A stretch of DNA of 64,000 nt from Betaproteobacteria bacterium (GTDB lineage: Bacteria > Pseudomonadota > Gammaproteobacteria > Burkholderiales > CAIKXV01), in contig CANGYF010000001.1 in the NCBI GenBank assembly GCA_947458265.1, positions 124,001 to 188,000 of the forward strand, in the 5' to 3' direction. The notes beneath the pieces were generated by a model. The model was not told the origin of the DNA. It saw only the letters and a program-made list of their open reading frames with translations, and searched no databases. Each line of letters begins with the position of its first letter. The stretch's first letter is position 1. Both the position numbers and the translations under genes were made by a program. Below are positions 1-64,000 of the stretch, one piece after another.

Positions 1-1
1 C

Positions 2-361
2 TCGCCGGACAACGGTGCGATCCTCACGGCCTACCTGGGCAGCCTGCTGCTCGCCGGCAGCTTCCTCGCGATCACCTCGATGACTTCGGCGATGACCCGC
101 AACCAGGCGGTGAGCTTCATCCTGTCGGTGATGATCTGCCTGCTGCTGGTGATCGCCGGCTACAGCCCGGTGACCGACCTGCTCACCCGCTGGACCAGCC
201 CGGCGGTGGTGAGCGCGGTCGCCTCGTTCTCGGTGATGACCCATTTCGATGCGCTCCAGCGCGGCGTGATCGACCTGCGCGACGTCGGCTTCTTCCTGTC
301 GGTGATCGGCTTCGCGCTGTTCGGCAACGCGGTGATCGTGCGCGGCCTGCGGGCCGGCTGA
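2..361 (+). CDS. ABC transporter permease, GldF/ABC-2 type, C-terminal part
   Basis: The gene enters from the left edge, so only the last 119 codons are visible and the start is outside the window. The readable protein is strongly hydrophobic, with about three membrane segments (near window positions 30-100, 110-180 and 285-350). It has the ABC-2 permease pattern of a periplasmic segment with SFSVMTHFDALQRGVIDLRD before the last helix, as in gliding-motility type permeases (GldF) that pair with a GldG auxiliary protein. The GldG-like gene follows 12 bases after the stop, which supports the family call. The ATPase subunit is presumably upstream, outside the window. Substrate unknown; many non-gliding proteobacteria carry this trio. 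Confidence 0.7.
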   Translation, partial: SPDNGAILTAYLGSLLLAGSFLAITSMTSAMTRNQAVSFILSVMICLLLVIAGYSPVTDLLTRWTSPAVVSAVASFSVMTHFDALQRGVIDLRDVGFFLSVIGFALFGNAVIVRGLRAG

Positions 362-373
362 AGGACTTTGACG

Positions 374-2365
374 ATGACCTCCGGAAACCTCGTGAAGCGA
401 CTGATGTCCCCCGCTGGCCTCGCGCTGCTGTTCGTCGCGCTGGTCGCCTTCAATATCGTGCTGTCTGCAGTGCCGGCGCGCATCGACCTCACCGAAGGAC
501 GCGTCTACACGCTGTCCGACGGTACCCGCCAGGTGCTGGCGAAGCTCGATGCACCGGTGGTGCTGCGCTTCTACTACACGCAGAGCGGCGACACCTCGGT
601 GCCGGTGGCGCTCAACACCTTCGCCAAGCGGGTGCAGGACCTGCTCGCCGAGTACGTCGCCGCGTCCAACGGGCGGCTGGTGCTCGAGCGGCTTAATCCC
701 GAGCCCGATTCCGATGCCGAGGACGCTGCTACCCGCGATGGCATCGATGCGCTGGTGACGCCGAACCAGGAGAAGTTCTACCTCGGCCTGGCGATCGCGC
801 GGCGCGACGCGGCGTCGGCTGCAGCGACCCAGGGTGGCGGCGCAGCGAAGGGCGACGGCGCGAAGGCCTCGCATGTGGTCGCCATCCCGGTGCTCTCGCC
901 CGAGCGCGAGCGTCTGCTCGAGTACGACATCACGCGTGCGATCGCGCAGGCGATGCAGGCGCAGCGGCCGGTGATCGGCGTGATGAGCGCGATCCCGGTG
1001 TTCGGCCGACCGATGGAGCTGATGCTCGGTCGCCTGCCGACCGGGCCGTGGATCGCGATCCAGGAACTTCAGCGCAACTTCGACGTGCGCCCGGTGCCGA
1101 TGGAGAGCACGCGCATCCCCGACGAGGTGAAGGTGCTGCTGGTGATCCACCCGCGCGACATCAGCGAGGCCGGCGAGTACGCGATCGACCAGTTCCTGAT
1201 GCGCGGCGGCCGGCTGATTGCGTTCGTCGATCCGTATGCGTACTTCGACCAGCAGCGTAACCTGGAGAATCCGCTGGCCGGCAACACCGCGAGCGAATCG
1301 ACGTTCCGGAAGCTGCTCGGCGCCTGGGGCTACACGATGCCCACCGGCAAGATCGCGGCCGACCTCACGCTGGCCAGTAACCAGAACGGGCGCACGATGC
1401 CGACCCTGCTGAACGTGCAGGGCGACGCGATGAACAAGGACGACCTGGTGATCGGGCAGGTGGGTGCCCTCACGATCCCGTTCCCCGGCTGGTTCGATCC
1501 GATCGAAGGCAAGTCGGTCCCAGGCCTCACGGCGACCGTGCTCGCGCGCACGTCTCCCAACTCGATGCTGATCGATCCGATCATCGCGACGCTGACCGGC
1601 GTGGACGCCGCGCGCGGCTTCCAGCCCTCGGGCAAGGCGCATGCGCTCGCGCTGCGCCTGACCGGCCGCTTCCCGACGGCATTCCCGGACGGCCCGCCGA
1701 AGGTGGAAGCGACCGCCCCGGTACCGCTGCGCGACGGTGCACCGTCGGATCCCGCACCCACCCCGCCTCCGCCGGCCGACCCTGCCGCGCACCTGGCCAA
1801 GGCCACCGCCGATGCACAGGTGGTGCTGGTGTCTGACATCGACATGCTGGCCGATGGCGTGGTCGTGCAGATCCAGGAGTCGTTCGGTCAGCAGGTGCGG
1901 GTGCCGATCAACGGCAACCTCGACTTCCTGCAGAGCCTGGTCGAGGCCTTCGCCGGCGACACCGCGCTCGGCGCGTTGCGCAGCCGTGCCGCCTTCTCGC
2001 GGCCGCTGACCGTACCGCTGGAGATCGCCGAGCGCGCCCAGCAGGAGTACCTGGGGGCGATCAAGTTACTCGAGGACGACCTGATCCAGACCCAGGACCG
2101 ACTGCAGAAGCTGCAGCGCAGCCGAAGCCCCGGCTCGGCCTTCACGCCGAGCGCGGAACAGCAGGCCGAGATCGATGCGTTCCAGCGCAAGTCGACCGAG
2201 ACGAAGGCGCAGCTGAAGGAGCTGCGGCGTACGCTGCGGCTGGAGACCGACAGTCTCGAACTGGTGACGAAGGTGATCAACATCGGGTTGATGCCGACGC
2301 TGGTCGCGTTCGCAGGGATCGGGCTGTTCGCGGTGCGGCGGCGACGGCTCGCGCGACAGCGCTAG
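374..2365 (+). CDS. GldG-like ABC transport auxiliary protein
   Basis: A 663-residue protein with one membrane segment near residues 13-32, a long periplasmic region, and a second membrane segment at the extreme C-terminus followed by an Arg-rich cytoplasmic tail. The region after the first helix (RIDLTEGRVYTLSDGTRQVL) is characteristic of the GldG/DUF7088 type, and the middle part matches the GIFT-like 'ABC-type uncharacterized transport system' domain. A coiled-coil stretch (about residues 560-625, EQQAEIDAFQRKSTETKAQL) precedes the last helix. The start was set at ATG 374 because AAGGA at 361-365 is well spaced for it, whereas the in-frame TTG at 368 is only two bases from that site. It is an operon partner of the preceding permease. 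Substrate not known. Confidence 0.75.
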   Translation: MTSGNLVKRLMSPAGLALLFVALVAFNIVLSAVPARIDLTEGRVYTLSDGTRQVLAKLDAPVVLRFYYTQSGDTSVPVALNTFAKRVQDLLAEYVAASNGRLVLERLNPEPDSDAEDAATRDGIDALVTPNQEKFYLGLAIARRDAASAAATQGGGAAKGDGAKASHVVAIPVLSPERERLLEYDITRAIAQAMQAQRPVIGVMSAIPVFGRPMELMLGRLPTGPWIAIQELQRNFDVRPVPMESTRIPDEVKVLLVIHPRDISEAGEYAIDQFLMRGGRLIAFVDPYAYFDQQRNLENPLAGNTASESTFRKLLGAWGYTMPTGKIAADLTLASNQNGRTMPTLLNVQGDAMNKDDLVIGQVGALTIPFPGWFDPIEGKSVPGLTATVLARTSPNSMLIDPIIATLTGVDAARGFQPSGKAHALALRLTGRFPTAFPDGPPKVEATAPVPLRDGAPSDPAPTPPPPADPAAHLAKATADAQVVLVSDIDMLADGVVVQIQESFGQQVRVPINGNLDFLQSLVEAFAGDTALGALRSRAAFSRPLTVPLEIAERAQQEYLGAIKLLEDDLIQTQDRLQKLQRSRSPGSAFTPSAEQQAEIDAFQRKSTETKAQLKELRRTLRLETDSLELVTKVINIGLMPTLVAFAGIGLFAVRRRRLARQR

Positions 2366-2564
2366 CAGCGGACGCGGCCGGCTCGCTTGCCCTGTTGAGC
2401 GGTATCGCCCCGTACGATCCCACTCGTCCACCGCGCACAGCTCGCGCCAGCCAGCGATGGTCGCGTCAGTTCACGGCATCCTGGCCGGTTTCGGGGGCAA
2501 GGTCGTCAAGAGCAGCGGCGCGTGGGAGCGACGACGCCCGCCATTCAGGCAAGCATCCGTTTGC

Positions 2565-2987
2565 TCATCGCGCGGCGACCATGCGTTCCGCCGCTACAGC
2601 CGCAGTGACGATTGCGATGCCAAGGAAACGATCAAGATCGAGCAGGTGGGCGTCGCCCGAGACGATCAGATCGGCATTGGCTGCCAGCGCGGCGGCCAGG
2701 ACCTGATCGTCTGCAGGGTCGCGGGTGATGGTGGGCGTGATCGCTGCCGGCAGGACGAGAGTCACCATCGCGGCATAGCCGTCGAAAACGTCACCGACTG
2801 CGACACCGCGCCTGGCGAGCTGCCTCGCAAACTTTTCACGAGCCAGGACGCCCTGCAACTCGGCCAGCAGCGCGGCACTGCTGGCAAGTTCGACCTGACC
2901 AATGGCCGCTGCATCGATCAGGCGCCCAGGGGTGCCACCCCACAGCAGCCCGGAGAGTGCCGTGTTCGTGTCAAGAACCAGCCGCAC
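2565..2987 (-). CDS. PIN-domain toxin (putative type II TA nuclease)
   Basis: A 140-residue PIN-domain protein of the 'putative toxin-antitoxin system toxin component, PIN family' group. It opens with RLVLDTNTALSGLLWGG, giving the first acidic residue (LDTN), has an acidic helix (AALLAELQGVL), and ends with the DPADDQVLAAALAANADLI and SGDAHLLDL segments typical of the group, so the acidic active-site set looks complete. It should act as a Mg-dependent RNase. The start overlaps the end of the antitoxin gene by 17 bases, indicating translational coupling. The RNA target cannot be read from sequence. Confidence 0.78.
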   Translation of the reverse strand: MRLVLDTNTALSGLLWGGTPGRLIDAAAIGQVELASSAALLAELQGVLAREKFARQLARRGVAVGDVFDGYAAMVTLVLPAAITPTITRDPADDQVLAAALAANADLIVSGDAHLLDLDRFLGIAIVTAAVAAERMVAAR

Positions 2988-3213
2988 GTCGTTGTTCCGT
3001 GCGATAGGCTTCGATTTCGGCGGTGAGCTCCTCGGGCGTCAACGGCGCCAGCGGAACGGCGGCAAGCAACGCACGCGCCGCTTTCATGCGGTCGACTCGC
3101 TCCTGGCGCAGTCCCTCGCGCAACATGCGCTCGATCTTCTCAGGCTCCAGAAGGCCAGCCTTGGTAGCCTCCTGCGCCAGCGCATCGGGCAACGTGATCT
3201 GTACGGTCGTCAT
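2971..3213 (-). CDS. Antitoxin partner of PIN toxin
   Basis: An 80-residue protein, MTTVQITLPDALAQEATKAG at the start, which looks like a short ribbon-helix-helix-type DNA-binding N-terminus, followed by a charged helical C-terminal part (LTPEELTAEIEAYRTEQRR) suited to wrapping the toxin. It lies immediately upstream of, and overlaps, the PIN toxin gene, the usual antitoxin-first order. An autoregulatory operator would be expected just upstream (3214-3260), but no clear palindrome was identified there. Function inferred from neighbour, size and fold pattern. Confidence 0.68.
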   Translation of the reverse strand: MTTVQITLPDALAQEATKAGLLEPEKIERMLREGLRQERVDRMKAARALLAAVPLAPLTPEELTAEIEAYRTEQRRAAGS

Positions 3214-3340
3214 CGTCAGGCTCCTCGATTCACGAACAGCTTATCGCGTCCGGAGAAGGTGTTCACCATCTGAATGATCTGTTTCCAACGCGATACCGCG
3301 GCGCATCCGGTGAACGCGCTGATCGCGCGTCAGGCCTGTT

Positions 3341-3547
3341 CTCGTAGTTGTTCGGCTTCAGTCGGTCACTGTCCTCGAACTGCTCGAGGTAGTTGAGCAC
3401 CGCGGGGATGCCCATCTCGGCCAGGCGCTCGACGATGCGCTGCTCGGCTTCACGGTCGGCCTTGCGGTAGTAGCGTACGTCGGTACGGCGCAGCCCGCGC
3501 GTTGCGCCAGGCGCGGGCCCGCCGGTTCCCGCAGCCAGTCGTACCCG
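3341..3547 (-). pseudogene. Relic: C-terminal fragment of an unidentified protein
   Basis: Between the TA pair and ahpF the minus strand keeps a short stretch that reads like real protein: VRYYRKADREAEQRIVERLA followed by GIPAVLNYLEQFEDSDRL and KPNNYE. This 'VRYY..D...A..I...L' plus 'DS..L.P..YE' pattern recalls the short C-terminal domain found at the end of some bacterial caspase-like or peptidoglycan-binding proteins. There is no start codon of its own with a ribosome site, and the open frame simply runs into the 3' end of ahpF, so it is interpreted as a decayed gene end. The assignment is weak. Confidence 0.35.
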
Positions 3548-3555
3548 CGGGCCAG

Positions 3556-5136
3556 CTACGCTGCCGCGCTGAGCTCCACCGTCGGCGTACGGATCAGGTA
3601 GTCGAACGCCGACAGCGCCGACTTCGAACCCTCGCCGGCCGCGATGACGATCTGCTTGAACGGCACGGTCGTCACGTCGCCGGCGGCGAAGATGCCCGGG
3701 ACGCTGGTCGCGCCTTTGGCATCGATCACGATCTCGCCGTATTTCGACAGCTCGACCACGCCTTTCAGCCACTCGGTATTGGGCACCAGGCCGATCTGCA
3801 CGAACACACCTGCCAGTTCGACCGTGTGCTGCTCGCCGTTGCGACGATCGGTGAACTTCAAGCCGTTCACCTTGCCACCTTCACCGGTGATTTCGGTAGT
3901 CTGGGCGCTGGTATGCACCGTCACGTTGGGCAGGCTGTTCAGCTTGCGCACCAGCACGGCATCGGCCTTCAGCTGGTCGGCGAATTCGACGACCGTCACG
4001 TGCGCCACCACGCCGGCGAGGTCGATCGCAGCCTCGACGCCGGAGTTGCCGCCACCGATCACTGCAACATGCTTGCCCTTGAACAGCGGGCCGTCGCAGT
4101 GCGGGCAGTAGGCCACGCCCTTGTTGCGGTACTCGGCCTCGCCGGGCACGTTGACGTTGCGCCAGCGGGCGCCGGTGGCCAGGATCACCGAACGTGCCTT
4201 GAGCGCGGCTCCATTGGCCAGCACGACGCTGGCGAGACCGCCCGGCTGCGCGGCCGGCTCCAGCGACACGACCTGCTGGCTGTTCATGACGTCGACGCCG
4301 TAGTGGCGAACGTGCGCTTCCAGTGCCGCGGCGAACTTCGGTCCTTCGGTCTCCAGCACGGAGATGTAGTTCTCGATGCCCAGGGTGTCGAGCGTCTGGC
4401 CGCCGAAGCGCTCGGCGACGATGCCGGTGCGGATGCCCTTGCGCGCGGCGTAGACCGCCGCGGCCGCGCCGGCGGGCCCGCCGCCGACGATCAGCATGTC
4501 GAAGGCCTCCTTGGCGCCCAGGCGTGCAGCATCGCGCGCGGCGGCGCCGGTGTCGACCTTGGCCAGGATGTCGGCGATCTCCATCCGGCCCGAGGCGAAC
4601 GGCTCGCCGTTCAGGTACACGAGCGGAACTGCCATGACCTGGCGCGACTCGACCTCGTCCTTGAACAGGCCGCCGTCGATCGCGACATGGCGCACCTTCG
4701 GGTTGAGCACCGCCATCAGGTTCAGTGCCTGCACCACGTCCGGACAGTTGTGGCAGGACAGCGACATGTAGGTCTCGAACTTCAGCTCTGCGTCGAGCGA
4801 GCGGATCTGCTCGATGATCTCTGCCTCGACCTTCGGCGGATGGCCGCCCGCCTGCAGCAGCGCCAGCACCAGCGAGGTGAATTCATGGCCCATCGGGATC
4901 GCGGCGAAGCGGATGCCCATGTCCTGGCCGACGCGGCTGACCGAGAACGAGGGGCGACGTGCATCGCTGCCGTCGAAGCGGGCAGTGACCTTGTCATTCA
5001 GGCTGGCGACTTCCTCCAGCAACTCGCGCATCTCCTGCGATGCGGGGCGATCGTCGAGCGAGGCGACCAGCTCGATCGGCTGGGTCAGGCGTTCGAGGTA
5101 AGCCTTGAGTTGGGTTTTGAGATCGGCGTCCAGCAT
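3556..5136 (-). CDS. ahpF: Alkyl hydroperoxide reductase subunit F
   Basis: The 526-residue flavoprotein disulfide reductase that passes electrons from NAD(P)H to AhpC. The N-terminal tandem thioredoxin-like domain carries CHNC at about residues 128-131, the place of the E. coli Cys129-Cys132 redox pair. The C-terminal thioredoxin-reductase-like part has an [13 protein letters not shown] motif, a second nucleotide-binding [10 protein letters not shown] motif, and the active-site AYCPHCDGP. Length matches the family (about 520). An in-frame upstream ATG at 5181 exists, but ATG 5136 (MLDADLKTQ) matches the family N-terminus and follows AAAAGG. It lies 160 bases downstream of ahpC on the same strand, so both should answer to the OxyR-like site at 6025-6061. 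Confidence 0.95.
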
Positions 5137-5296
5137 GATGTTGGTACCTTTTGGGTGGAATTCGGGACAGCAGATCCCCATCCATCGCCAGGGTGCGGAT
5201 CACGCAGCCCTGGCGGCGGAGGGAACTGGCGGCAGTTTCGCCGCGGGGTTCCCCGGAAGGACGGCGGGTGGCCGCGCTGCCGGGGAGGGGTGTCGG

Positions 5297-5860
5297 TCAG
5301 ATCTTGCCGACGAGGTCCAGCGACGGCTTCAGGGTCGCGGCGCCTTCCTGCCACTTGGCGGGGCAGACTTCGCCCGGGTGCGAGGCGACGTACTGGGCAG
5401 CCTTGACCTTGCGCAGCAGCTCCGACGCATCACGGCCGATGCCGTTGTCGTGGATCTCGCACAGCTTGATCATGCCTTCCGGGTTGATCACGAAGGTGCC
5501 GCGCAGCGCCAGGCCGGCTTCCTCGATCATCACCTCGAAGTTGCGGGTGATCGCGCCGGTCGGGTCGCCGATCAGCGGGTACTTGACCTTCTTGATCGCT
5601 TCCGAGGTGTCGTGCCAGGCCTTGTGGGCGAAGTGCGTGTCGGTCGAGATGCCATAGATTTCGACGCCCAGCTTCTTGAACGTCTCGTACTGGTTTGCCA
5701 GGTCTTCGAGTTCGGTCGGGCAGACGAAGGTGAAGTCGGCCGGGTAGAACACGAACACGTTCCACTTGCCCATCAGCGACTGTTCGGTCAGGTCGACGAA
5801 CTTGCCATCGTGGAAGGCGGTTGCCTTGAACGGTTTGACCGCGGTGTTGATCAGCGACAT
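5297..5860 (-). CDS. ahpC: Alkyl hydroperoxide reductase subunit C (2-Cys peroxiredoxin)
   Basis: A 187-residue typical 2-Cys peroxiredoxin, the same length as E. coli AhpC. The peroxidatic cysteine is in DFTFVCPTE (Cys47) and the resolving cysteine in EVCPAKW (Cys166). It reduces hydrogen peroxide, organic peroxides and peroxynitrite and is recycled by AhpF. The start ATG follows AAGGAG closely. First gene of the ahpC-ahpF pair, with a roughly 300-base upstream region carrying a four-element OxyR-like site. Nothing about the sequence is odd. Confidence 0.97.
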
Positions 5861-6024
5861 GGATGACTCCTTGGTAAACAGGTGGGAGGAAGCGGTTGGA
5901 CGGATGCTGCTGGAACCGGAGAGAACGGAACACCGGCAAGAAAGACCCGACGGCTACCGCGGTAGCGGCGTCCGCCATCGTCGATCGATGGGCGGAGGTT
6001 AACGGCATATGCTGCGCCGCGCCA

Positions 6025-6061
6025 ATTGAATGTTGGTATTGCGCCGATTGACAGCGACTAT
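6025..6061. promoter_or_regulatory. Putative OxyR binding site upstream of ahpC
   Basis: Four tetranucleotides sit at the exact 11-base period known for OxyR: ATTG (6025-6028), GTAT (6036-6039), ATTG (6047-6050), CTAT (6058-6061), each separated by seven bases. The consensus is ATAG-N7-CTAT-N7-ATAG-N7-CTAT, so 13 of 16 positions match. The downstream pair, GATTG-N7-CTATC, is nearly a perfect palindrome. The site is about 165 bases upstream of the ahpC start; a possible minus-strand -10 (CATATG region, 6004-6011) lies just beyond its ahpC-proximal edge, where activation by OxyR is normally exerted. Confidence 0.65.
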
Positions 6062-6158
6062 CGGCACGACTCCCATCGCCGATCCGGGTGCCCCGCGAGC
6101 GGGATATTGGGGCGTCGGTCCCGAAGACAAGGGGTGCCCGGCCGCCGGACTGTCCGAT

Positions 6159-7004
6159 TCACCCGTCGGCCATGCGCAGGCGGCGCGCGGACTCCTCGAC
6201 CAAAGCGTCGCCGATCTCGCGCATCACGCCATCGATGTCGACTTCGCCCAGATCGCCGTCGAATCGTCCGGTCAGTGACACCTGCGGGGTGAGCAGTCCG
6301 CGCTCGTAGAGGTCCCAGATCTCGTGACCGTAGTCGGTGGTCAGCAGGCCCGGTTCGAAGCGCCCGAAGAAGTTGCGCAGGTTCACCACGTCGCGGATCA
6401 GCAACCGCTTCGCATGGTTGTTGCCGGCGGCATCCACCGCCTGCGGCAGGTCGATGATCACCGGCCCATCGGCGGCCAGCAGGATGTTGAATTCGGACAG
6501 GTCACCGTGGATGATGCCGGCCGCCAGCATGCGCACGACCTCGCGCAGCAGCGACTGGTGGTGTCTGGCCGCTTCCTCCGGCGTGAACACCACGTCGTTC
6601 AGCCTGGGCGCGGCATTGCCGTCGCCGTCCGACACCAGTTCCATCAGCAGCACGCCGTCGCAGAAGTTGAGCGGCGCCGGTACCCGCACACCGGCCGCGA
6701 ACAGCCGGTGCAGCGCATCGACCTCGGCCGATTGCCAGGCGGCTTCCTGCGCCTCGCGCCCGAAGCGCGTGCCGCGCGCCATCGCCCGCGCCTGGCGCGT
6801 GCTCTTCACCCGCCGGTTCTCGGTGTAGTCGACCGCCTGGCGGAAGCTGCGTTGGGTGGCTTCCTTGTAGATCTTCGCGCACAACGTCTCATCGCCCTTG
6901 CGCACGACGTAGACGTTGGCTTCCTTGCCGCTCATCAACTGGCGGACGACCGTGTCGATCAGCCCCTCCTCGATGAGTGACTCCAGTCTCTTGGGCGGCT
7001 TCAT
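6159..7004 (-). CDS. RIO1-family atypical serine kinase
   Basis: A 281-residue RIO-type protein kinase. It has the nucleotide-binding start GKEANVYVV, the lysine in CAKIYKE, the catalytic loop IIHGDLSEFNIL (RIO form HGDLSxxN), and the metal-binding VIIDLPQAVD in place of DFG. The long RIO insert TQRSFRQAVDYTENRRVKST is also present. Bacterial members occur in many proteobacteria; their substrates are mostly unknown, in contrast to the archaeal/eukaryal ribosome-assembly RIO kinases. It is followed by the ahpC regulatory region and preceded at 61 bases by the glutaredoxin-like gene on the same strand. Confidence 0.87.
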   Translation of the reverse strand: MKPPKRLESLIEEGLIDTVVRQLMSGKEANVYVVRKGDETLCAKIYKEATQRSFRQAVDYTENRRVKSTRQARAMARGTRFGREAQEAAWQSAEVDALHRLFAAGVRVPAPLNFCDGVLLMELVSDGDGNAAPRLNDVVFTPEEAARHHQSLLREVVRMLAAGIIHGDLSEFNILLAADGPVIIDLPQAVDAAGNNHAKRLLIRDVVNLRNFFGRFEPGLLTTDYGHEIWDLYERGLLTPQVSLTGRFDGDLGEVDIDGVMREIGDALVEESARRLRMADG

Positions 7005-7065
7005 GCCCTATTGTGCACCGCGGTGGCGGTGCCGGGCGCCTGGTGTCGCCGCGTCAGTGCGCTGC

Positions 7066-7872
7066 TCAGCGCGGAATCGCCGGGCTGCCAGCCGGCCCGG
7101 CCGGCGAGAAGGTCTGTACCACCGGGGCTCCCGGTCCGCCGGAGGTCTCCGGCAGCGGCGCGAAGCCGGGGCTCGACTGGCCGGGGTTGCCCGAGGACTG
7201 CGGAGGAACCACCACGCCACCAGGGCCGCCCTGCACCGGTGCGCCGGACCCCTGGCCCGGCTGGGGTGATGCAGCGCGCTGCGGCTGGGCGGCGGGAGCC
7301 GCCGGCGGCCCGGGGCGCCGCCCGGGCGACGGCGAGCGTGCATAGCCGGCCGCGTCCAGCGTCGAGTTCCACTGGCCTTCCTCGAAACCGATCAGCGAAG
7401 AGGTGCCGACGATCAGCATCGGTACCTGCATCTGGCCCTTGGTGATCCGCTTGAACTCTTCCTGCAGCGCCGGCTGCGCCGGGTTGCGGTCGGAGAACGG
7501 TACGCCCCGGCTGGCGAGCAGCTTGCGCGCACTGGTGCACGGCTCGCCGCAGTCGCTGCTCCACAGTGTCACCGGGAACCGATCGCTGGCCTGGCGCTGG
7601 GCGAACGATTCCTGGCCCTCGATGCGCCCGGCGCGGCCGCGCACCTCGTTGATGCTCCTGGCGTTGGGTGGCGGTGGCATGTCGGAACATTCGCGCGAGC
7701 CGCTCTCGTTGGTCCAGCAGCGGATCTGCGCGGCGACGTCGGCAGGCAGTGCGGACAGACCCAGGAACAGTGCGCCTGCCGCTATCGCGACGAACGCCGG
7801 TGCGCGGCTGGACAACGCCAGGCGCGAAGGCCCGGCACGCCGGGCGCCTGCATCCGTCAGGTTGCTCTGCAT
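7066..7872 (-). CDS. Secreted DUF4124 plus glutaredoxin-like protein with proline-rich tail
   Basis: A 268-residue protein. The start is ATG 7872, preceded by GGGAGG. A signal peptide ends near residue 49 (LGLSALPADVAA). Next comes a DUF4124 segment (IRCWTNESGSRECSDMPPPP), then a glutaredoxin-like domain with a CGEPC redox motif (SDCGEPCTSARKLL) and the cis-proline VPMLIVG. After residue 180 the chain is low complexity, rich in Pro, Gly and Gln. It is probably a periplasmic or envelope thiol protein; the disordered tail is unlike cytosolic glutaredoxins. It follows prlC at 20 bases and may share its transcript. Substrate unknown. Confidence 0.77.
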   Translation of the reverse strand: MQSNLTDAGARRAGPSRLALSSRAPAFVAIAAGALFLGLSALPADVAAQIRCWTNESGSRECSDMPPPPNARSINEVRGRAGRIEGQESFAQRQASDRFPVTLWSSDCGEPCTSARKLLASRGVPFSDRNPAQPALQEEFKRITKGQMQVPMLIVGTSSLIGFEEGQWNSTLDAAGYARSPSPGRRPGPPAAPAAQPQRAASPQPGQGSGAPVQGGPGGVVVPPQSSGNPGQSSPGFAPLPETSGGPGAPVVQTFSPAGPAGSPAIPR

Positions 7873-7892
7873 GTTCCCTCCCGCCGCTGTTG

Positions 7893-9968
7893 TCAGGCCA
7901 CCGCCGCCGGCCCGGCCGAGGCCGATTCGTCCATGCCGCCGTGACGCAACAGTGCATCGATCTTCGGCTCGCGGCCGCGAAACTTGACGAAGGATTCGAG
8001 TGCCGGGCGGCTGCCGCCCTGCGCCAGCACCTCTTCCCGGAAGCGCGCGCCGATCTCCGGGTTGAGCACGCCGCGCTCCTCGAACAGGCTGTAGGCGTCG
8101 GCCGACAGCACTTCCGCCCACTTGTAGCTGTAATAGCCGGCAGCATACCCGCCGGCGAAGATGTGCGAGAAACCGTGTGCAAAACGGTTGAATTCCGGCG
8201 GATGGAGTACCGAAACCTCGCGCCGCACCTGCTCCAGCACCGCCTGCGCTGGCAGGCCGCCCTCGGCGGTAGCCGCGGCATGGATGCGCATGTCGAACAG
8301 CGCGAACTCGACCTGGCGCAGCGTCTGCAGCCCGCCCTGGAAGTTCTTCGCCGCCAGCATCCGGTCGAACAGCGCCTTGGGCATGGTCTCGCCGGTGTCG
8401 ACATGGCGGGTCAGGTGGCGCAGCACGTCCCACTCCCAGCAGAAGTTCTCCATGAACTGGCTGGGCAGTTCGACCGCATCCCATTCGACGCCGTTGATGC
8501 CGGACACGAACAGTTCGTCGATCTCGGTGAGCAGGTGGTGCAGCCCGTGCCCGAATTCGTGGAACAGCGTGACCACGTCGTCATGGGTGAACAGTGCCGG
8601 CCGCGGGGTGCCGTCAGGCCGCGGCACCGGCGCCGGGAAGTTGCAGGTCAGGTAGGCCAGCGGCAGCTGCACATCGCCGGCTACCCGGCGGCGTGCGATC
8701 GCGTCGTCCATCCAGGCACCGCCGCGCTTGGAGGCGCGTGCGTAGAGGTCGAGGTAGAAGTGGCCGATCGGCCGGCCGGAAGCATCTGCGACCTCGAAGA
8801 AGCGCACGTCGGGATGCCATTTCGGTGCGTCGCGCTCGGTGATCGACAGGCCGTAGATCGTCTCGACCACGCGGAACATGCCCGGCAGCACCTGCGGCTC
8901 GGGGAAGTACTGTTTCACCTCGTTGTCGGAGAACGCGTAGCGTTCGTTGCGCAGCTTCTCGGACACGTAGGCGAGGTCCCAGGACTGCAGGTCGTGCATG
9001 CCCAGTCGCTCGGCGGCGAAGGCGCGCAGCTCGGTGAGGTCGCGCAGTGCGAACGGACGCGCCTTGGTGGCGAGCTCGCGCAGGAAGTCGTCGACCTGTC
9101 CGGCCGAGTCGGCCATCTTCGCGGCGAGCGACAGTCCGGCGAAGTCGGGGAAGCCGAGCAGCTTCGCGAGTTCATGGCGCAGCGCCAGGATCTCGCCGAT
9201 CAGCGGGCTGTTGTCCCATTCGGGCTTGCCGTACTCGGAGGCGCGCGTCACGTAGGCGCGGTACATGCCTTCGCGCAGTTTCTGGTCGTCGGCGTACTGC
9301 ATCACCGGCATGTACGACGGCGCCTGCAGCGTGAAGCGGTAGCCCTCACGGCCTTCCGCCTTCGCCGCCTCTGCGGCCGCCTCGATCGCGTCCTCGGGCA
9401 GCCCGGCCAGCGCGGCGCGGTCGGTTTCGTAATGCGAAAACGCGTTGGTGGCATCGAGCACGTTGTCGGAGAAGCGCGAGGACAGCGTCGCCAGCCGCTC
9501 GCTGATCTCGCGGTAACGCTGCTTCTGCGCCGGCGGCAGTTCGGCGCCGGACAGGCGGAAGTCGCGCACCTCGTTCTCGATGACCTTGCGCCGCGCCGGG
9601 GACAGCGCGCCGAAGCCCGGGCTCGCGGCGAGCGCCTTGTACTTCGAGAACAGTGCCTCGTTCTGCCCGAGCTCGGTGTAGTACTCGGTGATGCGCGGCA
9701 GGTTGCCGTTATAGGCCTCGCGCAGCTCCGGGCTGTTCATCACCGCGTTCAGGTGGCCGACCAGGCCCCACGCACGGCGCAGCCGGTCGGAGGCATCTTC
9801 CAGCGGCTCGGCGAAGCTGTCCCAGCTGGGCTCGGCAGGATCGGCGGCGACGCGTGCGATTGCCTCGCGGTTCTGCGCCAGCAGCGATTCGATCGCAGGG
9901 TCGACATGCTCGACGCGGATGTCGCCGAACCGGGGCAGGCCCGACCGGTCGATGAGGGGGTTGTCCAT
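7893..9968 (-). CDS. prlC: Oligopeptidase A (M3 metallopeptidase)
   Basis: A 691-residue M3-family zinc peptidase, close to the 680 residues of E. coli OpdA/PrlC. The zinc site HEFGH is in VVTLFHEFGHGLHHLL, followed at the usual distance by the third ligand region (ELPSQFMENFCWEWDVL). Near the C-terminus the substrate-binding AGGYAAGYYSYKWAEV segment is conserved. It degrades short peptides in the cytosol, including signal-peptide remnants. The gene lies 21 bases downstream of the dihydroorotase-like gene on the same strand, suggesting it is part of one long minus-strand transcript. Confidence 0.94.
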   Translation of the reverse strand: MDNPLIDRSGLPRFGDIRVEHVDPAIESLLAQNREAIARVAADPAEPSWDSFAEPLEDASDRLRRAWGLVGHLNAVMNSPELREAYNGNLPRITEYYTELGQNEALFSKYKALAASPGFGALSPARRKVIENEVRDFRLSGAELPPAQKQRYREISERLATLSSRFSDNVLDATNAFSHYETDRAALAGLPEDAIEAAAEAAKAEGREGYRFTLQAPSYMPVMQYADDQKLREGMYRAYVTRASEYGKPEWDNSPLIGEILALRHELAKLLGFPDFAGLSLAAKMADSAGQVDDFLRELATKARPFALRDLTELRAFAAERLGMHDLQSWDLAYVSEKLRNERYAFSDNEVKQYFPEPQVLPGMFRVVETIYGLSITERDAPKWHPDVRFFEVADASGRPIGHFYLDLYARASKRGGAWMDDAIARRRVAGDVQLPLAYLTCNFPAPVPRPDGTPRPALFTHDDVVTLFHEFGHGLHHLLTEIDELFVSGINGVEWDAVELPSQFMENFCWEWDVLRHLTRHVDTGETMPKALFDRMLAAKNFQGGLQTLRQVEFALFDMRIHAAATAEGGLPAQAVLEQVRREVSVLHPPEFNRFAHGFSHIFAGGYAAGYYSYKWAEVLSADAYSLFEERGVLNPEIGARFREEVLAQGGSRPALESFVKFRGREPKIDALLRHGGMDESASAGPAAVA

Positions 9969-9989
9969 CAGGTGCTCCAGGGATCGGGG

Positions 9990-11288
9990 TCAGCCGGCGC
10001 GCGAAAAGACCGGTTCGCCGCCAACGATCGTGTGCCGTACCCGGCCCGACATCGGCAGGCCGGAGAAGGGCGTGTTCTTGCCCTGGCTTACCAGGGTTCT
10101 GGGGCCGACCACCCAGTCTTCAAGGGGGTCGAACAGGCACAGGTCGGCGGTGGCGCCGGCTTCGATCCGTCCGGCTGGCAGGCCGAGGATGCGTGCCGGG
10201 TCGCAGGTGATGCGTGCGAGCGCGGTCGGGCGGTCGACCGAGTGTTCGGCCGCCCACTTCAGCGTCAGCGGCAGCAGCAGTTCCAGCCCGGTCGCACCAG
10301 CCTCGGATTCTCCGAACGGCAGCTGCTTGGCGTCCTCGTCGACCGGCGTGTGGTCGGAACAGACCGCATCGATCGTGCCGTCGGCGAGCGCGGCGCGCAG
10401 GGCATCGCGGTCGCGCACGCTGCGCAGCGGCGGCACCAGGTGGCTGTGCGAGTCGAAGTAGCCGATGTCGATATCGCACAGGTGTACATGGTGGATCGCT
10501 ACGTCGCAGGTGATGTCGAGCCCGCTGGCGCGCGCCGCGCGCACCTGCTCGACCGCATGCGCGCTGGACAGCCGGCACAGGTGCAGCCGCGCGCCGGTCA
10601 GGCGCGCCAGCGTCACCAGCGTGTCGATCGCGATCGTCTCGGCGCACACCGGGATGCCGGACAGCCCGAGGCGGGTCGCCACCTCGCCGCTGTGCGCCAC
10701 GCCACCGCGCGCGAGGAAGGGATCCTGCGGCCGCAGCCACACCGGGAAGTCGAAGCTCGCCGCGTACTGCATCGTGCGCATCAGCACGCGCGTGTCGGTC
10801 ACCGGGTGGTCGGCCTGAGAGAACGCGACGCAGCCCGCTTCGGTGAGCTCGGCCATCTCGGTGATGCGCTCGCCACCCAGGCCCTGGGTCAGCGCGCCGA
10901 TCGGGTACACGCGCGACAGCGCGAGCGTCTGTGCCCGGTACTTCAGCATCTCGACCAGGCCGGGCTCGTCCAGCGGCGGGTCGGTGTCCGGCGGGCAGGC
11001 GAGGCTGGTGACGCCACCGGCCACCGCTGCGGCCAGTTCGGATTCGAGGGTCGCCTTGTACTCATAGCCGGGCTCGCGCAACCGTGCGGAGAGATCGACC
11101 AGGCCCGGGCATACCATCAGCCCGGTGGCATCGATGCGGCGCGCGTCGCGGAAACCGTCGGGCACCCTGCCCACCGCGCAGATGATGCCCCCGTCGATCG
11201 TCACGTCGGCCTTGAACTCACGGCAGCCGACCGGGTCGATCACCGTGCCGCCCTGGATCACCAGCGGCGCTGCTGCAGGATGCGCCAT
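9990..11288 (-). CDS. pyrX: Non-catalytic dihydroorotase-like subunit (PyrC'/PyrX)
   Basis: A 432-residue amidohydrolase-fold protein related to dihydroorotase. The first metal-binding motif, normally H-x-H in DLHVHLREPG, reads DLSARLREPG here (Ser67, Arg69), and the late IATDHAPH motif reads VCSDHTPVDE. The metal site is therefore not intact, as in the Pseudomonas PyrC' subunit that holds aspartate transcarbamoylase together without having activity of its own. It starts one base after the pyrB stop, so tight co-translation with its partner is expected. A catalytic PyrC must be elsewhere in the genome. Confidence 0.9.
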   Translation of the reverse strand: MAHPAAAPLVIQGGTVIDPVGCREFKADVTIDGGIICAVGRVPDGFRDARRIDATGLMVCPGLVDLSARLREPGYEYKATLESELAAAVAGGVTSLACPPDTDPPLDEPGLVEMLKYRAQTLALSRVYPIGALTQGLGGERITEMAELTEAGCVAFSQADHPVTDTRVLMRTMQYAASFDFPVWLRPQDPFLARGGVAHSGEVATRLGLSGIPVCAETIAIDTLVTLARLTGARLHLCRLSSAHAVEQVRAARASGLDITCDVAIHHVHLCDIDIGYFDSHSHLVPPLRSVRDRDALRAALADGTIDAVCSDHTPVDEDAKQLPFGESEAGATGLELLLPLTLKWAAEHSVDRPTALARITCDPARILGLPAGRIEAGATADLCLFDPLEDWVVGPRTLVSQGKNTPFSGLPMSGRVRHTIVGGEPVFSRAG

Positions 11289-11289
11289 C

Positions 11290-12246
11290 TCAGCCCACCC
11301 CCAGAATCGACATTACCGCCATGCGTACCGCGATGCCGAAGGTCACCTGCGGCAGGATCACCGACTGCGAGCCGTCGGCGACGCTCGATTCGATCTCGAC
11401 GCCGCGGTTCATCGGCCCGGGGTGAAGCACGATCGCATCGGGCTTCGCGAGTGCGAGCCGCTCGGCAGTGAGTCCATAGCTCTTGTAGTACTCCTGTGCG
11501 CTGGGCAGCAGGCCGCCGTCCATGCGTTCGTTCTGCAGCCTGAGCATCGACACCACGTCGACGCCCTTGAGCGCCTCTTCCATCCGGTGGAACACGCGCA
11601 CGCCCATACGCGCGAACGAGTCCGGCACCAGCGTCTTCGGACCTACGACCCGGATCTCGGGTACGCCGAGGATCGACAGCGCATGGATCTGCGAGCGCGC
11701 CACGCGCGAATGCAGCACGTCGCCGACGATCGCCACCGTGAGCCCGGTGAACGACTGCTTGTAGTGGCGGATCGTGTACATGTCGAGCAGCGCCTGCGTC
11801 GGGTGCTGGTGGCGCCCATCGCCGGCGTTGATCACGCTGATGCCCTCACGCAAATGGCTGGCGATCAGGAACGGAGCGCCGCTCTGCGCATGGCGCACCA
11901 CGAACATGTCGGCGTCCATCGCCGACAGGTTGGAGATGGTATCGAGCAGCGACTCGCCCTTGCTCGCCGAGCTGGCGTTGATGTTCAGGTTGATCACGTC
12001 GGCGGACAGGCGCTTGGCGGCGATCTCGAAGGTGGTGCGGGTGCGCGTCGAGTTCTCGAAGAACAGGTTGAACACGCTCTTTCCGCGCAGCACCGGCACC
12101 TTCTTCACCTCGCGTTCGGTGACGCTCACGAAGGGGCGGGCGGTGTCGAGGATGTTCACCAGCACATCCCGGGGCAGGCCTTCTATCGACAGCAGGTGCC
12201 GGAGCGCACCGTGCGCATCGAGCTGTGGATTGCGGGTCATGGTCAT
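11290..12246 (-). CDS. pyrB: Aspartate carbamoyltransferase catalytic subunit
   Basis: A 318-residue transcarbamoylase catalysing the committed step of pyrimidine synthesis (carbamoyl phosphate plus L-aspartate to carbamoyl aspartate). The carbamoyl-phosphate loop [13 protein letters not shown], the HPTQALLD motif and the aspartate-loop HPGPMNRG are all intact. ATG 12246 and ATG 12240 are both possible starts. It sits between pyrR (57-base gap) and the non-catalytic dihydroorotase, the arrangement of the dodecameric PyrB-PyrC' ATCase class. Confidence 0.96.
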
Positions 12247-12303
12247 CCTGTGCGTGGCGCTTCGGATCCGTGGATGTATGTGGCGGCGCGTCAGATTGCA
12301 GCG

Positions 12304-12873
12304 TCAGGTGGCAGATTCGCGCGGCCCGCTGCGCGGCTGCACCTTCAGCAGCAGCGTGTCGGCATGCGCGCCGCTGGCGCAGCGGTCGAGCACGATCTCG
12401 CGGTCGGTCTGCAGATCGACGTGCGCACCGAGGAAGGTGGCGGCCACCGGCAGGTGGCGCCCGCCGCGGTCGAGCAGCGCCGCCAGCCGGATGCGCTCGG
12501 GGCGCCCGTAGTCGAACAGTTCGTTCATCGCGGCGCGGATCGTGCGCCCGGTGTGCAGCACGTCGTCGACCAGCAGGATGTCGGCGCCGGCGACCTCGAA
12601 CGGGATCATCGAGGCGCGCATGCGCATGCGCAGCCCGGAGGTCTCGATGTCGTCGCGGTGCAGGCCGACGTCGATGGTGCCCAGCGGCAGCGCGAGGCCG
12701 AGCACCCGGTGCAGGCGCTCGGCGATCCAGACCCCGCCGCTGTGTATGCCGACCATCGCGCAGCGTGCCGGGTCGACCTGCGTGCGGATCTGCTCGACCA
12801 GCGCATCCAGCAGTGTGTCGACCGCCGGCAGCGCGGACGGATCGACCGACGGGAAGGTGGGCTGGGTACTCAT
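12304..12873 (-). CDS. pyrR: PyrR regulator / uracil phosphoribosyltransferase
   Basis: A 189-residue type I phosphoribosyltransferase. The PRPP-binding signature is DILLVDDVLHTGRTIRAAM, and CAMVGIHSGGVWIAERL forms the N-terminal PRTase strand. PyrR proteins convert uracil to UMP and, in many bacteria, regulate pyr mRNA. The start overlaps the ruvX stop by four bases (ATGA). No obvious attenuator hairpin was seen in the short pyrR-pyrB gap, so an RNA-binding role here is unproven. Confidence 0.93.
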   Translation of the reverse strand: MSTQPTFPSVDPSALPAVDTLLDALVEQIRTQVDPARCAMVGIHSGGVWIAERLHRVLGLALPLGTIDVGLHRDDIETSGLRMRMRASMIPFEVAGADILLVDDVLHTGRTIRAAMNELFDYGRPERIRLAALLDRGGRHLPVAATFLGAHVDLQTDREIVLDRCASGAHADTLLLKVQPRSGPRESAT

Positions 12874-13295
12874 CGGGCCTCGAGGAAGTCGCGCAGGATG
12901 ATGAAGGCAGCATGCGCATCGACCAGGTCGGTGCGGCGCTGGCGATCCAGGCCGGCCTCGCGCAGCGTCGCCTCGGCATCGACCGAGGTCAGCCGTTCGT
13001 CGACCTCGTCCACCGGCAGCGCATGCCGGCGCGACAGCGCGCGGCCGAACGCGCGCGCCGAGCGCGTCATCTGGTGTTCCGCGCCGTCAAGGGACCGCGG
13101 TACGCCGACCACCAGCCGCGCCGGTCGCCATTCCTCGACCAGCGCGGTGATCTTCGCTTCGGAGGCGGCACGGTCGCTGGCGTCGATGGTGGTCAGCGGA
13201 TGGGCCGAGCGCTGGCCGAGGTCGCCGACCGCGACGCCGATCCGCCGCGTACCGTAGTCGAACGCCAGCACGGTGCCGGTGGTGGCCTCATGCAT
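12870..13295 (-). CDS. ruvX: Putative pre-16S rRNA nuclease / Holliday junction resolvase-like YqgF
   Basis: A 141-residue RNase H-fold protein of the YqgF/RuvX family, which processes the 16S rRNA 5' end. The first acidic motif is [16 protein letters not shown], followed by [18 protein letters not shown] and the final acidic [10 protein letters not shown]. The open frame extends farther upstream, but ATG 13295 fits the family N-terminus and overlaps the algH stop by eight bases, as is usual for the algH-ruvX pair. The downstream end overlaps pyrR by four bases. Confidence 0.92.
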
Positions 13296-13854
13296 GGCCG
13301 GCCTGCTCCGACAGGCGCGAAAGATCGATGCCGAGCAGCCCGAGCGCGCCGGACATGCGCCCTTCCGGTGGCGTGTCGAACAGCGTGCCGGCGTCGGCGT
13401 CCACGGTGAGCCAGGCGTTCTGCCGGATCTCGTTCTCGAGCTGGCCGGCGGACCAGCCGGCATAGCCGATGGTGATCAGCACCTGCGCCGGGCCCTCGCC
13501 CTGACCGAGGGCGGTCAGGATGTCCTTCGACGTGGTGAGGCCGATGTCGTTGCGCACCTGTAGCGTCGACTGCCAGCTGCCGATCGGCTTGTGCAGCACG
13601 AAGCCCCGGTCGACCTGGACCGGGCCGCCGTAGTGCACCGGCAGCCCCCGCAGCCGCGGCGATTCGAGCGGGATGTCGACCTGTTCGAACAGACCCTGCA
13701 AAGTCATGTCGGTCGGACGATTGACCACCACGCCGAGCGCGCCCTTCTCGTTGTGCTCGCAGATGTAGGTGACCGTCTTCGAGAAATTCGGATCGGCCAT
13801 GGCGGGCATGGCGATCAGGAAGTGGCCGGTCAGGTTGATCGTTTCGATGGGCAT
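13288..13854 (-). CDS. algH: YqgE/AlgH family protein
   Basis: A 188-residue UPF0301 protein. The N-terminus [14 protein letters not shown], the [20 protein letters not shown] core and the late [14 protein letters not shown] motif are all diagnostic. The biochemical role is unresolved; it was named from an alginate regulation phenotype in Pseudomonas and is nearly always next to ruvX. It is the first gene of the minus-strand run algH-ruvX-pyrR-pyrB-pyrX and faces the photolyase gene, so the promoters of both must lie within 13855-13974. Confidence 0.94.
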
Positions 13855-13974
13855 TGGACGTGGTCAGGCGGAGTCACGATTGTAATCGCCGCACCGGGCC
13901 TCCACAATTCGGTCCCTTTGCCTATGGTGCGGCATGGTGAAGCGACGGCTGCCCGTCCGCAGCACCACCCGCCG

Positions 13975-15444
13975 ATGCCCGTGAGAACGCTCGACAGCGC
14001 CCTGTTCTGGTTCCGCCGTGACCTGCGTACGGGGGATAACGCAGCGCTTTGCGCGGCGCTCGCGGCCGCAGGGCGGGTCTGGTGCGTGTTCGTGCATGAC
14101 CGGGCCATCCTCGACCTGCTCCCGTCGCGCGCCGACCGGCGGGTCGAGTTCATCGGCCAGAGCCTGCTGGAACTGGACGCGCGCCTGGCGGCGGCCGGCG
14201 GCGGGTTGATCACCTGCCACCACGACGCGCGCGAGGCGATCCCGGCGCTCGCGCGGCAACTCGGCGTGCAGGCGGTGTTCGCCAACCACGACTACGAGCC
14301 GGAAGCGATCGAGCGCGACCGATCGGTTGCCGAGGCGCTGGCCGCTGCCGGCATTGCGTTCGAGACCCGCAAGGATCAGGTCGTGTTCGAGCGCCGGGAG
14401 GTCCTCACCGGTGCCGGCACCGTGTTCGGGGTGTTCACGCCCTATCGCAACGCCTGGCTGAAGAAGCTCGGCGAGTCCGGCGCCCGCGAACTGGCCGAAG
14501 CGGCATTCGCGCCCGCGTCCGGCCAACTGCAGCCGCTGCCGGCCGGTGCGCAGCGTCCGTCCGACCTGCCGCTGGAGGCGATCGGTTTCGAGCGTACGAA
14601 CCTGTCCGCGCTCGAGATCCCGGCCGGCGAGAGCGGCGCGCGCACGCTGCTCGATGCGTTCCTGACGCGCATCGACGGTTACCACGAGCGGCGCGACTTC
14701 CCGGCGGTGAAGGGCCCGTCCTACCTGTCGGTGCACCTGCGCTTCGGTACGGTGTCGATCCGCGAACTGGCGCGGCTCGCGTACGAGCGCACGGCGGCCA
14801 GGGGCGGCACGAGCGAAGGCGCGCGGGTGTGGCTGTCGGAGCTGGTCTGGCGCGACTTCTACTTCATGATCCTGTCCCAGCATCCGCACGTGGTGGGCGG
14901 CTCGTGGAAGCGCGAGTACGACCGCCTCGCGTTCGAGGACGACCCGGCGCTGTTCGCCGCATGGTGCGAGGCACGTACCGGCTACCCGATCGTCGACGCG
15001 GCGATGCGCCAGATCAACCAGACGGGCTACATGCACAACCGGTTGCGCATGATCGTCGCCTCCTTCCTGGTGAAGGACCTGCTGGTCGACTGGCGTCAGG
15101 GCGAGCGCTATTTCGCCGAGCACCTGAACGACTTCGACCTTTCGGCCAACAACGGCGGCTGGCAATGGGCCGCCTCGACCGGTTGCGATGCACAGCCGTA
15201 CTTCCGCATCTTCAATCCGGTGAGCCAGTCCGAGCGCTTCGATGCCGAGGGCAAGTTCATCCGCCGCTACCTGCCCGAGCTGGCGAAGGTGCCGGCGAAA
15301 TACATACACGCCCCGTGGACGATGCCGGCGCTCGAGCAGCAGATGGCCGGCTGCACGATCGGCCGCGACTATCCGCAGCCGGTGGTCGACCACGCCGAGC
15401 GACGGCTGAAGGCGCTGGCGCTGTACAAGGCGGTGAAGGGCTGA
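13975..15444 (+). CDS. phrB: Deoxyribodipyrimidine photo-lyase
   Basis: A 489-residue class I CPD photolyase. An N-terminal alpha/beta antenna domain (ALFWFRRDLRTGDNAAL) is followed by the FAD-binding helical domain with LSELVWRDFYFMIL, TGYPIVDAAMRQI, GYMHNRLRM and the NNGGWQWAASTGCDAQPYF cluster that supplies the FAD pocket and the electron-transfer tryptophans. It uses blue light to split cyclobutane pyrimidine dimers. The frame is open upstream, but ATG 13975 (MPVRTLDS) places the first strand where the family has it. No strong ribosome site was seen, so the start is the least certain part. Confidence 0.94.
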   Translation: MPVRTLDSALFWFRRDLRTGDNAALCAALAAAGRVWCVFVHDRAILDLLPSRADRRVEFIGQSLLELDARLAAAGGGLITCHHDAREAIPALARQLGVQAVFANHDYEPEAIERDRSVAEALAAAGIAFETRKDQVVFERREVLTGAGTVFGVFTPYRNAWLKKLGESGARELAEAAFAPASGQLQPLPAGAQRPSDLPLEAIGFERTNLSALEIPAGESGARTLLDAFLTRIDGYHERRDFPAVKGPSYLSVHLRFGTVSIRELARLAYERTAARGGTSEGARVWLSELVWRDFYFMILSQHPHVVGGSWKREYDRLAFEDDPALFAAWCEARTGYPIVDAAMRQINQTGYMHNRLRMIVASFLVKDLLVDWRQGERYFAEHLNDFDLSANNGGWQWAASTGCDAQPYFRIFNPVSQSERFDAEGKFIRRYLPELAKVPAKYIHAPWTMPALEQQMAGCTIGRDYPQPVVDHAERRLKALALYKAVKG

Positions 15445-15654
15445 AGCTGCGCGCGCTACCGCGGTGCCTTGCCCGGCTGCTGCCCGCGCGCAATACTCGG
15501 CGCTTCCAACTGTCGCAGGCGAGGCACAGCGGTGCTCGGACACTACGGTCGATCCTGAGTCGAGCACCCCAGGTGAATTCGGCAAGATCATCGATGGACG
15601 ACCTCGTCCTTTTCCGGCGCATCGCGCGCGAAGCGAACATCAAGGCAGACTGAG

Positions 15655-16647
15655 TTGACCGAACCGGAAACGAAGGTCCCATCGACAGTGTCGCTGAAGG
15701 ACCTGTGCAATGGCCCGAACACCTTCATGGGCGTGCCCTACGCGACCGAGATCGCCGGTGCCCATGCGGCGGTGCTCGGCATCCCGTTCGATGTCGGCAC
15801 GCATGCGTTCCGCGTCGGTGCGCGCCAGGGCCCGACCTCGATCCGCGAGCAGTCGCGGCTGATGCGCCACTGGAACCCGGAGTTCGCCGACTTCCCGGTC
15901 GCCGAGAAGCTGGGCCTGGTCGACGTGGGCGACGTGAAGCTGGTGCCGTCGAAGACGCATGCTGCGTTCGCGCAGATCGAGGCTGCAGTCGGTGCGATCG
16001 TCGACGGCGGTGCGGTGCCGATCACCATGGGCGCCGACGGCAGCATCTCGCTGCCAGTGATTCGCGCGGTCGGGCGGCGCCACCGCGGCATGGCGGTGCT
16101 GCACATCGATTCGCATACCGACAGCGCGTTGCCGCCCGGGCCGGACGAGCACAACGCGGGCACGCAGTTCCACTATGCCGCCGTCGAGGAACTGGTCGAC
16201 ACCACCAACAGCTGGCATGTCGGCGTGCGCGGCACGGTGTTCCGGCCCGGGGGCTTCGGCCACACGAACGAGCTCGGCTACAACATCGTCACGATGAACC
16301 AGCTGATGGCGCGCGGCATCCCGGCGGTGATGGCCGACCTGCGGCAGAAGCTGGAAGGCCGGCCGGTCTACCTGTGCCTCGACATGGATGCGTTCGATCC
16401 GTCGTGTGCGCCCGGCGTCTGTGCGCCGAGCTGGGGTGGCCTGTCCGCGCGCGAGGGTATCGACATGTTCCGCCGGCTGCACGGCCTGGACATCGTCGCG
16501 GTCGACGTGAACACCGTGAGCCCGCCGCACGATGTGTCCGGCATGGCGGCGTTCCTGGCGGCGAACATGATGTTCGAGGGCATGATGCTGGTGGCCGCGC
16601 GCCGCTTCCCGGACGAGGTGCGCCGCTTCGAACTGGCTGGCGCATGA
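15655..16647 (+). CDS. Agmatinase-family ureohydrolase with a missing metal ligand
   Basis: A 330-residue arginase/agmatinase-fold protein starting at TTG 15655 (AAGG nine bases upstream); the first ATG in frame is at 15727. Of the dimanganese ligands, the HIDSHTDS motif (normally H-x-D-A-H-x-D) and LDMDAFDPSCAPG are present. The motif that is normally GGDHS reads GADGS (residues 126-130), so the first metal-ligand histidine is replaced by Gly129. Loss of this residue usually cripples the dimetal site, so the protein may act on another substrate or use one metal. It is followed at 18 bases by a membrane protein gene. Confidence 0.83.
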   Translation: MTEPETKVPSTVSLKDLCNGPNTFMGVPYATEIAGAHAAVLGIPFDVGTHAFRVGARQGPTSIREQSRLMRHWNPEFADFPVAEKLGLVDVGDVKLVPSKTHAAFAQIEAAVGAIVDGGAVPITMGADGSISLPVIRAVGRRHRGMAVLHIDSHTDSALPPGPDEHNAGTQFHYAAVEELVDTTNSWHVGVRGTVFRPGGFGHTNELGYNIVTMNQLMARGIPAVMADLRQKLEGRPVYLCLDMDAFDPSCAPGVCAPSWGGLSAREGIDMFRRLHGLDIVAVDVNTVSPPHDVSGMAAFLAANMMFEGMMLVAARRFPDEVRRFELAGA

Positions 16648-16665
16648 GGACAGGCTGAACACACC

Positions 16666-17658
16666 ATGATCGTACCCGCCTACTGGGCCGAGGCCCGAGT
16701 GCAGCAGCGTGCCGGCGACCGGCAGGTCACGGTGCGCCGCTTCGGCTGGTCCGATGCAGGCCAGGACGATGCGCAGGCGATGGCCGATGCGCGCGCAGCC
16801 GAGGCGATGCAGCGCATCGTCGCTGGTGAGCCGCTGCCCAATCGCGAACGGAAGCGCGAACCGAAGGTGCCGTACAACGGCGCCGCAGGCGTGCCGATCC
16901 GCGAGGAGATCACCGGCCGCCAGGGCAGCGTGGTGGTCACCCGCAACAGCTATGGCGCGCGCTGCCTGAACGTGCCCGACGTGCTGATTGCGGATATCGA
17001 CTTCGTGCCGCCCTCGACATGGAAGGCTGGACTGGTGGTGCTCGCCGTGCTGGCACTGGCCTCGATCGGTGCCGGGCTCGCGCAGGGCTCCTGGCTGTTC
17101 GGTGGCCTGCTTCTGTCGGTGTCGCTCGTGGCCTTTTCGCCGATCGCAGGCCTCCTGCTGCGCCTGCGGCAGCGTATGCGTGGCGGCCCGGAAGCGATGG
17201 CGCTGCACCGGGTCGAGCGTTTCCTCGCGGCCAACCCCGGCTGGAACCTGCGCACCTACCGTACGCCGGCCGGGCTGCGGGTAATCGCGACCCATCGCAC
17301 CTTCGATCCCGCCGACCCGGAGGCGCTGAAGTTCTTCCGGGCGGTGGCGGCCGACCCGGTCTATGTGCGGATGTGCCTGAACCAGCGCTGCTTCCGTGCG
17401 CGCGTGACCGCCAAGCCGTGGCGCATCGGCATCGAGGACCATCTGCGGCCGCGGCCCGGCGTCTGGCCGGTCGACCCTCTGCGCCTTCCGGTTCGCACCG
17501 CATGGATCGAAGCCTACGAAGCGAAGGCTGCGGCCTTCGCGGCCTGCCGCTACGTGACCACGGTGGGCAGCGGCGTCACCGACCCCGTGGTCGAGCCGGT
17601 GATCGCGCTGCACGACGACCTGAGCCGCGCGAACATGCAGGGGCTGTCGATCGCCTGA
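16666..17658 (+). CDS. Hypothetical membrane protein
   Basis: A 330-residue protein of unknown function. The N-terminal 120 residues are soluble and charged (AEARVQQRAGDRQVTVRRFG, then REEITGRQGSVVVTRNSYGA). Two membrane segments follow at about residues 123-143 and 146-165, then a soluble C-terminal half of about 160 residues with NLRTYRTPAGLRVIATHRTF and CRYVTTVGSG. The layout suggests a bitopic protein with both ends on the same side of the membrane. It lies 18 bases downstream of the ureohydrolase gene and was probably co-transcribed with it. No catalytic motif was recognised. Confidence 0.75.
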   Translation: MIVPAYWAEARVQQRAGDRQVTVRRFGWSDAGQDDAQAMADARAAEAMQRIVAGEPLPNRERKREPKVPYNGAAGVPIREEITGRQGSVVVTRNSYGARCLNVPDVLIADIDFVPPSTWKAGLVVLAVLALASIGAGLAQGSWLFGGLLLSVSLVAFSPIAGLLLRLRQRMRGGPEAMALHRVERFLAANPGWNLRTYRTPAGLRVIATHRTFDPADPEALKFFRAVAADPVYVRMCLNQRCFRARVTAKPWRIGIEDHLRPRPGVWPVDPLRLPVRTAWIEAYEAKAAAFAACRYVTTVGSGVTDPVVEPVIALHDDLSRANMQGLSIA

Positions 17659-17767
17659 GCCGGGTGGGACCGCGCGATGCCATCGCGGTTCCAGTCGATG
17701 GTGCGCACGCGGATCGGCTACGATCCCGGTCCCGCCTGCGTGGCCGGCAAACAGAGGTCTGCCCCCG

Positions 17768-18700
17768 ATGTCCCATTCAGCCGCACCGATCCGCATCCGC
17801 TTCGGCGGCTACCAGATGCCGGCGTCCATCCACAACCAGGCGGCGCGCCGCTTCGGCGAACGGCTTGCCGCGCGCCTGGGCGAGGACCGCGTGCAGTTCG
17901 AACTCATCGGCAACGTGCTCGACCTCGGGCGCCCGTCGGGCGACCTGCCGTCGATGGTCGAGACCGGCGAGCTGGAAGCCTGCTACATCTCCTCGGTGCG
18001 CTTCACCGGGCCGGTGCCCGAGTTCGGCGCGCTCGAGCTGCCGTTCATCGTGCGCGACCGTCCGACGGTGCATGCGGCGTTCGACGGCGAACTGGGCGCG
18101 CTGCTCGAGGCCGGCATGCATGCGAAGACCGGCGTGCGGCTGCTCGGGCTATGGGACAACGGTTTCCGGCACCTGTCGAACAAGGTGCGGCCGATCCGCA
18201 CGCCCGCCGACTGCCGCGGCCTCACCATCCGCACCCAGATGAGTGCGCTGCATGAAGAGCTGTTCGCCGCGCTCGGCTTCGTGCCGATCCCGGTCGACGT
18301 GAAGGAGTTCGTCGAGCAGGTCGCCGGCCCGCGCTTCGATGCACAGGAGAATCCGCTGACCAACACGTACAACTTCGGCGTGCAGGACTACCACCGGTAC
18401 ATGACGCTGACCGGCCACCTGTTCGGCGGCACCGCGTTCATCCTCAACACCCAGGTGTGGCGCAGCTGGCCGGCCGACGTACAGCAGGCGGTACTCGAAG
18501 CCGCGCGCGAGGCGACCGTCTACCAGCGCGAACTGGCCGGCGCCGAGGACGCATTCGTGCTGTCGAAGCTCGACCCCGCGAAGAACGAAGTGATCGTACC
18601 CACCGCAGAGGAACGCCAGGCCTTCATCGCCGCCGCCGAACCCGTGATCGCCCGCCACCGCAGCGGCTTCGACCCCAGGATCCTCGCCTGGCTCTCCTGA
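17768..18700 (+). CDS. TRAP-type solute receptor (DctP-like), orphan
   Basis: A 310-residue protein of the TRAP DctP family. The receptor core is visible: FGGYQMPASIHNQAARRFGERL at the start, LELPFIVRD, the RGLTIRTQMSALHEELFAALG hinge with its substrate-binding arginine, the long NPLTNTYNFGVQDYHRYMTLTGH segment and WPADVQQAVLEAA. No signal peptide can be seen before the first strand, which is unusual for a periplasmic receptor. Neither dctQ nor dctM permease genes are nearby. The stop codon TGA directly abuts the repeat element that starts at 18700. Confidence 0.78.
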   Translation: MSHSAAPIRIRFGGYQMPASIHNQAARRFGERLAARLGEDRVQFELIGNVLDLGRPSGDLPSMVETGELEACYISSVRFTGPVPEFGALELPFIVRDRPTVHAAFDGELGALLEAGMHAKTGVRLLGLWDNGFRHLSNKVRPIRTPADCRGLTIRTQMSALHEELFAALGFVPIPVDVKEFVEQVAGPRFDAQENPLTNTYNFGVQDYHRYMTLTGHLFGGTAFILNTQVWRSWPADVQQAVLEAAREATVYQRELAGAEDAFVLSKLDPAKNEVIVPTAEERQAFIAAAEPVIARHRSGFDPRILAWLS

Positions 18701-18830
18701 AAATCCGGGTCAGAGACGAATTCCGGGTAAATCCGGGTCAGAGACGAATTGGCGTAGCCGCACTGCGCCGCTGTAAAGCCGTGCGCGCCAATTCGTCTCT
18801 GACCCGGATTTACCCGCGGATTTACCCGGA
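18700..18830. repeat. Palindromic repeat element, site 1
   Basis: Lies between the convergent TRAP receptor and trkH genes. It holds three copies of the core TCCGGGTCAGAGACGAATT. The arms at 18729-18754 and 18786-18811 form a 26-bp perfect inverted repeat around a 31-base loop; an extra direct copy begins at 18700 and a partial copy (GCGGATTTACCCGGATT) ends the element. Its position between two converging gene ends would suit a bidirectional terminator, but no U-tract is evident. One of six related sites in the window. Confidence 0.85.
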
Positions 18831-18833
18831 TTG

Positions 18834-20315
18834 CTATTTGCGCCAGAAGACGGGCGTGAAGACGATCAGCAGGGTGAAGAGTTCGAGCCGGCCGAGCAAC
18901 ATGGCGAAGGTACAGACCCAGGTCTGGAAGTCGGTCAGGCCCGCGTAGGTCGTGGCCGGTCCGACATCGGCCAGCCCAGGGCCCGTGTTGTTCACGCACG
19001 CGACGGCCGCGCTGAACGCGGTGACCACATCGAGGTTGGTCGCTACCAGCAGCAGGGTGGTGATCACGATCGTCGCGATGTACACGAACAGGAAGGCTAG
19101 CACCGCGAACACGATGTTGTTCTGCACGACCGCGCCGCCGACCTTCACCTGGGTCACCGCGTACGGATGCAGGATGCGCACGAACTCGCGGTAGACCTGC
19201 TGGTACAGGATGGCTGCGCGCACGATCTTGATGCCGCCGCCGGTCGACCCGGCGCAGGTGGCGAAGCTCGACAGGAACAGCAGCCACAGCCCGGCGAACA
19301 TCGGCCATGCGCCATAGTCGGTGCTGGCGAAGCCGGTGGTGGTCGCTACCGAGATGGTGTTGAACATCGCATAGCGAAGCGCCACCAGCGGGTCTTCGTA
19401 CACGCCGAGGAAATACAGGTAAACGGCGATCAGGACCCCGCTGCCGACGGTGACGCCGATGAACAGCCGCGCTTCGGGGTCGCGCCGGTAGGGCTGCAGG
19501 CTGCGGCCGCGTAACGCGCTGAAGTGGGTGATGAAGTTGATGCCCGAGGCGAGCATGAAGCAGATCGCCACCACCTCGATCGCCAGTGAATTGAAGTGGC
19601 CATAGCTCGCGTCGTAGCTCGAGAAGCCGCCCAGCCCCATGGTCGAGAACATGTGCATCAGCGCGTCCAGGCTGCTCATGCCGGCCAGCCAGTAGGCCAG
19701 CCAGCAGGCGGCCGACAGCAATCCGTAAATCGTCCACAGGCCCTTGGCGGTCTCGGCCAGTCGCGGCGTGAGTCGCGATTCCTTCATCGGACCCGGTGTC
19801 TCGGCCTTGAACAGCTGGCGCCCGCCGACGCCGAGCAGCGGCAGGATCGCCACCGCCAGCACGATCAGGCCCATACCGCCCATCCAGTGCATCTGCGTGC
19901 GCCAGACGTTGATCGACGGCGGCAGGTGGTCGAGGCCGCTCAGCACCGTCGCGCCGGTGGCAGTGATGCCCGATACCGCCTCGAAGTAGGCGTCGGTCGC
20001 GGACAGGCCATCGATCGCCGAGTGCAGCGGCAGCGCAGCGAACGCGGGCAGCACGGCCCACACCATCGCCACCAGCAGGAACGCGTCGCGGATCTCGAGT
20101 TCGCGCCGGTAGCGCAGCGTGGACAGCCACGTCACCGCGCCGGCCACCGCGGTGATCGCGATCGCGCGGTCGAAACCCGCGGAGGCGCCGTCGTCGAGCC
20201 AGCGCGACACGCCCAGCGGCAATGCCATCGTGATGCCGAAGATCAGCGTGATCAGTCCGAACACATGCAGCACCGAAAGGTTGCGGTGCAGCTCGCGCGA
20301 ACGGAAATCGGCCAC
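18834..20315 (-). CDS. trkH: Trk potassium uptake membrane subunit
   Basis: A 493-residue TrkH-type potassium channel-like protein with about ten to twelve membrane segments. Selectivity-loop glycines are recognisable in four repeats, for example SGITATGATVLSGLDHLP, MGLGGFSSYDASYGHFNS, ISVATTTGFASTDYGAWP and VACVNNTGPGLADVGPATTY. CAGSTGGGIKIVRAA is the conserved cytoplasmic gating-loop motif. It starts two bases after the trkA stop, so the two subunits are made together. The stop codon lies a few bases from the repeat element at 18700-18830. Confidence 0.95.
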   Translation of the reverse strand: MADFRSRELHRNLSVLHVFGLITLIFGITMALPLGVSRWLDDGASAGFDRAIAITAVAGAVTWLSTLRYRRELEIRDAFLLVAMVWAVLPAFAALPLHSAIDGLSATDAYFEAVSGITATGATVLSGLDHLPPSINVWRTQMHWMGGMGLIVLAVAILPLLGVGGRQLFKAETPGPMKESRLTPRLAETAKGLWTIYGLLSAACWLAYWLAGMSSLDALMHMFSTMGLGGFSSYDASYGHFNSLAIEVVAICFMLASGINFITHFSALRGRSLQPYRRDPEARLFIGVTVGSGVLIAVYLYFLGVYEDPLVALRYAMFNTISVATTTGFASTDYGAWPMFAGLWLLFLSSFATCAGSTGGGIKIVRAAILYQQVYREFVRILHPYAVTQVKVGGAVVQNNIVFAVLAFLFVYIATIVITTLLLVATNLDVVTAFSAAVACVNNTGPGLADVGPATTYAGLTDFQTWVCTFAMLLGRLELFTLLIVFTPVFWRK

Positions 20316-20317
20316 CG

Positions 20318-21739
20318 CTAGAAGAAGCCGACGCCGACGGCGAACAGCTTCTCGATCTTCGGCACCAGGTCCTTCGACACCGCGAACACGATCACATGGT
20401 CGTTGCGCTGGATCACCGTGTCGCGGTGCGCGATGATCACCTCGTCGTCCATGCCGATCGCGCAGGCGATCTCGTCGTCTGGCAGCGCATCGCGCTGGCG
20501 CACGATCGCGGCGATCGTCGCACCCTTCGGCAGGCCGATCGAATCGACGGTGCGTCCGACCACCTTCGACGAGCGCGGGTCGCCGTGCGCGATGATCTCC
20601 AGTGCCTCGGCCGCCCCCCGGCGCAGCGAATGCACCGCGACGCAGTCGCCGCGCCGCACGTGCGCGAGCAGCGATCCGATGGTGACGGTGGCCGGCGACA
20701 GCGCGATGTCGATCTGGCCGCCATGCACCAGGTCGACATAGGCCGCGCGGTTGATCAGCGTGATCACCCGGTGTGCGCCCATGCGCTTGGCGAGCAGCGA
20801 CGACATGATGTTGTTCTCGTCGTCGTTGGTCAGCGCGCAGAACACGTCCATCTCGCCGACATGCTCGTCCGACAGCAGTTGTTCATCGGTGGAGTCGCCG
20901 CACAGCACCAGCGTCCGGTCGAGTTCCTGCGACAGCCGCTCGGCCGCGCGCTTGTGTACCTCGATCAGCTTTACCTGGTACTTCGACTCGAGCGAGGCGG
21001 CCAGGCGCGAACCGATGTTTCCGCCACCGGCGATCATCACCCGTCGTACTGGCTGGTCGGCGCGGCGCAGCTCGCGCAGAACGGTACGGATGTGTTCCCT
21101 GGCGGCGAGGAAGAACACCTCGTCGCCATGCTGGATCACCGTGTCGCCGGTCGGTATCAGCGGCGCGTCGCCGCGGAAGATTGCGGCGACGCGGCTATCG
21201 ACGTCGGGGATGTGCTGGCGGATCTCCGACAGCGGACGGCCGACCAGCGGGCCGCCGGTGAACGCACGCACCGCCACCATCTGCAGGCGGCCGTTCGCGA
21301 AATCGAGCACCTGCAGCGATTCGGGGAACTCGATCAGGCGCGTGATGTAGTCGGTCATGATCTGCTCGGGGCAGATCGTCACGTCGACCGAGAAATTGTC
21401 GGTACTGAAAACTTCCGGATGGGTGAGGTAGTCGGCCGAGCGGATGCGCGCGATGCGCGTGGGGATGTTGAACACGGTCGAGGCGAGTTTGCACGCGACC
21501 AGATTGGCCTGGTCACTCTGGGTCACCGCCAGCAGCAGGTCGGCATCGTCGGCACCGGCGGCACGCAGGATCGACGGGTGGGCGGCATTGCCCTCGACGG
21601 TGCGCAGGTCGAGGTGGTCGGCAAGCTGGCGCAGCCGGTCGCCGTCGGTGTCGACGATGGTGATGTCGTTCGCCTCGGACACCATGCTCTCGGCGACCGT
21701 GGACCCCACCTGACCCGCGCCCAGGATGATGATCTTCAT
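20318..21739 (-). CDS. trkA: Trk potassium uptake regulatory subunit TrkA
   Basis: A 473-residue cytoplasmic peripheral protein with two tandem RCK units. Each has a Rossmann NAD(H)-binding motif: IIILGAGQVGSTVAESM at the N-terminus and VMIAGGGNIGSRLAASLE near residue 230. Each is followed by a TrkA-C domain, the last one around DEVIIAHRDTVIQRNDHVIV. It gates TrkH in response to nucleotide binding. Length is near that of E. coli TrkA (458). First gene of the trkA-trkH pair. Confidence 0.96.
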   Translation of the reverse strand: MKIIILGAGQVGSTVAESMVSEANDITIVDTDGDRLRQLADHLDLRTVEGNAAHPSILRAAGADDADLLLAVTQSDQANLVACKLASTVFNIPTRIARIRSADYLTHPEVFSTDNFSVDVTICPEQIMTDYITRLIEFPESLQVLDFANGRLQMVAVRAFTGGPLVGRPLSEIRQHIPDVDSRVAAIFRGDAPLIPTGDTVIQHGDEVFFLAAREHIRTVLRELRRADQPVRRVMIAGGGNIGSRLAASLESKYQVKLIEVHKRAAERLSQELDRTLVLCGDSTDEQLLSDEHVGEMDVFCALTNDDENNIMSSLLAKRMGAHRVITLINRAAYVDLVHGGQIDIALSPATVTIGSLLAHVRRGDCVAVHSLRRGAAEALEIIAHGDPRSSKVVGRTVDSIGLPKGATIAAIVRQRDALPDDEIACAIGMDDEVIIAHRDTVIQRNDHVIVFAVSKDLVPKIEKLFAVGVGFF

Positions 21740-21794
21740 GCGGAGCGCCGGGCGAGGGCATGCGGCGTGAAGCCCAGCGCAGCCATGCGCGGGT

Positions 21795-22646
21795 TCAGGG
21801 CGCGGCCGGTCTGGCGTGGGCTGGCCAGTTGGCGCGCAGCCAGCCCTTCCATTCTTCGAATATCGCGGGATCGAGCGCCGCGATCACCGACTTCTCCCAG
21901 ACACCGCCGTCCCAGAAATCGTCGTGGTCGAGCGATGCACAGTATCCGCCTGCTTCCCGAAAGATCAGCCATCCTGCCGCGTAGTCCCAGAGCTTCTGAC
22001 CGCCGTGAAGATACACGTCAAATCGTCCGGCCGCCGAATAGCACCACTCGAGGCAGCTGGAGCCGTAGCTGCGCTGGCTGCAGTATGGCGCCTTCGCGGT
22101 CAGCCGGGCGGCCAGCGCGCGGTCCAGCCGCTTGAACTCGATGCCGGCCATCGCCTGGCGCAGCGCGACCGTCCGTCGCTGCAGCGGCAGCGGCTGGTCG
22201 TTGAGCCAGGCGCCGCAGCCGTCCTCGGCCTGGAAGGCCTCGTCGGCCACCGGGTCGTAGATGACGCCCAGCACCGGCCGGCCGCCGCGCACCAGCGCCA
22301 CGGAGATCGCGAAGCTGGGCAGCCCTACGGTGAAATTGGAGGTGCCGTCGATCGGATCGACGCACCAGAGCGTGCGGTCGCCGTCGCCCCAGGCCTCCTG
22401 CTGCTCGGCACCGGTCATCTCTTCCCCGACGAAGCCGCAGTCGACCAGCGAGCGCAGCAGCGGGGCCAGTGCATGCTGGGCGGCGATATCCGCCTCGGTG
22501 ACCACGCTGCCGTCGACCTTGCGCGAGTGCCGGGTATTCAGGAATCGCGGCATCACTTCGCGCGCCGCGACGCCACGCACGATCTCGACGGTGGCTGCGA
22601 GAAGGGCGGACGGCCGGTTGGAGGTGGGTGCGGCCGGGTCGGACAT
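21795..22646 (-). CDS. Inositol-monophosphatase-family phosphatase
   Basis: A 283-residue FIG/IMPase-superfamily protein. The metal-binding set is intact: VGEEMTGAE, WCVDPIDGTSNF and WDYAAGWLIFREAGG. The family removes phosphate from inositol phosphates, histidinol phosphate, PAP or sugar bisphosphates with Mg; which one applies here cannot be read. The start was put at ATG 22646 (MSDPAAPTS), although the frame is open upstream. It is 55 bases upstream of trkA on the same strand and diverges from rsmE. Confidence 0.87.
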   Translation of the reverse strand: MSDPAAPTSNRPSALLAATVEIVRGVAAREVMPRFLNTRHSRKVDGSVVTEADIAAQHALAPLLRSLVDCGFVGEEMTGAEQQEAWGDGDRTLWCVDPIDGTSNFTVGLPSFAISVALVRGGRPVLGVIYDPVADEAFQAEDGCGAWLNDQPLPLQRRTVALRQAMAGIEFKRLDRALAARLTAKAPYCSQRSYGSSCLEWCYSAAGRFDVYLHGGQKLWDYAAGWLIFREAGGYCASLDHDDFWDGGVWEKSVIAALDPAIFEEWKGWLRANWPAHARPAAP

Positions 22647-22786
22647 GGGATGGGATGGGATGCGGCGGTCGGTGCAGACGCCGTGGCCGGGATCGGGCCG
22701 TGCACGGCGGGTGGATGTGTAGAATCCGATGACTCTACCATTGTGCTGGAGCGGTCCCGCTTCAAGCCGCCTGTTCCGACCCCAGG

Positions 22787-23635
22787 ATGCGGATGCTAAC
22801 GCCCCGGTTTCACTGCCCGCAGGCCACGCCCGGGCTCGCCCGCGGCACCCGGGTCGAGTTGCCGGACGACGCGGCCCACCATGCGCTGCGCGTCTTGCGC
22901 CTGCGTGAAGGGCATCCGGTCGCGGTCTTCTGTGGTCATGGTGGCGAGTATGAGGCGGTGCTGGAGGCTGCGCACGGCAAATCGGCACAGGTGCTGCTCG
23001 GAACTTTCCACGCCGCCGACCGGGCACCGCGGGTGGACGTGCATGTCCAGCAGTCGGTGGTGGCGACCGAGAAGATGGACTGGGTGGTCGAGAAGGCGGT
23101 GGAACTCGGCGCGCGCCGGTTCACCCCGGTGCTGGCCGAGCGCAGCGTGGTGCGCCTGTCCGGCGAACGGGCGGCGAAGCGGGCTGCGCACTGGCAGGCG
23201 CTGGCGGTATCGGCGAGCGAACAGTGCGGGCTGAACCGCCTGCTCGACGTCCGGCCGGTGCAGGCGCTGGACGCGGCATGCGCCGGGCCCCATGATGATG
23301 GGGCCTTGCTGTGCATGCTGGATCCTGAGGGTGAGCGTTCGCTCACGCAGGAGTTTTCAGGCTTTCTCGCGGAGCCGATGACCGGAGCGGCGCGCGCCCT
23401 GGTACTGCTGGTCGGCCCGGAAGGCGGCTTCTCGCCGGCCGAGGCGGCGCTGGCGCGCGCGGCAGGTTACCGTCCGGTCACCCTCGGACCGCGCGTGCTG
23501 CGCACCGAAACGGCGGCGCTGGCGGCGCTGGCAGCGCTGCGCGCGACCGTCGATGACTTCATCCTGCCGACCTCCCCGTCGTCGTCCGCCGCCGCACCCC
23601 CACCCCGCCAGGCCATCTCCCCCGACCCTAAATGA
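22787..23635 (+). CDS. rsmE: 16S rRNA (uracil1498-N3)-methyltransferase
   Basis: A 282-residue SPOUT methyltransferase that modifies U1498 of 16S rRNA. The N-terminal PUA-like part has the DDAAHHALRVLRLREGH signature, and the SPOUT knot has LLVGPEGGFSPAEA and TLGPRVLRTETAAL, which bind S-adenosylmethionine. ATG 22787 and ATG 22793 are both possible. The C-terminal 25 residues are a Ser/Ala/Pro-rich tail longer than usual. The stop overlaps the argA start by four bases (ATGA). Confidence 0.94.
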   Translation: MRMLTPRFHCPQATPGLARGTRVELPDDAAHHALRVLRLREGHPVAVFCGHGGEYEAVLEAAHGKSAQVLLGTFHAADRAPRVDVHVQQSVVATEKMDWVVEKAVELGARRFTPVLAERSVVRLSGERAAKRAAHWQALAVSASEQCGLNRLLDVRPVQALDAACAGPHDDGALLCMLDPEGERSLTQEFSGFLAEPMTGAARALVLLVGPEGGFSPAEAALARAAGYRPVTLGPRVLRTETAALAALAALRATVDDFILPTSPSSSAAAPPPRQAISPDPK

Positions 23636-24960
23636 ACACATCGCCGCCCTCGTTCGTCACCTGGTTCCGCGCTGCGGCGCCATACATCCATGCGTTCCGC
23701 GGCAAGACCTTCGTCGTCGCGTTCGGCGGCGAGGTGGTCGACGAGGGGCAGCTCGCGCACCTGTCCCACGATGTCGCCCTTTTGGCGAGCCTGGGGGTGC
23801 GGTTGGTGCTGGTGCACGGCGTGCGGCCGCAGCTCGAGGTGCTGATGGCACAGCGGGGCATCGAGCCGCAGTACGCGAACGGGCTGCGGGTGACGGACGA
23901 GGCCGTACTGGGCTGCGTGAAGCAGGCCAATGGCATCGTGCGCATCGAGATCGAAGCCCTGCTGTCGACCGGGTTGCCGAACACGCCGATGGCCAATGCG
24001 GCGGTGAACGTCGCCAGCGGCAACTTCGTGGTCGCCTGCCCACGCGGGGTGTTCGAGGGCGTGGACCTGAAGTACACCGGTGCGGTGCGCAAGGTGGACG
24101 TCTCCGCGCTGCGGGGCCGTCTCGATGCCGGCGAAATCGTGCTGGTGTCGCCGCTTGGTTACTCGCCCACCGGCGAGGCGTTCAACCTCACGGTCGAGGA
24201 TGTCGCGACCTCGGTAGCCACCGCCCTGGCGGCCGAGAAGCTGATCTTCATGATCAACGGGCCTGGCGTGCAGCGCGGTCGCGGCAGGCTGCTGCGCGAG
24301 CTGACCCTGTCCAGTGCCGAGGCCTGGATCGCGCGCACCAAGAAATCGACGGTCGGACGCGGCACCGATATCGAGCGCTTCCTGCCAGCGGCGATCGACG
24401 CGTGCCGGCGCGGCGTCGCGCGCGCGCACCTGGTGAGCCGGCATGTCGACGGCGCGCTGTTGCTGGAGCTGTTCACCCACCACGGCATCGGCACGATGAT
24501 CTCGCGCGACTCGCTGGAGCGCCTGCGGCCGGCGCGCATCGACGACGTTGGCGCGGTGCTGCAGCTGATCGCACCGCTCGAGGCCGAGGGCACGCTGGTC
24601 AAGCGCGGCCGGGAGCGGATCGAACGCGAGATCGGCTACTTCACGGTGATCGACCACGACCGCCGGCTGATCGGCTGCGCCGCGCTGTATCCGTTCCCCT
24701 CGGCGCGCGCGGCCGAACTCGCCTGCCTGGTCGTCCATCCCGACCACCGCAACGCCGGCCATGGCGAGGCCCTGCTGCTGCACATCGAGGCTCGCGCCCG
24801 CGCCCAGAAGCTCGACAAGCTCTACGCCCTCACGACCCACACCGCGCACTGGTTCGTCGAGAACGGCTTCCACGAAGTCGACGTCAGCGAGCTCCCGGCC
24901 GAGCGTCGCCAGCTCTACAACTGGCAGCGCCGCTCCAAGGTCTTCGTCAAGTCCCTCTGA
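23632..24960 (+). CDS. argA: N-acetylglutamate synthase
   Basis: A 442-residue ArgA, near E. coli length (443). The N-terminal amino-acid-kinase domain (FVVAFGGEVVDEGQL, VLVHGVRPQLE) carries the arginine feedback site. The C-terminal GNAT domain begins around residue 295 (RPARIDDVGAVLQLIAPLE) and includes LVVHPDHRNAGHGEALL for acetyl-CoA. It catalyses the first step of arginine synthesis. Its ATG overlaps the rsmE stop. The stop codon TGA merges directly into the repeat element that follows. Confidence 0.95.
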   Translation: MNTSPPSFVTWFRAAAPYIHAFRGKTFVVAFGGEVVDEGQLAHLSHDVALLASLGVRLVLVHGVRPQLEVLMAQRGIEPQYANGLRVTDEAVLGCVKQANGIVRIEIEALLSTGLPNTPMANAAVNVASGNFVVACPRGVFEGVDLKYTGAVRKVDVSALRGRLDAGEIVLVSPLGYSPTGEAFNLTVEDVATSVATALAAEKLIFMINGPGVQRGRGRLLRELTLSSAEAWIARTKKSTVGRGTDIERFLPAAIDACRRGVARAHLVSRHVDGALLLELFTHHGIGTMISRDSLERLRPARIDDVGAVLQLIAPLEAEGTLVKRGRERIEREIGYFTVIDHDRRLIGCAALYPFPSARAAELACLVVHPDHRNAGHGEALLLHIEARARAQKLDKLYALTTHTAHWFVENGFHEVDVSELPAERRQLYNWQRRSKVFVKSL

Positions 24961-25104
24961 AAACCTGGGTCAGACACGCATTTCCCTGCAGGAAGGGATA
25001 CCGCGTCTTGCGATACCCCTTAGGCCGGAAATCCGGGTCAGAGACGAATTTCCTGTGGAAATTCGTCTCTGACCCGGATTTCCGGTCCGGATTTCTGACT
25101 CGGG
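24961..25104. repeat. Palindromic repeat element, site 2
   Basis: Starts at the argA stop codon. A degenerate copy (CTGGGTCAGACACGCATTTC) comes first; then arms 25026-25054 and 25058-25086 form a perfect 29-bp hairpin with only a three-base loop (TGT). A decayed copy (GGATTTCTGACTCGGGTTTC) ends it. The stem contains the core TCCGGGTCAGAGACGAATTT. The rest of the interval to yggX (25105-25272) contains no recognisable gene; the yggX promoter must lie there. Confidence 0.87.
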
Positions 25105-25272
25105 TTTCGGGGGCAGAACTCCTGGCCAGGGGACGTCCGATCGCTTGCTGCGATGCGTCACGGCAGGCGGTCTATCATCCGAGAACATGGAGGGTCATGA
25201 CCCTCACGCTGTCCGTCAAGAGCGCGCCGCGATTACACTCGACCTCCGATCCTGCAAGTCCCGGGAGTAGCC

Positions 25273-25545
25273 ATGCCCCGCACCGTCCATTGCATCAAGC
25301 TCGGCCGCGACGCCGAGGCCCTCGACTTCCCGCCCTACCCGGGTGCACTCGGCCAGCGTATCCTCGAGAATGTCTCGAAGGAAGCCTGGCAGTTCTGGCT
25401 TGAGCACCAGAAGCGGCTGGTCAACGAGAACCGGCTGAACCTGGCCGATCCGAAGGCACGCAAGTACCTCGCGGCCCAGATGGAAGCGCACTTCTTCGGC
25501 GAAGGCGCCGATGCGGCCCAGGGCTATGTGCCGCCGGCCGCCTGA
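25273..25545 (+). CDS. yggX: Fe(2+)-trafficking / oxidative damage protection protein
   Basis: A 90-residue YggX protein. It opens [20 protein letters not shown] with the conserved cysteine at position 7, and has [18 protein letters not shown] and the [10 protein letters not shown]-terminal motif. It protects Fe-S clusters and DNA from iron-driven oxidative damage; the mechanism is not fully settled. GGGAG precedes the ATG by five bases. It stands alone between the repeat element and ppk1. Confidence 0.95.
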
Positions 25546-25605
25546 ATGCCAAGCCCGGTCCCGTCAACTCACTGAAACCCGACTGACATAGCCTCCCGAC
25601 CCGAA

Positions 25606-27735
25606 ATGTCTGCACGAGCGCGCCAGTCGAGCACCGCCGCGGTGAAGAAGAAGCGCCTGCCTCCGCCGCACCATTTCCTGAACAGGGAACTGGGCCAGCT
25701 CGCGTTCAACATGCGGGTACTCGAGGAAGCCGAGAACCCGAAGAACCCGCTGCTCGAACGTCTGCGCTACCTGTGCATCGTGTCGAGCAACCTCGACGAG
25801 TTCTTCGAGATCCGCGTCGGTGGGCTGAAAGAGCAGATCACGCTCGGCGCGGCCGGTGCAGAGCCCGACGGCATCCCGCCGCGCCAGCTGTTCCCGATGG
25901 TCGCGCAGCGCGCGCACGAGCTGGTCGAGCGCCAGTACCGGTTGCTCAACGACGAGTTGCTGCCGAAGCTCGCCGCCGAGGGCATCTGCTTCCTGCGTCG
26001 CAACGACTGGACGCCGGCACAGCAGGAATGGGTGCGCGCGTACTTCTTCCGCGAAGTGATGCCGGTGCTCACCCCGATCGGCCTGGACCCGGCGCATCCG
26101 TTCCCGCGCGTGCTGAACAAGTCGCTCAATTTCGCGGTCGAGCTTGAGGGCAAGGATGCGTTCGGCCGCAAGTCGGGTGCCGCGATCGTACAGGCCCCGC
26201 GCGTGCTGCCGCGCGTGGTGAAGCTGCCGCCGCGCATCGCCGGCTGCCCGAACGGTTTCGTGTTCCTGTCTGCAGTGCTGCATGCCAACATGCGTGAGCT
26301 GTTCGCCGGCATGCAGGTGCTCGGCTCCTACCAGTTCCGCGTCACGCGCAACAGCGACCTGTTCGTGGACGAGGAGGAGGTGAAGAACCTGCGCATCGCG
26401 CTGCAGGGCGAACTGCCGCAGCGGCACTTCGGCAACGCGGTGCGTCTGGAGGTCGCGGACAACTGCTCGGATGCGATGACCTCCTTCCTGCGCATGCAGT
26501 TCGGGCTGGGCGAAGAGGACATCTACCGGGTGCCCGGGCCGGTGAACCTGGTGCGCCTGATGCAGGTGCCCGACTGGGTCGACCGCCCCGACCTCATGTT
26601 CAGGTCGTTCACCCCGGGCGTACCCGCCTCGCTGGTGCGCCGCGCGGACGTGTTCGAGGCGATCCGGCGCGGTGACATCCTGATGCACCATCCGTTCCAG
26701 TCGTTTGCACCGGTGGTCGACTACCTGCAGCAGGCGGCAGCCGACCCGGCGGTGGTTGCGATCAAGCAGACGATCTACCGCACCGGCAACGAATCGGTGC
26801 TGATGGAGTCGCTCATCCAGGCCGCGCGCAGCGGCAAGGAAGTGACCGTGATCGTCGAGCTGCTGGCACGCTTCGACGAAGAGGCCAACATCGGCTGGGC
26901 GTCGAAGCTGGAACAGGCCGGGGCGCATGTCGTCTACGGCGTGGTGGGGCACAAGACGCATGCCAAGATGTCGCTGGTGGTGCGACGCGAAGAGGGCGAG
27001 CTGCGCCGCTACGTGCATGTGTCGACCGGCAACTACCATGTGCGCACCGCAGGCCTGTACACCGACTTCGGCCTGTTCACCTGCAACGAGGAGGTCTGCT
27101 CGGACGTGAACGAGACCTTCAAGCAGCTCACCGGCTTGGGCAAGGCGAGCCAGCTGCACCATCTGTGGCAGGCGCCGTTCACGCTGCAGCCGAACATCGT
27201 CGCCGCGATCAACGAGGAGGCGAAGGCGGCACGCGCCGGCAAGCGCGGCCAGATCGTCGCCAAGATGAACGCGCTGCTCGAGCCGCAGACGATCGAGGCG
27301 CTCTACAAAGCCTCGCAGGCGGGCGTGAAGATCGACCTGATCGTGCGTGGCGTCTGTGCGCTGCGGCCCGGCGTGCCCGGCCTGTCGGAGAACATCCGGG
27401 TGCGTTCGATCCTCGGCCGCTTCCTAGAACATACGCGCATCTTCTGGTTCCACGCCGGCGGCAAGGACAACGTCTACATGTCCAGCGCCGACTGGATGGA
27501 TCGCAACTTCTTCCGCCGCGTCGAGATCTGCGTTCCGATCCTCGACCTTCGCCTGAAGCGGCGGATGATCGCCGAGGCCTTGCGGCCCTACCTGCGAGAC
27601 AACACCCAGGCGTGGGAGATGAATGCGGACGGTGTGTATCGCCGGCGCACGCCAGGGCGCGGTCGTCCCTACTCGGCGCAGCAGGCGCTGCTGGCCGAGC
27701 TGGCACAGCTGCCCGTACCGGGGAGCGGCGCCTGA
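25606..27735 (+). CDS. ppk: Polyphosphate kinase 1
   Basis: A 709-residue PPK1, reversible synthesis of polyphosphate from ATP. N domain: FLNRELGQLAFNMRVLEEA. Head domain: LCIVSSNLDEFFEIRVGGL. The autophosphorylated histidine is in VVGHKTHAKMSLVVRR (about His452), and the C-terminal catalytic domain has STGNYHVRTAGLYTDFGLFT and FHAGGKDNVYMSSADWMDRN. It heads a plus-strand cluster of polyphosphate-related genes (CYTH-CHAD, sixA, polyphosphate:AMP phosphotransferase). Confidence 0.96.
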   Translation: MSARARQSSTAAVKKKRLPPPHHFLNRELGQLAFNMRVLEEAENPKNPLLERLRYLCIVSSNLDEFFEIRVGGLKEQITLGAAGAEPDGIPPRQLFPMVAQRAHELVERQYRLLNDELLPKLAAEGICFLRRNDWTPAQQEWVRAYFFREVMPVLTPIGLDPAHPFPRVLNKSLNFAVELEGKDAFGRKSGAAIVQAPRVLPRVVKLPPRIAGCPNGFVFLSAVLHANMRELFAGMQVLGSYQFRVTRNSDLFVDEEEVKNLRIALQGELPQRHFGNAVRLEVADNCSDAMTSFLRMQFGLGEEDIYRVPGPVNLVRLMQVPDWVDRPDLMFRSFTPGVPASLVRRADVFEAIRRGDILMHHPFQSFAPVVDYLQQAAADPAVVAIKQTIYRTGNESVLMESLIQAARSGKEVTVIVELLARFDEEANIGWASKLEQAGAHVVYGVVGHKTHAKMSLVVRREEGELRRYVHVSTGNYHVRTAGLYTDFGLFTCNEEVCSDVNETFKQLTGLGKASQLHHLWQAPFTLQPNIVAAINEEAKAARAGKRGQIVAKMNALLEPQTIEALYKASQAGVKIDLIVRGVCALRPGVPGLSENIRVRSILGRFLEHTRIFWFHAGGKDNVYMSSADWMDRNFFRRVEICVPILDLRLKRRMIAEALRPYLRDNTQAWEMNADGVYRRRTPGRGRPYSAQQALLAELAQLPVPGSGA

Positions 27736-27761
27736 CGCCCGGGCGTCAGGCGAACATCGCT

Positions 27762-29330
27762 ATGGCAGTCGAAACCGAACTGCGCTTCAAGCTCGATGCG
27801 AGGCGTGTGCGCGCGATCCTCGCCGACCCGCGGGTCGCGGCCGGGCTGCGCCGGCAGCCGCTGTCGAGCATCTACTTCGATACCCCAGAGTTCACGCTCG
27901 CGGGACGCCGGGCCGGGCTGCGCTTGCGCCGCATCGGCCGGCGTTGGGTGCAGACCTTCAAGTGTGAACTGCCGGACGGGTCGGAGCACCGGCGTGGCGA
28001 ATGGGAGTGGCCGGTGCCGCGCGCGGCGATCGACTTCGACCTGCTCACCGAGACGCCGCTCGCCGAGTGGTTCGCGAAGCCGCGCAACCGGGATGCGCTG
28101 CGGCCGGTGTTCGAGACGCGCTTCACCCGTGCGAGTGCGCTGATCGAGCACGAGGGCACCTCGATCGAGCTGGCGATCGACCGCGGCAACGTGGTCGCCG
28201 GTGAGCGCAGCGAACCGATCCTCGAACTGGAGCTCGAACTCAAGGACGGTCCGGTCGACGGCCTTTATGCATTCGCCCTCGAGCTGAACGCGACGCATGC
28301 GCTGATGCCCGAGTCGCGCAGCAAGGCCGCGCGCGGCTTCCTGCTGTCGACCGGTGCGACGCCGGCGCCGATGCGCGCGCCGAAGATGCAGCTCGACGGC
28401 GATGCGACGGCCGAACAGGCCTTCGTGTCGGTGATGCTCAACTGCCTCGCGCACCTGCAGGGCAACGTGGCCGGTGCACGCCTGGGCGAGGACCCGGAGT
28501 ACGTGCACCAGGCACGGGTCGCGCTGCGCCGGATGCGATCCACGCTGGTCACCTTCCGCCGCGCGATTCCCCGGCTGGCAAGCGACCCGATCTCGATCGA
28601 GGCGCGCCAGATCGCCTCCGCCCTGGGCATGGCGCGCGAGCTCGACGTGTTCGAGCAGGGCGTGCTCGCTCCGCTGGCGGCAGCTGGTCATGCGACCCGG
28701 CTGGCCGGGGCTCAGGAGCGGCTGGTGGAGCTGCGTGCGCAGGCACGGCAGCAGGCCGCCGACGCACTGTCCGCGCCGGGCTGTACGGCCTTCGTGCTGC
28801 ACTTCCTGCGCTGGATCGACCGTGCCCCCTGGCGGACCTTGCCCGCAGACGTGGCCATGGCAGACGGCACTGAACGAGACGCCACCGAACGGCCCGAACT
28901 GCAGCGCCAGAAGACAGCCATCCGGCGCTTCGCGGCCGGCATGCTGGACCGCCGTCATCGCGCGGTACTGGCTATGGGTGGCAGGCCTTCGGCGCTTGAC
29001 CCGGAGGCGCGCCATGAGCTGCGCATCGCGGTGAAGAAGCTGCGCTACGCCGCCGAGGCGTTCGCCGGCCTGCATGCCGGAAAGGCCGAGAAGGCCGCAG
29101 GCGCGTACCTCGCGGCGATGGCACGGCTGCAACAATCCCTTGGCATCTTGAACGACATGGAGACTGCGGCGCGGCTGGTCGCAAGTGGGCAGGGCAGCCC
29201 GTTCGACGGCGCACTCGACGAAGCAGGGCTGGCGCTGCTGGCCGGTTGGCGACTCGGTGTGTGCTCGGCGACGATCGAAGATGCCGATCGGGCGTGGACC
29301 CGGTTCCGCGATGCCGGGCGCTTCTGGTGA
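27762..29330 (+). CDS. CYTH-CHAD domain protein (putative triphosphatase / polyphosphate-binding)
   Basis: A 522-residue protein of YgiF type. The N-terminal CYTH tunnel domain starts with the ExExK signature (VETELRFKL) and spans about 200 residues. The C-terminal CHAD helical domain has paired histidine/arginine helices (YVHQARVALRRMRSTLVTFR near residue 250; HELRIAVKKLRYAAEAF near 420) that bind polyphosphate. E. coli YgiF hydrolyses inorganic triphosphate. It starts 26 bases after ppk, so a link to polyphosphate is supported by both domain and context. Confidence 0.9.
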   Translation: MAVETELRFKLDARRVRAILADPRVAAGLRRQPLSSIYFDTPEFTLAGRRAGLRLRRIGRRWVQTFKCELPDGSEHRRGEWEWPVPRAAIDFDLLTETPLAEWFAKPRNRDALRPVFETRFTRASALIEHEGTSIELAIDRGNVVAGERSEPILELELELKDGPVDGLYAFALELNATHALMPESRSKAARGFLLSTGATPAPMRAPKMQLDGDATAEQAFVSVMLNCLAHLQGNVAGARLGEDPEYVHQARVALRRMRSTLVTFRRAIPRLASDPISIEARQIASALGMARELDVFEQGVLAPLAAAGHATRLAGAQERLVELRAQARQQAADALSAPGCTAFVLHFLRWIDRAPWRTLPADVAMADGTERDATERPELQRQKTAIRRFAAGMLDRRHRAVLAMGGRPSALDPEARHELRIAVKKLRYAAEAFAGLHAGKAEKAAGAYLAAMARLQQSLGILNDMETAARLVASGQGSPFDGALDEAGLALLAGWRLGVCSATIEDADRAWTRFRDAGRFW

Positions 29331-29343
29331 GGGAAGGGACTCG

Positions 29344-29796
29344 ATGAACCTGATCCTGTGGCGGCATGCGGAGGCGGAAGAGGGCAGCAATGACCTGGCA
29401 CGAGCGCTCACGTCCAAGGGCCATCGACAGGCCAAGCGCATGGCCACCTGGCTCGAGGCGCGGCTGCCCGACAAGTACAAGGTGATCTGTTCGCGCGCGC
29501 GGCGCTCGCAGGACACGGCGCGCGCGCTGACCGACAAGTTCAAGATCGAAGCCAGCATCGATCCGGGGGCCTCTTATGCCGCGGTGCTTGCCGCGGCCGA
29601 CTGGCCGCATGGCAACGGCACGGTGGTCATCGTCGGCCACCAGCCCACCTTGGGCGAAGTCGCCTCGATGGTGCTGGCGGGCGAGCCCGCCGACTGGACC
29701 ATCCGCAAGGGCGCGCTCTGGTGGATCTCCTACCGGGAACGCGACTCGGGCGGCGAGACCTCGCTGCGGGTGGCGATGTCGCCCGACCTGCTCTGA
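29344..29796 (+). CDS. sixA: SixA-type phosphohistidine phosphatase
   Basis: A 150-residue histidine phosphatase. The catalytic motif is ILWRHAEAEEGS (RHA), with CSRARRSQDTA carrying the second arginine and VGHQPTLGE the second catalytic histidine. It is the size of E. coli SixA (161), which acts on phosphohistidine in phosphorelay and PTS proteins. GGAAGG precedes ATG 29344. Its place between a CHAD protein and a polyphosphate phosphotransferase is a recurrent arrangement and might point to polyphosphate-linked control, which is inference. Confidence 0.9.
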   Translation: MNLILWRHAEAEEGSNDLARALTSKGHRQAKRMATWLEARLPDKYKVICSRARRSQDTARALTDKFKIEASIDPGASYAAVLAAADWPHGNGTVVIVGHQPTLGEVASMVLAGEPADWTIRKGALWWISYRERDSGGETSLRVAMSPDLL

Positions 29797-29858
29797 GCGG
29801 TAGGCGGCCGCACCCGGCGTAACATCGGCGCATTGCCACATTGCGCGAGGAACGCCGC

Positions 29859-31397
29859 ATGTTCGAATCCGCCGAGCTAGGCCATCGCATCGACCGCGAC
29901 GAGTACCGCCGGCGAGAGCCCGTGCTGCGCGCTGCGCTGCTGCAGGCACAGGTCGCCCTCAGCGCGCAGAAGCGCTTCCCGGTGCTGATCGTGATCGGTG
30001 GCGTCGACGGTGCCGGCAAGGGCGAGACGGTCAACCTGCTCAACGAGTGGATGGATCCGCGCCACATCGACACCCATGCGTTCGGCGCTCCCTCGGACGA
30101 AGAGGCCGAGCGGCCGCGCATGTGGCGCTTCTGGCGGGTGCTGCCGCCCAAGGGGCGGCTGGGCATCCTGTTCGGCGCCTGGCACACGCAGCCGGTGCTC
30201 GACCGGGTGTATCGGCGCAGCGACACCGACCGCTTCGAGCAGCAGCTGCAGGAGATCCAGCGCTTCGAACGGATGCTGGCCGACGAAGGCGTGCTGCTGC
30301 TGAAGTTCTGGTTCCACCTCTCGAAGAAGGATCAGAAGGCGCGGCTGAAGTCGCTCGAGAAGGATCCGCTGACGCGCTGGCGGGTGACGAAGGAAGACTG
30401 GAACCGATTCGAGAAGTACGACCGCTTCCGCAAGGTGTCCGAGCTGCTGGTGCGCCGGACCTCGACCGCGGCTGCGCCCTGGGTGTTGGTCGAGGGCGTC
30501 GACGAGTGCTATCGCTCGCTCACGGTCGGTGAGACGCTGCTTGCGGCGATGCGCGAGCGGCTGGAGCGCACGGAGGCGGCGCCCGGCGCGGCGGCATTGC
30601 CGGCCGCGGCATCCGCGGCGTCCGCAGCCGTTTCGAACACTGCAGCGAAGCGCACATCCGCCCGCCTGCTGCCCCCGATCGACGGCCGTGATGTGCTGTC
30701 GATGCTCCGCCTCGACCAGCCGATGACGCGCGAGGTGTACGAGCCATCGCTCGAGCTGCTGCAGGGACGGCTCAACCGCCTGTCGCGCGACGTGAAGTTC
30801 CGCCGTCGCTCGGCGGTGGTGGTGTTCGAGGGGAGCGATGCGGCCGGCAAGGGCGGCGCGATTCGCCGCGTCACTGCAGCGCTCGACGCACGGCAGTACC
30901 ACGGCATCCCGGTCGCTGCGCCGAACGAGGAGGAGCGTGCGCAACCCTACCTCTGGCGCTTCTGGCGCCACCTGCCCCGGCGCGGCCACTTCGCGATCTT
31001 CGACCGCTCATGGTACGGACGCGTGCTGGTCGAGCGGGTGGAAGGCTATTGCAGCCCGGCAGACTGGCAGCGCGCCTACGGCGAGATCAACGAGTTCGAG
31101 GCCGAGCTGGCCGCCAATGGCACGATCTTCGCGAAGTTCTGGCTGCAGGTGAGCAGGGAAGAGCAGTTGCGCCGTTTCCGGGAACGCGAGCAGGTGGCGT
31201 TCAAGAACTTCAAGATCACCGCCGACGACTGGCGTAACCGCAAGCGCTGGAACGCCTACCACCAGTCGGTGTGCGACATGGTCGAGCGCACCTCGACCGG
31301 GATCGCGCCGTGGACGCTGATCGAGGCGGACAACAAGCTCTACGCGCGGATCAAGGTGCTGGCGACGCTGGTCGAGCGGATCGAGCAGGCGCTGTAG
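29859..31397 (+). CDS. pap: Polyphosphate:AMP phosphotransferase (PPK2 class II)
   Basis: A 512-residue fusion of two PPK2 domains. Each has a Walker A: GGVDGAGKGETVN near residue 49 and EGSDAAGKGGAIRR near residue 330. The second domain keeps FDRSWYGRVLVERVEG, while the first reads FGAWHTQPV at that place, so only the C-terminal domain looks catalytic, as in class II PPK2. The enzyme makes ADP from AMP and polyphosphate. ATG 29859 was chosen because GAGGA lies eight bases ahead; an upstream in-frame TTG (29841) lacks this. Converges on the SMP-30 gene with an 18-base gap. Confidence 0.93.
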   Translation: MFESAELGHRIDRDEYRRREPVLRAALLQAQVALSAQKRFPVLIVIGGVDGAGKGETVNLLNEWMDPRHIDTHAFGAPSDEEAERPRMWRFWRVLPPKGRLGILFGAWHTQPVLDRVYRRSDTDRFEQQLQEIQRFERMLADEGVLLLKFWFHLSKKDQKARLKSLEKDPLTRWRVTKEDWNRFEKYDRFRKVSELLVRRTSTAAAPWVLVEGVDECYRSLTVGETLLAAMRERLERTEAAPGAAALPAAASAASAAVSNTAAKRTSARLLPPIDGRDVLSMLRLDQPMTREVYEPSLELLQGRLNRLSRDVKFRRRSAVVVFEGSDAAGKGGAIRRVTAALDARQYHGIPVAAPNEEERAQPYLWRFWRHLPRRGHFAIFDRSWYGRVLVERVEGYCSPADWQRAYGEINEFEAELAANGTIFAKFWLQVSREEQLRRFREREQVAFKNFKITADDWRNRKRWNAYHQSVCDMVERTSTGIAPWTLIEADNKLYARIKVLATLVERIEQAL

Positions 31398-31415
31398 GCG
31401 CAGCCGCCAGCGCGG

Positions 31416-32321
31416 CTACGGATACATCGACCAGCCGACCCGGTCAGTGCGCGCGCGAAACAGATGGCCTTCGGTGGTGGTGACGAACAGCGTCTTCATG
31501 TCCGCCCCGCCGAACGCGCAGTTGGTCGGGCGGATCGCCGGCACCGGATGCGTCTCCAGTACTCGACCGGTTGGCGAGAACACGTAGATCATCGGCCCGG
31601 CTCCGGCCACTTCCCAGCCGGCGGTGGCGAGGATGTTGCCGTCGCGGTCCAGGCACATGCCGTCGATGCCGCGGTGCAGTCCGCAGTAGTCCTCGCCCCA
31701 GGTGAACAGCGTTCTGAAGGTGCCGAGACTGCCGTTGTCCAGGATCGGATAGGCACGCAGCTCTCGCGGCACGCCCTTCGCATAGCCGCTCTCGGCGACG
31801 TACAGCGTGCGCTGGTCCTGCGACAGCAGCACGCCGTTGGGCATCGTGGTGTCGAAGGTCACGCGGGTGGTGGTGTAGCTGCCGTCGGGCTGAGGGTCAC
31901 AGCGCAGCACCGACTGGTCGGGCAGTTCGGTCGTCTCGGTCTTGTCCCAGTTGCCGGCGTTGATTGGATTGCTGAACCAGATGCGGCCCTGGCGGTCGAT
32001 CGCCAGGTCGTTCGGGGTGTTGAGCCTGCGGCCGTCGACGCTGTCGCTGATGACGGTGTTCACGCCGCAGGCGTCGAAGCGCAGCAGCGAGCGCCCACCG
32101 GAGCAGCAGCCGAAGAGGCGGCCCTGGCTGTCGAAGGCCAGGCCGTTGGTGCGGTTGGTGCCGGTACGCCAGGGCGTGATCGCACCGCTGGCCACGTCCA
32201 GCCGCAGGATGGTGCTGGCCTGGATGTGGGTGAACAACAGCTGCTCGCCGTCCCAGACCGGACCTTCGGTCAGCGGCACGCCGCGCGGCGGCTTCATCAG
32301 CAGTTCGAAGGTCCAGCTCAT
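31416..32321 (-). CDS. SMP-30/gluconolactonase-family protein
   Basis: A 301-residue six-bladed beta-propeller lactonase-type protein. The divalent-metal ligands look intact: Glu in LTEGPVWDG, Asn in NTPNDLAIDRQGRIWFSNP, Asn in TMPNGVLLS, and Asp in HRGIDGMCLDRDGN. Family members open sugar lactones such as gluconolactone; the substrate here is unknown. No signal peptide. It lies 35 bases downstream of dgkA on the same strand. Confidence 0.87.
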   Translation of the reverse strand: MSWTFELLMKPPRGVPLTEGPVWDGEQLLFTHIQASTILRLDVASGAITPWRTGTNRTNGLAFDSQGRLFGCCSGGRSLLRFDACGVNTVISDSVDGRRLNTPNDLAIDRQGRIWFSNPINAGNWDKTETTELPDQSVLRCDPQPDGSYTTTRVTFDTTMPNGVLLSQDQRTLYVAESGYAKGVPRELRAYPILDNGSLGTFRTLFTWGEDYCGLHRGIDGMCLDRDGNILATAGWEVAGAGPMIYVFSPTGRVLETHPVPAIRPTNCAFGGADMKTLFVTTTEGHLFRARTDRVGWSMYP

Positions 32322-32356
32322 GGGGTTGCGTCCTCCATTCGTGCAGGTGTGGCCGT

Positions 32357-32758
32357 TCAGCCGAACAGCACCAGTACCCAGGTGACGGGCACGTTGACCA
32401 GCGCGACCATCACCGCGGCCGAGCCGATGTCCTTCGCGCGCTTGGCGAGCGAATGGTCGTCGAGCGATACCCGGTCGACGGTGGCCTCGACCGCCGAATT
32501 CAGCAGTTCGACCACCAGTACCAGCATCACCGACCCCACCATGAGCGCGCGTCCCGGACCGCTGGCCGGCAGGAACAGCGCCAGCGGCACCAGCACCGCC
32601 GCCAGCAGCACCTCCTGCCGAAACGCCGCCTCGTTGCGGTAGGCGGCAGCCAGCCCGGACATCGAATAGCCGAACGCATTGATGACGCGGCGCAAGCCGC
32701 TGCGTCCCTTGTACGGGCTTTCGGCCCCGTGCTGGGGTTCAGTGGGCTGGTCAGCCAT
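32357..32758 (-). CDS. dgkA: Diacylglycerol kinase (DgkA)
   Basis: A 133-residue integral membrane kinase with three membrane segments. Signature motifs are NEAAFRQEVLL, VELLNSAVEATVDRVS and the catalytic-zone HSLAKRAKDIGSAAVM. It recycles diacylglycerol released by membrane-derived glucan or lipid A modification into phosphatidate. The start was set at ATG 32758 (MADQPTE), 11 bases after the gcvH stop, so the gcvH-dgkA-SMP-30 genes read as one minus-strand unit. A downstream PlsC acyltransferase elsewhere in the window also acts on phosphatidate. Confidence 0.93.
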   Translation of the reverse strand: MADQPTEPQHGAESPYKGRSGLRRVINAFGYSMSGLAAAYRNEAAFRQEVLLAAVLVPLALFLPASGPGRALMVGSVMLVLVVELLNSAVEATVDRVSLDDHSLAKRAKDIGSAAVMVALVNVPVTWVLVLFG

Positions 32759-32769
32759 CCGGGTCAGGT

Positions 32770-33159
32770 TCAGCCCATGGCGGTGGCATAGGCCGCCGAA
32801 TCGAGCAGCCCGGTCGTCGCCAGCGCATCCGGCGCCGCCTCGACGCGCACCAGCCATGCGCCGTACGGATCGGTGTTCAGCGATTCAGGGCTGTCGCGCA
32901 GCGCCTCATTCACCTCCACCACCGTGCCTGCCACCGGCGCATGCACGTCGGAGGCCGTCTTCACCGACTCGATCACCATGAACGGCTCGCCGGCGACCAG
33001 CACCGCACCCACCTTCGGCAGGTCGGCGAATACCACGTCGCCCAGCGCATCCTGCGCGAACGCCGTGATCCCGACCTCGACCCGATCGGGCGCGACCTGC
33101 CGCGCCCACTGGTGTGTCGGAACATAACGCCGGTCATCCGGCGGCAAGGTTTCAGTCAT
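32770..33159 (-). CDS. gcvH: Glycine cleavage system H protein
   Basis: A 129-residue lipoyl carrier protein. The lipoylated lysine is in VIESVKTASDVHAPVAG, and the flanking GITAFAQDALGDVVFADLP and LRDSPESLNTDPYGAWL are canonical. It shuttles the aminomethyl group between GcvP and GcvT. Neither partner gene is in the window, so this copy is detached from the usual gcvTHP operon and could be the only H protein or an accessory lipoyl carrier. A repeat element lies just upstream. Confidence 0.93.
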   Translation of the reverse strand: MTETLPPDDRRYVPTHQWARQVAPDRVEVGITAFAQDALGDVVFADLPKVGAVLVAGEPFMVIESVKTASDVHAPVAGTVVEVNEALRDSPESLNTDPYGAWLVRVEAAPDALATTGLLDSAAYATAMG

Positions 33160-33175
33160 CTGCGTACTCGATAAA

Positions 33176-33234
33176 GCGTGTCTGACCCGGATTATCCAGA
33201 GCCTGGGCCAAAATCCGGGTCAGAGACGGATTTG
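33176..33234. repeat. Palindromic repeat element, site 3
   Basis: The smallest site: inverted copies GTGTCTGACCCGGATTAT (33178-33195) and AAAATCCGGGTCAGAGAC (33110-33127 in the last part, that is 33210-33227) around a short loop. It sits between gcvH and the amidase gene. The arms match less perfectly than at other sites (GTGTC against GAGAC). The amidase reading frame runs into it and takes its stop codon (33220-33222) from the core TCTGACCCGG. Confidence 0.8.
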
Positions 33235-34656
33235 GGGGAGGAGGGGCACGCGCTCGTGCAGGCCGAGCTGCTGTTCCAGCCAGGCGCCGGCCGCGAGCAG
33301 GCGGTGCTCGGAACGCGGTGGGCCGATCAGCTGCATGCCGACCGGAAGGCCGCCTGCGGTGAGTCCGCAAGGCACCGCCAGCGACGGGCAGGCGGTGACG
33401 CTGATCGCGTAGGTCATCATCATCCACTGATAGTAGAAGCCGAAGCGCACGCCGCCGAACTCGTCGAGCTGGGCCAGCTTCGCGTCGAACGCCGGGGTGA
33501 TCGCGACCGGACACAGCAGCAGGTCGTGGTCGTCGAAGAAGCGCGCCACCCTGCGCGCGATCGCGGCCTGCGCGACATCCGCCTCGACCACCTCGCGCAC
33601 GCTGCGCGCCAGGCCCTGCTCGGTGTTCCACACCACGTTGGGACTCATGCGTTCCCGATCGCGGTCCATGATGTGTGCGAGCCGGCCGACATACAGGAAG
33701 CTGCGCAGCACCTGGAACACGAGGTCGGCATCCTGGAGGTCGGGACAGGCCTCCTCGACGCGCGATCCGGGCCCCTGCATCGCTTTCGCGGTGGTGCGGC
33801 AGATGCGCGCGACTTCGGGATCGACCATCGGCGCGATGCCCAGGTCGGGGCTGAACGCGATACGCGCCGGCAGCGCCGGCTCGCGTGCGGCGGACAGGAA
33901 CGAGCGCGCCGGCGCCGGCCGCGAAAGGGGATCGGCCCCGAGCTCGCCCGCCTGGCAGTCGAGCATCAGCGCGACATCGGCGACGGTACGCCCCATCGGG
34001 CCCTCGACCGACAGCGGCGAATAGGCCTGGCGCTGCACCCGAGCCACGGTGCCGGCCGTGGGACGCAGCCCGACCGTGCCGCAGAACGACGACGGGATGC
34101 GAATGCTGCCGGCGAAGTCGTTGCCGGTCGCAAGCCACACTTGTCCGGCGGCCAGCGCCGCCGCCGACCCGCCGGACGAACCGCCGCAGGTCTTGGTCGT
34201 GTCCCACGGGTTGTACGTGGTGCCGAACACGTCGTTGGTGGTGGTGCCGCCCGCCGCGAACTCGGGCAGGTTCGACTTGCCGATGACGATCGCCCCGGCC
34301 GCCTCCAGCCGGTCGACCACGACGTCGTTGGCCGGCGCGATCCGGTGCTCGAAGGCCATCGAGCCGCTGGTGCAGCGCACGCCGGCGACATCGATGTTGT
34401 CCTTCACCGCGATCGGCAGGCCATGCAGCCGTCCACGTCCGTCGCCACTGGCGCTCGTCGGGGCGCGCGGTGCGTCCATCAGCCGCTTTGCCTGGTCGCG
34501 TGCGCGGTCGAGGCAGAGCGTCGGCAGTGCGTTGATCGCGCCATCGGTAGCGGCGATGCGCGCCGCGGCCGCGTCCACCAGTTCCAGTGGCGACACCTGC
34601 CGGCGCTCGAGCAGGTCGACCGCGGCGCAGGCAGTGAGGCGGGTGAGTTCGGTCAT
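33220..34656 (-). CDS. Amidase signature family hydrolase
   Basis: A 478-residue amidase. The Ser-cisSer-Lys triad is recognisable: lysine in LPIAVKDNIDVAG, the cis-serine/serine pair in TCGGSSGGSAAALAAG and SIRIPSSFCGTVGLRPT. The oxyanion segment normally GTDGGGS reads GNDFAGS. The protein is cytosolic (no signal peptide), starting at ATG 34656 (MTELTRL). Substrate not predictable; candidates include aliphatic or aryl amides. The C-terminal residues QIRL and the stop are encoded by repeat site 3, so the original tail has been altered. Confidence 0.88.
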   Translation of the reverse strand: MTELTRLTACAAVDLLERRQVSPLELVDAAAARIAATDGAINALPTLCLDRARDQAKRLMDAPRAPTSASGDGRGRLHGLPIAVKDNIDVAGVRCTSGSMAFEHRIAPANDVVVDRLEAAGAIVIGKSNLPEFAAGGTTTNDVFGTTYNPWDTTKTCGGSSGGSAAALAAGQVWLATGNDFAGSIRIPSSFCGTVGLRPTAGTVARVQRQAYSPLSVEGPMGRTVADVALMLDCQAGELGADPLSRPAPARSFLSAAREPALPARIAFSPDLGIAPMVDPEVARICRTTAKAMQGPGSRVEEACPDLQDADLVFQVLRSFLYVGRLAHIMDRDRERMSPNVVWNTEQGLARSVREVVEADVAQAAIARRVARFFDDHDLLLCPVAITPAFDAKLAQLDEFGGVRFGFYYQWMMMTYAISVTACPSLAVPCGLTAGGLPVGMQLIGPPRSEHRLLAAGAWLEQQLGLHERVPLLPQIRL

Positions 34657-34862
34657 CGGGATGGAGGATGGGTGCAGACTGAGGAACGGCCGGGCCGGCA
34701 CGCTGGTCCACGCGCGATGCCCGTGCCACCGAGCACAGCGCATCGGACCACCCTGTTTGCGGACAGCACGGTCAGCTATCCCCGGCCCGGGCATTGTCGC
34801 ATCGACGGCCCCGCCGGTGCAGCTTGACACCTCGTCCGATGCCCACGGACACCCGTTGAAGA

Positions 34863-34868
34863 TATAAT
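34863..34868 (+). promoter_or_regulatory. Possible -10 box for the cytochrome c gene
   Basis: The 333-base interval 34657-34989 separates the divergent amidase and cytochrome genes. It contains one perfect TATAAT in an otherwise GC-rich stretch, 121 bases upstream of the cytochrome start. No good -35 lies 17 bases ahead; TTGACA at 34824-34829 is too far (33 bases). The call rests on the -10 alone. Nothing else was recognised in the interval. Confidence 0.4.
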
Positions 34869-34989
34869 TTCAGGTTGTTTCCCGGGGCACGTAGCCGCGG
34901 GCTGCGTGCCGCGTGCAGCGCCGCAGCAGCCCACGGCAACCCTCAGCATCCCATACAGGCAACGACCGGTACCGACGGAGAGTCATTCG

Positions 34990-35910
34990 ATGAGCGCGCA
35001 GCAGGGTGAAGGTTCAGGAAGCCACGGCCACGGCACGGGACACGAAGGCGAAGGCCTGATCAGAACGCCGAAGCAGTTGATCATCGTGGTGGTCGCGTCG
35101 TTCCTGGTGCCGATCATCGGCATCGCGATGCTGGTGTCTTTCGTCACCGGCGCCAAGAACATCGAGCCGGCCGGCAGCCAGGCCAGGGCGGCCGAGGCGA
35201 CCGCCGATCGCATGCGTCCGATCGGGCAGGTATGGCTCGCCGGCGAGAAGCCGCCGGCCGGCGCGGTCCCGGTCGCCGCGGTAGCCACCGCCAAGGTCGA
35301 GAAGACCGGCGAAGAGGTCTACAAGTCCGCGTGCGCCGGCTGCCACACCACCGGCGCGATGAACGCGCCGAAACTCGGCGACAACGCGGCCTGGGCGAAA
35401 CTGATCCCCGAAGGCCATGCAGCCCTGACCAAGCAGGCGATCGCCGGCATTCGCCAGATGCCCGCGCGCGGCGGCAATCCGGCCCTGACCGACACCGAGA
35501 TGAGCCGCGCCGTGGCCTACCTCGCGAACTCCGCCGGTGCGAAGTTCAAGGAGCCGCCGGTAGCTGCTCCGGCCGCCCCGGCAGCGCAGGTCGCCGCAGC
35601 CGCGACCACCGCCGTTGCCGCCGCTGCCCCGGCCGCTGCCGCCAAGGGCGCTGCCCCGGCCGCCGGTGCGGTCGATGGCGAAGCCGTCTACAAGCAGGCC
35701 TGCTCGGCCTGCCACGCGGTCGGTGCCGCCGGCGCGCCGAAGAGCGGCGACAAGGCCGCCTGGGCACCGCGCATCAAGAAGGGTGAAGACGCGCTGGTCG
35801 CCTCGGCCATCAAGGGCATCGGCATCATGCCGCCCAAGGGTGGCAATCCGTCGCTGACCGACGCGCAGATCCGCGCCGCGGTCGCCTACCAGATCAAGAC
35901 CAACCGCTGA
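34990..35910 (+). CDS. Membrane-anchored diheme cytochrome c
   Basis: A 306-residue cytochrome. After a His/Gly-rich start there is one membrane segment at about residues 25-47 (LIIVVVASFLVPIIGIAML). Two cytochrome c5-like domains follow, each with a heme-binding site: CAGCH near residue 116 and CSACH near residue 238, with axial methionines in IRQMPARGGNP and IGIMPPKGGNP. An Ala/Pro-rich linker of about 45 residues joins them. ATG 34990 follows GGAG. It is the natural client of the adjacent ccm operon and converges on it from the other strand, four bases from plsC. Confidence 0.9.
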   Translation: MSAQQGEGSGSHGHGTGHEGEGLIRTPKQLIIVVVASFLVPIIGIAMLVSFVTGAKNIEPAGSQARAAEATADRMRPIGQVWLAGEKPPAGAVPVAAVATAKVEKTGEEVYKSACAGCHTTGAMNAPKLGDNAAWAKLIPEGHAALTKQAIAGIRQMPARGGNPALTDTEMSRAVAYLANSAGAKFKEPPVAAPAAPAAQVAAAATTAVAAAAPAAAAKGAAPAAGAVDGEAVYKQACSACHAVGAAGAPKSGDKAAWAPRIKKGEDALVASAIKGIGIMPPKGGNPSLTDAQIRAAVAYQIKTNR

Positions 35911-35914
35911 CGCG

Positions 35915-36718
35915 TCACTCGGCTGGTATCTTCGCCGCGACGCGCTCCTGCGCGATCGCGGCGAGCCTGCGTCGCTGCGCGCGCAGTTCCAGACCCTCCG
36001 TCCCGCCGGCCTCGTCGGACGCGACGAACGGTTCGATCGGTTCCAGGAAATGCAGCTCGGCGCGCAGCCCCTGCGCCCCCGCGATGCGCCACATCGACAC
36101 CACCAGCGAGACATCGTCGATGTACGCCGGGACATCGCTGCGCATGCCGGCCTGGTCGACATAGCGGATCGCCACCGGATACACCCGAGCCTGCGCACCG
36201 ACGGCCGGCTGGAACAGCGATGCATGGAACGGCCGCACCACCGAGCCGTCGGTGGTCGTGCCTTCCGGGAACACGGCGATGCGTTCGCCCGATACCGCGA
36301 GCCGCGCGATGATGCGGTCGTTGACCTTGCGCGTGTCTGCGCGCCGGGCGCGCTCGATGAACAGCGTGCCGACGCGCGCCGCCAGCCAGCCGAACACCGG
36401 CCAGCCGCGGATCTCCGACTTCGCCACGAACAGCGTCGGGCAGACCGCGTTGATCACCCAGATGTCGAGCCAGGACACATGGTTGGCTGCGATGAACACC
36501 GGCGCATCGTCGCTCGGCAGTTCGCCATGTACGTCCAGGCCGATGTCCATCACGTCGAGCAGCGCGGCCGACCAGGGCTGCATGTGGCGGTTGCGCAGGC
36601 GCACGTCCGGGCGATCGAGCACGAACAGCGCGACCAGCAGGCCGCGCACCATCAGCGCCGTTGCGCGGGTGATGCGCCAGGTGCGGACGAAGGCGCCGCG
36701 GCGGTCAGCGCACGACAT
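35915..36718 (-). CDS. plsC: 1-acyl-sn-glycerol-3-phosphate acyltransferase
   Basis: A 267-residue PlsC-type acyltransferase. The HX4D catalytic motif is NHVSWLD, and the acceptor-binding motif is VFPEGTTTDG. A hydrophobic segment near residues 18-36 anchors it in the inner membrane. It converts lysophosphatidate to phosphatidate. ATG 36718 overlaps the ccmI stop by 14 bases, so it is probably translated from the end of the ccm transcript. Whether it is the main PlsC or a paralog cannot be told. Confidence 0.88.
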   Translation of the reverse strand: MSCADRRGAFVRTWRITRATALMVRGLLVALFVLDRPDVRLRNRHMQPWSAALLDVMDIGLDVHGELPSDDAPVFIAANHVSWLDIWVINAVCPTLFVAKSEIRGWPVFGWLAARVGTLFIERARRADTRKVNDRIIARLAVSGERIAVFPEGTTTDGSVVRPFHASLFQPAVGAQARVYPVAIRYVDQAGMRSDVPAYIDDVSLVVSMWRIAGAQGLRAELHFLEPIEPFVASDEAGGTEGLELRAQRRRLAAIAQERVAAKIPAE

Positions 36719-38027
36719 CCGCGATGCGAACCTGTACGCCGGTCGCACCCACGGCTACCGGTTGCACGGTACCGATCAGGTCGCCCGGCTGCGGCATCGC
36801 CTGTCCGGAGCGCGAGACCCGCGCGGACACGACCACCTGCCTGTGCATCGACAGCCTGGCGGTGGGCGCCATGCTCATCGAATCGTCGAGGGTGAAGCGC
36901 AGCGGCAGTTCCTTCACCGTGGTGCGGATCACCGCCAGCGGCAGCGGCGGGCCGTCGACCGCGCGCGCGAAGATGAATACCGTCTCGTCCGGCTTGGCCT
37001 GGCGCATCAGTTCCGGCGCGAGGGTCACTTCGCCGCTGATGCTGGCGGTTACGGGGGTGGCGGCGGTGGCTGCAGGAGCGGCGCCCTTCGCCGGGCCGGT
37101 GGCCGGGGCCTGCGGTGCCGGGGTCGCGGGGGCTCCGCTGCCGGTTGCCGCCGCGCCTGTGCTCTCTCCGGCCAGCTTCACTCCCTTGGCCAGCGCGACC
37201 TGCTGCACCTGCTCGATCGCCTGCTCCACGGCCTGGCGATCGCGCGAGCCGGGCTCGACCACCGCGGCCAGGCGGCGCCAGAGCGCTATCGACTCGTCGA
37301 ACTGGCCGTTCTCCATCGCGGCGGTCGCCGCCAGCGCGAGCGCGGTCTGGTTCTTCGGATCGATCTTCAGCGCCTTCACGATCAGCTCGAACGGCTTGCC
37401 GGACAGGCTGCCCTGCACCATCGCCAGCGCATCGGCATGGCCGGCGATCAGGTTCGCATCGTCGGGACGCAGCGCACTGGCCTTCTCGAACGCGGCCACC
37501 GACTCGGGCATGCGTCCGGTGATCTGGTAGGCGCGGGCGAGCATCACCCAGCCTTCGGCATCCTGCGGATTGGTCTTCAGCCGTTCGGCGAGCGCATCGA
37601 CCATCTGCAGGAACTGCTCGTCCGGCGGGTTCAGGGCGGCCGGGTTGCCGAGCGCGAGGTAGCCGGTGATCGCGAGTATCGGCACGAGGCCCAGCGCACC
37701 GCCGGCGAGCCAGCGTCCGCGTCGGCCGGTGGCGGCGTGTGCGGTGGTGCCGGACGCCGTCGTGTCGGACGCTGCCCCCTCGTCTACTGCCGCCTCCGAC
37801 AGCGCGCGCCGATCCAGTTCCGCGCGGGCGATCGCATGCTGTTCGGGCGAGAGCACGCCATCGGCCAGTTCCCGGTCGAGCTCGAGCAGGTGGTCGCGAT
37901 AGACCTCGGCATTGAGCGCGGCGCGTGCCGGCCCGGTATCGATCCGCGTGGCGCGCAGCAGCGGCACCATCACGAAAGCCACCGCCAGCGCGGCCAGCAG
38001 CGCGCAGAGGATCCAGAACACCATCAT
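36705..38027 (-). CDS. ccmI: Cytochrome c biogenesis protein CcmI
   Basis: A 440-residue apocytochrome chaperone. Two N-terminal membrane segments (MMVFWILCALLAALAVAFVM; WLAGGALGLVPILAITGYLA) flank a coiled region (EVYRDHLLELDRELADGVLS) that is diagnostic of CcmI. A periplasmic TPR region (GWVMLARAYQITGRMPES) and a C-terminal beta domain follow, joined by an Ala/Pro-rich linker. It presents apocytochromes to CcmF-CcmH. The start overlaps ccmH by four bases. Confidence 0.92.
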   Translation of the reverse strand: MMVFWILCALLAALAVAFVMVPLLRATRIDTGPARAALNAEVYRDHLLELDRELADGVLSPEQHAIARAELDRRALSEAAVDEGAASDTTASGTTAHAATGRRGRWLAGGALGLVPILAITGYLALGNPAALNPPDEQFLQMVDALAERLKTNPQDAEGWVMLARAYQITGRMPESVAAFEKASALRPDDANLIAGHADALAMVQGSLSGKPFELIVKALKIDPKNQTALALAATAAMENGQFDESIALWRRLAAVVEPGSRDRQAVEQAIEQVQQVALAKGVKLAGESTGAAATGSGAPATPAPQAPATGPAKGAAPAATAATPVTASISGEVTLAPELMRQAKPDETVFIFARAVDGPPLPLAVIRTTVKELPLRFTLDDSMSMAPTARLSMHRQVVVSARVSRSGQAMPQPGDLIGTVQPVAVGATGVQVRIADVVR

Positions 38028-38617
38028 CGATCGACCATCCTGTCCGTGTTCCCGTCCTTGTGCTTCTCATGGCCGTCGCGGCCGGAGGCGAGCGTGGCGA
38101 GCGCGGCGCGCTCGGCTTCGGACAGATCGGGCATCGCGCGGGCCGCCGCGAGCGTGCGTCGATGCCGCAGTTGTCCAACGAGCAGGCCGAGCCCGATCGC
38201 CATCAGCAGGCCGGGACCGAACCAGAGCGCAATGGTCGTCCAGTCGAGCGGCGGACGGAACCGCACGAAGTTGCCGTAGCGCGCGACCATGAAATCGATG
38301 ACCTGCCGTTCGCTCATGCCGCTCTTGAGTTGCTCGCGGATCTCGTTGCGCATGTCGACCGCGAGCGAGGCATGCGAGTCGGCGATCGACTCGTTCTGGC
38401 AGACCAGGCAGCGCAGTTCCTTGGTCACCGAGATCAGGCGTTGCTCGAGTGCCGGATCTTCCGCGTTCGGACGGGCGACGCCGGGGGTGGTGGCTCCGGC
38501 GGCGGACGGCGCTTGCGCGGGGGCTGTGGTTGCCGCCGCCGGCACGGCAACCATCCCCGCCGCCAGCACGAGCGCATATACCAGCGGCATCAGCCGGGCT
38601 CGGGCGGGTACGCTCAC
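38024..38617 (-). CDS. ccmH: Cytochrome c-type biogenesis protein CcmH
   Basis: A 197-residue thiol protein. The redox motif is ELRCLVCQNESIADS (LRCxxCQN), preceded by a signal/anchor segment and followed by DWTTIALWFGPGLLMAIG, its C-terminal membrane helix. It reduces apocytochrome CXXCH thiols. The start was taken as GTG 38617, which forms a four-base GTGA overlap with the ccmG stop, matching the other junctions of the operon; ATG 38590 is an alternative. An Ala/Thr/Pro-rich stretch between signal and domain is longer than usual. Confidence 0.92.
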   Translation of the reverse strand: MSVPARARLMPLVYALVLAAGMVAVPAAATTAPAQAPSAAGATTPGVARPNAEDPALEQRLISVTKELRCLVCQNESIADSHASLAVDMRNEIREQLKSGMSERQVIDFMVARYGNFVRFRPPLDWTTIALWFGPGLLMAIGLGLLVGQLRHRRTLAAARAMPDLSEAERAALATLASGRDGHEKHKDGNTDRMVDR

Positions 38618-39138
38618 GATGCGCGCAGCTTCGCGATCAGCGGCAGCAAGGTGCGTTCGACCACCTGCGGGTTCAGCGGGCCGACATGCTTGAAGCGGAT
38701 CACCCCCTGCTTGTCGATCAGGTAGGTCTCCGGCGTGCCGTACACACCGTAGTCGATACCGACCCGGCCGGTCGGATCGACCACCGACAGGATGTACGGA
38801 TCGCCATGGCGCCTGAGCCAGGCGGTGGCCGCGGCTTCCTTGTCCTTGTAGTTCAGCCCGTAGACCGGGATGCCCTTCTTCGAGAGCACCTCGATAATCG
38901 GATGCTCTTCCAGGCAGGGCGTACACCATGAGGCCCAGACGTTCAGCAGCCAGACCTTGCCCTTCGCATCCTCGACCGAGAACTGCTTCTGCGGCTCGGC
39001 CAGCGTCGGCAGCGAGAACGCCGGCGCCGGCTTGCCGATCAACGGCGACGGCACCTCGCGCGGATTGAGCGTCAACCCGACCCCCAGGAACGCAGCCAGC
39101 ACCCCGAACCCCACCAGCGGCAACCACGCCCTGTTCAT
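38614..39138 (-). CDS. ccmG: Thiol:disulfide interchange protein CcmG/DsbE
   Basis: A 174-residue membrane-tethered thioredoxin. The N-terminal anchor (LPLVGFGVLAAFLGVGL) is followed by a thioredoxin domain with the active site ASWCTPCLEEHP and the YGTPETYLIDKQGVI cis-proline region. It reduces apocytochrome or CcmH disulfides in the periplasm. ATG 39138 overlaps the ccmF stop by four bases. A run of G bases that could serve as its ribosome site lies immediately beside the repeat element at the end of ccmF. Confidence 0.94.
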   Translation of the reverse strand: MNRAWLPLVGFGVLAAFLGVGLTLNPREVPSPLIGKPAPAFSLPTLAEPQKQFSVEDAKGKVWLLNVWASWCTPCLEEHPIIEVLSKKGIPVYGLNYKDKEAAATAWLRRHGDPYILSVVDPTGRVGIDYGVYGTPETYLIDKQGVIRFKHVGPLNPQVVERTLLPLIAKLRAS

Positions 39139-41258
39139 CGCCGCCCCCCAAAATCCGGGTCAGAGACGATTTTCGACAGTACACCGGCCGGCGACGCACC
39201 GGTGCCCGCACCCGGGCGGGAAATCGTCTCTGACCCGGATTTCGGAGGTGGCCCGCCCGGGCTCGGGCGGAAATTCGTCTCTGACCCGGATTTCGTGAAG
39301 CGGTCGCGGACCTTGACGCGGTAGCGGCGGTCGCAGACGGCGAGCAGGCCGCCCAGGGCCATCAGGAAGCAGCCGGCCCAGATCCAGTCGATGTAGGGCT
39401 TGTGATACACGCGCACGATCCACGATTCGCCGTTGTCGACCGGTTCGCCGAGCGAGACGTACAGGTCGCGGGTGAAGCCGGAGTCGATCGCGGCTTCGGT
39501 CATCACCATGCCGGAGGCGTTGTACACACGCTTCTGCGGTGCCAGCACCTCGACGAACTCGCCGTTCTTCAGCACGGTGATCCTGCCTTCCATCGCGCGG
39601 AAGTTCGGGCCCGGCACCTCGCGCACGCCGTCGAAGCGGAAGGTGTAGCCGCCCGACTGCACGACCTCGCCCACGCGCATGCGCACGTCCTGCTCGCTCT
39701 CGTAGCCGCGCACCATGGTCACGCCGACCACGAACACCGCGACGCCGAAGTGGGCGAGCAGCATGCCGTAGAAGCTGGCGGTCGGACGCGACAGCCGCGC
39801 AAACAGCGAGCCCTCGCCCTGGCGCACGCGCTGCACCAGCGAGGTGATCGCAGTCGATGCGATCCACATCGCGCACAGGATGCCGAAGGACGCGAGCGGG
39901 CTGAAGGTGCCGATGCCGGTCTGCGCGGACATCGCCAGCGGCACGATGATCGCGGTGATGACGCTGATGCCGAACGCCCAGCGCAGCCGCACCGCGAGCT
40001 CGGGCAGCGTCGTCTTCTTCCACTTCGCGATCGGCCCGATGCCCATCAGGAACATCAGCGGCGACATCAGCGGCAGGTAGACCGAGTCGAAGTAGGGCGG
40101 GCCGACCGACAGCTTGCCCAGGCCGAGCGCATCGATGATCAGCGGATACAGCGTGCCGAGCAGGATCGAGGCCGCAGCCACCACCAGCAGCACGTTGTTG
40201 CCGAGCAGCGCCGACTCGCGCGACATCAGGTCGAACGAGCCGCCCAGGCCGATCTTCGGTGCTCGCCAGGCATAGAGCGCCAGCGAGGCGCCGATCGAGA
40301 CCACCAGGAAGGCGAGGATGTAGAGGCCGCGCTCGGGGTCGGATGCGAACGAATGCACCGAGGTCAGCACGCCCGAGCGCACGAGGAAGGTGCCCAGCAG
40401 CGACAGCGAGAACGCGCTGATCGCGAGCAGCACGGTCCAGCTCTTGAATGCGCCGCGTTTCTCGGTCACCGCCAGCGAGTGGATCAGTGCGGTGCCGACC
40501 AGCCACGGCATGAACGAAGCGTTCTCGACCGGATCCCAGAACCACCAGCCGCCCCAGCCGAGCTCGTAGTAGGCCCAGGCCGAGCCGAGCGCGATGCCCA
40601 GCGTGAGGAACAGCCAGGCGACGGTCGTCCAGGGTCGCGACCAGCGCGCCCAGGTGGAGTCGAGCTCGCCCGAGATCAGCGCCGCGATCGCGAAGGCGAA
40701 GGCGACCGAGAAGCCGACGTAGCCCATGTAGAGCAGCGGCGGGTGGATCACCATGCCGATGTCCTGCAGCAGCGGGTTCAGGTCACGGCCATCTGCGGCA
40801 GCCGGGATCAGCCGCTCGAACGGGTTCGACGTGAACAGCATGAACGAGAGGAAGCCGACGCTGATCATGCCCATCACCGACAGCACGCGCGCGAGCAGCG
40901 GCGCCGGCAGCTGGCGGCTGAACACGGTGACCGCGACCGTCCAGCCGGCGAGCATGAACGCCCAGAGCAGCAGCGAGCCTTCGTGCGAACCCCAGGTGGC
41001 GGTGAAGCGGTAGGTCATCGGCAACTGCGAGTGCGAGTTCTGCGCGACGTTCAGCACCGAGAAATCCTGTGCCATGAAGCTGTACGCGAGCGCGCCGAAG
41101 GCGAGGGTGACGAACACGCCCTGGCCCTGTGCGACCGGACGCGCCATCGCCATCCACGCATCGATGCCGCGCTGCGCGCCGATGAGCGGGAACACCGCCT
41201 GGATGCCAGCGAGCACCAGCGCGAGGATCAGACAGAAATGGCCGAGTTCCGGGATCAC
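39135..41258 (-). CDS. ccmF: Heme lyase CcmF with a repeat-derived C-terminal tail
   Basis: A 707-residue polytopic heme ligase subunit. The WWD heme-binding motif is [19 protein letters not shown], and conserved histidines ([22 protein letters not shown]) are present. About fifteen membrane segments end near residue 655 ([18 protein letters not shown]). After RDRFT the last 50 residues are encoded by three copies of the dispersed repeat, read as [20 protein letters not shown] and [10 protein letters not shown], so the tail is foreign to the family. The frame still ends in the four-base overlap with ccmG. It attaches heme to apocytochromes with CcmH and CcmI. Confidence 0.95.
39149..39296. 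repeat. Palindromic repeat element, site 4 (inside ccmF 3' end)
   Basis: Three core copies: AAAATCCGGGTCAGAGACGA (from 39150), the inverse GTCTCTGACCCGGATTTCGG (to about 39244) and a second inverse copy (GGAAATTCGTCTCTGACCCG, about 39268-39295). Two GC-rich spacers (around CCCGGGCGGG) separate them. The whole element is within the ccmF reading frame without causing a stop on that strand. Confidence 0.87.
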
Positions 41259-41722
41259 TTCGAATTGCCTCCTGCGGGCGCGACCACCGAGCCCTGGGAT
41301 TTCTTCGCCTGGTCGAGGGCGTAGGCCGCCTCGGGCGGCATGTAGTTTTCGTCATGGCGCGCGAGCACCTGGTCGGCGCGGAAGATGCCGTCCGGGCCGA
41401 GCCGGCCGCGTGCGACCACGCCCTTGCCCTCCTGGAACAGGTCCGGAAGGATGCCCTTGTAGGTCACCGGCACTACCTTCGCGGTGTCGGTCACCTTGAA
41501 CGCGACCGTCACGCCGTCGGCCTCGCGCTTCACGCTGCCGGCCTCGACCAGTCCACCGATGCGGAACGGCCGGTCGAGCGGTGCTTCCTTCGCGTAGACC
41601 TGGGTCGGGCTGAAGAAGAACAGCAGGTTGTCCTCGAAGGCGTTGAGCACCAGCGCTACGACCAGCCCGAGCGCGGCCAGTCCGCCACCGACGATCGCCA
41701 GCCGTTTCTGCCGCGGTTTCAT
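41255..41722 (-). CDS. ccmE: Heme chaperone CcmE
   Basis: A 155-residue membrane-anchored heme chaperone. One N-terminal helix ([19 protein letters not shown]) leads to the OB-fold domain. The heme-attaching histidine is in [13 protein letters not shown], identical in pattern to E. coli His130. It receives heme from CcmC and hands it to CcmF. The start ATG 41722 overlaps the ccmD stop by four bases and the stop overlaps ccmF by four. Confidence 0.96.
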
Positions 41723-41901
41723 GTGCTGCTCCACTCCCGGATCTGGCGCTGGACCTGCGCGCGCGCCAGCGACTGCCGGCGCTGCTTCACGACCCACGCG
41801 ATTTCGGCGACGACCAGCAGGGCCGTCACGCCGTACGACATCCAGACGAAGAACGCATAGCCGCCCATCGCGAGGAAGTCGGAGAAGCTCGACCAGTTCA
41901 T
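41719..41901 (-). CDS. ccmD: CcmD heme exporter accessory protein
   Basis: A 60-residue small membrane protein: [20 protein letters not shown] followed by a helix ([14 protein letters not shown]) and a basic tail rich in Arg/Gln. It helps release holo-CcmE from CcmABC. Its ATG overlaps the ccmC stop by four bases (ATGA), and its stop overlaps ccmE by four. The gene is short and easily missed, but position, the GGYAFFVW motif and length are characteristic. Confidence 0.92.
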
Positions 41902-42686
41902 CGTGCTGTCTCTCCCTTCGACCGCTGCACATCGCCGGAGGTTCCGGCCGTCTCTTCGGCGACCAGCAGTTCTCCGACCCAGGCGCTGTGCTGCTCGCGC
42001 TCGACGATGATCGAACGCACCCGCGCGAGCGAGATGGCGATCGTGTACATCCACGCCGCGAACGCCATCACCAGCATGCCGGTGAGCATCACGGTGGCCA
42101 TCGACGAACTGCCCGGCTTCACCGATGCGCCCTGGTGCAGCGTGTTCCACCACTTGACCGAGAAATAGATGATCGGGATGTTCACCACGCCGACCAGCGT
42201 GAGCAGCGCACCGGCGCGGTCGGCGCGACGCGGATCGTCGATCGATGCGCGCAGCGCCATGTAACCGATGTAGAGGAACAACAGGATCAGGGTCGAGGTC
42301 AGTCGTGCATCCCAGACCCAGTAGGCACCCCAGGTCGGGCGGCCCCAGAACGCGCCGGTCCACAGCGCGATGAAGGTGAACAGCGCGCCGGTCGGAGCCA
42401 GCGCCTGCACCATCATGCCCGACAGCCGGGTGTTGAATACCAGGCCGGCCGCTGCCCAGCCGGCCATCACCAGGTAGGTGAACATGCCCATCCAGGCCGC
42501 CGGCACGTGGATGTAGATGATCCGGTAGGAATCGCCCTGCTGGAAGTCGGTCGGCGCCAGCACCAGGCCGATGTACAGGCCGAGCAGCGTGGTCACGACC
42601 GCAGCGCCCGCGAACCACGGGATCATCGGTCCGGCGAGGCCGTAGAAGCTCGCCGGTGAGGCGTACTTGAACCAGTGGATGGCCAT
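41898..42686 (-). CDS. ccmC: Heme exporter protein CcmC
   Basis: A 262-residue membrane protein with six helices. The WWD signature is [13 protein letters not shown], flanked by conserved histidines in [14 protein letters not shown] and [11 protein letters not shown]. It presents heme to CcmE. ATG 42686 ([11 protein letters not shown]) was taken as start; the frame is open upstream but lacks family similarity. CcmB ends 22 bases upstream. Confidence 0.95.
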
Positions 42687-42708
42687 CGAAGGAAGGGTAC
42701 GGGCTCTT

Positions 42709-43389
42709 TCAGTCCAGCGAAATCCGCACGGCCGCGGCCGCAGCCCAGGGTGCAAAGGTCAGGGTGAACACCGTCAGCGCGGCGAGCAGCGAGAGGTGGC
42801 CCCCCGCATCCAGCCCGCCCAGTGTCGCCTCGACGGCACCGGCACCGAAGATGAGAGCCGGAATATACAGCGGCAGCACGAGGACCGCAGTCAAAACGCC
42901 TCCGCCCCGCAGCCCGAGCGTGAGCGCAGCACCGACTGCGCCGATCGCCCCGAAGATCGGCGTGCCGAGCGCCAGCGAGCCGACCAGCACCCAGGTCGCC
43001 GAGGCCGGCAGGTCGAACTGCAGCGCGATCAGCGGCGCGAGCAGCGTCAGCGGCAGGCCGGTTGTCAGCCAGTGGGCGACCAGTTTCGCGAACACGATCA
43101 ACGACAGCGGCTGCGGCGCCAGCGCGAGCTGTTCCAGCGTGCCGTCCGCATGATCGGCCGCGAACAGCCGCGGTAGCGCGAGCAGCGAGGCGAGCAGCGC
43201 CGCCACCCACAGCACGCCCGGCGCGATCTCGCGCAACAGCTCCGGCTGCGGCCCGATGCCCAGCGGGAACAGACTGACCACGATGATGAAGAAAAACAGC
43301 GTCGTCATCAGCTCCGCCGGCCGGCGCAGCGTCAACAGCAGATCACGCCGCAGCACAGAAATCGGGGTCAGACACCAATTAAAGCTCAC
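42709..43389 (-). CDS. ccmB: Heme exporter subunit CcmB with repeat-derived N-terminus
   Basis: A 226-residue ABC-2 type membrane protein with six helices; LRRDLLLTLRRPAELMTTLFF and RLFAADHADGTLEQLALAP are diagnostic. Normal CcmB proteins begin just before the LLRRDLLL-like segment. Here GTG 43389, which has GGGAG six bases ahead, adds eleven residues (SFNWCLTPIS after the start) encoded by a copy of the dispersed repeat. A second GTG at 43356 matches the family start better but has no ribosome site. It pairs with the ATPase CcmA, from which it is separated by 199 bases. Confidence 0.92.
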   Translation of the reverse strand: MSFNWCLTPISVLRRDLLLTLRRPAELMTTLFFFIIVVSLFPLGIGPQPELLREIAPGVLWVAALLASLLALPRLFAADHADGTLEQLALAPQPLSLIVFAKLVAHWLTTGLPLTLLAPLIALQFDLPASATWVLVGSLALGTPIFGAIGAVGAALTLGLRGGGVLTAVLVLPLYIPALIFGAGAVEATLGGLDAGGHLSLLAALTVFTLTFAPWAAAAAVRISLD

Positions 43390-43574
43390 CGAGCACTCCC
43401 AGGCTGACCGCTGAAATCCGGGTCAGAAATCCGGGTCAGACACGATTTATCGAGCACTCGAGCGGAAATCCGAGCGGAAATCCGAGCGGAAATCCGGGTC
43501 AGACACCATTTATCGGGCACGCGAGGTAACTTCGGAGCGGTCGCTCCGATAAATGGTGTCTGACCCGGATTTCC
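43358..43574. repeat. Palindromic repeat array, site 5 (between ccmA and ccmB)
   Basis: The largest site. It contains GGGGTCAGACACCAATT (from 43364), a tandem TCCGGGTCAGAAATCCGGGT, a second GACACG copy, three to four tandem 12-base units of GAGCGGAAATCC type (43460-43497), and a perfect 29-bp inverted repeat, 43488-43516 with 43546-43574. The inner stem reads CACCATTTATCGG, unlike the GACGAATT stems of sites 1 and 2. It separates two genes that usually overlap. Confidence 0.88.
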
Positions 43575-43588
43575 GTGCTGTTCGTCCG

Positions 43589-44218
43589 TCATCGGGCACC
43601 GCCCAGGCGCAGTTGGTGCAAGGTCGCCGGCGCCGCCGGCTCGATCGCATGGTGCGTCGCCACCACCGCGACGCCGCCGTCGTGCAGGTGCCGCCCGAGC
43701 CGTGCGATGAACGCATCCGCCGCTTCGGTGTCGAGCGCGGCGAGCGGCTCGTCGAGCAGCCAGAGCTTGCGGCTGCCGAGGTAGAGCTGCGCCAGCGCGA
43801 CGCGGCGTCGCTGGCCCTGCGACAGCACCCGTCCGGGCAGCATCTCGCGGCCGGTGAGGCCGACTTCGGCCAGTGCGGCGCCGATGGCTGCGGCATCCAC
43901 CGTCACGCCCGCGATTCCGGCCGAGATCGCCAGGTTCTCGCGCGCGGTCAGGTCGTCCTTGATCGCCGGCGCATGCCCGAGGTAGCAGAGGTCGGCGAAA
44001 TACTCGTCGCCCAACTCGTCGACCGGCGTGCCTTTCCAGCGTACCTCCCCCGATTCCGGACGCGCGAGCCGGGCCAGCACCCGCAGCAGCGTCGTCTTGC
44101 CGGTGCCGTTGCGGCCGGTCACCTGCAACAGCCCACCCGCCGGGACGGAGAAGTCCAGGCCGGCGAACAGCACCCGATCGCCACGGGCCGCGGCGAGGGC
44201 GGAGACTTCGAGCAACAC
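43589..44218 (-). CDS. ccmA: Cytochrome c maturation ATPase CcmA
   Basis: A 209-residue ABC ATPase. Walker A is GRNGTGKTTLL, the signature is LSQGQRRRVALAQL, Walker B is LWLLDEPLAALD, and the switch histidine is in VVATHHAIE. It drives release of holo-CcmE from CcmC. The start was set at GTG 44218, which has GGAGG just ahead; TTG 44215 and an upstream GTG 44257 are alternatives. First gene of the ccm operon, whose promoter should lie in 44219-44301. Confidence 0.92.
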   Translation of the reverse strand: MLLEVSALAAARGDRVLFAGLDFSVPAGGLLQVTGRNGTGKTTLLRVLARLARPESGEVRWKGTPVDELGDEYFADLCYLGHAPAIKDDLTARENLAISAGIAGVTVDAAAIGAALAEVGLTGREMLPGRVLSQGQRRRVALAQLYLGSRKLWLLDEPLAALDTEAADAFIARLGRHLHDGGVAVVATHHAIEPAAPATLHQLRLGGAR

Positions 44219-44301
44219 GACCTCCAATGGAATCCTGGACAGGCCCCGCGCCTGCACCTCCCGATTCTACGCTGCGGCAGGGTGCTAACCGCCCGGGCAG
44301 G

Positions 44302-45297
44302 CTATCTGACCTGCTCCATCTTGAGCCCCGCTTCCTTGAAGAAGCGCGCCCAGCGTGCGATTTCGTCACGAATGTGGGTGCCGAACTGCTGCGGCGAATT
44401 GGCTGCGGCGGGATCCAGACCCTGCCGGATCAGGCCTTCGCGAAAGTCGCTGGATGCGAGCGCGCGCATGGTTTCCGCATTCAGGCGCTTGACGATGGCA
44501 GCCGGCGTCGCCGCAGGCGCAGTGACGCCAAACCACTGGACCACGTCGAAGCCGGGCAAGCCGGACTCTGCGAGCGTGGGGACCTCGGGTGCAGCTTCGG
44601 AACGCCTGGCGCTGGTCACGCCGAGCGCCTTGAGCCGCCCCGCCTTCACATGTGGAAGCGAGGTTGAAACCGATCCGAACAGCAGCTGTACATGGCCGCC
44701 GAGCAGGTCATTGGATGCGGGCGCACCTCCCTTGTAAGGTATGTGCATCAGCTTGATGCCGGCCGAGCGTGCGAACAGCTCGCCAATGAGATGCGACGTG
44801 GTGCCGGTGCCCGGAGACGCAAAGGTGATCGTGCCGGGCGATGCCTTCGCGAGCGCGATCAGGTCCTTGACCGACTGCACCGGTACCGATGGATGCGCGA
44901 CGAGGATATTGGGCACCAGCACGGCCAGGGCGATCGGCGCGAAGTCGCGCAGCGGGTCGTACGGTAGGTTCGCTTCCAGGCTTGGCGCGAACGCGAAATT
45001 GCTCGAGGAGGCCAGCAGGATCGTATGGCCGTCGGGCGCCGCGCGCGCCGCGAGCTCCACGCCGATGTTGCCGCCAGCGCCGGCCCGATTGTCGACGACG
45101 ACCTGCCGGCCCAGCGCCTCGGTGTACTTCAGCGACAGCATGCGGGTGACCACATCGGCTGCCCCGCCGGCGGGGAACGGGCAGAGGAATCGGATCGGCT
45201 TGTCTGGCCATGCCTGGGCGTGGGCGGCTTGCTGCCCCTGCCCTTACAGGCCGGCGCATGCAAGCATCAGCGCGCCTGCGCGAATCGTTACGTTCAT
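44302..45297 (-). pseudogene. Bug/TctC-type receptor gene with a stop codon in its signal peptide
   Basis: Reading from ATG 45297, the protein starts MNVTIRAGALMLACAGL, then meets TAA (45244-45246), and continues in the same frame with GQGQQAAHAQAWPDKPIRFL, the normal end of a signal peptide and start of a mature Bug receptor. The rest is intact for about 300 residues (VVDNRAGAGGNIGVELAARA, HIPYKGGAPASNDLLGGHVQ, VPTLAESGLPGFDVVQW). The family binds carboxylates in the periplasm. A single base separates it from an intact gene, so it is a recent lesion, a sequencing error, or a suppressed stop. Translation from an internal start would give a protein without export signal. Confidence 0.83.
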
Positions 45298-45401
45298 GGT
45301 CGTCCTTCTCCTTGCACGCGGTGCTCTTCGGCTCCTGTGGCACGCAACTTATACTACGGTGGATCGGTCACTGACCAGAACCGTCGATACCGGGAGATCG
45401 G

Positions 45402-46196
45402 ATGAAACTCGCAGGGAAAGTGGCGCTGTTGACCGGTGCAGGCGCAGGCATCGCCAGGGCTTCGGCGAAACTGTTCGCGCGCGAAGGCGCGCGCGTTGCC
45501 ATCATCGAGTTGAACGCCGAGACCGGATCGGCTGCCGCCGACGAAATTCGCGCGCAGGGCGGCGAGGCGCTGTTCGTCGAAACGGACGTGACCAGCGACG
45601 ACAGCGTACGCAACGCGGTCGAGGCGACCGTCGCCCGGTTCGGTCGCCTGGACGTGCTGATGAACTGCGCGGGCGGATCGCTGCAGGAAGATGGTCCGGT
45701 GCATCAGATGGACCTGGCCGTCTGGCATCGCACGATCGCCCTCAACCTGCTGCATCCCTTCCTGGTGTGCCGTCACGGCATTCCGCACCTGATGCAGGCG
45801 GGCGGCGGTTCGATCATCAACCTGGGGTCGCATATGGGGTTGAAGGGGTCGCAGAAGCCCGCCTATGCAGCGACCAAGGGCGGCATTACCTCGTTCACCC
45901 AGACGCTTGCTGCGCAATATGCGGCGCATGGCATCCGTGCCAACGGCATCGCGCCGGGAACGGTGCGTACGGAGCGGTCGATCAAGCGATGGGAGGGACG
46001 GACGGAAGACCAGATGACGCCGGCCGAGCGCGCGCAGCTCGCGATCCGAAAGATGTATCCGTTCTCGGTGGGCGAGGCGGAGCACATTGCTTCCATCGCT
46101 CTGTTCCTGGCCTGCGACGACTCGCGCATGCTCACCGGCACGATGATCGCCGCGGATGGCGGACGGTCTTCCTACATCAAGGTGAGTCAGAGCTAA
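45402..46196 (+). CDS. Short-chain dehydrogenase/reductase
   Basis: A 264-residue classical SDR. The NAD(P) motif reads TGAGAGIARASA, with Glu/Asn after beta-2 (IIELNAE) suggesting NAD preference. NCAGG is the NNAG-like motif. The catalytic set is Ser in INLGSHMG and Tyr-Lys in AYAATKGG. Substrate unknown. It diverges from the Bug gene at 44302-45297 with 104 bases between starts, where both promoters must lie, and converges on the next Bug gene, with a repeat element between. Confidence 0.88.
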   Translation: MKLAGKVALLTGAGAGIARASAKLFAREGARVAIIELNAETGSAAADEIRAQGGEALFVETDVTSDDSVRNAVEATVARFGRLDVLMNCAGGSLQEDGPVHQMDLAVWHRTIALNLLHPFLVCRHGIPHLMQAGGGSIINLGSHMGLKGSQKPAYAATKGGITSFTQTLAAQYAAHGIRANGIAPGTVRTERSIKRWEGRTEDQMTPAERAQLAIRKMYPFSVGEAEHIASIALFLACDDSRMLTGTMIAADGGRSSYIKVSQS

Positions 46197-46211
46197 GTCG
46201 TGACCCAGTCG

Positions 46212-46296
46212 AGGAAACCCGGGTCAGACACGCATTAGCGGCGCGGTCGCGCCATAGCGTCCGCAGTAACCGCTAATGCGTGTCTGACCCGGGTTT
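46212..46296. repeat. Palindromic repeat element, site 6
   Basis: Arms 46215-46241 and 46270-46296 form a 27-bp perfect inverted repeat starting AAACCCGGGTCAGACACGCA, with a 28-base loop; an additional partial copy (CCTGGGTTTTC) follows. The outer arm has ACCCGGGTCAGA instead of ATCCGGGTCAGA, and both arms carry the change. It lies between the convergent SDR and Bug genes, 15 bases from either end. Confidence 0.87.
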
Positions 46297-46311
46297 TCTA
46301 CCTGGGTTTTC

Positions 46312-47325
46312 TCATTCCGGCTTGAGGCCGGCGGCTTTCACGACAGAGGCCCACTTGGGGATCTCGCGGGCGATGAACGCGCCGAGTTCCTCCGGCGTTC
46401 CGGCCACGACATCGACGCCCTGCGTGGCGAAGCGCTCGCGCACCGTGGCATCCGACATCGCCGCCTTGAAGGCGCCGTGCAGCCGGGTCACCACCTCGCG
46501 GGGCAGGCCATGCGGTCCTAGCAGCCCGTACCAGCCAGCAGACTCGAAGCCCTTCAAGGTCTCGCTGACGGTCGGCACCTTCGGCAGCAGTGCGGAGCGG
46601 GTCGGCCCGCAGACCGCGATTGCGCGCAGCCGGCCAGCCTCGATATGCGGCAGCGTCGCCACCAGTGTGTTCACCTGAAACTGCACATGGCCGCCAAGCG
46701 TATCGGTCAGCGCAGCGCCCGCGCCCTTGTACGGCACGTTCACGATGTCGATACCGGCCATCGACTTCAGCAGTTCGACCGCCAGGAACTGCGACGTACC
46801 CGCCGACGTGCCGGCCGCGAGCTGTCCCGGGCGCGCCTTGGCCAGCGCGATGAACTCCTTCACCGTGCGCGCGGGCAGCGAAGGATGCACCACCAGCACT
46901 GTCTGCACCGTTGCCAGCAGGGTGATCGGCGTGAAGTCGCGGACCGGGTCGAACGCGAGCTTCGCGAACAGGCTGGGGTTGATCGCGTGCGGCGTGCTGG
47001 CCATCAGGAGCGTGTGCCCGTCCGGCATCGCGCGGGCGACGAACTCAGTACCGATGTTCGTGCCGCCCCCGGCCCGGTTCTCGATCAGCGCGGGCTGGCC
47101 GAGCAGTTCGCCGAGTTTCGGCGCGATCGCCCGCGCGATGATGTCGGTGCCACCGCCCGGGGCGGCCGGTACCACCAGACGCACCGGCTTCGACGGAAAC
47201 GGATAGGGCTGGGCGTGCGCCGCGCCAGCGCAGGCGAGGGCGAACGCGGCGGTGGCAACGGCCGCGGCCCGTGAACGGGCGGTGGGTCGGGTATCGCGCG
47301 GGCCGCGCAGGTCGTTCGTCATCAT
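46312..47325 (-). CDS. Bug/TctC-type tripartite tricarboxylate receptor
   Basis: A 337-residue periplasmic receptor. The signal peptide ends around AFALACAGAAHA. Mature-domain landmarks are KPVRLVVPAAPGGGTDIIAR, IENRAGGGTNIGTEFVARA, VNVPYKGAGAALTDTLGGHV and VPTVSETLKGFESAGWYGLL. It captures a carboxylate for a TctAB permease; none is in the window, as is typical for expanded Bug families of Burkholderiales. ATG 47325 or 47322 may be used. It diverges from the next Bug gene with a 72-base shared promoter region. Confidence 0.92.
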   Translation of the reverse strand: MMTNDLRGPRDTRPTARSRAAAVATAAFALACAGAAHAQPYPFPSKPVRLVVPAAPGGGTDIIARAIAPKLGELLGQPALIENRAGGGTNIGTEFVARAMPDGHTLLMASTPHAINPSLFAKLAFDPVRDFTPITLLATVQTVLVVHPSLPARTVKEFIALAKARPGQLAAGTSAGTSQFLAVELLKSMAGIDIVNVPYKGAGAALTDTLGGHVQFQVNTLVATLPHIEAGRLRAIAVCGPTRSALLPKVPTVSETLKGFESAGWYGLLGPHGLPREVVTRLHGAFKAAMSDATVRERFATQGVDVVAGTPEELGAFIAREIPKWASVVKAAGLKPE

Positions 47326-47397
47326 CGGCGCAGCATGCCCGAACGCGCCGATTGATTCCAGAGACAGGATAGGATCGCCGACTCTGGAGGACACACG

Positions 47398-48435
47398 ATG
47401 AACCACGCAGACCACCCCGCTACGCCCAGCCCGCGCAGGCGCCGGCTAGTGGCGGCCGCAGGCTCCACGTTCGCGACCCTGGCCACCGGCATCGTCGCCG
47501 CAACAAGCACCACCCCCGCCCGCGCCCAGCAGCCCGCCCCGACCAAGCCCATCCGCCTGATCGTCCCCTATCCCGCCGGCGGCGGCACCGACGCGCTCGC
47601 TCGCACCATCGCCCCGGAACTCAGCGAGGCCCTCGGCCAGCCGGTGATCATCGACAACCGACCCGGCGCCAACGGCATCATCGGCAGCGACGCGGTCGCG
47701 CGCTCGAAGCCCGACGGCAGCACCTTCCTGCTGACCATCGCCAGCCACACCATCAACCCGCTGCTGTATACGAAGCTGCCCTACGACAACGAGAACGACC
47801 TCGTGCCGGTGACCCTGGTCGCCGAATACCCGTTCGTGCTGGTCGTGCACCCGGCGCTGCCGGTGAAGAGTGCGAAGGAGTTCATCGCACTCGCCCGCAA
47901 GCGCAAGGGTGAAGTCACCTACGCCTCGTCCGGCAACGGCAGCGGTCCGCACCTGGGCATGGAGCTGCTGGCCGCGATGGCCGACATCGACATGATCCAT
48001 GTGCCGTACAAGGGCGCTGCGCCCGCCACCGCCGACCTGCTCGGCGGACAGGTGCAGGCGATGCTCAACAACTTCCTCGCCTCGGCGTCGCTGATCCGCG
48101 CCGGACGCCTGCGTCCGCTGGCGGTGACCAGCCTGAAGCGCTCGGCCGCGATGCCCGAGCTGCCGACGCTCGCTGAATCCGCACTGCCCGGCTTCGAGGT
48201 GAACGGCTGGTACGGCCTGTTCGCCCCGCGAGGCACTACCCCGGCCACGCTCAACGCCATGCAGGAGGCCGTGGCCAAGGCGATGCGCCGCCCCGCCGTG
48301 GCCGAGCGCCTGTCCGGCGATGGCGCCGTCGCCGTCACCAACACCCCGGCCGCCTTCGCCAAGTACCTGCGTGCCGACAGCGAGAAGTGGGCGAAGGTGA
48401 TCAAGCGCGCGAAGCTCGCCCCCGAGACGCTCTGA
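47398..48435 (+). CDS. Bug/TctC-type tripartite tricarboxylate receptor
   Basis: A 345-residue receptor with a Tat-like export signal: PSPRRRRLVAAAGSTFATLA, cleaved near ATSTTPARAQ. Landmarks are KPIRLIVPYPAGGGTDALAR, IDNRPGANGIIGSDAVARSK, IHVPYKGAAPATADLLGGQV and LPTLAESALPGFEVNGWYGL. It heads a plus-strand unit with an alpha/beta hydrolase (13 bases downstream) and an MmgE/PrpD protein, which suggests that the captured compound is then processed by these two enzymes. Ligand unknown. Confidence 0.92.
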   Translation: MNHADHPATPSPRRRRLVAAAGSTFATLATGIVAATSTTPARAQQPAPTKPIRLIVPYPAGGGTDALARTIAPELSEALGQPVIIDNRPGANGIIGSDAVARSKPDGSTFLLTIASHTINPLLYTKLPYDNENDLVPVTLVAEYPFVLVVHPALPVKSAKEFIALARKRKGEVTYASSGNGSGPHLGMELLAAMADIDMIHVPYKGAAPATADLLGGQVQAMLNNFLASASLIRAGRLRPLAVTSLKRSAAMPELPTLAESALPGFEVNGWYGLFAPRGTTPATLNAMQEAVAKAMRRPAVAERLSGDGAVAVTNTPAAFAKYLRADSEKWAKVIKRAKLAPETL

Positions 48436-48448
48436 GGTAACGACCCCG

Positions 48449-49306
48449 ATGCCGATCTTCCAGCGCTCCGGCCAGCCCGACCTGCACTACCACCTCGACG
48501 ACTTCACCGACCCGTGGCGCAACGCCCCGGTGCTGATCCTTCAGCATGGCAACGGCCGCTCGGCCGAGTTCTGGTATCGCAGCGTCCCCTACCTGTCGCG
48601 CTTTTACAAAGTCGTGCGGCCGGACATGCGCGGCCTCGGAAAGTCAGGGACGAACTTCGACCCGAAGACCCAGATGGACCCGCAGATCCTGATCGACGAC
48701 CTTGCGGACCTCGTCAAGCACCTCGTCCGCGACTTCAACACCGACCGCACCCACTTCTGCGGCGAGTCCCTCGGCGGCATCCTCGGCCTGGGCCTCGCCG
48801 CTCAGCATCCCGACCTGCTGCGTACCCTCACCATCTGCGCCACCCCGGTGTTCATCAGCGACAAGATGAAGCAGAGCTATGCCCTCGGCCGCGGCTCGCG
48901 CACCGACGCGATGCGCGAGATGGGCGCAGCGAAGTGGGTCGACACCACCAATCGCTCGACCCGCTTCCCGCCCGAGACCGAGGAGGGGATGTTCGCCTGG
49001 TACGCGAAGACCTTCGCCGCGAACGACTTCGAGGTACAGCTGCGGCTGGTGGAGATTCTCAACACCGCGAGTGCCGAGGGCTTCCTGCCGGACGTGAAGC
49101 TGCCGGTGCTCGGCCTGTACCCCGACGCCGGCCCGATCACCGATGCCGAACAGGAGCGCCTGCTGCGCGAACGCCTGGCCGACTTCCGCATCGCCTACCT
49201 GCCCACGCGCTACCACATGGCGCACATGATCCATCCCGCGACCTGCGCACGGCATGTGCTCGAGTTCATCGGCGCGCACGATGGCATCGCGGTCACGGAG
49301 ACCTGA
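48449..49306 (+). CDS. Alpha/beta hydrolase
   Basis: A 285-residue alpha/beta-fold hydrolase. The oxyanion HGN motif is LILQHGNGRSAEFW, the nucleophile elbow is FCGESLGGILGLGL (Ser), the acid is expected near LGLYPDAGP, and the histidine is in RYHMAHMIHP. Similar proteins hydrolyse esters, enol lactones or C-C bonds of ring-cleavage products. Between a Bug receptor and an MmgE/PrpD gene (6 bases to the latter), an enol-lactone or ester step in a carboxylate pathway is plausible but is inference. Confidence 0.86.
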   Translation: MPIFQRSGQPDLHYHLDDFTDPWRNAPVLILQHGNGRSAEFWYRSVPYLSRFYKVVRPDMRGLGKSGTNFDPKTQMDPQILIDDLADLVKHLVRDFNTDRTHFCGESLGGILGLGLAAQHPDLLRTLTICATPVFISDKMKQSYALGRGSRTDAMREMGAAKWVDTTNRSTRFPPETEEGMFAWYAKTFAANDFEVQLRLVEILNTASAEGFLPDVKLPVLGLYPDAGPITDAEQERLLRERLADFRIAYLPTRYHMAHMIHPATCARHVLEFIGAHDGIAVTET

Positions 49307-49312
49307 ACAGCC

Positions 49313-50704
49313 ATGGAACAGTCCCTCGATACCCGCACCGTCACCCTCACCAAGACCTTCTGCAACCACCTCGCCACGACGACCTACGAGTCGCTGACCC
49401 CGGCTGCGGTACGCGAATGCAAGCGCGGCATCCTCGACTGGCTGGGCTGCGCCCTGGCTGGCAGCCATCACCCCGAGCTCGACATCACGCTCGAGACACT
49501 GAAGCTCAATGGCGGCCGCCCGGTCGCCACCGTGATCGGACGCGGCCTGAAGCTCGGCCTGCTCGAGGCGCCGATCGCCAACGGCCAGATGGGCCACCTG
49601 CTCGACTACGACGACACCCACATGGGTGGCGTGGTGCTGCATGCGAGCTCGCCGATCCTGGCGGCGCTGTTCGCGCTGAGCGAGCACCTTGACGAAGTAC
49701 GTGGTCCTTCAAGCCCGGTGTGCACGCCAGTGAGCGGCCGCGAGTTCATGCTCGCCTACGCCACCGGCTTCGAAGCCGGCGTGCGCGTCGGACGCACCGC
49801 CCCCGGCCATCATGACGGCGGCTGGCATCTCACGGGCACGCTCGGCACCATCGCCGCCGGTGCCGCCTGCGCCAAGCTGCTCGGCCTCACCGGCCAGCAG
49901 ATGACCTACGCACTGGCGATCGCCGCCACCCAGGCCGCCGGCATGCAACAGAACCGCGGCACGATGTGCAAGTCGCTGCATGCAGGCAAGGCCGCGTCGA
50001 ACGGACTGCTGGCCGCACTGCTCGCCTCGAAGGGCTTCGACGGCACGCAGGAGATCGTCGAAGGCAACAAGGGCTTCGGACGCATCTACAGCAAGACCAG
50101 CGAGTCGGAGCGGCTCATCGAAGGCCTCGGCGGCCCGTGGGTGATCGAGACCAACGGCCACAAGCCGTATGCCTGCGGGGTGCTGCTGCATCCGCTGATC
50201 GATGCGATGGTGGAGATGAAGCAGCGCCATCCGGTCGACCCGGCGCAGATCGAGGCGATCGCGCTGCGCGTGCATCCGCTGGTGCTGAGCATCACCGGCG
50301 TGTCGGAACCGTCGACCGGGCTGCAGTCGAAGTTCTCGTGGAAGCATTCGGCGGCGGTGGCCTACGTGGACGGTAATGCGGGGATCCCGCAGTACACGGA
50401 CGAGAAGGCAGTAGACCCGGTGATCGCAGCGTTACGCGGGAAGGTCAGCGCCATCGGCGATGCATCGCTCGGGAAGGATGAAGCGTTTGCGGTGATGCGC
50501 GCCGGAGGGCAGACATTCGAAATCCACATCCCTCACGCGAGCGGGACGGCGGCGAATCCGATGACGGATGAGGCGATGCGGAAGAAGTTCGTGGCCAACG
50601 CTGCAGGCCTGGCGCCGGCGGCGGCGGAGGCGATCGTGGGGCTCATGGAGCGATTCGATGGGAGCGAGGCCGGCCGCCTCATGGCTACCTGCGCGCCCCG
50701 ATAG
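49313..50704 (+). CDS. MmgE/PrpD family protein
   Basis: A 463-residue protein of the 2-methylcitrate dehydratase / cis-aconitate decarboxylase / iminodisuccinate epimerase superfamily. Characteristic stretches are GILDWLGCALAGSHHPE, ANGQMGHLLDYDDTH, CKSLHAGKAASNGLLAALLA and NGHKPYACGVLLHPLIDAM, which contain the active-site Asp, His and Lys residues. The family acts on small di- and tricarboxylates; the precise reaction is not determined. Last gene of the Bug-hydrolase-MmgE unit and the last before the accessory island. Confidence 0.9.
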   Translation: MEQSLDTRTVTLTKTFCNHLATTTYESLTPAAVRECKRGILDWLGCALAGSHHPELDITLETLKLNGGRPVATVIGRGLKLGLLEAPIANGQMGHLLDYDDTHMGGVVLHASSPILAALFALSEHLDEVRGPSSPVCTPVSGREFMLAYATGFEAGVRVGRTAPGHHDGGWHLTGTLGTIAAGAACAKLLGLTGQQMTYALAIAATQAAGMQQNRGTMCKSLHAGKAASNGLLAALLASKGFDGTQEIVEGNKGFGRIYSKTSESERLIEGLGGPWVIETNGHKPYACGVLLHPLIDAMVEMKQRHPVDPAQIEAIALRVHPLVLSITGVSEPSTGLQSKFSWKHSAAVAYVDGNAGIPQYTDEKAVDPVIAALRGKVSAIGDASLGKDEAFAVMRAGGQTFEIHIPHASGTAANPMTDEAMRKKFVANAAGLAPAAAEAIVGLMERFDGSEAGRLMATCAPR

Positions 50705-50739
50705 CCCTCCGATTCGACTATCCGTAACTCGAAGGGCTA

Positions 50740-50791
50740 TTTAGTTAATGTACACTGGTACTAAAAAGGATTAATAGTTAAAATCCCCGGT
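50740..50791 (+). promoter_or_regulatory. AT-rich promoter region of the DUF4143 ATPase gene
   Basis: A sharp AT-rich patch between two GC-rich genes, TTTAGTTAATGTACACTGGT followed by ACTAAAAAGG and TTAATAGTTAAAAT. It ends next to the GTG start of the ATPase gene. Several -10-like hexamers can be drawn, so a single promoter cannot be assigned. The composition break marks the left edge of the accessory island. Confidence 0.4.
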
Positions 50792-52291
50792 GTGAAGATC
50801 GCGAAGGAAGAGATTTCCGCCGTCCTCGCCCAGTTCAATCCCTGGTGGCGGGGCGAGCCTCTGACTGACATCCCCGGATGGCGGCGGGCGGCGTTCGTCG
50901 AGCTCCATGCGTGGATGACTGCGCCCCCAGCTCCCCGTGCGGTGATGCTCTCCGGCGCCCGGCAGATCGGCAAGACCACGCTGATGCTGCAGGTGGCCGA
51001 CGCCTTGCTGCATGCCGGCGTGCCGGCGGCCAACATCCTGTACGCCACCTTCGACCACCCGATGCTGAAGCTGGCTGGCATCGACGCGGTGATCGACGCC
51101 TGGCGCGAACGCGAGCCGCGCGCCGACGGGCCGGAGTACCTGCTGCTCGATGAAGCGCAGTTCATCCGCGACTGGGCGACCTGGGTCAAGCACCAGGTGG
51201 ACTTCCGCAAGAACCGGCGCATCGCCTTCACCGGCTCGGCGATGCCGCTGGTGGCGTCCGACCAGGAGTCCGGCGTCGGCCGCTGGCATACGATCCGGCT
51301 CACCACGCTGTCGTTCTACGAATACCTGCAGATCAAGCGCGTGCAACTGCCCGTGTTGCCTGCCCTGCCCAGCCTGCGCGACCTGTTCGACTGGGCGCCG
51401 GCGGACTTCCTCCGCACGGCCGACCTCGCCAGCCCCTACATCGGCCATTTCCACGAGTACCTGCTGCGCGGTGGATTTCCGCAGACCGCGCAGGTGGAAA
51501 GCATCACCCATGCGCAACGCCTGCTGCGCGAAGACATCATCGACAAGGTGCTCAAGCGCGACATGACCGCGCTGTTCGGCGTGCGCCGCGTGCTCGACCT
51601 CGAGCACACCTTCCTCTATCTGTGCCTCCACGACGGTGGCTTGCTGGACATGGTCGACCTGTGCAGCAACCTGCAGGTCAAGCGCCCGACGGCCCAGCAC
51701 TTCATCGAGCTGCTCGAGGCTACCCACCTGATCTACCGCCTTGCGCCTTTCGGCTACGGCAAGGACGTGCTGCGCGCCCGGTTCAAGATCTACCTGGCCG
51801 ACGCGGCCATCGCCCCGGCGGTGATGCTCAGGGGCAAGGCGCTGCTGGAGGATGCCGCGGCGCTGGGCGTGGCCACCGAGACCGCCGTGTTCAAGCACCT
51901 GTTCGCCTGCTATTACGCACAGAGCGTCCGGTTCTCGTATTGGCGTGGCAAGCGCGACCATGAAGTGGACCTCGTCGCCGAAACGGGCGGCGAGCTGATC
52001 CCGTTCGAGGTGAAGTACCGCGCCCAGCATGCTGGCGTCCGCGAGCTCAAGGGGCTGGTCGAGCTGTGCCAGGCGAAGCAGGTCGCGCGAGGGTATGTCG
52101 TCACCAAGGCACTGGATGACTTCGGGCTGCTGCCTGGGGTGCCGGCGGGCGCAGCGAACGCGGCGGCGCCGCAGATCATGCGGGTACCGGCGCCGCTGCT
52201 GTGCTACTGGATGGGGCGGATGGAGATGCCGTCGAGCGCGAAGGCCGACGCCGTCTCGCGCAGCGACCACCCGCACCGAGGGGCTGGGTAG
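50792..52291 (+). CDS. AAA ATPase with DUF4143 domain
   Basis: A 499-residue P-loop ATPase. Walker A is LSGARQIGKTTLML, Walker B is YLLLDEAQFIRDW, and sensor 1 is IAFTGSAMPL. The C-terminal DUF4143 region ends with a PDDEXK-like pattern (DHEVDLVAETGGELIPFEVK, i.e. E-V-D then E-V-K). The start is GTG 50792. Proteins of this family are common in islands and often frameshifted; their biological role is unknown. Its last codons run into the relic of a DUF1016 nuclease gene. Confidence 0.85.
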   Translation: MKIAKEEISAVLAQFNPWWRGEPLTDIPGWRRAAFVELHAWMTAPPAPRAVMLSGARQIGKTTLMLQVADALLHAGVPAANILYATFDHPMLKLAGIDAVIDAWREREPRADGPEYLLLDEAQFIRDWATWVKHQVDFRKNRRIAFTGSAMPLVASDQESGVGRWHTIRLTTLSFYEYLQIKRVQLPVLPALPSLRDLFDWAPADFLRTADLASPYIGHFHEYLLRGGFPQTAQVESITHAQRLLREDIIDKVLKRDMTALFGVRRVLDLEHTFLYLCLHDGGLLDMVDLCSNLQVKRPTAQHFIELLEATHLIYRLAPFGYGKDVLRARFKIYLADAAIAPAVMLRGKALLEDAAALGVATETAVFKHLFACYYAQSVRFSYWRGKRDHEVDLVAETGGELIPFEVKYRAQHAGVRELKGLVELCQAKQVARGYVVTKALDDFGLLPGVPAGAANAAAPQIMRVPAPLLCYWMGRMEMPSSAKADAVSRSDHPHRGAG

Positions 52292-52295
52292 CCAG

Positions 52296-52475
52296 CGCGC
52301 CAGCTATGGGACGGAGATTGTCGCCACACTGTCGCGACAATTGGTGGCCGACTGCGGGCGTGGCTTTGAAGCCCTGCAGTCATCGGCCGATGACCGCTGC
52401 AACGCCGTCACTGCTCTGGCGATGGGCGCGCTAGCCACGGAGCGAATCAGTAACCTGATCAAGCTTGTGGCATAG
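52296..52475 (+). pseudogene. Relic of a DUF1016 (YhcG-type) nuclease
   Basis: The plus strand reads RASYGTEIVATLSRQLVADC then GRGFE, which matches the well-conserved 'YG..IV..LS..L...YG.GF' segment of DUF1016/PDDEXK proteins. The frame then goes on as unrelated sequence to a stop at 52473-52475. There is no proper start codon, and the rest of the domain is missing. It is interpreted as a deletion remnant. Confidence 0.5.
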
Positions 52476-52524
52476 CCGTGCCGGGTTGCAGACGGGGCCT
52501 CCTCGCGACTCGGAGGCTACATCA

Positions 52525-53037
52525 TCAAGCGTTTCGAGGTTCACCGAAAAGGCGCCGCGCATCCTTCAGCAGCAAGATCAGTTGCTGCTCGCGCGCCGGA
52601 GACGCCTCGAAACCGAACCGCAAGTAGAAGCGGGCTGCGGCTTCGTCGATCGGGTGGGTCAGTAACGCTCGAACGCCAGCCTGATCTGCAACCATGAGCG
52701 TGCGACGGATCGCGTCCTGAAGCAAGCCGACGCCGAGGCCGCGGCCCTGGTCGACCATGGCCACGGCAAGCCGTGCAAGGATGACTACCGGGATGGGATA
52801 GTTGCCCATACCCTTGCGCACGCGGTCAGGCGCTTCCACGCTATCGATCTGCCCCACGGCCAGACTGAAGTAGCCCGCGATGCGCTGGCCATCGACCACT
52901 ACATAGGTTCTGGCCGAACCGCTGGCATGAGCCTGTCTTGCATACCGAACCAGCCACTCATTCAGCGCAGGGTTGCCGCAGTCGAAGGCGTCCAGCAGGT
53001 GCGCGGCGTCCAGCGGCTGTGGTGGGCCCACAGCCAT
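52525..53037 (-). CDS. GNAT acetyltransferase toxin (TacT-like)
   Basis: A 170-residue GNAT-fold toxin. It has FDCGNPALNEWLVRYARQAH at the N-terminus, VAGYFSLA-type core (RIAGYFSLAVGQID), the acetyl-CoA loop VDQGRGLGVGLLQDAIRR and a C-terminal AAARFYLRFGFEASP. TacT-like toxins acetylate the amino group of charged aminoacyl-tRNA and stop translation. It follows the DUF1778 antitoxin gene at three bases, the standard tacA-tacT order. All signature blocks look intact. Confidence 0.88.
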   Translation of the reverse strand: MAVGPPQPLDAAHLLDAFDCGNPALNEWLVRYARQAHASGSARTYVVVDGQRIAGYFSLAVGQIDSVEAPDRVRKGMGNYPIPVVILARLAVAMVDQGRGLGVGLLQDAIRRTLMVADQAGVRALLTHPIDEAAARFYLRFGFEASPAREQQLILLLKDARRLFGEPRNA

Positions 53038-53040
53038 CAG

Positions 53041-53322
53041 TCACACCTTTTCAGCCCATGGCGCACGTCGAGAAAACAACGCCTTCAAGCCCGGGTTGTC
53101 CCGCGCCGGTCTATCCAGCAAGGACAGCAGGGCCTGCGATTGACTGCCCGTTACCAGAAACAGCCTCTGGTCCAGCAAGGCCTGCTCAGCGGCCTGGCAT
53201 GCACTGTCGAGAATGAACTCCGTCATCGACTTGTTCGATATCTCGGCCGCCCGGCGCAAAACGGCTTCCTGCCGGGGAGTGGCACGCAATCCAAGGCGGG
53301 CGGAGCGGGTGGCGGTTGTCAT
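53041..53322 (-). CDS. DUF1778 antitoxin (TacA-like)
   Basis: A 93-residue ribbon-helix-helix antitoxin. The N-terminus ATRSARLGLRATPRQEAVLR and NKSMTEFILDSACQAAEQAL are typical DUF1778 motifs; the C-terminus (LLDRPARDNPGLKALFSRRA) is the toxin-neutralising part. The start was set at ATG 53322, since the upstream open frame has no similarity. It is paired with the GNAT toxin immediately downstream and should repress its own promoter. Confidence 0.87.
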   Translation of the reverse strand: MTTATRSARLGLRATPRQEAVLRRAAEISNKSMTEFILDSACQAAEQALLDQRLFLVTGSQSQALLSLLDRPARDNPGLKALFSRRAPWAEKV

Positions 53323-53755
53323 GGCGAGACTCTTCGAGATTTGCTTGATGTTAGTACAGCGGGCGTACAGTGGCAACCGCTGCGGTGATCGCGCGAGCAG
53401 CCTCGCCATGGAGGAACTGGCGCGGCAGGCCCAGGATCTTCGCCTGGGGTACGAGTGACGAGTTCACCGTTGATGGCGAGTGTGTCGCCGCCCGCCGGGG
53501 GTGAGCTACAGAAGGTTTATCTCTTTTTATGGCCACAGGATAACTATCCACGAGAGATAAAGAGGGATAAATGCGACCTCCCACCGACCTGCGCTGCAGA
53601 CATGGCTAAGCGGCTTCTGCACCCGAAGAGGCTCACCAGGAACAACATCTGATTTTCTCTTCCTCAAGACTGGCTCGCATCGCGCTCGGGTTCGCGCACT
53701 CACGATCAAGGGCAAGCAGGCTTTCAACGGCTCAATGTCGTAGGGTCGAGGACGA
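53323..53755. other. Gene-poor interval with an inverted repeat
   Basis: About 430 bases with no intact gene. The GC-rich left part contains the tacA promoter region. At 53516-53524 and 53553-53561 TTTATCTCT is repeated inversely as AGAGATAAA around 28 bases; a second, related AGGGATAAA follows at 53563-53571. This AT-rich patch is out of keeping with its surroundings and may be an operator or a relic of an insertion. The right end (53724-53755) carries the start of a destroyed PIN toxin gene. Confidence 0.4.
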
Positions 53756-53759
53756 TCAT
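53724..53759 (-). pseudogene. FitB/VapC-type PIN toxin relic
   Basis: The minus strand from ATG 53759 reads MIVLDPTTLSR and then TGA. PIN toxins of the FitB type start MI(V/L)LDTNVLS, so the first nine codons are still recognisable. The ATG overlaps the antitoxin stop by four bases (ATGA), exactly the coupling expected for a fitA-fitB operon. Downstream sequence shows no PIN domain in any frame, so the toxin is lost while its antitoxin persists. Confidence 0.5.
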
Positions 53760-54010
53760 CGAGGTTGGCGGCCGAGTTGGGGTGGCTCACGCAAGGGGTC
53801 GCGAGCGGGTAGCTTGAGTTCAGCTCGCGCAGCCGCAGTCACGCGGGCGCGAATCGCAGCAGCGAGGTCGCGTGGCGAGGCGGTATCGCTCATGACTTGG
53901 CGAAGGATGTCACGCGCCTCCTCCTCCATCGAGCGGCCGTGCTCGGCGGCGCGCACTCGCAAGCGCTGCTTGATGTCGTCATCGAGGTTGCGGATGGTGA
54001 TGCTGGCCAC
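53756..54010 (-). CDS. FitA-like antitoxin without a functional toxin
   Basis: An 84-residue ribbon-helix-helix antitoxin: ASITIRNLDDDIKQRLRVRA, then HGRSMEEEARDILRQVMSD, the diagnostic FitA pattern. The start is GTG 54010 with GGAG seven bases upstream; the frame is open further upstream but without similarity. The toxin that should follow is reduced to nine codons. The protein may still bind its own promoter or neutralise toxins from related loci. Confidence 0.8.
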   Translation of the reverse strand: MASITIRNLDDDIKQRLRVRAAEHGRSMEEEARDILRQVMSDTASPRDLAAAIRARVTAAARAELKLPARDPLREPPQLGRQPR

Positions 54011-54145
54011 GGCGGGGCTCCAGTGCTGGAACAGGCCTGGATTTTGACCGATGATTGCAATGCAATCACTGAATGCACGCGAGTGTGCGCTGGCCCTGAT
54101 CCTGGCATCTTGCAGCTCAAGTACAGAAATCCTTACCCTCAGCGC

Positions 54146-54391
54146 ATGAAGACGACGCTCAACCTGAACGATCAACTGCTGGCCGATGCCAAGGCGCTGG
54201 CGGCCCAACAGCGCACGAGCCTGACGCGATTGATCGAGGAAGGGCTTCAGTTGCGCCTTCGCGCGAAGGCGGACGCTGCGTCGCATGGCAGGGTTCGTCT
54301 GCCGGTGTTCAAGGGTCGTGGCGGTCTGGTGAAGGGGGTCAACCCACTGAGCAACAAGGCACTGCTCGACGCCATTGACGATGACGCCTGA
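54146..54391 (+). CDS. VapB-type antitoxin (DUF2191-like)
   Basis: An 81-residue protein, MKTTLNLNDQLLADAKALAA then QQRTSLTRLIEEGLQLRL, an RHH-type antitoxin N-terminus, with the toxin-binding tail GRGGLVKGVNPLSNKALLDA and a final acidic DDDA. The start is ATG 54146. It overlaps the damaged vapC by 11 bases. The antitoxin is full length. Confidence 0.82.
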   Translation: MKTTLNLNDQLLADAKALAAQQRTSLTRLIEEGLQLRLRAKADAASHGRVRLPVFKGRGGLVKGVNPLSNKALLDAIDDDA

Positions 54392-54586
54392 TGTCAACGT
54401 GCTGGTCGCCGCGTCGCGCGTGACTGGCTCGAGGGGGCGATCGGCGCCGCGAAGGCCGGCGCGTCCTTGACGCTGATGCCGATGGTACTCGCCAGCTTCC
54501 TCCGGCTGGTCGCGAGCCCGAAGATCTTCCAGTCGGCCACCCCGATCAAGGATGCAGTCGCCTTTTTGATTTCTAATTCGACATAG
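54381..54586 (+). pseudogene. VapC-type PIN toxin, broken by a deletion and frame change
   Basis: From ATG 54381 the frame reads MTPDVNVLVAASR, the correct VapC start with its first catalytic Asp, then goes out of frame. In the next frame RDWLEGAIGAAKAGASLTLM and LRLVASPKIFQSATPIKDAV follow, which are later parts of the same toxin family. The stretch between (about 15-20 residues) is missing, so a small out-of-frame deletion at about 54420 explains the break. After FLISNST a stop (54584) cuts off the C-terminal catalytic half. It is inactive as sequenced. Confidence 0.8.
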
Positions 54587-54649
54587 AAGTCGCGTAATTG
54601 AGGATTAGCGACCCGTAGTCCATCAAACGCCGCGCCAGCCCCGGTGGGG

Positions 54650-55348
54650 TCACCGCCAGCCCTGGGCGGGGAACAGGATTTCTGGCGAGCGCTCCAACTC
54701 ATAGCTGGTACTACGACCCCCCGCGTCCGACTTGCGCAGGACGCCACGGGCCAGCAGATCCGTGATGTCGCGCAGCGCGGTGTCCGGCGAGCACTGGGCG
54801 ATCGCCGCCCATTTGCTGCCGGTGAGCTTGCCCTCGAATCCATCAAGTAGCCGGTTGACCAGCTTCACCTGTCGCTCGTTCAGCGGCGCAGAGCCCGGTG
54901 CAGCCCAGCGCTGCCAGAACCGCGTTCTGGCCAGCACGGCGTCGAGCGTGTGCTGTGTCTGATCGACGGCGCGGTGCAGGGTTTCCAGAAACCAGGCGAG
55001 CCACTCCGTGACATCGAGCGATTGCTTCTGCGTGCGTTCCAGGATGTCGTAGTAGGCCTTGCGCTCCCGCTGGATCTGCGCCGACAGGCTGTAGAAGCGC
55101 TGCGGGCTACCATCTGCGCGCGCCAGGAACAGGTCGCCGACAGCGCGCGCGATACGGCCGTTACCGTCGTCGAACGGGTGCAGGGTGACAAACCACAAGT
55201 GCGCAAGGCCGGCCTTGATCAGCGGTGGCTCGTTCGACGCGCTGTTGGCCCAGTGGATAAAGCGGTCGGTTTCGGACTCAAGTCGATCGGCCGGCGGCGC
55301 TTCGAAATGCGTGTATTCGCCGCCGTTCATGCGGAGATCATGGGCCAT
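54650..55348 (-). CDS. Fic-domain protein, N-terminally truncated
   Basis: A 232-residue Fic protein. The AMP-transferase motif is intact, TLHPFDDGNGRIARAVGDLF (HPFxDGNGRxxR), preceded by LAHLWFV and followed by YSLSAQIQRERKAYYDILER. A C-terminal winged-helix part (LDGFEGKLTGSKWAAIAQCS, then LRDITDLLARGVLRKS) is complete. Normal relatives are about 370 residues; about 130 residues are missing from the front, including the region where class II Fic proteins carry the inhibitory S/TxxxE motif. ATG 55348 was used, but the original start is gone. It could be a relic or an unregulated enzyme. Confidence 0.78.
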   Translation of the reverse strand: MAHDLRMNGGEYTHFEAPPADRLESETDRFIHWANSASNEPPLIKAGLAHLWFVTLHPFDDGNGRIARAVGDLFLARADGSPQRFYSLSAQIQRERKAYYDILERTQKQSLDVTEWLAWFLETLHRAVDQTQHTLDAVLARTRFWQRWAAPGSAPLNERQVKLVNRLLDGFEGKLTGSKWAAIAQCSPDTALRDITDLLARGVLRKSDAGGRSTSYELERSPEILFPAQGWR

Positions 55349-55391
55349 ATTCTCCGCAACCGTACGTTATTCACCGCGCATCATGCGGCGA

Positions 55392-55772
55392 TCACCACTC
55401 GACGCCGAATATCACCCCCCAGAAGCCCGCCGCCACGATGCTCCACAGCAGCACGTTCCACCACATGCACAGGAAGCTGCGCACGTAGGCCTGCTCGGGG
55501 TTCGAGCGCAGGTAGACCACCGGCACCCTGGCGCCCAGGCGGGTGGACTGCGAGCGGGGACCCTCGGCGCGGAAGGTGTGCTCCTGCCCGAGGCGGTCGG
55601 TGAAGCGCACGACCGGGTGGTCGACGGTGGCTTCGTAGCCGTCCTCGATCTCATGTCCGACCACGGTGCCGGTGGCCGTGCCGCCGGAGCGCAGCACCGC
55701 GAGCCGCCGCAGCACCTGGTACGCGATGAATGCCGTGACGGCCAGCGTGACAGCGAGCGTGTAGTAGAACAT
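55392..55772 (-). CDS. DUF3592 membrane protein
   Basis: A 126-residue protein with a membrane helix at each end (YYTLAVTLAVTAFIAYQVL; WWNVLLWSIVAAGFWGVIFG) and a small beta-rich domain between (GTVVGHEIEDGYEATVDHPV, VPVVYLRSNPEQAYV). This is the DUF3592 layout; no function is known. It lies 43 bases upstream of the Fic gene on the same strand. It may be the original neighbour across the deletion that removed the Fic N-terminus. Confidence 0.82.
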   Translation of the reverse strand: MFYYTLAVTLAVTAFIAYQVLRRLAVLRSGGTATGTVVGHEIEDGYEATVDHPVVRFTDRLGQEHTFRAEGPRSQSTRLGARVPVVYLRSNPEQAYVRSFLCMWWNVLLWSIVAAGFWGVIFGVEW

Positions 55773-55898
55773 GGGCGTCGGAGCTCGTTGTCGAGGCGTG
55801 GGGGAATGGGTGCCGGTGCGCTGGTGGCTGGTGAGCAGCCTATGAAGCCGTGGCCGCTACATGCGCTTAGTCTTGCCGCTGACTCGTGGCCTAGCCCT

Positions 55899-56078
55899 CG
55901 AGATGAGTGCCTTAACGAGCACCGGCGCACCAGTCTGGCCCGTGCACGAGTGGAAATCGAACGCTGGCGTAGGGAGTGCAACGATAAACGATCGAAGAAG
56001 GCCTTGGGCGGCCAGACCCGCGCCCTTTACGCGAAGCAACTGGCCGGCAAGGCCCTTACAATGGCTGCCGCACTCTAG
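55899..56078 (+). mobile_element. IS3-family transposase C-terminal remnant
   Basis: The plus strand reads DECLNEHRRTSLARARVEIE then RWRRECNDKRSKKALGGQTR and ALYAKQLAGK up to a stop at 56076-56078. This is the end of an IS3-type OrfB integrase core (the 'DECLNEHWF...Y...RPH.ALG..TP' tail), with several substitutions in conserved positions. No DDE domain, no OrfA and no terminal inverted repeats were found, so only the last 58 codons remain. A poly-G tract (56099-56108) lies 20 bases further on. Confidence 0.72.
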
Positions 56079-56164
56079 ATTCGAGTGCTACTGATTGCGG
56101 GGGGGGGGCGTCGGCCCAGCTATCGATAGCTGCACGGTTGCCACATGGGTCAGTCCGGCTAGCT

Positions 56165-56923
56165 TCATTCCAGTCCATCGAAGCGCACGTGCATCCCGTG
56201 CCCGCGCCACAAGGGTGCCGGGACCTCCTCACTGGACTGGAAGGGCTGGTTCACGCTGACGACTGCGACCGACGCGAAGTGCCCAGTGGTACTCAGCCTT
56301 GCGCAGCCCGTTGCAATGGCAGCCCAGTTGGTCGGGCGATCGGCGCTGCTGGCTGGGAACCGTGCCGTCCTCACCACGACCCACTCCGGCCTCCTGGTCT
56401 TGCCTACGAACCAGATCGCTGGGTCTACCTCGGGGTGTCCCTGCCAGGACATCACCTCGAACCCTTCCTCTTCCAGATGGTCCCGGACCACGTTAACCGC
56501 CATGTCCTGAACCTCCCACGGCGTCATTACGATTTTCTCGTCCGTGATCAGGGCCACCGGGTCGATCGGCTTTCCGCTCTCTGAATTCAACAAGCCCCAG
56601 CCTGGCATGTCGGCCACCCAGCCGCCGCCGAAGAGCTTCCTTTTCATCGGCAGGATGCACGCGTGGCCGTTGGCATCCTTGGCGGCGGCAGCAAGTCCAT
56701 GGATGGAGCCGGGGCCCTGGACTTTGCCGTCCACGTCCTCGATACGGACGAAGAACAACTGATTGCCGAGACGAAACGACAGGTGCTCCCGGAACGGCGG
56801 ATTGGGATGTGCACGCAGCCATGACTGGATTCCGCCATCGACTTGCTGGCTAAGGTGTATGCCGGCAGCCTTCCAGCACGGAAAGAACGCTTCCGTCATC
56901 TCGTCCGCCTCGATGTTGTACAT
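56165..56923 (-). CDS. Hypothetical protein (third gene of an unknown operon)
   Basis: A 252-residue soluble protein of unknown function. It begins MYNIEADEMTEAFFPCWKAA, with AAGGA eight bases ahead, and has FREHLSFRLGNQLFFVRIED, GWGLLNSESGKPIDPVALI and an EEEGFEVMSWQGHPEVDPAI region, which looks like an alpha/beta domain. No signal peptide or membrane segment. It lies 82 bases downstream of the membrane protein gene and on the same strand as two other unknown genes. Confidence 0.72.
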   Translation of the reverse strand: MYNIEADEMTEAFFPCWKAAGIHLSQQVDGGIQSWLRAHPNPPFREHLSFRLGNQLFFVRIEDVDGKVQGPGSIHGLAAAAKDANGHACILPMKRKLFGGGWVADMPGWGLLNSESGKPIDPVALITDEKIVMTPWEVQDMAVNVVRDHLEEEGFEVMSWQGHPEVDPAIWFVGKTRRPEWVVVRTARFPASSADRPTNWAAIATGCARLSTTGHFASVAVVSVNQPFQSSEEVPAPLWRGHGMHVRFDGLE

Positions 56924-57005
56924 GTTCGATTCCTTTCTGCCACCTTGGCATTCGTGTCCCTTCTGCCTTGGCTGTACCGATCGCACGGCCGTCCCCAGCC
57001 CCACC

Positions 57006-57578
57006 CTAATAGGGGTCCTTGAACGCCGTTAGAAAGTGGCGAGTCGGGGCGCCGTCACGCACGATCACATATCCGCCCCTGAACCATTCGTGTCCCCACG
57101 CCGTCTTCCAGTGCGCCGTGAATGACCAGACTTCCTCGTCCGCTCGGGCACCTTCGATGAAGCGTTTCCAGCCAGCATTCAGATGGCCGAACGGCAAGTT
57201 CGGCACGGCGCCCAGGGGATCTTCGACCGCTTCTCGTGCTTCGATCTGCGGGATCGTCAGTAGCTCTTGCAGGTGCTCTCGCTCGACGGTGAACTCTTTT
57301 TTTTCTTCCGGCAGGTAAGGAGCCTCCCGATTCGACAGGAATTCCTTGCCCATGCGGTAAAGCGCAACCGGCCAGGCGAATACGATGACCAGCGCAGTGA
57401 GCGTCGGCGCCACGAGGCGGTTCAGGATTCGGTACGAAAGATTCTGCCGCTCCGGCTGCGTCGCAAGAAGGAACGCCTGAAGCCACTCCGACGCTCGCTC
57501 TCTCGCCAGCCAATGCTCGGCGACCACGATGGCAAGCGTCACGACGCCGATCCCGAGGTACCCGTACAGGTAGATCAC
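57006..57578 (-). CDS. Hypothetical membrane protein (second gene of an unknown operon)
   Basis: A 190-residue protein with two membrane segments, YLYGYLGIGVVTLAIVVAEH at the start and LVAPTLTALVIVFAWPVALY around residues 54-74. A soluble C-terminal domain follows (FTVEREHLQELLTIPQIEAR, WKRFIEGARADEEVWSFTA, WGHEWFRGGYVIVRDGAPTR). The start overlaps the preceding gene's stop by four bases, so they are co-translated. No known family recognised. Confidence 0.75.
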   Translation of the reverse strand: MIYLYGYLGIGVVTLAIVVAEHWLARERASEWLQAFLLATQPERQNLSYRILNRLVAPTLTALVIVFAWPVALYRMGKEFLSNREAPYLPEEKKEFTVEREHLQELLTIPQIEAREAVEDPLGAVPNLPFGHLNAGWKRFIEGARADEEVWSFTAHWKTAWGHEWFRGGYVIVRDGAPTRHFLTAFKDPY

Positions 57579-57994
57579 GCGGCCTCTCCTTCAAGGCATG
57601 CCTCGGTATGCTTGACGACGCCTCGCTCCATCTCCAGTACAACGTCTCGCGCCTGTGTGCTGGCGAACCCTTCGTGGACGTGCTTGAGCGTTGTGCCCAG
57701 CGTGATGTGGATCGTGCCGGAATACCAGTGGGCAAAAACCCTGTCCGGGAAATCCGGAAAGAAGGTGGCAACCGATGCTTCGGTATGGTCCACGAGGGTG
57801 CCTCTCAGCCCGATCAGGTAGAGCCGGCCATCGATGATTTCCCAACTGCCGACGTAACCGCGCCACAGGGTCGAGTAAAGCGCCAGAAAGTTCGGGGCGA
57901 TCCCGGCCAGGGTGAAGTAGTCGTGGAGGGGAGTGGTGCGCATGTCCACGGTCTTACCCTCGTAGAGGAGAGTCTCGCTGGTCTGCCTGGTCAT
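57575..57994 (-). CDS. Hypothetical protein (first gene of an unknown operon)
   Basis: A 139-residue protein: TSETLLYEGKTVDMRTTPLH, then LYSTLWRGYVGSWEIIDGRL, YLIGLRGTLVD and VFAHWYSGTIHITLG. This belongs to a widespread family of small uncharacterised proteins seen in diverse bacteria; the function is unknown. ATG 57994 was taken as start. It overlaps the next gene by four bases, and its composition fits the island. Confidence 0.78.
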   Translation of the reverse strand: MTRQTSETLLYEGKTVDMRTTPLHDYFTLAGIAPNFLALYSTLWRGYVGSWEIIDGRLYLIGLRGTLVDHTEASVATFFPDFPDRVFAHWYSGTIHITLGTTLKHVHEGFASTQARDVVLEMERGVVKHTEACLEGEAA

Positions 57995-58127
57995 GCGCGC
58001 TGCGCTCCCAATCCCGGAGGTCGATTTGGCCCATTGTTTCCGGTGGAACAAATAGCGGTTGGCAGGCTCACCAGATGAGCCTGTGCTGGCGCAAGGTATT
58101 TCAGCAGGACCTTTCTGGGGAGCTCAG

Positions 58128-58451
58128 GTGATCTGGTACAAGTTTCGTGTCGGCGACTACATCACGCAAACCCTGCACTTGTCTGACGCAGAGGATCTCG
58201 CATACCGGCGGCTGCTCGATCTCTACTACCTGAGCGAGAGCCCCATCCCTCTGGACACGGATGCGGTTGCTCGCAGGATCCGCCTGGACCTGGATGTAAC
58301 CGAGTCGGTTCTTGCGGAGTACTTCGACAGGACCGACGAGGGGTATCGCGACCCGCGCTGCGATAGCGAGATCGCGCGGTATCGCCATCAGGTCGAGACG
58401 AACAGCGCACTCGGCAAGCGAGGCGGCAGGCGGAAGAAAGCCGAGTCTTGA
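58128..58451 (+). CDS. DUF1376 (YdaU-like) protein
   Basis: A 107-residue protein of the DUF1376 family associated with phage replication modules. It reads IWYKFRVGDYITQTLHLSDA then EDLAYRRLLDLYYLSESPIP and ends in a basic tail (KRGGRRKKAES). The start was put at GTG 58128, with GGGGAG at 58117-58122; an upstream TTG (58059) also opens the frame. It stands alone with no other replication gene, so it is likely a prophage leftover. Its function in phages is not established. Confidence 0.8.
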   Translation: MIWYKFRVGDYITQTLHLSDAEDLAYRRLLDLYYLSESPIPLDTDAVARRIRLDLDVTESVLAEYFDRTDEGYRDPRCDSEIARYRHQVETNSALGKRGGRRKKAES

Positions 58452-58510
58452 TCCTTTCAGCCAATCCCCGGCGCGTCGCGCAGGCGCCCGCTGGCTTTCG
58501 CAGAATTGCT

Positions 58511-58837
58511 TCAGTGCCGGTAGTCTTCTTCCCGCTGGTGGCGAACCGCGCCCACGACGACGTTGTTGCCGACGATCTCGAAGAGAACGATATAGCCCGT
58601 GCCGCCGAATGGAACGATCAATTCGCGCGAGCGACCATTGCCCAGTTCTGCTCGACGGCATGAGTAGGGCGACCAGGACAGCAGGCGCATGCCCTCGCGG
58701 ATGGCGTCCAGTGCTCGTTGGGGTGTGGTCCAGTCCGGTGTCTCGCTCGCAAGCTCGCGCGCGATGGCGAAGTCCTCCAGACGTCGCAGGTCCGCTACCG
58801 CTTCCTGCAGCAGCGTGACCGTGTATTGGGTCGTCAC
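58511..58837 (-). CDS. RelE/ParE-superfamily toxin
   Basis: A 108-residue protein with TVTLLQEAVADLRRLEDFAI at the start, GRSRELIVPFGGTGYIVLFE in the core and NVVVGAVRHQREEDYRH at the end, the usual RelE/ParE strand-and-tail arrangement with the C-terminal VRHQRE motif. It could inhibit DNA gyrase or cleave mRNA; this cannot be told. It overlaps its antitoxin by four bases (ATGA). No damage seen. Confidence 0.88.
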   Translation of the reverse strand: MTTQYTVTLLQEAVADLRRLEDFAIARELASETPDWTTPQRALDAIREGMRLLSWSPYSCRRAELGNGRSRELIVPFGGTGYIVLFEIVGNNVVVGAVRHQREEDYRH

Positions 58838-59118
58838 CGGCCTACGCGCTGAGCCGCCTGGCGCTTGGCGTCATCGAGGCGCGCCTGGAGGTCGGCCATG
58901 ACCTCGTCGACCGCGTGCCCGCCGCCTTCTTGCTTCCACCGCTCGATCGCCGCCTCGCCACGAGTGATGAACTCCAACTGCACGCGACGCCAAGCCGCGG
59001 CCGCGACGACCGCCTCCTCGATGAACTGGGTCAGCGACTCGCCCTCGCGCAAGACAGCCTCGACTTCTGCACGGACCTCGGGCTCGACGCGAATGGGCGG
59101 GAAGGTGGCGGAGCGCAT
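58834..59118 (-). CDS. Antitoxin (YlcI/YnfO-like)
   Basis: A 94-residue RHH-type protein: RSATFPPIRVEPEVRAEVEA then VLREGESLTQFIEEAVVAAA, which resembles the DUF3950/YlcI family, with a charged C-terminal helix (GHAVDEVMADLQARLDDAKR). ATG 59118 was chosen over an upstream ATG (59136). It precedes and overlaps the RelE/ParE toxin gene. Confidence 0.83.
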   Translation of the reverse strand: MRSATFPPIRVEPEVRAEVEAVLREGESLTQFIEEAVVAAAAWRRVQLEFITRGEAAIERWKQEGGGHAVDEVMADLQARLDDAKRQAAQRVGR

Positions 59119-59548
59119 GATTGAAATGTATAGCAAGCGTGCTACAAGAGCAATTCTGGCGGCGCTCTCGCACCATCGGGCCTCGACCCTCTCCTGGCAA
59201 GGCCGCGCGTCTTCAGCTCGAGTGCCGGATTGGGCTGGTCAACGACCAGCGTCAAATCTTGTCCGGCGTAACCCGAGTGGCTGCTTCAGACTGATTGCGG
59301 ACGTTCGGACTTGGTAGGCGAATGTCGGCAGGCACCAGTTCCTGTCATTCGCGACCGTCGGCCTCACGGCCAGCTGATCAGTTTGGCGCGTGACGGGACT
59401 AAGCGGACTGGCGGCTTGCGCGACCGGCAAGGACGGCGGCCGGTCCCAACGTGGCAACTGCCCGGGTCCAGTCCAGCCGCCTCTGCAACTTGACAACTTT
59501 AGGTAAAAAGCCAAATTTGGCTCTCCGACCAAAAAACCTCAAATCACT
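59119..59548. other. Intergenic region without a recognised gene
   Basis: About 430 bases between the antitoxin and an ATPase relic. The sequence contains phrases such as GATTGCGGACGTTCGG and CATTCGCGACCGTCGG, which look like decayed dispersed repeats seen at gene edges in other proteobacteria, but no complete copy is present. The right end becomes AT-rich and carries the palindrome at 59510-59521. Confidence 0.3.
59510..59521. promoter_or_regulatory. Palindrome upstream of ATPase relic
   Basis: A perfect 12-base palindrome GCCAAATTTGGC lies 27 bases upstream of the GTG start of the ATPase relic, inside an AT-rich window (TTTAGGTAAAAA before it, AAAAAACCTC after it). Its position suits an operator or a promoter element for that gene. 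Confidence 0.35.
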
Positions 59549-60013
59549 GTGACCGAAGAACTCGTCTTCCATCGCCCCAGCTACGCCCAGGCGCTGGCGC
59601 AGCAACTCCTGAAGCCGGGCCCATTGGACCAGGGACTACGCTCCGGCGTGTTTCTCTCGGGGATCCGGCGTATCGGCAAGACGACCTTCATCCGGCAGGA
59701 CTTCGTCCCGGCGCCCCTCGACCATGGGGCTCTTGTGTTGTACGTGGACCTATGGACGGACCGCTCGCGCCCGCCGATGGCGCACATACAGGAGGCGGTG
59801 CGCGCAGCGGCCTCCGAACTCGAGCAACCCACCTCTACGCTGCTGCAGAAGCTGCGCCGGGGCAAGGGAGTGAACGTTGGCGCAGCAGGAGACAGTTGGT
59901 CAGAGCGACAGCAGCCGTTCGGCAGGTCGCTGGAATCCCCGCCCAACCTCGGATGTATTACCATGCGGTCGAGCGGTAACACTCATGGAGAACGTGCATG
60001 GCTACGACGCTGA
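59549..60013 (+). pseudogene. AAA ATPase, truncated after the Walker A region
   Basis: The protein starts TEELVFHRPSYAQALAQQLL and has LSGIRRIGKTTFIRQDFVP (Walker A) and GALVLYVDLWTDRS, typical of an island ATPase family of about 400-500 residues. Similarity ends about residue 115 (window position about 59893); the rest (residues 116-154) is unrelated sequence that overlaps the next antitoxin gene. Walker B, sensor and C-terminal domains are missing. Confidence 0.72.
59955..59982. promoter_or_regulatory. Possible operator of the vapBC-type locus
   Basis: GTATTACC and GGTAACAC form an inverted repeat (one mismatch; core TTACC-N12-GGTAA) about 16 bases before the start of the AbrB-type antitoxin gene. 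Antitoxins of this kind repress their own promoter through such sites. A ribosome site GGAG follows at 59987-59990. Confidence 0.4.
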
Positions 60014-60246
60014 CCAGCAAGGGGCAGGTCACGATCCCCAAGCGCATCCGTGATGCGATGCATTTGGTGCCAGGAACACCTGTTGAGTTCTCGGTGAACG
60101 CGGCCGGCGAAGTGGTTCTTCACCCAGCACGGCCCGCCGGAGGTGCGCGCAACCCGACCCGAGACCGCTTCGATGCGGTTCGGGGTCGAGCTGATGTGCC
60201 CTGGCGCACCGATGCATTGATGAAGCTGCTGCGCGCCGACGATTGA
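59998..60246 (+). CDS. AbrB-fold antitoxin (VapB/MazE-like)
   Basis: An 82-residue swapped-hairpin AbrB-type antitoxin: ATTLTSKGQVTIPKRIRDAM then HLVPGTPVEFSVNAAGEVV. The C-terminal tail (RDRFDAVRGRADVPWRTDAL) should occupy the toxin active site. GGAG is eight bases ahead of the ATG. The stop TGA shares one base with the toxin ATG (TGATG). Confidence 0.9.
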   Translation: MATTLTSKGQVTIPKRIRDAMHLVPGTPVEFSVNAAGEVVLHPARPAGGARNPTRDRFDAVRGRADVPWRTDALMKLLRADD

Positions 60247-60644
60247 TGTTGCTGGTCGATACCAACGTCCTGGTGGACGTATTGCAGAACGATCCGCAAT
60301 GGGCCGACTGGTCCATCGCACAGTTGCGTGCCCAGGCCAAACTGCATGCCTTGGTCATCAACCCGGTCATCTACACCGAGATGTCATTGTCTTTCTCGAC
60401 GCTTGAAGCACTCGACGACGTGGTGCTCACCATGGCGCTGGAACTGCGCGAGATTCCTCGGCCAGCCCTCTTCCTGGCAGCCAGGGCCTACGCGCAATAC
60501 CTCCGGTGCGGCGGCAGCAAGGGGCAGGTGCTTCCCGACTTTTTCATCGGAGCCCATGCCGCCGTCGAGGATTGGCCTTTGCTGACTCGGGACGCCAGCC
60601 GTTTCAAGAGCTACTTCCCGACGCTTGATGTCATTGCCCCTTGA
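60246..60644 (+). CDS. VapC-type PIN toxin
   Basis: A 132-residue PIN toxin with all expected acidic motifs: LLVDTNVLVDVLQ, the Glu in NPVIYTEMSLSFS, and VLPDFFIGAHAAVEDWPLL followed by TRDASRFKSYFPTL. It should be a Mg-dependent RNase. ATG 60246 gives one base overlap with the antitoxin stop; the upstream TTG (60243) is less likely. The pair looks intact. Confidence 0.9.
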   Translation: MLLVDTNVLVDVLQNDPQWADWSIAQLRAQAKLHALVINPVIYTEMSLSFSTLEALDDVVLTMALELREIPRPALFLAARAYAQYLRCGGSKGQVLPDFFIGAHAAVEDWPLLTRDASRFKSYFPTLDVIAP

Positions 60645-60742
60645 GACGGCTCCTGAGACGGCGCACAGGTTGTCGCACGAGTGTCTTCTTTACTTCCGAC
60701 GGCTACGAAAAACGGGGGGATTACCGACTGACAGGTCGAGTA

Positions 60743-61066
60743 TCACTCTTTCTCAACGACCGTACGCTTTGCTTTGTCATTCGAAGCTGCTGTTGTCTGC
60801 CCTCTCGCTTCTCCGAGTACAAAACCTGCCACCGCAGCCAGAATGGTCGAAAGGTCCGAAGTCAGCTTTCCAGCCAGGGCAAGAATTGACGCTGCCGAGA
60901 CGATGAACACGACCGTGACCATTCGAAGGAAGAAGCCTTCCGAAAACATCCGCTCGATAATGGCGGGCTGATTGCGAATTGAGGCAAACAATGCAACAGC
61001 GACAATCACAAGTCCGCTGGCACAGATGGCGACAAACAAAACAAACTGCTCACCTGTCAGATCCAT
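60743..61066 (-). CDS. Small hypothetical membrane protein
   Basis: A 107-residue protein with three likely membrane segments: FVLFVAICASGLVIVAVALF, FLRMVTVVFIVSAASILALA and STILAAVAGFVLGEA. A charged tail (NDKAKRTVVEKE) ends it. ATG 61066 follows a G-rich tract (GGGGGG) at three to nine bases; the frame is open upstream to 61123. No family recognised. It lies at the right edge of the island, 273 bases from the metK-like gene. Confidence 0.55.
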   Translation of the reverse strand: MDLTGEQFVLFVAICASGLVIVAVALFASIRNQPAIIERMFSEGFFLRMVTVVFIVSAASILALAGKLTSDLSTILAAVAGFVLGEARGQTTAASNDKAKRTVVEKE

Positions 61067-61339
61067 TTTCCCCCCCGATACTCTGTTTGCCCCTGCCCTG
61101 ATGATGCCGAAAAAGCTGTGCAAAGACCTTGGCGGTAGTACGCGCGAGCCTGGATGATTTGATCAATCTGCATTTCACGCCGACGGGCATGTCGGTTGCC
61201 ACCACTAACGGTCTCCCTGATTCGGTGTTCGACCGTGTGCGGTTCTTGCCTCGCCCCCACAGCTTACGGGAACTGGGCTGTTTTTTTCATAACTGATCCT
61301 CGATCTCGCCGTCCTCATGGGTGCCTCTCATCCTACCCG

Positions 61340-62482
61340 TCACCCCCTCCGCGCCTCCCACCACGATCCAGCAGTCCCAAGGTGCCCCCACCGCGCCAGT
61401 TCCCCCGAAGTCAGCGCCAGGAAGTCGTTGCGGTGCAATTCCTTGACCATGGCTCGCGCCGCATCCCGCGTGGCAACCGGCCGCACCCCGGGTGGCAGCG
61501 GCACCGGCACGCCATCGGCCCACACCCCGACCGATTCCGGCAGCGCCGAGTTGGGCCGGTACTCGAGTTGCACGCGGACGCGGTGGCCGATTCCGGCCTG
61601 CACGCACTGCAGTGCCAGCCGGCGCGCAAGCATCCCGCCGACGCGGTCGGGTTTGTGGAAGTCCTTCCCGCTCCAGGCGCCGCCACCGATGGGTACGCTG
61701 GGGCCGTAGGCGTCCATCACCAGCTTCTTGCCGGTGGTGCCGTTGTCGCCGGTCGGCCCGCCGCACAGGAACATGCCCGCGGCGTTGACCGTGAGGTCGG
61801 GCAGCGGCCCCGCTCCACGTCCATCAAGCGCGTCGTGCAGCGCGCCCTGCGCGTGCCTGCGCAACTCGAGCCAGTCGGCGTCTTCGGCGTGGTGCAGCGA
61901 CACCGACACGGAGTGGGCCTGGAAGCTGCCGTCCTCGTGTTCCAGGCCGCGCACGATCACCTTGCCGTCCGGGCCGATCGGCCCTTGCGGTGTCGCCTGC
62001 TGGCGGGCGTGCAGGGCCCGGGCGATGCGCCGTGCGGTCCACAGTGCGCCGGGCAGGTAGTCGGTCTGCGGCGTGTCCTGCGCGTAGCCGACGCAGATGC
62101 ACTGGTCGTCGGACAGGTGTCGCAGTTCCTGCCACTCGATGCCGCGTTGCTCGATGCGCAGTGCCCGCAGGTCGACGTGCAGCGCGTCGGGTAGCGGGTT
62201 CCAGCGTCCGCCGTAGCCGGCCGACCGGTAGGTATCGCGGACCCATTCGACCAGGCGCTGCTCGATATCGGCCATCGTGCTGAGTTCGAAACCGATGCGG
62301 TCGTAACCGATCAGGCCGGTCACGAACACATGGTCGAAAGCGCAGGCGGCCTCGATGCCGCACTGACCGTAGGGGTCCTCGCGCATCACCTCGCCGACGA
62401 TGCGGTCGGCCAGGGCATCGCAGAGCTTGTCGGGGTGGCCGGGCAGGACCCATTCCGCGACCGTCGTGTTTGCTTCGTTCAT
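61340..62482 (-). CDS. Divergent methionine adenosyltransferase (MetK-like)
   Basis: A 380-residue protein with the three-domain MetK fold. The ATP-binding start is LPGHPDKLCDALADRIV (GHPDK at 15-19), then LSDDQCICVGYAQDTP in place of the usual GDQG..FGYA motif, then GPTGDNGTTGKK (242-253) and GGGAWSGKDFHKPDR (266-280), canonical GGGAFSGKD. Key Asp, Lys and His residues look retained, so S-adenosylmethionine synthesis is possible, but divergence suggests a specialised paralog rather than the housekeeping enzyme. It lies 27 bases downstream of a vWA/metallopeptidase gene on the same strand, and no methionine-cycle gene is near. Confidence 0.86.
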   Translation of the reverse strand: MNEANTTVAEWVLPGHPDKLCDALADRIVGEVMREDPYGQCGIEAACAFDHVFVTGLIGYDRIGFELSTMADIEQRLVEWVRDTYRSAGYGGRWNPLPDALHVDLRALRIEQRGIEWQELRHLSDDQCICVGYAQDTPQTDYLPGALWTARRIARALHARQQATPQGPIGPDGKVIVRGLEHEDGSFQAHSVSVSLHHAEDADWLELRRHAQGALHDALDGRGAGPLPDLTVNAAGMFLCGGPTGDNGTTGKKLVMDAYGPSVPIGGGAWSGKDFHKPDRVGGMLARRLALQCVQAGIGHRVRVQLEYRPNSALPESVGVWADGVPVPLPPGVRPVATRDAARAMVKELHRNDFLALTSGELARWGHLGTAGSWWEARRG

Positions 62483-62509
62483 GTTGTTCCCCTCATGTCG
62501 TTTTCTCCA

Positions 62510-63886
62510 TCATCTGTCGAGTGCGGGCATCGCCGTCACCGGCCAGCCCAGGGAGGCGCAGAAGCGCCCGTTGCAGCCGTCCAGCAGGCCGACGCGTACG
62601 CGTGGCCTGGCGCGGCGAAGGCGCTCCGCGAGTGCGGTGGGGATGGCCTGTACGTCTCCGTCGGTGATCACCACCGCCCGCTTCACCTGCGACGCGATGA
62701 GGTGGCGTGCCACGCAGCCGATGTGGGTGCCGCCCGTGGAGCGGAAGCGGCCGTCGGCGAGGTCGGCGCGGGTGACGGGGTGCACCTCGGTCGAGAAGCC
62801 GAACAGCGGCCACTGAACGAGCGCGGCGGATTCGGTCAGCGCATCGAGCAGCACTGGCAGCCAGTCAGCCATCGATCCCGAGACGTCGAGGTAGACCGCT
62901 ACCTGGCCCGCCATCTGCCGCCCCTCCTGCATCAGATGCCCTTGCCACCAGAGCGGCTCGGCGCCCATCAGGCGCTGCAGGTGCGCGCGGCGATCCCCGG
63001 CTTGCGGCAGCGGCGTGAAGACGTCGGTCTCGACCGGTCTGCGCACCCACGGCCCGCCGTTGGTGCCGAACGCCGCGGCCCGCAGCAGTGCGCGTACGGC
63101 GCGGCGGGCTGCACCGTGCCGGCGCAGGCTGCTGCGTTCGCAGGTGGAAGCGCCGCCGTCGTCGGCACCTTCCCGCCGCTCGACCATGGGCCATCGTGCG
63201 ACGATGCGTCGTACCTCCGCCATCAGGTCGGGGTCGGACTGCAGCGGGTCACCGCCCTCCGGTCCCTCCGCCTCCGCGTCCTGGTCGTGGTTGCCGAGCA
63301 GGCGGTCGGCATCGGCGACGTCGACATCGAGTGTCACGGCCATCTGGTCCAGCAGCGCGAACAGGTCTGCCGTGGTGGTGCTTGCGTCGTCGTACAGGCG
63401 GCGGTGCACGTCCCCCAGCGCGCCCGGTGCGTAGCGTGCAGCGGCGGGCCATCCGGCCGGCGGGCCGATCAGGCTCCAGGGCCCCTCGGGGGCCGCACCG
63501 GCGGAGAAGAACGACGTGAACTCCACCTCCGGGTGCAGCCGGCACAGTTGCGCGTTGATGATGCAGTCGAAGGCCCAGTTGGCCGCCAGGGTCGGTCGCT
63601 GGTACATCCGGGTGTGGCCGAGCAGCACGTGGTAGAGCTCGTGCATCACCAGCATCGACAGGTGTGCGTCGGTGCGGCAGCGCTGCGCGACGAACGCGGG
63701 GTTGATCAGCATGCGCGAGCGCGCACCGACGGTCACCGCGGCGGTGGGCACGGTATCGGTGGCCTCGATCGACAGCAGCTGCAGCAGCTTGCCGAACGCC
63801 GGGTGGCGCAGCGGCACGCACTGCCGGACGCGTTCGGCGAGCAGTCGCTGCTCGAGCGCGGAGATCGGGGTGGTGGCGTGCGTCAT
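62510..63886 (-). CDS. vWA-like protein with HExxH metallopeptidase motif (DUF2201-type)
   Basis: A 458-residue two-part protein. The N-terminal half has the zinc-peptidase helix LSMLVMHELYHVLLGH (HELYH at 82-86), followed by NWAFDCIINAQL. The C-terminal half is a von Willebrand A domain with a full MIDAS: YLDVSGSM (D334, S336, S338), TGGTHIG (T387) and VITDGD (D409). Proteins of this layout usually work with a MoxR-type AAA+ ATPase. Its ATG overlaps the stop of the next upstream gene by four bases, and metK-like follows at 27 bases, so the three genes are likely one operon. Confidence 0.88.
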   Translation of the reverse strand: MTHATTPISALEQRLLAERVRQCVPLRHPAFGKLLQLLSIEATDTVPTAAVTVGARSRMLINPAFVAQRCRTDAHLSMLVMHELYHVLLGHTRMYQRPTLAANWAFDCIINAQLCRLHPEVEFTSFFSAGAAPEGPWSLIGPPAGWPAAARYAPGALGDVHRRLYDDASTTTADLFALLDQMAVTLDVDVADADRLLGNHDQDAEAEGPEGGDPLQSDPDLMAEVRRIVARWPMVERREGADDGGASTCERSSLRRHGAARRAVRALLRAAAFGTNGGPWVRRPVETDVFTPLPQAGDRRAHLQRLMGAEPLWWQGHLMQEGRQMAGQVAVYLDVSGSMADWLPVLLDALTESAALVQWPLFGFSTEVHPVTRADLADGRFRSTGGTHIGCVARHLIASQVKRAVVITDGDVQAIPTALAERLRRARPRVRVGLLDGCNGRFCASLGWPVTAMPALDR

Positions 63887-64000
63887 GCGGGCGCTTTCGG
63901 GGTCGAGGGGGTGGCGACCGGAACGGGCTGCGCCTGGCCGGGTCGGAGCGGAAGCCAGATCTCCCAGGCGCCTGACGGGGTGCCGCCGGTCCAGAGATCG
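63883..64000 (-). CDS. C-terminal end of an unidentified upstream gene
   Basis: Only the last 38 residues are in the window: LWTGGTPSGAWEIWLPLRPG followed by a Pro/Thr/Ala-rich tail (QPVPVATPSTPKAPA). The stop overlaps the vWA gene start (ATGA). The partner of a DUF2201-type protein is often a MoxR ATPase, but this visible tail does not show it and cannot confirm it. Confidence 0.65.
   Translation of the reverse strand, partial: DLWTGGTPSGAWEIWLPLRPGQAQPVPVATPSTPKAPA

Follow-up and report, generated by a model that had tools for sequence, protein, structure and literature searches.

A repeat array between ccmA and ccmB may be bridged by a relay frame opened by the old ccmB start

The genes ccmA and ccmB usually overlap or abut, and in the genome studied here they lie 199 bases apart, with mostly repeats between them. 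This raises the question of whether ccmB is still coupled to ccmA across the insertion, and where CcmB now begins. The locus belongs to a 4.01-megabase draft genome (G000; 33 contigs, 97% complete), and the window, by which we mean the whole stretch of 64,000 nucleotides that was analysed, is G000:C1:124001-188000. The operon is read from the minus strand in the order ccmA, ccmB, ccmC, ccmE, ccmF and a ccmG-type gene. The genes needed here are:

43589 to 44257, minus strand: ccmA (NF010061, 241.9 bits, cut-off 195; TIGR01189, 209.1 bits, cut-off 131.6)
43589-43591, minus strand: ccmA stop codon TGA, part of ATGA 43589-43592
42709 to 43389, minus strand: ccmB from GTG 43389 (PF03379, 255 bits; TIGR01190, 251.6 bits, cut-off 156.2; 7f02_B, 3.9e-58)
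38614 to 39138, minus strand: ccmG-type thioredoxin gene (Redoxin PF08534, 83.8 bits)

The ccmB product passed the family models PF03379 and TIGR01190 and was assigned as the CcmB heme exporter subunit. At the 5' end of ccmA, the model match opens at residue 14 and our own gene caller prefers 44215 over the annotated end at 44257. Two TctC receptor genes (44302-45153 and 46312-47415) are found near the operon. An Rfam scan of the window gave no match at gathering scores.

The first-pass annotation had claimed that the two genes are normally contiguous and that repeat copies and a 12-base tandem separate them here, and both points proved sound. Outside the genus, 263 loci gave 249 distinct usable junctions after removal of 11 duplicates and 3 loci without both genes: 138 overlap by 4 or 1 bases, 103 are near, 7 are far and 1 is odd or misread. 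As 241 of these 249 junctions are tight, a gap of 199 bases is unusual. An earlier set of 114 loci, less 6 duplicates, 5 without both genes and 1 misread, left 102 that were counted. The gap itself is real, ccmA ending at 43589 and the ccmB frame opening at GTG 43387-43389. Four degenerate direct copies of the repeat were found in the spacer, together with inverted copies and tandems:

43356 to 43580, both strands: repeat array, with plus-strand cores at 43363-43375, 43431-43443 and 43494-43506, a partial core at 43418-43430 and a minus-strand core at 43556-43568
43459 to 43496, plus strand: 12-base tandem CGAGCGGAAATC, 3.2 copies, each unit supplying four codons (SARI) to the relay frame described below
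43487-43516 and 43546-43575: perfect 30-base inverted pair with a 29-base loop, seen in the repeat search and in the fold

A 13-base tandem is also present at 43413-43440. The array core CCGGGTCAGACAC has 19 matches in the window with up to 2 mismatches, where 2.8 were expected and none of 100 shuffles reached 19; the consensus of the core is CCGGGTCAGA(C/G)AC. The minus-strand transcript of 43340-43620 folds much better than its shuffles (z -6.8).

The same core is dispersed through the genome, where it occurs exactly at 104 places (reversed-pattern control, 0) and with up to 1 mismatch at 142 (reversed pattern, 8). The DNA around 100 listed of these 142 places contains the 115 core matches that were analysed, which group into 47 clusters of 1 to 5. 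By our own gene caller, 20 of the clusters among the matches listed lie between convergent genes, 22 between co-directional genes, 3 between divergent genes and 2 at edges, and the repeats listed are mostly opposite-facing pairs outside genes. They do not have the GTAG tag: GTAG stands within 25 bases of 4 of the 115 core matches listed, as compared with 11 for the same-letter control GATG. The motif GGGGWSAS is carried by 2 of the 115 matches listed in G000, and also occurs at the transposase loci of G007, G009 and G010.

A single Y1_Tnp match is present in G000 (62.1 bits, cut-off 23). The best NCBIfam match of this transposase, REP_Tyr_transpos NF047646, scored 74.8 bits and thus fell below the cut-off of 80, and a PDB sequence search with the protein gave no match at E 0.001. 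An NHVHL-type motif was found in the Y1 transposases of four congeners, and inverted repeats of the array type flank the transposase on both sides at all four loci examined (G000, G010, G007 and G003). Y1 matches occur in 8 of the 11 genomes of the genus. Their co-occurrence with the core is good but imperfect: G001 and G005 have neither, G009 has the transposase and no exact core, and G002 has 12 cores and no transposase match in an assembly that is 84% complete. The best explanation is that transposase-associated repeats of the RAYT/TIRYT type entered the old ccmA-ccmB overlap and make up the array; it is the TIRs of TIRYT genes that they resemble most closely.

Elsewhere in the window, the stop codon of an Amidase gene (33220-34656) is supplied by a repeat core at 33215-33227. 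At L143:1076-3138, the frame of the downstream gene runs unbroken upstream through two repeats to a GTGA at the stop of the preceding gene, which is possibly another in-frame bridge; the pair presumably comprises an ornithine-carbamoyltransferase-like gene and, as its partner, a TctC-like gene.

The first-pass annotation had missed that the ATG at which ccmB formerly started is still present and opens a frame across the whole array:

43590 to 43592, minus strand: surviving old ccmB ATG, which forms a 4-base overlap with the ccmA stop (ATGA 43589-43592)
43386 to 43592, minus strand: relay frame of 68 codons, formed by the old ccmB 5' end and the array, with its TGA 43386-43388 overlapping GTG 43387-43389 (GTGA)
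43396 to 43400, minus strand: ribosome site GGGAG, 6 bases before GTG 43389

The direct overlap of ccmA with ccmB is gone, and a stop/start overlap is now found at either end of the relay frame, at ATGA 43589-43592 and at GTGA 43386-43389.

The junction was seen in 9 of the 11 genomes, and 8 of these 9 carry an insert. The same ATGA stands at this place in G001, G002, G006, G007, G008, G009 and G010. G001 and a second ccm copy in G009 lack an insert, and their ccmB begins with the ATGA over the ccmA stop. The two ccmA-ccmB copies of G009 (L161 and L004), of which one carries the array and the other is bare and 88% similar to the query, represent either a second operon or a mixed assembly. The relay is 43 codons long in G007 and G009 (L003 and L004), 22 in G010 (L005) and 52 in G002 (L159), where it ends as ATGGTGA. 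Its interior measures 61 bases in G010, 124 in G007 and 199 in G000, the differences being 63 and 75, and a difference of 27 bases between two contigs of G002 leaves the frame intact. All three differences in array length are thus divisible by 3, in a comparison made entirely on draft assemblies, where repeat arrays are prone to misassembly.

In G006 and G008, the frame from the same ATG passes through a short GGGGTC(A/T)GACCCC palindrome and continues without a break as CcmB. The 5' end of the relay, which is of the ATGAAGGA type in G007, G009 and G010, aligns with the ccmB 5' end of G006 and G008, and the most natural reading of the relay frame is therefore the old start of ccmB, now severed from its gene. 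In G004 (L007), CcmA is extended into the array, and the ccmB frame stays open upstream as far as a GTG lying 3 bases past the CcmA stop; an ATG two codons before the family block is a caveat to counting this junction as a translated path from ccmA to ccmB, as we have done. Judged by their frames, the other repeat-bearing congeners thus appear to keep a translated path too, in frame in G006 and G008 and by way of an extended CcmA in G004. The idea that the array splits the operon between ccmA and ccmB stands as far as the 199-base separation goes; the comparative evidence indicates that this split is bridged by the relay, and the operon is probably not split.

As to the start of CcmB, the earlier proposals that GGGAG serves GTG 43389 and that the repeat supplies a new N-terminus both agree with the comparison. 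The site lies on the minus strand at the spacing given above, and this spacing is kept with GGGAG in G007 and G010, though the 6 bases after it differ. Codons 2-11 of CcmB (SFNWCLTPIS) are repeat-derived, and G007, G009 and G010 retain the GTG, the GGGAG and the repeat-encoded NWCLTPI segment. CcmB thus probably starts at GTG 43389, with about 10 residues taken from the repeat.

On balance, and by a modest degree of confidence, we favour the reading that the array is bridged by a translated relay frame, with termination-reinitiation keeping ccmA and ccmB coupled. The repeats would have inserted at the old overlap in such a way that the old ccmB start stayed on the ccmA stop. Ribosomes finishing ccmA would re-initiate at ATG 43590-43592, translate the relay to TGA 43386-43388 and re-initiate again 1 base back at GTG 43389, helped by GGGAG. 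Two 4-base overlaps would in this manner replace one long untranslated gap and preserve the coupling, at the cost of a short by-product peptide, and CcmB would gain its repeat-encoded start. From the frames we infer translation of the relay, the double re-initiation and selection for the relay. According to passages of PMC10666635, native E. coli pairs lose 40 to 80% of their re-initiation at a spacing of +14 and (almost) all of it at +38, and about +38 bases (almost) abolish it in E. coli and Haloferax pairs. A plain gap of 199 bases should therefore uncouple ccmB. With moderate confidence, it may be said that insertions persist at this junction mainly where translation from ccmA to ccmB stays continuous.

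Far junctions outside the genus bear on the same point. In four of the seven (L014, L085, L087 and L096), a relay ends at -4; in L106 the frame ends 8 bases short, and L080 and L193 have no relay. The Zoogloea spacers of L080 (54 bases) and L085 (55 bases) are sisters, and only that of L085 is in phase. L087 comes from the culturable Zoogloea sp. LCSB751, and its spacer is 91 bases long. The spacer of L014 holds CCCCTCCTTGAAAAGGAGGGG, found at 132 places in its own genome with up to 2 mismatches (control 0), and the spacers of L087 and L096 hold GGGCGAATGAATTCGCCCCTACAGG, found at 126 and 504 places, respectively, on the same terms (control 0). For the L085 spacer, one place was found within the locus DNA examined. 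The repeat of L014 is unrelated to that of L087 and L096, and the same outcome has therefore been reached with different repeats: unrelated palindromic repeats appear to have entered the same junction with an outcome that is the same in shape.

The chance of a relay was estimated from dinucleotide shuffles of the interiors together with a probability of one third for being in phase; the xTGA of the ccmB start was taken as given. Under this null, the chance per junction is 0.06 to 0.32, and 0.255 for G010. At least 7 relays among 9 junctions then have P 0.00013; with one entry per lineage, at least 5 of 6 have P 0.0014, or P 0.006 for at least 5 of 7 when L080 is set apart. G000, G007, G009 and G010 share descent. 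The P values omit L004 and L096 (near copies), L007 (which counts as near) and L193 (found later), and they are post hoc, having been computed on the same set in which the relay was noticed. New samples were also drawn. A class-level sample of 108 loci (28 loci and 80 consecutive rows) gave 105 usable junctions, with 45 overlapping, 59 near and 1 far (L193), which is unbridged. An order-level sample of 22 loci was divided into 11 overlapping and 11 near, and a further 40 order-level junctions, the first 40 of 60 rows chosen by family from the order-level list, into 22 and 18. As these samples held one far junction, bridging was testable there in one case only.

The openness of the frames is also informative. 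Across the four arrays of the genus (G000, G007/G009, G010 and G002), 1 of 8 other plus frames and 2 of 12 minus frames are open, and frame 0 is open by construction until its stop, the position of the stop being the informative part. Repeat clusters elsewhere in G000 (39 clusters) served as a control: 86 of their 234 frames are open, and 16 of 66 where the cluster is longer than 120 bases. Of the co-directional clusters of G000 that lie outside ccm, about 20 among the matches listed, one (L130) has a -4 relay; the repeats by themselves therefore do not give a relay, and the relay as a general law of these repeats was rejected on this count. The relay of L130 looks like chance, its downstream gene, which we take to be glutaredoxin-like, having a leader of its own.

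The main alternative is independent initiation, in which the insertion uncoupled the genes, GGGAG alone starts CcmB at GTG 43389 and the relay is a by-product of stop-poor repeats. The ribosome site is indeed well spaced and is conserved in G007 and G010, repeat clusters are often open, as the 86 of 234 frames attest, and the short relay of G010 arises easily by chance (0.255). Independent initiation was moreover deemed the likelier route for pairs near +10 in passages of PMC10666635. Against it speak three unrelated spacer types with 4-base overlaps at both ends, length differences that are in frame in three of three cases, a combined null of 0.0001 to 0.006 and the recurrence of the pattern in just one of about 20 other co-directional clusters among the matches listed. 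We accordingly regard independent initiation as unlikely, if still a serious contender.

Predicted RNA folds were compared with and without the array, the array-removed RNA beginning 6 bases before the ribosome site. The accessibility of GGGAG rose on removal in G000 (0.11 to 0.20), G007 (0.05 to 0.38) and G002 (0.08 to 0.20) and fell in G010 (0.57 to 0.40), and the start codon of G002 became less open (0.25 to 0.05). Such calculations lend weak and mixed support to coupling through the relay.

A further alternative, in line with the earlier suggestion that a hairpin in the middle of the operon could lower CcmB to CcmI relative to CcmA, is a plain split by the array, with decay, pausing or termination as the cause of the lowering. 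The strong fold of the transcript (z -6.8) fits this, and operon-junction repeats have been proposed as post-transcriptional control elements (passages of PMC3733652). A consensus scan of 42700-44300 yielded no promoter and no terminator-like site; in addition, the array lies in an open frame joined at both ends, and the congeners G006 and G008 read their insert in frame. As the array is within an open frame, ribosomes arriving from ccmA could unwind the hairpin. We find a plain split improbable.

The weakest proposal, that CcmB starts at GTG 43356 and everything upstream is an untranslated leader, has in its favour that this GTG is in frame and stands where the TIGR01190 model begins, and we consider it most improbable and rejected it, since the codon is GTT in G010, leaving no start codon there, since the equivalent codon serves as the start in 1 of the 241 tight junctions from beyond the genus, and since no ribosome site is seen before the GTG, as the first-pass annotation had itself remarked. 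The equation of 43356 with the family start is thereby contradicted. When the starts of the tight junctions are scored at the start nearest to the 4-base overlap, 130 of the 241 lie 6 or 7 codons upstream of the 43356-equivalent codon, and E. coli CcmB has 5 residues before this position. The point at which TIGR01190 begins may have misled the earlier annotation.

A second array occupies the ccmF-ccmG junction of the same operon:

39135 to 39308, minus strand: C-terminal tail of CcmF encoded by repeats (57 codons beyond residue 650), its stop forming an ATGA on ccmG

Here the ccmF stop shares bases with the ATG of the ccmG-type gene (39136-39138). A CcmF was identified in 10 of the 11 genomes and has a repeat-made tail in 8 of these, of varying type and length (38 to 92 codons); in all eight, the stop forms an ATGA with the start of the following gene. 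Over the tail stretches, the other two frames are open in 3 of 16 cases. Of the two CcmF ends without repeats, that of G001 ends as ATGA and that of the G009 copy has no overlap. The ccmF repeats differ between congeners, being of the CCGGGTCAGAGAC, CCCGGGTCAGACAC and GGGGTCTGACCCC types (L120, L112-L119), which suggests replacement or repeated insertion at one spot.

More tentatively, and at rather less than even confidence, we propose that dispersed repeats in coupled junctions are filtered for frame. The survivors would be relays or in-frame extensions, different families would repeatedly come to bridge ccmA and ccmB, and the old gene start would be cut off as a stand-alone relay while the gene is given a new one. 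If bridging by a relay is true, it explains how a tightly coupled operon can accommodate repeats and still function. It would provide a natural allele series (22, 43, 52 and 68 codons, and the in-frame fusions) with which to gauge how strict the coupling is, and a route for the birth of small ORFs and for shifts of gene starts. It would also bear on whether ribosomes between operon genes re-initiate locally or scan, and annotators would be expected to call relay frames spurious and to misplace CcmB starts.

Transposase-associated repeat families are already known, as are repeats read in frame inside proteins; the apparent novelty lies in repeat arrays acting as relays between coupled genes and recurring with unrelated repeats. 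The open-licence literature searched held no paper that joins ccmA and ccmB, or REP repeats in operons, with translational coupling, and among the papers listed on related subjects no title or abstract opening describes such a relay. The repeat family shares with TIRYT/TIRtron systems a Y1 gene flanked by non-GTAG inverted repeats and copies dispersed as dimers and clusters, as described in passages of PMC3733652. GGGGWSAS is given there as common to some TIRs (Di Nocera et al. 2013, PMC3733652). Compared by this motif description, the GGGGTCAG copies fit, whereas most copies here read CGGGTCAG and are one base off. The resemblance to REP/RAYT REPINs (passages of PMC3116915 and PMC8266576) lies in short extragenic repeats that are mostly paired in opposite orientation and in a putative REP-type transposase encoded by the genome; unlike these, the repeats here are without the GTAG tag.

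Repeat clusters read within proteins or ending them are known; Thauera and R. conorii offer examples of 43 to 82 residues (passages of PMC3733652). The CcmF tails and the CcmB of G006 and G008 are similar to such REPs and Rickettsia palindromic elements inside genes, from which the present repeats differ in that they also make a separate intergenic frame with an overlap at each end. ATGA and GTGA overlaps between genes of one complex are likewise typical of termination-reinitiation pairs as described in passages of PMC10666635 and PMC6728339, but here two overlaps stand in series across an insertion. Finally, as with iraD (passages of PMC5574718), a short ORF would be coupled to a downstream gene; the ORF of iraD is a regulatory leader, whereas the relay links two genes of an operon.
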